This document shows, one piece after another, positions 1 to 30,246 of a stretch of 30,246 bases of DNA. The position numbers and the translations under genes are program-made. Source of the stretch: Falciphora oryzae. Lineage: Eukaryota > Ascomycota > Sordariomycetes > Magnaporthales > Magnaporthaceae. The notes below the pieces were generated by a model. It did not search any database. It was not told the DNA's origin and worked only from the letters and a program-made list of their open reading frames with translations. The DNA lies in contig JNVV01000033.1 of NCBI GenBank assembly GCA_000733355.1, positions 269,430 to 299,675 of the forward strand, written 5' to 3'. Every line of letters begins with the position of its first letter. Position 1 is the stretch's first letter.

Positions 1-453
1 CCGACTTCCGTGTGCTTACGGGTTTAATCTGCTAGCCGCTTTAATAGCAACATGTAGCCTAGTGTTAAGCTTAGGTAGCGCTAGCACGTCATATGCCCCT
101 TGGGAGGCAGGGACTGGTAGATCCCGATATAATGACGTTAAATAAACTCTCTCTCTCTCTCTCTCTCCAGGCGACCGCTTCCCGGCTTTCACACCGCGGG
201 TGTCGCGCAGGTGTCGCTGGTGGTCCTACTGCCTCTGCCCTCTTTGCCGCCTCTGCCACCTCTGCCTCTGCCTCGCATCTGCTGCCGGGGACCTGGGCGG
301 GACTCCAATCCCACGTCCATATAAGGTCGCGACCGCCCACGCTCGTTCACTCCCTACCTCCTACCGCTCGACGGTCTTAACCCTCCTCCTCGCCTATTCT
401 TCTCAGCGGCCCATTTGGAAGCGCTTGCTCCTCACCGGACTAGTTCGACGTAG
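1..453. other. Flank outside the nested elements, no supported gene
   Basis: This GC-rich stretch is free of RIP-type damage, unlike most of the window. It holds a (CT)n tract at about 147-167 followed by CAG, which could be a polypyrimidine tract and 3' splice site, and a low-complexity run of CCTCTGC-like repeats at about 228-285. Open frames are present on both strands but they are low-complexity and match no family I recognise. It may contain upstream exons or promoter of the DUF3435 fragment that follows, but I cannot show this. Confidence 0.4.
147..167. repeat. (CT)n microsatellite
   Basis: About ten consecutive CT dinucleotides, followed by CCAG. It is either a simple repeat or the pyrimidine tract of an intron 3' end. 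Confidence 0.9.
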
Positions 454-765
454 TTCATCAAGTACGAGCTGCCCGGAATACTTCGGGAGCGAAATATCAG
501 CTTGGCGAAAAGCAAGCGACCGAGGAGGTTTGTCACGGAGAACCACTTTATCCATCTCGGGCGTCAGCTGTGGGGGAACGATTGGGTTGAGTATGAAAAG
601 CCGGCGACGAGAGTTTACGATTGGGCCGACTTCATGGCCATCGTCTATTCTTCCGCACGTATCGGCGAATACGTCGAGTTCACATGCCGGGCAGGCTCAG
701 GTCGTGGTCGCCCCCGCTTCCTGCAAAGCACCAATAATTATTATTTGAACCTTAGGAAAGTATAA
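454..765 (+). pseudogene. DUF3435 (tyrosine recombinase-like) fragment
   Basis: An open frame of about 100 codons reads with phrases typical of fungal DUF3435 proteins: RPRRFVTENHFIHLGRQLWG, then WVEYEKPATRVYDWADFM, then SSARIGEYVEFTCRAGSGRG. DUF3435 is the tyrosine-recombinase-like family that includes Starship 'captain' genes and related Crypton-like recombinases. The similarity seems to end just after SGRG (about 710), where a full protein would continue for several hundred residues; the frame then reads unrelated sequence to a TAA at 763. A TAG lies immediately before the first matching codon (451-453) and could be a 3' splice site, so an upstream exon is possible. The catalytic C-terminal part is missing, so this is a relic. 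It is the only recognisable gene fragment outside the copia element, and its base composition is normal (no RIP). The family call comes from recognising the motif wording, not from a search. Confidence 0.72.
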
Positions 766-966
766 AAGGTAGCGAAATACAAACATATGCTACTAGACAT
801 AAAATTCCCTCTCTACCTGGCTTGCAAAGACATCCTCTGTTATAAACAAAGGAAAACGGCCAATACGCAAACAACGGGCATTAACAATCCGAAAGCCCCC
901 ATGGGTACTACCCACTTCAAGCGGGCGGAAAACCACATATTCGTCGAAGCCCCTAATAGCGGATAT
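766..966. other. Flank of copia copy 1, nothing recognised
   Basis: The sequence between the DUF3435 fragment and the first LTR base has a short open frame from 787 but no family resemblance. The five bases before the LTR (962-966, GATAT) are the expected left target-site duplication of copia copy 1; the right copy lies outside the window, so this cannot be confirmed. Confidence 0.4.
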
Positions 967-1235
967 TATTGGATTGCACTGGCCTGTGCAGGCAATCGGC
1001 AGAGGCTAGAGAGAGTCGGATCCGAGGACCCGCAAGCCCGCGGAGGTTGGGAGCAGGGGAAGGTCCCTTTGGTGATTTAAATCGTGTATATATAGCCTCC
1101 TTTCTGCTCCCTCTCTGGCAGATAGATTCCTTTCCTTTTCGTGCACAAAAATAGATTGATCCTTTGATATAAAGGATCATTGTTCACCTTTTTTGGAAAT
1201 CTCCGAGCTTATAGGAGTACGAACTCCTACTAACA
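967..1235 (+). repeat. 5' LTR of copia copy 1
   Basis: Begins TATTGG (TGTTGG with one G-to-A change) and ends CTAACA (CCAACA with one C-to-T change). It is the same family as the 300-bp LTRs at 14580, 22111 and 28802 (inverted) but is shorter, mainly because about 28 bp of an inverted repeat between two GGATCC sites are missing near 1020. A TATATATAG box lies at about 1087 and probably belongs to the promoter. Confidence 0.93.
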
Positions 1236-1567
1236 CTGATCAGTGTTGCCTCAGGGCAACACAAAGAAGCAAGGTAAAGGGTCCTTTTGGAAGCCCCGAC
1301 TTGCTAGCAGGCCAAAGCGGTTTCCGATTGGATTTGGAGCAGGAGACCCCAAATCTCCCGCTCGGTAGCGCATTCGCGGAAAACCGGCAAAACTTTCTTA
1401 AAAGCCCCGACTTGCCAGCAAGCTAAAGCGGCTTCCGGTTGAGAGATTTGACGATTTTTACGGAGGGCGTTGCGTGATCCCCGAAAGCACCGACCTGCCA
1501 GTAGGCTAAAGCGGCTTTTGGACCAAAAGATTACTTCAAGCAATATCGCTTGCTAACCCCCGATAAC

Positions 1568-2545
1568 ATGTCCGGATTAGCTAATTCGGACGACAACGAG
1601 CGCAAGGAGTAAAAGATCCCGGATTAGGAGCTTTTAAACGCACTTAAGGATTTTGGTTTGCCGAAAACTGTTTTCGCCGTATGCGATTTACAATTTTACG
1701 ACGAGCAGAACTTTATTTTAAAATGCTTACCAAACGACGCATTTAACGAGCGCTGGAATATATGGATTATTAAAACGATAATCGCGAATAAACTATATAA
1801 AGGCGAAAACCTATTTGCTACCTATTTCGAAAATTTTAAAAGATGGACCTAGTAACATTTTGAGGATATCGACGTCCGGATTACATAAGCGTTTAAAGCC
1901 TTTTTAACCGAGCGAAAGATCACTTTCCCAGGCCATATAACGCTTAAAACCATTATTCGTTTCGCAAAATTCTTCGCAAAGATAACGGTTTAAAACGCAG
2001 CGATCGAGAGAATATAAAACCCCCAATTTCCCGATTACAAAACGAACGTAAAAATCGAGGATAATTTACTAGTTAAAGCTTTTATTTCGGATTGAACCTC
2101 CCCGTTACCGCTTTTTTTAAACCTTAAACAGTTAATAAGCGAAATACCGATTTCGCGATCCTAAAAACTAAATCGCGGTAAACCGACGGCGGGTGGAACC
2201 GACTTACAACTAAGCTTACTAACCCAACTTTAGCCGATTTCACTATTACTTCGATAACCAAAAGAAAAAAGGTTTACAAATTATAACGATTTCGGTAACC
2301 TTTTCCAAAAACAAACGAAACCTACGGCCGCGGCGGTTAGCTATAAACGCTACTACCAGGCGTATTTAAAAGCCTAGGCGCGGTTAACTGACGGAATAAC
2401 GCGCTAACGATTACGCTTTAAAACCTTAGTGCTAACCTGGTACGAAATAACACCTCCACTACTATTTAACTACTGGAAGCTCCCACCGGTTGAAATCCCT
2501 AATGCTATAATCGATATAAGCATAATAAAAGCGTTTAAACAAGCA
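1568..2545 (+). pseudogene. copia copy 1 gag (N-terminal part), broken
   Basis: The start ATG at 1568 begins MSGLANSDDNERKE, matching the start at 15215 in copy 2. The frame is then broken by RIP-type stops, for example TAA right after NERKE and TAG soon after. The recognisable segment CDLQFYDEQNFILKCLPNDA (about 1680-1742) is shared with copy 2. The frame is continuous through an AAAAGAAAAAA tract at 2260-2270, where copy 2 has only ten A's and shifts frame. Gag is cut at 2545 by the MITE; the rest of gag and the protease are absent. Between the LTR and the ATG (1236-1567) lies a leader with an imperfect repeat of a motif like CCCCGACTTGCYAGCA (around 1296, 1412 and 1490). Confidence 0.85.
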
Positions 2546-3248
2546 ACGTGGTTTATAAGCGAGTGCCACACCCAAGCGAGTGCCACACCCAAGCGAGTGC
2601 CACACTTCAAAATCTCATATTAAACGGCGTTTTTTTCAATTAAATAACTCGCTCAATTTGGAGCTAAATTCTACCAAAATTAAAACAGTTAACGTGGTTC
2701 ACAAGCGAGTGGCGCACACAAGCGAGTGGCGCACTTCAAAATCCCATACTAAACGCGGTTTTCGACATCCTTGCTAAATCGCCCAATGTGTATCCGAATT
2801 AGATGAAATTTTAAAATTAAGGTTTTAACTATGTAGCCGATTTTATGTAATTATCTCCAATTTTATAACCTTAACCTGGGCGAGATATAAAGAATTGCGC
2901 TAATTTAACTCCTGCATTTATAATATCTCACCTGGGTTAGGGTTATAAATTTGAAGATAATTACATAAAATCGGCTACATAATTAAAACTTTAATTTTGA
3001 AAGTTCATTAAATTTGGACCAGAATTGGTGGAGTTACAGCGAGTTAAAAAAACAGCGTTTAGTATGAGATTTTGAAGTGCGCCACTCGCTTGTGTGCGCC
3101 ACTCGCTTGTGAACCACGTTAACTGTTTTAATTTTGGTAGAATTTAGCTCCAAATTGAGCGAGTTATTTAATTGAAAAAAACGCCGTTTAATATGAGATT
3201 TTGAAGTGTGGCACTCGCTTGGGTGTGGCACTCGCTTATGAACCACGT
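2546..3248. mobile_element. MITE A: palindromic TIR element (pogo-type termini)
   Basis: The two ends are inverted copies starting ACGTGGTTYATAAGCGAGTG and carrying 17-bp direct repeats AAGCGAGTGCCACACCC (three on the left, two on the right). The arms (about 2546-2689 and 3122-3248) are near-perfect inverted copies down to the centre, so without MITE B it is a 273-bp palindrome. It has no coding capacity. The terminal 20 bases are nearly those of the pogo transposon at 12722, so it was probably moved by a related transposase. TA follows the right end (3249-3250), but CA, not TA, precedes the left end (2544-2545). The flanks match copia copy 2 positions that are 1,151 bp apart (16191 and 17343), so a deletion accompanied or followed the insertion. 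Confidence 0.88.
2692..3119. mobile_element. MITE B nested at the exact centre of MITE A
   Basis: A 428-bp TIR element bounded by TA on both sides (2690-2691 and 3120-3121). The ends read ACGTGGTTCACAAGCGAGTG and carry two copies of AAGCGAGTGGCGCACAC. Much of the interior is also an imperfect inverted repeat (about 2820-2895 against 2925-3000, including ATTTTATGTAATTATCT and its complement). No reading frame of note. Its insertion site is the central TA of the MITE A palindrome, ACAGT-TA-ACTGT. Confidence 0.9.
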
Positions 3249-3250
3249 TA

Positions 3251-4700
3251 TGCGCTTTGGATTAGGAAAAGCTATTTTCAATATAAGGGAAATTATTTTA
3301 CCGACCCTAATAAGCATTGTTACGTTCTACGTAGTGCTTACGCTTACCCCGTTCCTTTTTTGCATCGATAATATAGATACGTTCGGGGTATACTTTAATA
3401 ACACCCGTAACGAGCTGGTAACTAGGTAAAGCAAACGCGTTCCGATTATAAAACGCTACGGTTACCCCTAGGTTTTTTTTAAACGAGGTTAGCTACGTTA
3501 CGATAGGCATTTCGTTTATAATAAAACCAAAAAGCGCGGAAATAACGTATTTTACGGAGGCTAAATTTAAGCGCGTTTACAAACGCTTTGGGCACCTTTT
3601 TATCGAACGATTTTGGACCGTTTTCTAACGAGCTGGCTACGAAATTAATCGCAACGCTTTGGAAATAATTAAACGCGTGTGTTATTTTTGCCAAATTAAA
3701 GCACCCGTATAGTAACGCTTCAGGTTTACGTTTAAAAACGATATCGATTTTAACTACGAAATTATCGTTAACGTAATGTATTTGGACGGCAAATTAGTAT
3801 TTTATATAATTGATACGAGCATAGCATTTAATGCCGTAACGTTTTTAAAAGATATGAGTGCAAAAAAGATTTGGGAAGCTTTTAAGCGCTGCTGGTTAAA
3901 TACTTATTTAAAGCCTTTAAACGTTGTATTTTACGACGCAGGTACCAACTTTGCAGCGAACGAATTCCAGGCGGAAGCAAAGCTTTTTGGGATCACCTAT
4001 AGCCAGGTTCCGATCGAGGCGCACTGGTCGATAAGCAAGGTGGAAAAGTATTACAGACTATTCCGCCGAGCTTACGAGATAATCCGGAAGGAGTGCCTTG
4101 ATTTGCACCCCGATTCCGTGCTTTAAGGAGCTGTTAAAGCCATAAACGATACGGTAGGACCTAACGGCCTTATCCCTACGCTATTCGTTTTCGAAGCAAT
4201 GCTACGCATTAATAACAACTTTCCCTTAACGAAAAGCTAAATTTAAAAAGCGGCAGCGATTATTAAAGCTATAGGAAAGTTCCGAAAGCTCCATACCAAG
4301 CGCAAAGTACAAAACGCTTTAAATACGCGCAACGGGCCAAGCACGAAAAACATTTTGCTTAACGCGCTGGCTTTAGGAATAAAAGTGTTAGTGTATAAGG
4401 AAAACGGCGAATGGAAAGGACCGTATAAGGTTTTTTGGGTAGCAAATAACGAGGTAATAATTGAAATTGTTGACGGCCTTTTAACGTTTTGGAATATTGC
4501 TTGTAAGCTATATTATAGAGCGTAGGAATAGGAAATTGCAAAAATAAAAAAGCAACCAGCTCCGTTTAAATATCCGCCACAAACGGAACCAAAACGGAAA
4601 GGGAAACCGCTAAAAATTATAAAAACGGTGGCGGCAAGCGCGTTTAGCGATAGCGAAGCCTTTTCCGAAATCGAAGTTGCACCCGCACCCGCACCCACTA
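3251..4700 (+). pseudogene. copia copy 1 pol: integrase region, broken
   Basis: The sequence resumes at the equivalent of copy 2 position 17343, so the retropepsin active site (DTG) is missing from this copy. The integrase core is the best-preserved part: an uninterrupted stretch at 3776-4123 reads MYLDGKLVFYIIDTSIAFNA, then FYDAGTNFAANEF, then ISKVEKYYRLFRRAYEIIRK, in which D (IIDT), D (YDAG) and E (KVEKYY) fit the D,D,E catalytic triad. The zinc-binding (HHCC-like) region before it is RIP-damaged. Downstream residues RNGPSTKNILLNALALGIKV match the C-terminal integrase part of fungal copia polyproteins. The frame is the same as gag (one gag-pol frame, no programmed shift). It is cut at 4700 by the gypsy element. 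Stops are mostly TAG/TAA from CAA/CAG/TGG. Confidence 0.88.
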
Positions 4701-4829
4701 TGTCACGGGACCAAGCCCAGCACACCTGTATTTAGCTAGAGATCCGCCGGCCCCCTCCGGGGCCAGCGGTTTTTCCCTTTCGTGCAACAACAAACCTTTA
4801 ACCTAGTACCCAGCTGCCGCGCCGTAACA
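4701..4829 (+). repeat. 5' LTR of the gypsy element
   Basis: Begins TGTCACGGGACC and ends CGCCGTAACA. At 129 bp it is very short. It holds a GC-rich hairpin (GGCCCCCTCCGGGGCC at about 4749) and the string GTGCAACAACAAAC (4782-4795), which is complementary to the presumed primer site just downstream. Confidence 0.93.
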
Positions 4830-4840
4830 GTTTGTTGCAC
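4830..4840 (+). promoter_or_regulatory. Putative self-priming primer-binding site of the gypsy element
   Basis: Immediately after the 5' LTR comes GTTTGTTGCAC. Its complement begins GTGCAACAA, which is found inside the LTR at 4782-4790. In Tf1/sushi-type retrotransposons the 5' end of the transcript folds back on such a site instead of using a tRNA. No typical tRNA 3'-end complement (TGG...) is seen here. The transcription start needed for this model is not known. Confidence 0.5.
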
Positions 4841-5101
4841 CTTAAACCAAAGGACACGGAACGATTCCACAACGTTCCGCTCCTTCCCCGATACCTCGAA
4901 AGCGGCGCCGCAGCGACGAAACCCGGACACCTCGGAAAAGGCCCCAACATCCCCGCCACCCTAACATAACGAAACCTAACCCAAAACCCGATAGCGTTAC
5001 ACCAGCGCAATACCATAACAAACCCAACCAAAACCCCCTTACCCCTTAACCCCGTCCTAGCATTCGGACTCCTTTCCGGATACCTAGCCCTATAAGCCCT
5101 A

Positions 5102-6366
5102 GCATATGAAAATAGCGAGAACTACGCAGAATTGTATCGCGACCTTATTAACGGCCAAACCTCGCCAGCGTTCCGCCAGCTTAAATAGCTAATAGGTTTC
5201 CTAAACGGCAAAATCGCTTTACTGCAGGACGAAATAATAACCCTTTAAAGCGACGACAACGCGAACACCCAACAGGTCGCTGGGCTAAAGGCGGAAGCCC
5301 AAAAACGCAACGCCACTATAACGCGTTTAAACGCGGAATGCGACCGGTTAACCCGGCAACTTGCACTGCCACAAACCCCCCAACCACCGGGGCTCCACCC
5401 CAATACCGCCGACACCCCGACCATTATTACCCTTGGAACCTCCCGCACGCAATCCCCGCTACCCTCCCCAACTATTAGCACCCCGCCGGCGACCCAAACC
5501 GCTCCTACCGGCGTTACCCCGGCGTTCCGACCGGTGGGCGCAAAACCACCCCTTTTTTCGGGGGCACATGCAAACGACGCCCAACGGCAGGAGGAATATG
5601 TCACGTGGAAATCACTCCTTAATATCAAATTCACCCTCGACAGCGCCTTGTACCCCACACCGGCGACCAGAATCCTATACGCGGCCCAGCGGCTTTTAGG
5701 AGACGCGTACAGACACGTCCGAGACGCTGTCGATTCGGTGGCGGAACACCCGGGCACACCTTCATTATAAGCCCGCGGCCTTACCGATTGCGCTTCCCTT
5801 TTCGACCTGCTCGACCCGGTATATAAAACACAAAACACAAAGGCGGCGGCGCGCCGGGATTTCGACACCTTTAAACAAAAGAACACCAGGTTCGAAAATT
5901 TCATTAGCGCGTTTATTCGCTTAGCGGATATAGGCGGATACCCGGCGAATATGCGCGTGGAAGCCCTAAAAAATAAAATTAGCAACGAGCTTTCCAAAGC
6001 CGCGATTAACCAAATCAACAAACCCGGGCCCGAAGATTTCGAAAGATAGGTTAAGATATACCGAAACCTATCCAATAACCTCGCGGATTACGCACACAAA
6101 TTACACCACAACGGCGGAACGACGGCGCCGAAACCAGGGAACCACCAACCGGTAACAACGATAACCCTAACACTTACGCCCGCCGGCGACCCCATAGACT
6201 TTAGCAAAATTTCAACCAGCCCGAAGGGACCTTTAACCGAAGCGCAGCGACAGCACCGACGGGACAACCATTTTTGCATATATTACGAACAACCGGGGCA
6301 CTATGCCTTCGCCTGCCCAGCGAGACCCAAAAGATAGCAGAACGCCGGCGGATCGTAGGCGAAAAA
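5102..6366 (+). pseudogene. gypsy gag, broken
   Basis: The frame starts within a helical N-terminal region (AYENSENYAELYRDLINGQT, then LNGKIALLQDEIITL, then QKRNATITRLNAECDRLTRQ) that looks like a coiled coil. A proline-rich linker and the capsid-like part follow (KPPLFSGAHANDAQRQEEYV, then WKSLLNIKFTLD, then RLLGDAYRHVRDA), and a zinc knuckle near 6275-6317 reads CIYYEQPGHYAFAC: the CCHC pattern C-x2-C-x4-H-x4-C with the second cysteine changed to tyrosine (TGT to TAT). The true start is upstream and uncertain (4841-5101 contains no convincing ATG in frame). Several TAG/TAA interrupt it. Pol is in another frame (-1 relative to gag), as is common in this superfamily. Confidence 0.85.
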
Positions 6367-6399
6367 AAATTAAGTCCTGCATATAGTCGCGTGCAGGAC

Positions 6400-9300
6400 C
6401 CGTAAAGGGATTAAAAACGATAAAAGCAGCAAAATAACGATATATATTTCCATTCTATAGGCCCTAATACAACATTTTCCTTTAACATAATATTGCTCCT
6501 TTACGGAAACCGACCGGTACCCTATCGATTACTAATCGATATAGGATGTTCTTTATAGGCGTTTATTAATAACACATTTGCGCATACATATAACCTACCC
6601 AAATTCCAACTACCGGAACCAAAACCCCTCCGCCTTGCTAACGGAACGCTAGTAGGGCGTATTATTAACTGCGTTAAAACCATCCACACGTTCGGGAACA
6701 CTACGGAAATTATAACGTTTTATTATTAGCCGCTAAAGGGACCGGATATTATCCTAAGCTTACCGTAGCTAAAACACCACAACCTAACGATCGATTGGGT
6801 GGCGGGAACTTTAAATATAAACGGCGTTACGATAGCGGAAGCCGAGCGAGCACCGGCGCCGGACATAGAGATCCGCATTCTAAACGCACCCAACTTCCTA
6901 ACCCTTTGCAAACAAAAAGGAGTGCATACCCAGACTATGCTATAGGCGAAATTCCTCGCCCTAACTAAAAAAAACACCCCACCCGACCACCGATCGTTTG
7001 ATAATCTCGCTAACGATACGCTAACGGCAATCCTTCGGGCTATTTTCCAAACGGAAGAGCTTCCCGAAAGTACGAAATTGGAACCCAGGCTCCAGGCTTT
7101 TAGGGACTAGGTCGAGGAGGCACCACATTTACGCCGGGTATCCGACAAGGATATAAAGAAGTTCCTAAAAGGGAAACCTTTTGCAACAATGGAAAAATTT
7201 TTTAATAAACTCCCCCAAAAGCTTTACGATTTAGCGGAATGCTTCCTTCCCCAAAACGCGGACACGCTACCCCCATACAGGCCGTTCGACCACAAAATCG
7301 AACTCTTCCCTAACGAAACGCCACCACACCACCATAACCGCGCTATATCCCAGCAAAAGCTGCGCGTGGTCCGGAAATACCTTAATACCCATTTGGCGAA
7401 AAGCTTTATCCGCCCTAGCACGTTACCGGCGGCGGCTCCGATCCTTTTCGCTAAAAAGCTAGGAAACGGGATTAAGGTTTACGTAAATTACCGGGGGCTA
7501 AATAACATTACGGTTAAAAACCGGTACCTAATCCCACTTATTAGGGAAATATTAAAAGCTTTGTTAAAAGCGAAATGGTTTAGCAAAGTGGACATTATAG
7601 CGGCGTTTAATCGCTTACGTATCGCCCTTGGAAACGAATAGAAAACCGCGTTTATTACCAAATTCGGACTATTCGAATACCTAATAGCCAATTTCGGTAT
7701 AACAAATGCCCCTAGCTCGTTTTAACACTACATTAACCATATATTAAAAAACGCTTTAAATAAATACGCCACGGCCTACCTCAACGACGTCCTAATATAT
7801 AGCGAAACCAAAGCGGAACACCGGCGTCACGTTAAAGAAATGGTACGGAAACTCGCCAACGCCGGCCTATCCATCGACATCCGAAAATGCGAATTTAACG
7901 TTAAAAAAACGAAATACTTAAAATTTATCGTTTCTATAACGGGGATACGGATAAACCCAGACAAGGTGGCGGCGATCCGATCGTAAGCCGCACTAACCAC
8001 GCTACGGGAACTGCAACGCTTTTTCGAATTCGCGAACTTTTATAAAAGGTTCATCCGGGGCTTTTCGGCAATAGCCCGCCCGCTAACAACACTAATAAGC
8101 GCAAAGAGCTGGCCGGGCTATTTATTAAACGAAGCCGCGGCAGCGTTCCGCCGCTTCCGCGACGCCTTTTCCTCGAAAATTACATTAGCTTTTTACAACC
8201 CGGCATTGAAAACGATTATAAAAGCGGACGCGTTGGATTGGGCGGCAAAAGGGGTCTTTTCACAAATAAACGCGGAAAGGATACGCCGGCCAATTGCTTT
8301 TTTTTTAGCCAAACACTCGCCGGCGGAATGCAACTACGAAATATACGATAAAAAGCTCCTAGCAATTATTAAAGCTTTTAAAGAATGGAAACCCGAACTT
8401 TAAAACGCCAAATCGCTAATGGAAATTTAGACGGACTATAAAAACTTGCAATTTTTTGCTACCACTAAACTACTAAACCAGCGGCAAATTAAATAATCGG
8501 AGTTTTTTAGCAACTTTAAATTCCATATCGTATACAAATTAGGAAAAACAGCCATAATCCCCGACACGCTCTCACGCCTCCTTAGCGTTCGCCTAACAAA
8601 TATACGAAACGTAACCGACGAAAAGGTAGCGCTTCGCCAGCGAACTTTGCTACCCCTAAAGCGGTAGGGCCCCGGCGAAGCACCAGCGATGCTACGGGTT
8701 TTTAACACGTCCAAACACATAAACGTGCTAATAGATAGGGCGTACGTCACTTCGGAACTGGCGCAAACTGTAATATCCTACCTGCAGGACCTAACGAAGC
8801 GACAATTCTCCACCTAAATCCGGAAACAGGTTAAACTGGCGAAAGCCGATTATTAAACGATACGAAAGCGCATTTATTGCAAAAAACGGCTGTTTATTCC
8901 GCCTAACGATACGTTGCGATTTCAAATCCTGCATAGAACGCATAGCTTGCTACCAGGCGGATACCTAAAGCGCAGCAAAACCTGGGATTTAATACGTAAA
9001 ATTTACACCTGGCTACGTTTATTACGAGACGTTAGCGTATTTGTCCAAGGTTGCCATTTATGCAAAATATTAAAAGTAGGGAAAAAATCCCTAAACGGAC
9101 TGTTAAAACCGTTAGCAATACCGTTTAAACTATAAGCGGATATATTTGTAAACTACGTCGGCCCGCTGCCGCTATGCGAACGTTAAAATATCGTCTACCA
9201 CTATATTATAATGGTAATGGACCGGTTAATAAAAATGCGCCATTATATCCCAATAGTTAAAACCGACGCGGGTCGCCTAGCAAACGCCTTCTTCGCGCAG

Positions 9301-10412
9301 GTATACCGCTTGTACGGCACCCCCGATACCATCGTTTCGGATCGCGGCAAGCAATTCGTATCCACCTTTTGGAAAAAGTTAAGCAAAAGACTTGGCGTTA
9401 CGCTCAAGCATTTGTTATCGTTTCACCCGGAATCCGACGGCCAAATAAAAATCCTAAACGCATATATAAAATAATATTTGCGGGCGTTCTACTCATACTA
9501 CTAAAACGATTAAATCGATTAGCTCCTATTCGGAAAGTTCGCTAGCAATAATTACGTATCGGAAACAACCGGGGTTTCCCCTTTTTTCGCCAACTACGGA
9601 TAGAATCCCCATATAGGTACGGAACCGAAAAGTGAACGACCAGACGGCGGAACGCCGGCGCATTAATAGGAGGTTTATAACGCCATTACCGTTACGGACA
9701 AGGTCCAAAAAGTTTGGAATTACGTTAGGGCGCTGGCCGAAGCTAGTAAAAAAAGGTACAAGGAAGCAGCGAATCGCTACCGAACCGACGCCGGAACGTT
9801 TTCGGAAAGCGACCTGGTTTGGGTTAGCATTAGGAATATAGCCACCTCGCGCCCGACAAATAAATTTAGCGAAAAATGGATCGGACCTTACCTAATTACA
9901 AAGGTTTACCCCCGAGCTTTAGCCGTCGATTTGCCAGCGCATTACAAACTATTCCCAGTGTTTTACGTTTCGCTTATTTAAAAAAAAACCCGGGCTTCCC
10001 AGGCCAGGAAGCAATAAACGATAAGCACGATAAGCGAGCAACCGGCGCGGTACTAGCGGATAATTAAAACGACGCAGACGGCGAACCAATAGAAAAGTGG
10101 CATTTCGATCGCATTTTAAACTTAAAAAGCACACCCAACGCTTTGGAATATAAAGTGAAATAGGCAGCACCTTATAAGCCAATTTAGCAGCCGGCACGCG
10201 ATTTGGAAAGGGCAGACGATAGGATTCGGGATTTCCATAAGCAGCATTTTAATAAACCCGGACCATTGGACTGGTGGCGAAACCCGGGCGAAGCGCGAAC
10301 GGGGGACCAAAAGACAGCCAGCTACGCGCAAAGGGTTAAAAAGGAGGTAATAGCACAACCGAAACCTAAGGGCCGACCTAAAAGCAAACCTAAACAGAAC
10401 CCGAACCAATAA
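6400..10412 (+). pseudogene. gypsy pol: protease, RT, RNase H, integrase, chromodomain; broken
   Basis: The protease is marked by LLIDIGCS at 6529-6552 (DTG with Thr to Ile). RT starts near 7430 (FAKKLGNGIKVYVNYRGLNN); the catalytic YLDD reads YLND at 7777-7788. RNase H has IIKADALDWAAKGVFSQI near 8212. Integrase has a zinc region at about 8930-9070 ending GCHLCK, and a core in which the first Asp appears as Asn (9151), SDRGKQF is kept (9340), and the last acidic residue is Lys (9448-9450, where family members have TE). After an A-run near 9980 the frame shifts and continues through a degenerate chromodomain (EKWHFDRILNLK at about 10092, with aromatic positions turned to TAG), ending in a basic tail and TAA at 10410. 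The chromodomain makes it a chromovirus. Several catalytic positions are lost, mostly by G-to-A changes. Confidence 0.9.
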
Positions 10413-11138
10413 TAAAGCGGTTAAAAACGCAAGTAGGGAGGGGGCGGAAACAAAGCGGAAAATAATCGAGCCACCCGAGGCGAGCCTGCCCTAGGGGCCG
10501 AAGCCATTCTATTAAAAACTAATTACCTGCCCGATTCCGGGACGCACGCCGGCGTCCCACCAAACCAGCCTATAAAAAGCGAAAAAAAGAACGGAACGAA
10601 ACCCCAGCGGAAAGCAAAATACGTTATTAAAACCAAACGCGGCGCGGTTAGTACCGCGTAACGCCGGCGACGTGGTCGCGGAACCGTATTATTAAACAGG
10701 TATAACGGCGCTCGCGACGAAAAAACTCGGCTTAAACCTCGTTATCCTCGCCATCGACCTAACTAACGTCCCGCTTTAACGAAGCGCTTTCGTTAAAATG
10801 CTTGGTATAAATACTATAAACGTCGTAAAAAGCAACGCGGAAACGCTTTTTAACGGCGGTCCAGCTGTTATAACCCGGGTTACCGGCACTAATGCGTAAT
10901 TGCACGCGAACAATGTTAAAACAAGGACGCTAGCGAAACAACGGGAGCAAATTTACCAAATTAAAGGCGTCTTATACCCTAACCTCCTAGCGGCGGCGCC
11001 GGGGAATCGACGCGGCACGATTGGCGGCGAGCGCGGCGCGGCGAGCTTAGACGACACCTTCGAAGTTGTTTCCCTGCTACGAAGTTAATAGGTAGCAGGA
11101 CGGCGGAACGGGGGCGGGACACTCACGGCACGCGATTT
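10413..11138. other. gypsy 3' region between pol and the antisense gene
   Basis: The pol frame can be followed past the stop at 10410 as a basic, low-complexity tail (for example NYLPDSGTHAGVPPNQP, then QRKAKYVIKTKRGAVSTA) to about 10750, so the original protein may have been longer. From about 10750 to 11138 I see no supported gene; the short + strand frame at 10900-11085 has no family resemblance. Confidence 0.4.
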
Positions 11139-12035
11139 TTACGAGCCGGTTTCGCCGTAGCGACTACGGACAGCAGTTTCAGCACCAACGAAGGCAGCGA
11201 GCAAGGCGGAAACCGCTTTACCGCCGGCGATACGACATTCCGGCGGCATGACGTAGTAGTCGTTAAAAGGATCATCCTCCGCACGCTCCTCGGCGGACAG
11301 GAACATATAGCCACGATCGAGGAACTCCTGGCGGCCGTGCACCCAAAAGATTTCGGCGGCACCAACGAAGGCGATTATATCGTGGAAGTCTCCTTCCATT
11401 AAGGCGATCGGCTACTAGGCGAGGCGTTAGCGAAACCGGATCCAAAGATACGAAATAAGCGGAACGACAGCGCGGCGCCGGCAAAACTAACCTTTCCATA
11501 CGGCTTATAGCGGAAGTTGCATTGGTCGCAATAAATGGACGAGCCGGAAATGCGATTAGCACCAGTCCATAAACAAGGAAACGCCATACTGGCCTTGTTA
11601 TTAAATCGGACGGTCGGGTGGTTAGCGCTAAAACAGCGATAGTATTAAAGCTGGTACGTCCGGAAGCAGAAAATGCAGACGGATTTGGTCAAAGGAAACG
11701 ACCAAATATCGCCGGGGGTGCTTATAACAAGCGCTATCGTAACGACGGGCAGCGGGACGTTATGGAAAGGGATAATAGATCGCGAGCGTAAAAGCGGCGG
11801 GAAAAAGAGAACGCGTTGTTAGGAATGTGGAAAAAAGATGTCCGACCGTAAAAAAGAAAAAGGAAAAAATGAAAAGTTTTTTTAAAAAAGAGGAAGCAAA
11901 AAGAAGGAAAAGGAAGATTAAAAAGCAATCGGAAGGGGGCGCGCTTTCCGGTTTGGGAAGGCACGCCTTATCACTATAGCAGGAACGCCGCGCCACAACC
12001 AATGCGCCAGCGCCACGCCGACCAAGCGACGCCAC
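11139..12035 (-). pseudogene. Antisense spliced Cys-rich protein of the gypsy element, broken
   Basis: On the minus strand a reading frame runs from about 12035 to a TAA at 11139-11141. The last two exons are clear. The upstream exon holds VCIFCFRTYQL, then AFPCLWTGANRISG, then YCDQCNFRYKPYGK, i.e. cysteines as C-x2-C and C-x2-C, and ends at 11492. An 80-bp intron (11491-11412) has GTTAGT at its 5' end, the branch-point sequence GCTAAC, and TAG. The last exon stays in phase and reads PIALMEGDFHDIIAFVGAAE ... SALLAAFVGAETAVRSRYGE. The 5' part (11600-12035, starting MASLGRRGAGALVVARRSCY) is less certain and may contain more introns. A TAA inside the Cys-rich exon is the RIP damage. The gene is head-on to pol and starts close to the 3' LTR. 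The function is unknown; the pattern suggests a zinc-binding protein. Similar wording occurs in fungal hypothetical proteins, as far as I recall. Confidence 0.62.
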
Positions 12036-12095
12036 GAAGGGGAAATACCATTAAAGCGCAGTTGGAAAACCAATTGCGGTTTAAAGGAGGGGTAC

Positions 12096-12224
12096 TATTA
12101 CGGGACCAAACCCAGCACACCTATATTTAGCTAAAGATCCGCCGGCCCCTTCCGGGGCCAGCGGTCTTTCCCCTTCGTGCAACAACAAACCTTCAACCTA
12201 GTACCCAGCTGCCGCGCCGTAACA
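12096..12224 (+). repeat. 3' LTR of the gypsy element
   Basis: 129 bp, starting TATTACGGGACC (TGTCACGGG with two transitions) and ending CGCCGTAACA. It differs from the 5' LTR by about nine transitions. It is followed by CGCTA, the right target-site duplication. Confidence 0.92.
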
Positions 12225-12719
12225 CGCTAGGCCCGGTAAATTACGGAAGGTACCTGCCTAAAAGGCACTGGCACTAACGGCACCCGAAGCACCAGCCTTT
12301 AAACGGCGAAGGCGACCCCCGCGCCAAATAGCAACGGCATTCCTAGCCCCAAAAAAGAAGGAATCCTTACGTTTAGCGCTCCAATACCGATAGGAGGGCA
12401 AAATTAAAGCTCCCGGACGCCCATTTAAAAAGTCTGATTGGTTTGAAATCGAAGCACTCCTCGCCGCCGAAGTGATCAAACCGATCAAATTAAGCGGCAT
12501 TGGCAGCGCGAAAGTTTTTAGGTCCCGCTTTGTTAAAAAAGTTAAAAGCACCAATTCGATCCCTTATAAAAAATCGAGATTTGTGGTATAAAGATATAGC
12601 GATTGGGAAAAGAAAAGCCTTTTTACCTAGTCCCCTACGATTATACGATGCAGCTAACGCCTAATCCTTACGCTTAGTCCGTCTTTTATAAAATAAGGCT
12701 TTATGCTAATGATTAAAGA
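12225..12719 (+). pseudogene. copia copy 1 pol: start of reverse transcriptase, broken
   Basis: This is the continuation of copy 1 after the gypsy element. It reads KAPGRPFKKSDWFEIEALLA, then VIKPIKLSGIGSAKVFRSRF, then STNSIPYKKSRFVV, which is the N-terminal RT region of fungal copia polyproteins, and it aligns base for base with copy 2 at about 18790-19280. TAG/TAA replace Gln or Trp codons. It stops at 12719, where the pogo transposon is inserted; the next copia base is 28588. Confidence 0.88.
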
Positions 12720-12819
12720 TAACGTGGTTTACAAGCGAGTGACGCACACAAGCGAGTGACGCGTTTTCCATCGCAACTCGCGTCTCCCACTTCCAACCTC
12801 AATTTTTTAACAACTACAA

Positions 12820-14380
12820 ATGGCATCGACATCTAACGAAGCTAAAATTGTTCTTGCCATACGGGCAATTCAATCTAATGCACAATTAAGTGTGCGTTCG
12901 GCAGCCAAAATTTACGAGGTTTTTAAAGCCACGTTACGTTGCCGACGCGCCGGCCGACCTGCTCGACGCGATATAATGCCCAATTCCCGGAAATTAACGG
13001 AATCCGAAAAGGAAACGCTTGTTAAATACATACTCGAGCTAAATTTTTGCACATTTCCTCCCCGGCTTTTTGGTGTTAAAAATATGGCCAACCGATTGCT
13101 CGCCGAACGCGACGCGCGCGCCGTTGGCAAAAACTGGGTCGCGAACTTCGTTAAGCGCCGCGCAAAGCTCGGTACGCGTTAGATTCGAAAGTACGATTAC
13201 CAAAGGGCTAAATTCGAAAATCCCAAGCTTGTTTTTGCGTAATTCAACTTTATACGGAATATTGTGGCTAAATATAGCATCCTAAATAACGATATTTATA
13301 ACTTCAACGAAACCGGCTTCCTTATAGGTATAATCGCGGCCGTTATAGTTATTACAATATCGGAAGGCCGTAATAAAGCAAAACTGGTCCAGCCTAACAA
13401 CCGGAAATAGGCTATAGTTATTTAAAAGGTTAACTATTGCGGTTAGGCGATCCTTCCTTTCATTATCGTTAAAAGGCAGTACTACTTAGCCAATTGGTAC
13501 TCGGAAACCGACCTTTTACGCGATTGGGTTATCGCAACAAACGCTAACGGGTGGATTACGAACGAGCTCGGCCTGGAATGGATCCAGCATTTCGATAAAC
13601 ACATTATATCGCGTACGAAAGGCACACATTGTTTGTTAGTGCTAAACGGATACGAAAACTACCATTCGACGGATTTCGAGCTTTATTGCCAAAAACACAA
13701 CATTATTACGTTTTGCATGCTTCCGTATTCGTTTCATTTCCTTCAGCCGCTTGACGTTAGGTGCTTTAGCCCAATGAAAAAAGCGTACGGTCGACAAATC
13801 GAGGACCTAATAAGGTCGCACGTTAACTACGTGACCAAGGTCGAGTTCCTTTCGGCGTTTAAAGCGGCATTTTTTAACTTTATAACTGAGGGAAACATCC
13901 GAAAAGGCTTTCGAGGGGCTGGCCTTGCTCCTTTTAATCCGGATTCGGTTTTGGAAAAGCTGGATGTAAAGCTACGAACTCCAACTCCCCCGAGGACGCC
14001 TTTAAACGACCTTAAACCTTGGACTTCCAAAACGCCCCGGACGGCTAAGGAAGCAATTTCGTAATCCGAACATATTAAAACTCGGATCTCCAATTACTAA
14101 AGCAGCTTTCCAACATCTATGCTAGCGGCTATAAACCAATTTGCGAAAAGGGCGAAAGCAATTATACATCGGGTTAACCTTTTAAAAAAAAAGTGCTTTA
14201 AACTACGAAAGGCGAACGAAACATTAAGCAAACGCCGAAGGGCCAAAAAAACACGTATCCGATTTGGAAGGTCACTTACCATCAACGAAGTACGAAATGT
14301 TCTGGACCAGTAAGAGCTAGATGGATAGTTACAGTAAAAAATGCGCGATTATAAAGGTTAGGAAAAGAGGGCGACGACGA
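12820..14380 (+). pseudogene. pogo/Fot1-type DDE transposase (main part), broken
   Basis: One frame can be read from the ATG at 12820. It begins MASTSNEAKIVLAIRAIQSN and continues LSVRSAAKIYEV, the helix-turn-helix (psq) domain of fungal pogo-like transposases. A Tc5/CENP-B-like DNA-binding domain follows (RRAGRPARRDIMPNSRKLTE, then KNWVANFVKRRAKLGTR), and then the DDE_1 domain. In-frame stops lie at 13180, 13240, 13408, 13423, 13444, 14062, 14098 and beyond 14311. The first catalytic Asp (NFDETG in the family) is Asn at 13306; the second (LVLDG) is Asn at 13645; the third (QPLDV) is kept at 13753. Both losses are G-to-A. A basic, Lys/Arg-rich region follows (about 14119-14260). The frame is cut at 14380 by element X and resumes at 28384. 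The protein is inactive. Confidence 0.93.
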
Positions 14381-14528
14381 TAGTCTCAGTAGCTCAAACC
14401 AGATAAGGGGCGAAGGTCACGCAAATCACTTTTTCTCCACATCCAACCATATTATTAATTCAGCCAATCACAATCCCCACACAACTTCGCCGCCATCTGG
14501 TCTAAGGTCGTATAATGCGAAAAATGGC
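14381..14528. promoter_or_regulatory. Left terminal region of element X
   Basis: This stretch holds the TIR and about 130 bases of non-coding sequence before the first plausible ATG of the DUF6589 gene at 14529. It is expected to carry the promoter, but no clear TATA box is seen; motifs such as CCAATCAC (about 14463) are CCAAT-like. Confidence 0.45.
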
Positions 14529-14579
14529 ATGCGATTCTAAAATCCCACCCAACCTCCAATTTACCAAAATTACCATTCT
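14529..14579 (+). pseudogene. N-terminal fragment of the DUF6589 gene of element X
   Basis: The ATG at 14529 begins MRF, then TAA (probably a former CAA), then NPTQPPIYQNYHS. The last codon of the fragment, TCT (14577-14579), belongs to the target-site duplication ATTCT of copia copy 2, and the frame continues unbroken on the far side at 22416. The start is chosen because it is the first ATG in that frame after the TIR; splicing or another start is possible. Confidence 0.55.
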
Positions 14580-14879
14580 TGTTAAATTGCACTAGCCTGT
14601 GCAAGCAATCGGCAAAGGCCAAAAAGAGTCGGATCCTCCGGTCCCGTAATCTCTGATCACGGGATCCGAGGACCCGCAAGCCCGCGGAGGTTGGGAGCAG
14701 GGGAAGGCCCCTTTGGTGATCTGGATCGTATATATATAGCCTCCCTTCTGCTCCCTCTCTAGCAGATAAATTCCTTTCCTCTATGTGCACAAGAATAAAT
14801 TAATCCTCTAATATAAAAGATCATTGTTCACCTTCTTTGAAAATCTCCGAGCCCAACAGGAATACCACTCCTACCAACA
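14580..14879 (+). repeat. 5' LTR of copia copy 2
   Basis: Begins TGTTAAATTGCAC (TGTTGGATTGCAC in less mutated copies) and ends CCTACCAACA. It contains the inverted repeat around GATCACGGGATCC that is deleted in copy 1, and a TATATATAG box at about 14733. The sequence after it (ACACTAATCAATATTG, palindromic in copy 1) includes the primer-binding region. Confidence 0.95.
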
Positions 14880-15214
14880 CTAATCAATATTGCCCTAGGG
14901 CAACATAAAGAAGCAAAGTAAAAGGTCCTTTTGGAAACCCCGACCTGTCCTGCAAGCCAGAGCGGTTTCCGACTGGATCTAGAGCAGGAAACCCCCAATC
15001 TCCCGCTCGGTAGCGCATTCGAGGAAGCCCGGCAAGATTTTTTTAGAAACCCCGACCTGTCCGGCAGGCTCGAGCGGTTTCCGGCTGAAAGATTTGACGA
15101 TTTTCGCGAAGGGCGTTGCGTGATCCCCGGAAGCCCCGACCTATCCTGCAAGCTCGAACGGCTTTTGGATCAAAAGATCACCCCAGGCAATATCGCTTAC
15201 CAACCCCCGATAAC

Positions 15215-18200
15215 ATGTCCGGATCAGCTAACCCGGACGATAACGAGCGTAAGGAGTAAGAGATCCTAGATTAGGAGCTCTTAAACGCACTCAAGGACTT
15301 TAGTCTGCCGAAAACTGTCCTCGCCGTGTGCGATTTACAGTTTTACAACGAGCAGAACTTTACGCTAAAATGCTTACCAGATAACGCATCCAACGAGCGC
15401 CAAAACACCTGGATCATTAAAACAATAATCGCGAATAGACCATACAAAAGCGAAGACCTATTTGCTGCCTACTTTGAAGATTTTGAGGGATGGACCCAGC
15501 AACACTTTAAAGATATTGATATCCGGATCACACGAGCGTTTAAAGCCTTTTTGATAAAAAGAAGGATCACCCTCCCAGGCTATGCAACGCTCAAAATTAC
15601 CATCCGTTTCGCAAGATTTATTACGGAAACGGCGGCACAAAACGCGGCGATCGAGAAAACATAGAACCCCCAGTCTCCCGATCACAAAACGAACGTGAAA
15701 ACCGAGACCAGTCAACCGGCCAAAGCCTTCACTTCGGACCAACCCCCTCAGTCACCGCCCCTTTTAAACCCCAAACGGTCAACAAGCGAGATACCGATCT
15801 CGCGATCCCACGAACCAAGTCGCAATAATCCTACGACGGGTGGAATTGGCCCATAGCTAGATTTACCGACCTAACTTTAAGCAACCCCACCATTGCTCCA
15901 ACAACCAAAAAAAAAAGGTTTACAAATTATAACGATCTTAATAACCCTTTCCAAACACAAACGAAACCTACGGCCACGGCGGTCAGCCATAAACGCCACC
16001 ACCAAACGTACCTAAAAGCCCAGGCGCAGCTAACCGACGGAACAACGCGCCAACGATCACGCCTTAAAACCCCAATGCCAGCCCGGTACGAAACAACACC
16101 TCCACCACTATCTAACTACCGGAAGCTCCCACCGGTTAAAATCCCTAATGCTATAATCGATACGAGCACAATAAAAGCGTTCAAACAAACATAGGATAAA
16201 AAGCACAGCTACATAAAAAAACAATACGATATCCTTAACGACAAAATCCTATTTTTCACAAACACATGCGAAATGCTTAGGATTCCTTTTCCATAACTTT
16301 ATGCGCTTTTCCTATTAACCTTACGGGGCCGTACTACTTGGTATTTTATTTTTAAAATAAGCAGAGGTTATACCTTTAAAGCGATCTACCTAGCCCTCCA
16401 AAAGCACTTCGATACTAAAGTCAATAGATAATAGTATTATACAAACTAAAGCTCGATCACCTTTCAAACTATACGTTCTAAAAGCGGAAACGCAAATAAA
16501 TCCAATATGGAAATACTACAAATCCTGCTCGACAAATTCCAAATCTGCCAACGAGCATTAGGACCTGCCTACCAAAAAGATCACCAACTCGTAACGAGCA
16601 CCATCCGTGCAATCCAAAAAGTTCCTAAGCTAAAAATAGCCCTTTCCAAACCCGAAAAAACCTTTAAAAGCTTGGCCTCCCAGCTTAAAAGTACGATACA
16701 AATAAAAAAAAACGTCAATATATCAAGCATCCACTTTGTGGAACGACGGTTCGGGAACGCTACTCGCCCCGATCACCGCACAAGCACTCGAAACAACTTC
16801 CGATCCGGAAAACCCGGGAAGCGAGAGCTAAAGTGCTAAACGTACGGCAAACTAAAACATCGCTCCAAAAATCACACGCCCAAGGAACAAAAGCAAGCTA
16901 AAAAGCTGTGGAGACGAAGGCGAAAAGCTCGCGGCGAGCCGAAAAAGGGATACAAACAATTCCTCGCAACCTACGAGCCTGGTAGCAGCGATAAAAAAGA
17001 CCAGGAAACCGCGTCTAAAAATACCCCCGATCACATAACAGATAACGAATATAATCCAGCAAACACCCATTTTATAACACCAGCCACGGCAACATACCTT
17101 GCCGACGAGGCCTTCCTACACCGCCTCCACGGTACTAGAGCGCTGAGCTTAAACAAAAAAAAACCCACGGTACCAACAAAGCAAGTACTTATCCAATATA
17201 TGCTCACAACCACCAACAAATAGTACGGCATCATCCCCGACACCGGCGCGGCAGAAGTATCAACTGCCGGAACGACCCAATTCCGAACTCTACAACGCCA
17301 TCTACCTAATCTTTCTTTAGATACCACCAGGAAGAAAAGACGCGTGCGCTTTGGATCCGGAAAAACCATTTCCAGCATAAGAGAAATCATCCTACCGACC
17401 CCGATAGGCACTATTACATTCCATGTAGTGCCTACGCCAACCCCGTTCCTCCTTTGCATCAACGACATGGATACGCTCGGGGTATACCTTAACAACACCC
17501 GCAACGAGCTAATAACCAGGCAAAGCAAGCGCGTTCCGATTATAAAACGCTACGGCCACCCTTAGTTCTTTCTAAACGAGGTCAGCCACGTTACGACAAG
17601 CATCTCGTTTATAATAAAACCAAAAAGCGCGGGAGCAACGTATCTTACGGAAACTAAGCTCAAACGCGTTTATAAACGCTTTAAACACCCCTTTATCGAA
17701 CAACTTTAAACCGTTTTCCAACGAACTAGCCACGAAACTAATCGCAACGCTCTGGAAATAATCAAACGCGTGTGCCATTTTTACCAAATCAAAGCACCCG
17801 CACAACAACGGTTCCGGTTCACGCTTAAAGAAGATATCGATTTTAATTATAAAATTATTATTAACGTGATGCATTTAAACGGCAAACCAATATTTTATGT
17901 AATCGATACGAACACAACATTTAACGCCGTAACGTTTTTAAAAGATATAAACGCAAAAAAAATTTAAAAAGCTTTCAAACGCTACTAGTTAGATATTTAT
18001 CTGGGGCCCCCAAACGTTATATCTCACGACGCAAATACCAACTTTACAACGAACGAATTCCAAACGGAAACAAAGCTTTTTGGGATCACCTACAACCAAA
18101 TCCCAATCGAAGCGCACTAATCGATAAGCAAGGTGAAAAAATACCACGGACCATTCCGCCGAGCCTACAAAATAATCCGGAAAAAGTGCCCTAATTTGCA

Positions 18201-20502
18201 CCCCGATTCCGTGCTTTAAAAAGCTATCAAAGCCATAAACGACACGGCAAAACCTAACGGCCTCATCCCCACGCTGCTCGTTTTCAAAACAATACCACAT
18301 ATTAATAACAACTCTCCCCTAACGAAAAGCCAGGTTTAAAAAGCGGCAGCGATTACCAAAGCTATAAAAAAGTTCCAAAAGCTCCATGCCAAACGCAAAG
18401 TACAAAACGCCTTAAATACGCGCAACGGGCCAAGCACGAAAAACACTTTGCCCAACGCGCTAGCTTTAGGAACAAAAGTGTTGGTGCATAGGGAAAACGG
18501 CGAGTAAAAAAAACCGTACAAAGTCCTTTAGGTGGCAAATAACGAAATGACGATCGAGACTGTCAACGGCCCTTCAACGTTCCGAAACACTGCCTACAAG
18601 CCATACCACAAAACGTAGAAGCAAAAAACTGCAACAACGGAAAAACAATTAGCCCCGTTCGAATATCCACCATAAACGGAACCAAAACGGAAAAGGAAAC
18701 CGCTAAAAATCACGAAAACAATAGCGGCAAATGCGTCCAACGATAGCGAAACCCTTTCCGAAATCAAAATTACACCCCCACCCGCACCCGTCAAACCCGG
18801 TAAACCACGAAAGGCACCTGCCTAAAAAGCACCGGCACTAACGGTACCCAAAACACCAGCCCCTAAACGATAAGAACAACCCCCGCGCCAAACAGCAACG
18901 GCATTTTTAGCCCAAAAAAAGAAAAAATCCTTACGACTAACGCTCCAATACCGATAAGAGGGTAAAATCAAAGCTCCCGGACGCCCATTCGAAAAATCCA
19001 ACTAGTTTGAAATCAAAGCATTTTTTGCCGCCGGAGTAATCAAACCGATCAAATTAAACGGCGTTGGCAACGCGAAAATCTTTGGGTCCCGCCTCGTCAA
19101 AAAAATTAAAAGCACCAACTCGATCCCCTATAAGAAGTCGAAACTTATGGTGCAAAGATATAGCGATTAAAAAAAGAAAAGCCTCCTTACCCAATCCCTA
19201 ACGATCATGCGATACAGCCAACGCCTAATCCTCGCGCTCAGCCTGTCCCTCATAAAACAAAGCTTTATACTAATAATCAAAGACATTAGCCAAACGTACA
19301 CCCAATCTGAAATAGAGCTGCAAAAGGAGGTTATTCTACGCCTTCCTAAAGAACTAAAACATCGGTACCCAAAAAGCACGGCCCTTCAACTAATCAAACC
19401 GTTTTACGGATTAGCCAAGGCAGAGCTGCATTGGTTCGTCACGTACCAAAAGCATTATAAAAAACGACTAAACTGTTCCACTTCGGAATATAATCCGTAC
19501 TTGCTTATTTCAAAAATCGGCCAAAGCTTTGGAATAATTAGCATACAAACCGACAACATTTTAAATTTAAACAACGCCGAATTTATACAAAGGGAAGAAA
19601 CAGCGCTCTAAAAAACCGGGTTCAAAACGAAACCAAAATCGATCCTACACCCCGGAGACGAAAGCAACTTCAACGGGTGCAAGATTTTAATCAAACAAAA
19701 CGCTGTTACTATACAGCAAAAAGGACAAACAAATCGTCTGGAGCTAGTAACTACGGGATCAAACGATACCCAACAGCAATACGTCGTACAACGCGCACGA
19801 GGGGCATATATAAGCTCGATATACCAGCCAAAAACCGCTTTCAACTACTCTATAGCTGCACAAACCAAAAATCCTATAAACACAAACGTATCTAAGCTCA
19901 ACAAAAGGATCCAATAGCAAATCGACAACGCAAACAAAAGCTTGAACTACGTGCAATTAGATCTGCAAACAGCCAGCCTATATATATTTATAAACGGGTC
20001 CTTCGCCAACAACCAAAACCTTACTTCACAAATCGGCTTTATAATCGTCCTAGGCAACGAAAGAGCTACAAAGCAGGAAAACAGCTTCCGGGTTACCGGC
20101 AACATCCTGCACTAAAGCTCCGTAAAGTGCAAAAAGGTTATAAAAAGCGTTCTAACGAACGAGATCTACGGCATGGTTAGCGGTTTCGATACTAGCTATA
20201 TCCTAAAAACAACGCTCGCAACGATCTGTAAAAAGCTGGATCTGCCCCCCTGCAAATTAATCATCTGCACCGACAGCTTCTCGCTCTACCAATACCTTGT
20301 TCAACTTAAAACTACTACGGAAAAACGCCTCATAATAAATATCATAGCTCTCCGCGAATCCTACAAAACGCGCGAAATTAACGAAATTAAATGGATCGCA
20401 AAGGCAAATAACCCGGCCAACGCCATAACAAAAAAGCTGCCAAACAAAGCTTTAAAAAACCTTGTAAGCAGCAATTTAACTACCGTAAAAATAGAAGGAT
20501 AA
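15215..20502 (+). pseudogene. copia copy 2 gag-pol, broken
   Basis: A single long frame of about 1,760 codons starts at the ATG at 15215 (MSGSANPDDNERKE). Gag covers about 15215-17200, with MEILQILLDKFQICQRALGP at 16507 well preserved. A run of ten A's (15907-15916) replaces AAAAGAAAAAA of copy 1 and shifts the frame. Protease DTG lies at 17239-17247 (GIIPDTGAAE). Integrase follows (HLNGKPIFYVIDTNTTFNA at about 17872, DANTNF, then ISKVKKYH, where the catalytic Glu of VEKYH is Lys). RT spans about 18960-19620 (LILALSLSLIKQSFILIIKD, then LQLIKPFYGLAKAELHWF); the catalytic TDD is TDN at 19549-19557. RNase H is near 19980 (FINGSFANN, with the first Asp changed to Asn) and ends at TAA 20500. Most changes are G-to-A on this strand. 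It is not functional. Confidence 0.93.
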
Positions 20503-20705
20503 ATGAAACGGGATCACAAATAAAAAAGAGCCAAAAAATGCACACAAAATCGTTTTCCATAGTACCAAAACGCCAAAATCCCTAAAAACAACGCAAAAAT
20601 CGACAAAACAAAAATGCTCAAATTAAAAAAGCAACAAACGACCATATCGAAACAACAAACGATCTCACAACCAAACTTTTTCCAAATATCCCGTCAAACT
20701 CTCCT
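20503..20705. other. Spacer between gag-pol and the antisense gene of copia copy 2
   Basis: A-rich sequence without a supported + strand gene. On the minus strand the antisense frame may extend into it if the TGA at 20706-20708 is a former CGA (RIP). Confidence 0.4.
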
Positions 20706-21700
20706 TCATTCCTCCTCCTCGTTATTTCTACCATCTCCCAGCCAAACAGCTTCGTACATCCTCAAAGCGGCCGCGCGGCCCGCCGCCTTCCGCTCTAATC
20801 GCGTCATCATTAGAAAGTCGGCATTAGCATCCTCCTAATCCCCATCCTCAACCGCCAGCTACAACATGCACTTAGTAATAATACGCCACTTATCAAAGGT
20901 CTAAAAATCACAAAAAAACACGTTAGCAAACGTACCCAAAACACTAAACTAAAAAAACAAACTTACCTTCTTATCGCGATCATCGCGACCTTATTCCACT
21001 ATAAACTTAAACGCCGGACGTAGCGCGATCGAAGAACTAAAAAATAATTAAAACGAGCTTTAAAAAAGATAAAAAAAAATCGAAATGCTCACATAAGCTG
21101 ACAGGTATGGCCCAACGCGCACAACCAACAGCGCTTCTTAACCGGGACTATGTCCCGACAGCCATCGCCCTCCTTCATCTTACCAACGAAAGCGGACTTC
21201 AAGCAACCCAGGCAAAGGACAGCGCGTAGGGCGCCCTTTCCACCGCGCGGACCCGGTATAAAAACCGTCTTACCACCAATAGCAAGCCTGACGATCTTGA
21301 TAGCCGCCTTCTTCTTCTTATCCGACGGAGCAAGCGCAAAATCGGCGTTCTCGAAATCAAAATCATCATCGAACGGGTTAAGGAACTAATCGACAACGGC
21401 GTCGGCAGCCGCGGGCGCAAGCGCGACCGGAGGTGCAAAAATAGCCATCGTAAGATCGAAAGCCTCAGCGGCAAGGCCTTAGAGCCGCTTTAAGGATCTG
21501 CCACCGCTGCGCGCGACAGATCGAAGCTTCCGAGCCTTCTTAGCGACCGCACCAGACTTGGTATTGCCCTTCTTGTTGCCTATAGTGACGAAAGCGACCA
21601 AGAAATCAACCGACAAAAAACGGATCGAACAAAGCGGGTAAAAGATGCTGCAAACAGAGGGCAATACAAGCGGACGATCTAAATCAACGAAATTTACCAA
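20706..21700 (-). pseudogene. Antisense spliced zinc-finger-like protein of copia copy 2, broken
   Basis: Minus-strand frame between pol and the 3' LTR. A lysine-rich segment (NKKGNTKSGAVAKKARKLRS) leads, across one TAA, to MAIFAPPVALAPAAADAVVD (ATG at 21448) and then to a Cys-rich motif: CLGCLKSAFVGKM, C, then RCWLCALGHTC, i.e. C-x2-C, C, C-x2-C-x3-H-x-C. Intron 1 (21092-21037, 56 bp) has GTGAGC and TTTTTTAG. Intron 2 (20966-20901, 66 bp) has GTAAGT, the branch-point sequence GCTAAC and TTTTTAG. Both keep phase, so the protein reads on through FDKWRIITKC and RLERKAAGRAAALRMYEAVW to a TGA at 20706. The true end may be further. TAA/TAG inside are RIP-type. The role is unknown; a nucleic-acid-binding protein made from an antisense transcript is one possibility. 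The splice signals make it a real former gene rather than a shadow of another frame. Confidence 0.7.
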
Positions 21701-22110
21701 ATCAAATTATCCAACCTTTTAAAAGCCGGAAAGAAAGCTCTTTATAAAACCTGGACCCGGCCTACAAAAAGTCCTTAATCTGCGTTCCTATTATCCCGCA
21801 TTAAGTCACAACCTAAATAGCCCGTTAAGGTTATTCACTGCTATTGTGCTCTCTAATTGCACCACCCACTACTCTGCCCGCGCACCGCAAGCCAAATCCG
21901 GTAGACCCCATCACGTCATCGTTCCTATTATCGCTATTGAGAGCGACGAGCCGCTTTGAGAGCGGCTATTCACTCTTTTCCTAATCCGGACTACTTGGTC
22001 CGGAAATTCCCTTTGTTATTTACCTTACAAGATCTAATAAAGCTTGGATCACGGGATCTGTCACGTAAAAGGATCTCCCAATTGCCTGCACAAAAAGAAA
22101 GAGTTGCCAG
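21701..22110. other. Region before the 3' LTR of copia copy 2
   Basis: No supported gene. It contains two near-perfect hairpins (GAGCGACGAGCCGCTTTGAGA / GAGCGGC near 21940-21965; TCCGGACTACTTGGTCCGGA at about 21986) and ends in a purine run AAAAAGAAAGAG (22092-22103), which could be the polypurine tract that primes plus-strand DNA synthesis, seven bases before the LTR. The promoter of the antisense gene would be expected here. Confidence 0.45.
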
Positions 22111-22410
22111 TGTTGGATTGCACTAGCCTGTGCAGGCAATCGGCAAAGGCCAGAAAGAGTCGGATCCTCCGGTCCCGTAATCTCTAATCACGGGATCCGA
22201 GGACCCGCAAGCCCGCGGAGGTTGGGAGCAGGGGAAGGCCCCTTTGGTGATCTAAATCGTGTATATATAGCCTCCCTTCTGCTCCCTCTCTAGCAGATAA
22301 ATTCCTTTCCTCTGTGTGCACAAAAATAGATTGATCCTCTAATATAAAGGATCATTGTTCACCTTCTTTAAAGATCTCCGAGCCCAACAGGAGTACCACT
22401 CCTACCAACA
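22111..22410 (+). repeat. 3' LTR of copia copy 2
   Basis: TGTTGGATTGCAC ... CCTACCAACA, 300 bp. Downstream ATTCT (22411-22415) pairs with 14575-14579, which assigns this LTR to copy 2. It is less mutated than the 5' LTR. Confidence 0.95.
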
Positions 22411-22415
22411 ATTCT

Positions 22416-25400
22416 CCTTTCCTCCACCACATTACGCAATTCGTACCTACCGGTTTCTATTTAAAATCTGCGCTTACGAAAATCGAAATTTTAAACGTTA
22501 TCGCCATATCGTCTCCTTCTTCTCTTTCTTCATTACCGGCTTTCCTTTCCGATTAACCGCCGCAACCGGCTCCTAATGCCACGTTTCCCACATCGGATCT
22601 CACAATTTTAGCAACATCCCCACCTCTCCCACCGGCCGACTCCGACTCCAACTCCGACTCTAACGACGAAAGCGACGGCAATAATACGCTTTCGAACCTT
22701 TTCCCCTACTTAACGCCTCGGCCGGCTACTTTCGATTCACCTTTAACGGCGCGGAATTCCCGCCTACAAACAGCTCGCCGTTTAAAAGCCCCCGCGTCCT
22801 TCCAAAAGCCCCGCCACTCCTATCCATTTAACGACGATTCCGACCCCCTAAAAAAGCCCGACTCCCCGACCTATAACCTAGTACAAAAAACGCTGCAGTT
22901 TTAGCGCAGTTTAAAGCCACAATCTTCGTTCCCTAAATTCTTCAAACAATGGGCGTGTCAACGTCGCACCGATAGCAAACGCAATAGACCTCGCCTTTTC
23001 CAACTCCGCTTTTGTTTGCAAAACCCCAACGTTCAACATGCTTTTTTCAAAACTGGCATCCAAATCCTGCTCGACGGCGAAAGCGCGCCTCCAAATATAT
23101 ACTACGCCTTTATCCGCCAAAAGCTTAACGCCCTTACCGCGTTCAACCCGTTCGATAATTTCGACCCGGCACAGTTTAGTGAAGGAGACGCCCCTTGCAC
23201 CGCCAAAGACATCTGCGACGTTTCCTGGGTACAAAACTAGCTGTTGCAATGCGACTCCCGCCTTTAAAAATATGCGCCCTTGCTTAACCAGTTACTTACT
23301 ATTGTTATGGTTAATACCCGAGCCGATTGGGACTTTTATGGCCCCAACCGTCGAACCCCCAAACCTACACCTAAAGGGGCGGCGACCCCAAGGGGGACAG
23401 TTACCCCAGGTGGGGCGGCGACCCCTGGAGTGGCAGCGACCCCTGGAAGGGCAGCGACACCTAAAGGGGCAGCAACATTTGGAGGGGCGGCAACAACTAC
23501 AGCTACAAACTTTAGCCCCCGTTATATGATTGCAAATATTATAGCACACGCGCGGGCGCTTAAAAAAAGCAACTATTTAAAGCGGGTTTTTGGGATTTAT
23601 TAAGTAAATAGTAGCGTTCCGCAACGGGTAATAAGTGTCCTTTTAAAGTTCGGGGTTAACTCTTCCTATAAGGTTACCAAAAACCAAATAACTTCCATAG
23701 TTAATAGGGCTATAATACGTCTGCCAACTAAATAATAACCGATTTTATCTTTTGTATTAATATGCTTTCTTTTATAAAAAAATATCCAACGTATTACCCT
23801 TAACCCTAGCTTAATATTTGTTTACGACAACTTCAACTTTATAAACCGTGTCCAAAACTTTAGACAGGGCCGCAAAAACGTTATGCGAAACATCACCACC
23901 TGCCTCGCCATCGGGAGCCCCGACATCGTCCGCTATACCCAATTACAATAGCATATTATAGTACCGTTCAAGTTGGAATGGCTCCGAAGCCCATATATGT
24001 TAGTCCCTCCTATTGCGAAACCGATGTGCTCCTAATACCTTTTCCGGCATAAGGTGCTGCACCACCTTTTCAAAGGCACACATGCCGACAGGTTTCCTGC
24101 TTGCCAGTTCCCCAACGTCTTTCGTGTTAACACCCCAAAGTCCTATATTATCTAAACCTTAGCCATTATGGAAAGCGAGGGCGAGTTTGGCGGTATTCTT
24201 CGGGTTTATAAACAACTTTTCCAGGGGATTTTAGGTTTTAAACCCGGCACATTTAACTACAATAACGTCCTTATCCTATTCCATAGCGACTAGAAAACAA
24301 CATCCTTTATCAAACATATCCAATCCGCTAATATCGAATGTATTACACCTTTTAACTGTAAGCAATAGCTCCTTCCAATCCCTGCCTTCTTTTACGTCCA
24401 AATCAATTTTATCCACTACGTTTGGAAAAAGTTTTATCTTTTAGTTAAAGCCGATATTTTGGGTTTCGGCCGTAGTTAAAAGATATCTAGTTCCAAGCTA
24501 AAGTTTTACCACGCGCTTCAACTCCTCCAAAATAGCTACCGTGCACGCGTTTTTGCCATAAGCATAAGCGTATTCTAAAAGGATGGCAAACTCCCCAAAG
24601 GGCAGGGATTTATCCCATCCGCCGTACAAGAAGCGTTTGCCTCCGTTTCCCCGGAATACATCGAATCCCTCCAAACCAGGGTCGACAAAGAGACGTTTTC
24701 AGCATCTGCCACTACAGGACGGAACCCCAACACGAACAGTCCCGTCAATATCCCTTTCCGGTTACAAAGTCGGTACCTCCAGGCTATATAGCTGCTTTGG
24801 ACTGTTAACGAAGCTGTACGATAAAGGGATTTCGGTATCCTCCAATAATACATTCCCTTTATTATTTTCTTTTTTTATGGGTGCAAAGCCAAAAACTACG
24901 GTCCAGAAATGCTATATTTAGCTTAGCTCATATATCTAAGAGTCATAAACGAGCTACTCCGCACAGCTATCTTTCGGTTAGGCTTTGTTCGTTGCACTAC
25001 GGCTGGCAGTGGATTTAAAGCTATCGATTTCGCCATTAAGCACCTTAATAAGGCGTTCTTTTTCGACATTAAATATAACAAAAATTCGACCTACGACATT
25101 TAAGCTACGTTTAAAGACTGCGCTGCCTTTAAACCTTTAGGAGTAGTAATACGCAAAGCATTAAAATTTGCATTTGGCTAGTATAATAATGCCAAACATA
25201 CCGTAGCGTTTACCAAGCAAAACGTTATGCAATATGCGTATTTATTTGTTAATAATGGATGGGGTAGCAGATACGACCAAGCGAAGCAAGATTCCGAGTT
25301 TAACGCCCCGGCATTATTCGCAAACGGGATCAAATATATGCACAATGGCAAACTAGAAGCTTTTAACCGCACCATCGTGCGGCCCGCTGATATTTTTTCC

Positions 25401-25514
25401 CAGCAAGGGTTAGCAAATGCCGAAAAGGGGGTAGTTAATATAATTATCGAGAATCGGGAGGGCGACCGGGGATATTATTTAGGGGGGAACGAAGATAATG
25501 GAGCAGACGAATAG
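22416..25514 (+). pseudogene. DUF6589-type protein of element X, main part, broken
   Basis: One frame runs from the copia junction to TAG 25512-25514, with about 20 in-frame TAA/TAG, most readable as former CAA/CAG/TGG. The first 170 codons are Pro/Ser/Asp-rich. A tandem TP(K/G)GAA repeat (about 23361-23500) follows, then a domain I recognise as DUF6589: VYDNFNFINRVQNFRQGRKN (23820 on), VLILFHSD with KT after a stop (about 24270-24300, where the family has GDQ), LLPIPAFFYVQINFIHYVW (about 24370), and KNSTYDI ... TFKDCAAF (about 25077), ending in an acidic tail. DUF6589 proteins are common in fungi and have no assigned function that I know of. The Asp residues in YDNFN and in the GDQ-like motif would suit an RNase H-fold (DDE) transposase; that is my inference. 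The gene is convergent with the RecQ gene; stops are 21 bases apart. Confidence 0.8.
23361..23500 (+). repeat. Tandem ~18-bp coding repeat, (T/A)P-x-G-A-A units
   Basis: About seven imperfect copies of an 18-base unit like CCTAAAGGGGCGGCGACC, encoding a six-residue repeat TP(K/R/G)GAA within the DUF6589 gene, in the linker before the DUF6589 domain. The GC content is high and the repeat itself carries few RIP changes. Confidence 0.85.
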
Positions 25515-25535
25515 GAATTAAGCTAGCCCCTAAAT

Positions 25536-28199
25536 TTATAAGGATTGAGACAAAGTTCGATAGGCCGTGCAGTCGCCTTTTGGACAAAGGCCCACTAAAT
25601 ATAGCAGTCGCTGGTAAGATCATCGTCTTTTAAATGAGGCCGATGGTTTGGGGTTTCCTGGAAATACCAAAGTACGTTTCCCTTTTGCGGTTGCCCTTTT
25701 AGGCTGTAAAGCCCCGACGTCGATCTTTTTGCGTTTATTAGTTTGGTATTCGGCGTATGCTGCTATGCCTTTAGCTTTAATAGTTTCGCATTTTTATACC
25801 AGTAGCTAGCCGTAAGCTTCCAACTAATGCTGGCATATATCCCCCCCGATAGCCGGTACCCGTCGGCATAGGTCGTGGACATCCCGGATAATTGTGCGGG
25901 ATGTTTTAATAAACAGACTAAGTTTTACGGCAATAGCAGGTTCCAGCATCCATTCGCCGGGGAAGTCAAACCATTAGTCGTTATCAGGGGCGATAATATA
26001 AATCGCGAATTCGGAAGCGAATAACATTAACTTTTTGTAAATAAACCATTTTTTGGTATGCCCATATACGCTTTTGTCTTTTTTCGCAATAGCTGTTACC
26101 GGAGGGAGTCGTTCAAGTTCGTGGTGACATGCGTTACAGCAAAATGTGTACTAAACGTTAAACAGTTGCACCTTTTGCAATAAATCAAGCATTTCCTACC
26201 TAAAGCATTTGGCATTAGCGAATTTAAACATTTCGGGATGTTCGGCCCTTAGCTTCGCGCGCCGGCGCTAATCTTTTTAAATCCAATGGTTGTATTGTTT
26301 CCCTAAGAAAATACCTAGTTCTTCGTTAATTTCGTCGTTCGTAATGGAGGATAAATGTCCCCCGGCTATGCTAAATTCCACGTTAAAAATGGAAAATCGC
26401 GCTTGTAAGTAATCGGAACTAAACAACTATAATTCGTCTGCATTTGTATTTGTACCAAATTCTGCCAACTCGAAGCGCAAACTGCTGGATGAAGCAGGAA
26501 TATAGGTTTTTTTGGAGCCCCGTTTAGGTTTCGTCTTTTTAGGGACCGCAATGCCCTGGGTGTCAAAATACCAGTAGGGGGCAAAAAAAATAAGCGGTAC
26601 CTTGCCTTATATCGGATCGGGACGCCCTGCCAAACCGCTGTGATAAATCCGATACGTCCAATGAAATCGGTGCCCTAAATTGCACCACGCGCATTACGTT
26701 TGGAATATCCATTCCCATACCCAAAGATACGGTAACTAGGATAATACGGATAGGAAAATCGGTACGCTTGAACGTGTTATACAAAAGGCGTTAATTTGTT
26801 AGTGGGGTAAGGGAATTGTAAATGCCAATGGTGCGGATTGCAGTAGCCCTATTAACTTTTTGGGAAGTAAGGTGTTAGAAGAGAGCATGGCGGGCAGCCA
26901 CGAGCTTAGACCTGTTGTTTATGTAAACAATGGTTTTAGGGATGCTTTAAATTAAGTTGTATGGCCGGACGTGGCTTAAAAGAAAGAACAAAGGCTGGTA
27001 GTCGTTGCTTAGCTTGTTCCTTTCTAAAGCTTGTAAAACGATAGATATATCCGGCCTATTAACAAACGTATGGATAATTCGGAGTTAATGTTCGCTTAGG
27101 CCGAGCTGACGGAAGCCGGCATGGGAAAGGACAAAGTCCTTTGCTTTTTCGGTTAATGTAGCAATGCACCCAAAAAATGGGATAGCTATAGGGATTGCGG
27201 TTTGGATTAAATGCAAATTAGGGTAGGACGTGCGGAAATCTTTCCACTAATAGACGGTATAAAGCTCGTCGATAGCTAAAAAAACGATGTGCTAGCTGAA
27301 CTCGGGGTGGCGGAAAAGGGAAAAAAACCGAAAATTTGTAGCTTGCTTAAGGCCGAGGAGAATATGTGTGTATTGCGTCGCTTTTTGGTAGTTCCAAATG
27401 TTTGCGTCTTGCAAAGGGATGTTAATATATCTTTTCTTATATTTATATTTGGGAAATGGAATACCTTACGTATAATTTGGTCGATAAAGATAGGGTTAGC
27501 GAAAGGGAAACCTGCAACCACTTTTGCTTGTTCGTCCCCCAACTTGCTAAACGGGACGATCTAAATAGTAATATGCTTATTCCTAATAACAAATACGGCC
27601 TGGAACACAATGCTTTTGCCATATCCTATTTTAGCAATGAAAATTGTATCCCCTAGTTTATAAACGATACGCCGGATACATTCGATCTAGTCAAGCTTTG
27701 GAATACGCGGTTCCCGATGCGCTAGCGCCCCCTAATTCAAAAGAGACGTAGTAACAGCCTCTAAAAACCGCTTTTGCAATAAGGTATCCTATGCGCGTGA
27801 AGTATACTCGTACAATTCAGCAATGACCTGGCGGAAAGGCGCATTATCAACCTGCTCATCTGCAAAGTTTTTGCTCTAAGAAATGGCCGTAAGCAGATAA
27901 AACAAATTGTCTGGGCGAGCCAATGGCCAGGAAATCCCCAACTCCAAATTTGGGGCCGCGGACATCATTAATAGTAAATCTAGCATAGGGGTCGCTGGAA
28001 AGGCGATTCCCAAAACCAACGAAAATGCACCTAGGCGGTTAAAAAAAATGTTTATAATCGAAATGCAAAAAAACAAAAAACACCATTAGATACGGAATCT
28101 CGAGCTTACTTCCAACATATAGTTTAAAATTAGCAAAAGTCGGCTTTCATAAAGATATTTTGGAATGCTTTTTTTGATATTTTCGTTTTGTATGGAGGT
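25536..28199 (-). pseudogene. RecQ-family DNA helicase of element X, broken
   Basis: A 3'-to-5' helicase of the RecQ family, read on the minus strand. N-terminal region: YLYESRLLLILNYMLEVS (about 28120), then VTTSLL and IPKLD-IECIRRIVYKLGDT. Walker A reads IAKIGYGKSIVF (27612-27635 core; family TGxGKS, Thr to Ile). Motif Ia-like IVPFSKLGDEQ is at about 27550. The DE-box reads VFLAIDELYTVY (27262-27273 core). Motif III is PFFGCIATLTEK (about 27180). The C-terminal helicase domain has KTIVYINNRSK, VTVSLGMGMDIPNVMRVVQF and motif VI QRFGRASR (26617-26640). A long C-terminal domain follows, ending at TAA 25536-25538. Two frameshifts are visible: one near 27420-27460, one in a run of eight A's at 26583-26590, after which AYFF-YWYFDTQGIAVP reads on. 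Many TAA/TAG are RIP-type. An intron may lie near 28030-28090. The start is not fixed. Confidence 0.88.
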
Positions 28200-28374
28200 T
28201 TCCAAAACCAACGGCAGAAAATCACCATGCGGTCTCAGACTTAAACCAAAAAAAGTCTGTAGCCCCACAATACAAATGCACGGGCCAGTAACTTGCGACT
28301 GAGCCACTTGGCGAGCCACAACCCACCGGAGGTGGGTTCCCTTTTTGTGGGTTAAGTCAAAGCCACTGAGACTA
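28200..28374. promoter_or_regulatory. Right terminal region of element X
   Basis: Non-coding end of X. It contains a perfect hairpin AACCCACC-GGA-GGTGGGTT (28320-28338), repeats of GAGCCAC (about 28300, 28313) related to the terminal GCCACTGAGACTA, and an internal inverted copy GGTCTCAGACTTAAACC (about 28230) of the TIR motif. These look like subterminal transposase-binding repeats, but that is inference. The RecQ promoter should also lie here. Confidence 0.5.
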
Positions 28375-28383
28375 CGACGACGA

Positions 28384-28477
28384 CGCGTCGGCGATGTGGC
28401 ACCTGCGGCAAAACCGGACACAATGCGCGCACCTGTCAGGAAGAAGTAGAAATGTCCGATATATATAGTTCCGAATA
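28384..28477 (+). pseudogene. pogo transposase C-terminus (CCHC zinc knuckle)
   Basis: Right-hand part of the interrupted transposase. After one copy of the 9-bp duplication is dropped, the frame from 14380 continues RRRCGTCGKTGHNARTCQEE: Cys at 28395 and 28404, His at 28419, Cys at 28434, i.e. C-x2-C-x4-H-x4-C. A zinc knuckle of this kind ends many fungal pogo-like transposases. The frame ends at TAG near 28474, which may be the natural stop or a RIP change. It is followed by about 100 bases and the right TIR. Confidence 0.88.
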
Positions 28478-28587
28478 GTTTAAATGGATTCCTGGCGTTG
28501 TTAGGTTGGCATGCGCGTCGATTAACCAAAGGTCGGGTGTGGGTGCGTCATTCGCTTGTGTGCGTCACTCGCTTGTGAACCACGTTA

Positions 28588-28801
28588 TTAGTTAAGCATA
28601 TACCTAATCCGAAATAAAGCTACAAAGGGAGGTTATTTTGCGCCTTTCTAAAAAGCTAGAATATCGGTACCTAAAAGGTACGGCTTTGCAGTTGATTAAA
28701 CCGCTTTACGGATTGGCCGAAATAGGGCTGCATTAGTTCGTTACGTACTAAAGGCATTATAAAAAACGATTAGATTGTTTCATTTCGGAATATAATCCGT
28801 A
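28588..28801 (+). pseudogene. copia copy 1 pol: reverse transcriptase middle, broken
   Basis: Resumes copy 1 after the pogo element. LQREVIL-like wording, then LQLIKPLYGLAEIGLH (about 28688) matches copy 2 at 19320-19440. It ends at ATAATCCGTA, the target of the solo LTR; the empty site is visible in copy 2 at 19490-19500. Confidence 0.88.
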
Positions 28802-29101
28802 TGTTGGTAGGAGTGGTACTCCTGTTGGGCTCGGAGATCTCCAAAGAAGGTGAACAATGATCCTTTATATCAGAGGATCAATCTATTCTTGTGCACGAAG
28901 AGGAAAGGAATCTATCTGCCAGAGAGGGAGCAGAAGGGAGGCTATATATACACGATCCAGATTACCAAAGGGGCCTTCCCCTGCTCCCAACCTCCGCGGG
29001 CTTGCGGGTCCTCGGATCCCGTGATCAGAGATCACGGGACCGGAGGATCCGACTCTCTCTGGCCTCTGCCGATTGCCTGCACAGGCCAGTGCAATCCAAC
29101 A
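28802..29101 (-). mobile_element. Solo LTR of the copia family, inverted, in copia copy 1
   Basis: 300 bp from TGTTGGTAGGAG to GCAATCCAACA, the reverse complement of the family LTR. CCGTA flanks both sides (28797-28801 and 29102-29106), and copy 2 has the uninterrupted site. It shows few RIP changes: it keeps TGTTGGATTGCACTGGCCTG in full and a perfect CCCGTGATC-AGA-GATCACGGG hairpin. A solo LTR forms by recombination between the two LTRs of a full element. The open frames in it are not genes. Confidence 0.95.
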
Positions 29102-29490
29102 CCGTACTTGTTTGTTTTAAAAATCGGTTAAAGCTTTGGAATAGTTGGTATATAAACCGATGACATTTTAAACCTAAGTAACGCCAAGTTTATGCAAAAG
29201 GAGGAAATAGCGCTCTAAAAAACCAGGTTTAAAGCGAAACCGAAATCGATTTTATACCCCGGAAACGAAGGCAACTTTAACGGGTGCAAGATTTTGATTA
29301 GATAAAACGCTGTTACTATGCAGCAAAAGGGATAGGTAGATCGTTTGAAATTGGTAACTGCTGGATTAGACGATACCTAATAGCAGTACGTCGTATAGCG
29401 CGCACGAGGGGCATATATAAGCTCGATATGCCAGCTAAAAGCCGCTTTCGACTACTTTATGGCTGCATAAGCCAAAAATCCTATAGATAC
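29102..29490 (+). pseudogene. copia copy 1 pol: RT active site to RNase H start, broken
   Basis: Reads GIVGI, TAA, TDDILNLSNAKFMQKEEIAL; here the catalytic TDD (29156-29164) is intact, whereas copy 2 has TDN. Then KPKSILYPGNEGNFNGCKIL and RARGAYISSI(C)Q, the standard fungal copia connection region. Several TAA/TAG are RIP-type. Interrupted at 29490. Confidence 0.87.
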
Positions 29491-29882
29491 TGTTCGTGGC
29501 ACTGTCGGTATACCAACACGGTTGGGGTGAGAAGGCTTCTGGTATTTAATATGTATCTAAAAGTCGTCTGTCTTCTAGAAACAACGGAAGGGCTCCTCGT
29601 GCGAGCCCTCTTGATACATATATCCCAATCACGGAGGCCGCGGGGTGCGGCCGTCCAAGGCCAGTCCCGGTGCCGGGCCTGACTTGCGACTTGCACCGCC
29701 TCCGTGCATGACCGGTGATCTCCGTGCATGACCCGTGATCTCCGTTTATGACCGGTGATCCCCATTGCCGGTCCCTCCGTGTCAGAGAGGCGGGGCCTCT
29801 CAGTCCCAGAGTCCCTAGTCATTGGGGATTCTCCTTGCCCGTGCTTTTACCTGTCGTGCGACCTCTTGCTGCCCTTCCAACA
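29491..29882. mobile_element. LTR (probably solo) of a second, unrelated family
   Basis: Starts TGTTCGTGGCACTG and ends CCTTCCAACA, flanked by GATAC (29486-29490) and AATAC (29883-29887), a 5-bp duplication with one transition. Copy 2 at about 19877-19890 gives the empty site. 392 bp, GC-rich, no visible RIP. It contains three 20-bp tandem units (29701-29760) and a hairpin of GGGCTCCTCGTGCGAGCCC (about 29589). No coding capacity and no internal region, so a solo LTR is the simplest reading. Confidence 0.85.
29701..29760. repeat. Three exact-length 20-bp tandem repeats
   Basis: Units of TCCGTGCATGACCGGTGATC with one or two changes each; the unit before (29681-29700) and after are only partly similar. 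They lie inside the second-family LTR and may be binding sites in its promoter part. Confidence 0.92.
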
Positions 29883-30032
29883 AATACAAACGTGTTTAAG
29901 TTTAATAAAAGGATCCAATGGCAAATCGATAACGCAAATAAAGGTTTAAACTACGTGCGGTTAGATTTGCAAATAGCTAGTTTATATGTGTTTGTGGACG
30001 GGTCTTTTGCTAACAATAAGGACTTTAGTTTA
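29883..30032 (+). pseudogene. copia copy 1 pol: RNase H, broken
   Basis: FNKRIQWQIDNANKGLNYVR, then YVFVDGSFANNKDFS. The first catalytic Asp of RNase H (VDGS) is intact here, while copy 2 has Asn. Aligns with copy 2 at about 19886-20035. It ends where new sequence begins at 30033; the rest of RNase H is not in the window. Confidence 0.87.
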
Positions 30033-30246
30033 TGTTAATAACAAGCTATATAATAGCTCCTGGACTGCATTGTCAAATGTAGTCGGCTACACTTTTCAGT
30101 GCGCCGTGGCCAGATTGAACTCAACAGGTTATGTCGCCCTCGTGCGCGTTCCCCTGCGACCTCCAAGTTGCTCGAGTTCAATTCCCCGTGCTTGTCAGCT
30201 TTTGAAAAACTTTTTCAATTAGTCCGAGTGCCAGTGGGTCCCGGGC
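30033..30246. mobile_element. Further insertion in copia copy 1, cut by window edge
   Basis: At 30033 alignment with copia copy 2 stops and sequence starting TGTTAATAACAAGC begins. The TGTTA start suits an LTR, and this would be the third LTR in 1.2 kb. It is GC-normal with no RIP. It contains TGGCCAGATTGA and GAGTTCAATTCC, which resemble tRNA A and B boxes, so a tRNA-derived SINE is an alternative. The other end is outside the window. Confidence 0.5.

Follow-up and report, generated by a model that had tools for sequence, protein, structure and literature searches.

A degraded, multi-copy TIR transposon of Falciphora oryzae carrying a DUF6589 gene, probably encoding its transposase, and a RecQ-family helicase gene

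We found that a 30,246-nucleotide stretch of the Falciphora oryzae genome (the window; part of contig C33 in a genome of 50.2 Mb and 123 contigs) harbors a genuine transposon with terminal inverted repeats (TIRs), here termed X, which carries a DUF6589 gene and a RecQ-family helicase gene. We consider it quite probable that X is a degraded member of a multi-copy family of cut-and-paste transposons, most likely of the AcademH type, in which the DUF6589 protein would be the DDE transposase and the RecQ helicase an accessory enzyme.

Element X and its copies

X displays matched ends that differ at one of 14 bases, a perfect 9-bp direct repeat outside them and two convergent genes inside (Table 1). 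These are the features from which a sequence-only reading of the window had called a TIR transposon; all were confirmed, and the element proved to be present in multiple copies genome-wide. Because the repeat CGACGACGA consists of a single triplet repeated throughout, it is weak as sole evidence for a target duplication. This doubt is removed by the joining of the flanks, which restores a reading frame, and by other copies, which show the 9-bp signature in unrelated targets. X interrupts a pogo/Tc1-like transposon, and when the two flanks are joined with one CGACGACGA, the tail (...CGTCGKTGHNARTCQEE...) falls in the frame of the upstream DDE_1 part. The pogo-like gene is itself broken by stops further upstream, and the frame over the join is free of stops for 37 residues; to this extent the earlier proposal that excising X with one repeat restores the frame of an unrelated transposase is borne out.

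Table 1. Element X, its parts and its surroundings (positions in the window)
Feature	Position	Strand	Remarks
Pogo/Tc1-like transposon interrupted by X	12719-28588	+	HTH_psq, DDE_1; HTH_Tnp_Tc5 below cut-off
Inverted arms of the pogo/Tc1-like transposon	12719-12762 and 28545-28588
Target duplication CGACGACGA, left copy	14372-14380	.	Exact match to 28375-28383
Element X	14381-28374
Left TIR, TAGTCTCAGTAGCT	14381-14394	+	DUF6589 side
5-bp duplication ATTCT of the nested retrotransposon	14575-14579 and 22411-22415
Nested LTR retrotransposon, probably Copia	14580-22410	+	LTRs from 14580 and 22111
Broken DUF6589 gene, probable DDE transposase	22506-25514	+	Limits by eye against copy L011; start codon assumed, degraded
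PF20231 part of the DUF6589 gene	24087-25133	+	110.6 bits, 10 stops
Broken RecQ-family helicase gene	25671-27408	-	Two slightly overlapping pieces, 18 stops over both
Right TIR, TAGTCTCAGTGGCT on the - strand	28361-28374	-	RecQ side
Target duplication CGACGACGA, right copy	28375-28383	.	Exact match to 14372-14380

The window copy is dead, with stops in both genes and a retrotransposon with its own 5-bp duplication sitting between the left end of X and the start of the DUF6589 gene; the RVT_2 match in this retrotransposon is weak and below cut-off. The TpA/ApT ratio is 1.12 in the window copy versus 0.79 in the copy L011, and we take this high TpA to be decay in the manner of RIP.

The 14-base end TAGTCTCAGTRGCT occurs exactly 29 times in the 50.2-Mb genome versus no occurrence of its reversed control. 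Once two mismatches are tolerated, matches to the end do not outnumber those to the control (394 versus 469 occurrences), so only close matches are informative. Of the 29 exact ends, 21 lie no more than 12 kb from a DUF6589 or element-RecQ cluster (about 0.6 expected, reckoned for DUF6589 clusters alone), and eight are on contigs without a listed cluster of either kind. Among the first 100 such looser matches listed, the end variants (TAGTCTCAGTGGCT and those in ...TGACT, ...TGCCT and ...AGGCT) have the TAGTCTCAG core in common.

The 9-bp duplication was examined in a non-exhaustive set of 18 end pairs, picked by nearby opposite ends, mostly round DUF6589/RecQ matches, and not by duplication: it is exact in 14, has one mismatch in two and is absent in two (on contigs C70 and C43). 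An exact 8- or 10-bp duplication is found in none of these pairs, and none of 306 mispaired left/right flank controls agrees within one mismatch. At the C70 pair, six of seven bases agree at 7 bp. Left out before the count were three pairings, one each in L011, C35 and C16, in which a motif was internal or degenerate; none of them had a duplication. The TIRs are matched over at least 9-14 bases in the tested pairs, up to RIP-type differences. 

Six complete copies outside the window measure 6084-7155 bp. A copy of 1.5 kb on contig C16 has ends of this type, flanked by a 9-bp duplication, and is too short for both genes. One element, on contig C35, is 27.5 kb long and has an exact 9-bp duplication; an insertion bearing 128-bp direct repeats that are 98% identical splits its helicase, and the approximately 11 kb between the two genes hold a DDE_Tnp_4 transposase and other frames. 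We set aside the notion of a giant cargo-carrying relative for this element, as nested transposons are the simpler reading, one that for the 11 kb is not proven.

The DUF6589 and RecQ genes

The PF20231 profile, which defines DUF6589, yields at least 47 matches in this genome and none in 14 control genomes. These matches merge into 42 clusters, 36 of which have a RecQ within 3 kb (about 0.3 expected by chance), in convergent orientation in all 36 cases. In the other six, the nearest RecQ lies at 12 kb with insertions between (C35), at 16 kb (C72) or at 9 kb (C69), and there is none near the two clusters on C30 and the one on C36. On the RecQ side, 10 of 46 clusters lack a DUF6589 within 3 kb, and four of these with low scores and open frames (C6, C9:118733, C11 and C54:188826) are probably host genes. 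In L011, an open DUF6589 frame of 578 residues scores 180.5 bits, and a frame of equal length is open in L029.

The predicted structure of DUF6589 resembles the Hermes transposase and, more weakly, RAG1, in a Foldseek search in which no match reaches an E-value of 0.001 and whose own matches alone were re-ranked by VIA. The model is of moderate quality (mean pLDDT 68.6, 17 sequences), and MULE, Academ and KDZ transposases are absent among the structural matches listed, by which they are not excluded. A second model, of the Exidia DUF6589 protein P0022, has a pLDDT of 49.3 and is too poor for comparison. Across the alignment, E673 and E717 are conserved in 19 of 19 rows and D466 and D713 in 18 of 19, and D319 is kept in 13 of the 14 rows that have a residue at its position. 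We accordingly regard D319, D466 and E717 (numbered as in the protein P0001) as candidate catalytic residues, with E673 as an alternative that leaves the third residue unsettled. Predicted structure and conservation, taken with the copies and their duplications, suggest that DUF6589 is probably the transposase of the element, as had been proposed from the window alone.

The helicase, of the RecQ family within SF2, is encoded on the strand opposite to DUF6589; judged from other copies, its gene in X may also include a 5' exon nearer to 28 kb. The closest solved structures to the element helicase are WRN and RecQ, and its top NCBIfam model is that of the RecQ family, below cut-off. In Pfam, Helicase_C is above cut-off in the copy L025, DEAD pieces are below cut-off in L011 and L025, and both domains are above cut-off in the full-length relative P0023. 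A loose search recovered a cysteine pattern, which we take to resemble the RecQ zinc module, in 9 of 48 helicase rows, with the C92 copy among them and the C44 copy not. The tree of the 48 helicases has one 16-row group with support 100/100, in which two element helicases of this genome fall together with four from contigs equal in size to a DUF6589 contig; the long branches outside this group are unsafe.

These contigs come from other fungi, where DUF6589 and helicase matches are found on contigs of identical size (7473, 14770, 645570 and 97513 bases), amounting to 4 of 19 DUF6589 matches and 4 of 48 helicase matches. This is strong but indirect evidence that the members of each pair lie on one contig; the 7473-base contig, from Annulohypoxylon truncatum, seems to carry both P0001 and P0023. 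An alignment-based protein search returned seven proteins among the best-sharing 7993 candidates, one of them from the basidiomycete Exidia (PF20231, 342.8 bits). No relative turned up when viral contigs were scanned with the alignment of DUF6589.

A proposed mechanism and its implications

We propose that DUF6589, as an RNase H-fold DDE transposase, would bind the TAGTCTCAG... ends, excise the element and join it to the target by 9-bp staggered cuts, the repair of which would leave the duplications seen around the copies. The RecQ helicase could serve as an accessory that opens DNA at the ends or the target, or that processes the ends; the strand-separation or repair role put forward in the sequence-only reading is likewise a possible one. 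Copies such as that in the window then degenerate. Short copies that keep intact ends, such as the one on C16, which has its duplication but no room for both genes, could be mobilized in trans by an enzyme potentially supplied from elsewhere. This would assign a probable role to a Pfam family whose function is unknown, and it suggests that fungal DUF6589 "hypothetical proteins" are transposases that could be masked as transposons. The helicase-transposase pair, with its sharp 9-bp signature and constant gene order in one genome, also offers a system for the role of a helicase in cut-and-paste transposition.

Placement among helicase-bearing and related transposons

The length of the target duplication, the helicase and the host range favor AcademH, membership in which we regard as likely and have judged by published descriptions of AcademH and not by the Academ transposase sequence. 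The accessible text of PMC10045372 describes AcademH as a helicase-encoding lineage with duplications of 9 or 10 bp, whose difference from AcademX is seemingly tied to a helicase versus a nuclease, and that of PMC10799480 reports it as low-copy in Basidiomycota, Ascomycota and Mucoromycota. The X family similarly has a helicase, 9-bp duplications, TIRs and a fungal host, but is numerous, with its 42 DUF6589 clusters. A paper on AcademH by Kojima (2020, Mob DNA 11:15) reportedly bears the words "found in animals and fungi" in its title. The sequence-only reading knew of no described superfamily with this pair of genes; the absence of any such group is not supported, given the published accounts, in the parts accessible, of DDD/E transposons with a helicase: KolobokH with RecQ (PMC9587614) and AcademH with a helicase (PMC10045372). 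Its suggestion of an unnamed group is probably wrong, as AcademH is already named and, by the same account, combines a helicase with 9-10 bp duplications (PMC10045372).

An unnamed superfamily, with a DUF6589 transposase and RecQ and a resemblance to AcademH only in duplication length and helicase, is a rather unlikely alternative. Our literature search found no mention of DUF6589 and no link of DUF6589/PF20231 to a transposon, with a single, unrelated paper on PF20231, and AcademH was compared by description only; however, the X family matches AcademH in its host kingdom, its helicase and its duplication length of 9 bp, as the accessible parts of PMC10045372 and PMC10799480 present that lineage. 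Spelled out, and with the same low probability, DUF6589 would here be a family of DDE transposases outside Academ with a Hermes/RAG1-like core, belonging to a helicase-bearing group with 9-bp duplications in ascomycetes and, to go by the Exidia protein, perhaps basidiomycetes.

We think it very unlikely that X is hAT-like or MULE-like and merely has a divergent transposase, a reading to which the top structural matches lend something, Hermes being a hAT transposase, and likewise the duplications of MULEs, which can be about 9 bp long. However, hAT elements have 8-bp duplications, a length seen exactly in none of the 18 end pairs, and no hAT or MULE model is found by Pfam, which gives DUF6589 alone in two L011 frames on the DUF6589 strand (the 578-residue frame included) and in P0001. 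The likeness of Hermes and RAG1 to the X family lies in the general fold, as predicted for the DUF6589 catalytic core.

It is scarcely credible that another transposase moves the element, with DUF6589 and RecQ being passengers or belonging to the host: the C16 copy does indicate that movement in trans occurs, but Pfam finds no other transposase family in the four frames of L011 that were scanned, the two genes form a constant, convergent pair inside the element, and the predicted fold of DUF6589 is transposase-like. A fungal KolobokH, with a DDD/E transposase and a RecQ helicase, has as little to commend it and is refuted by the target duplications: those of Kolobok are TTAA-specific and 4 bp long in the accessible text of PMC9587614, and those of the X family are 9 bp long and of varied sequence in 14 of 18 end pairs. 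In its favor, KolobokH encodes RecQ and is known there only from fungi, and in one rhodophyte Kolobok the RecQ gene lies on the complementary strand.

An AcademH-type element remains our preferred reading. KolobokH shares with X a RecQ helicase in a fungal transposon, but in the available portion of PMC9587614 its helicase lies downstream of the transposase domain, whereas X has a separate, convergent RecQ gene. The subtelomeric RecQ helicase genes of fungi, as far as the accessible part of PMC4522978 describes them, are likewise repeated RecQ-family genes; those of the X family differ in being inside TIR elements, adjoining DUF6589. The probable new addition to what is likely an AcademH element is DUF6589 as its transposase.

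Nested mobile elements in the window

The nest region (see the table) is probably made up of four layers of mobile elements, with the degraded DUF6589–RecQ transposon X lying within a pogo-like transposon and a retrotransposon lying, in turn, within X. Judging from the repeat coordinates alone, the outermost layer is probably another retrotransposon copy split by the pogo-like transposon, with two segments that match parts of the retrotransposon inside X. The latter is related to this outermost copy and is flanked by a 5-bp duplication (ATTCT).

Coordinates of nest features, repeats and X-family copies
Feature	Sequence	Position	Matches or loci
Probable four-layer nest	window	12232-29401	
Retrotransposon match	window	12232-12531	18796-19095
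Retrotransposon match	window	28587-28801	19285-19499
Inverted LTR-like stretch	window	28802-29102	flanks: 19285-19499; 19495-19794
Short repeats, pogo-like ends	window	12708-12762; 28512-28588	
Inverted short-repeat array	window	2532-3250	
27.5-kb copy	contig C35	62164-89625	L031, L051, L052, L053, L030
1.5-kb copy	contig C16	215673-217204	L043

Solo LTR-like stretch and short repeats

One inverted 300-bp segment, flanked by further matches to the retrotransposon within X, is 93-95% similar to the LTRs of that element; it resembles a solo LTR accompanied by a 5-bp overlap. At its ends, the pogo-like element carries recurring short repeats of the AAGCGAGTG type; these are also present in an inverted array near 2.5-3.2 kb, which is perhaps a second relative of that element.

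Other copies of the X family

The C35 copy has an exact 9-bp duplication, an open DUF6589 frame and a helicase that carries an insertion. A further ~11 kb of this copy contains a DDE_Tnp_4 transposase, a Helicase_C frame, another frame whose SNF2 match is weak and falls below the cut-off, and one of 405 aa that matches no Pfam family. This part may be a nested transposon carrying helicase-like genes. The C16 copy, too small for both genes, displays a 9-bp duplication and family-type ends that closely resemble those of the C35 and C69 copies. The copies on C44 (L025) and C92 (L029) are each 6084 bp long, with helicase frames 95% identical to each other, different 9-bp duplications and an AGAGGCC variant in one end of each.
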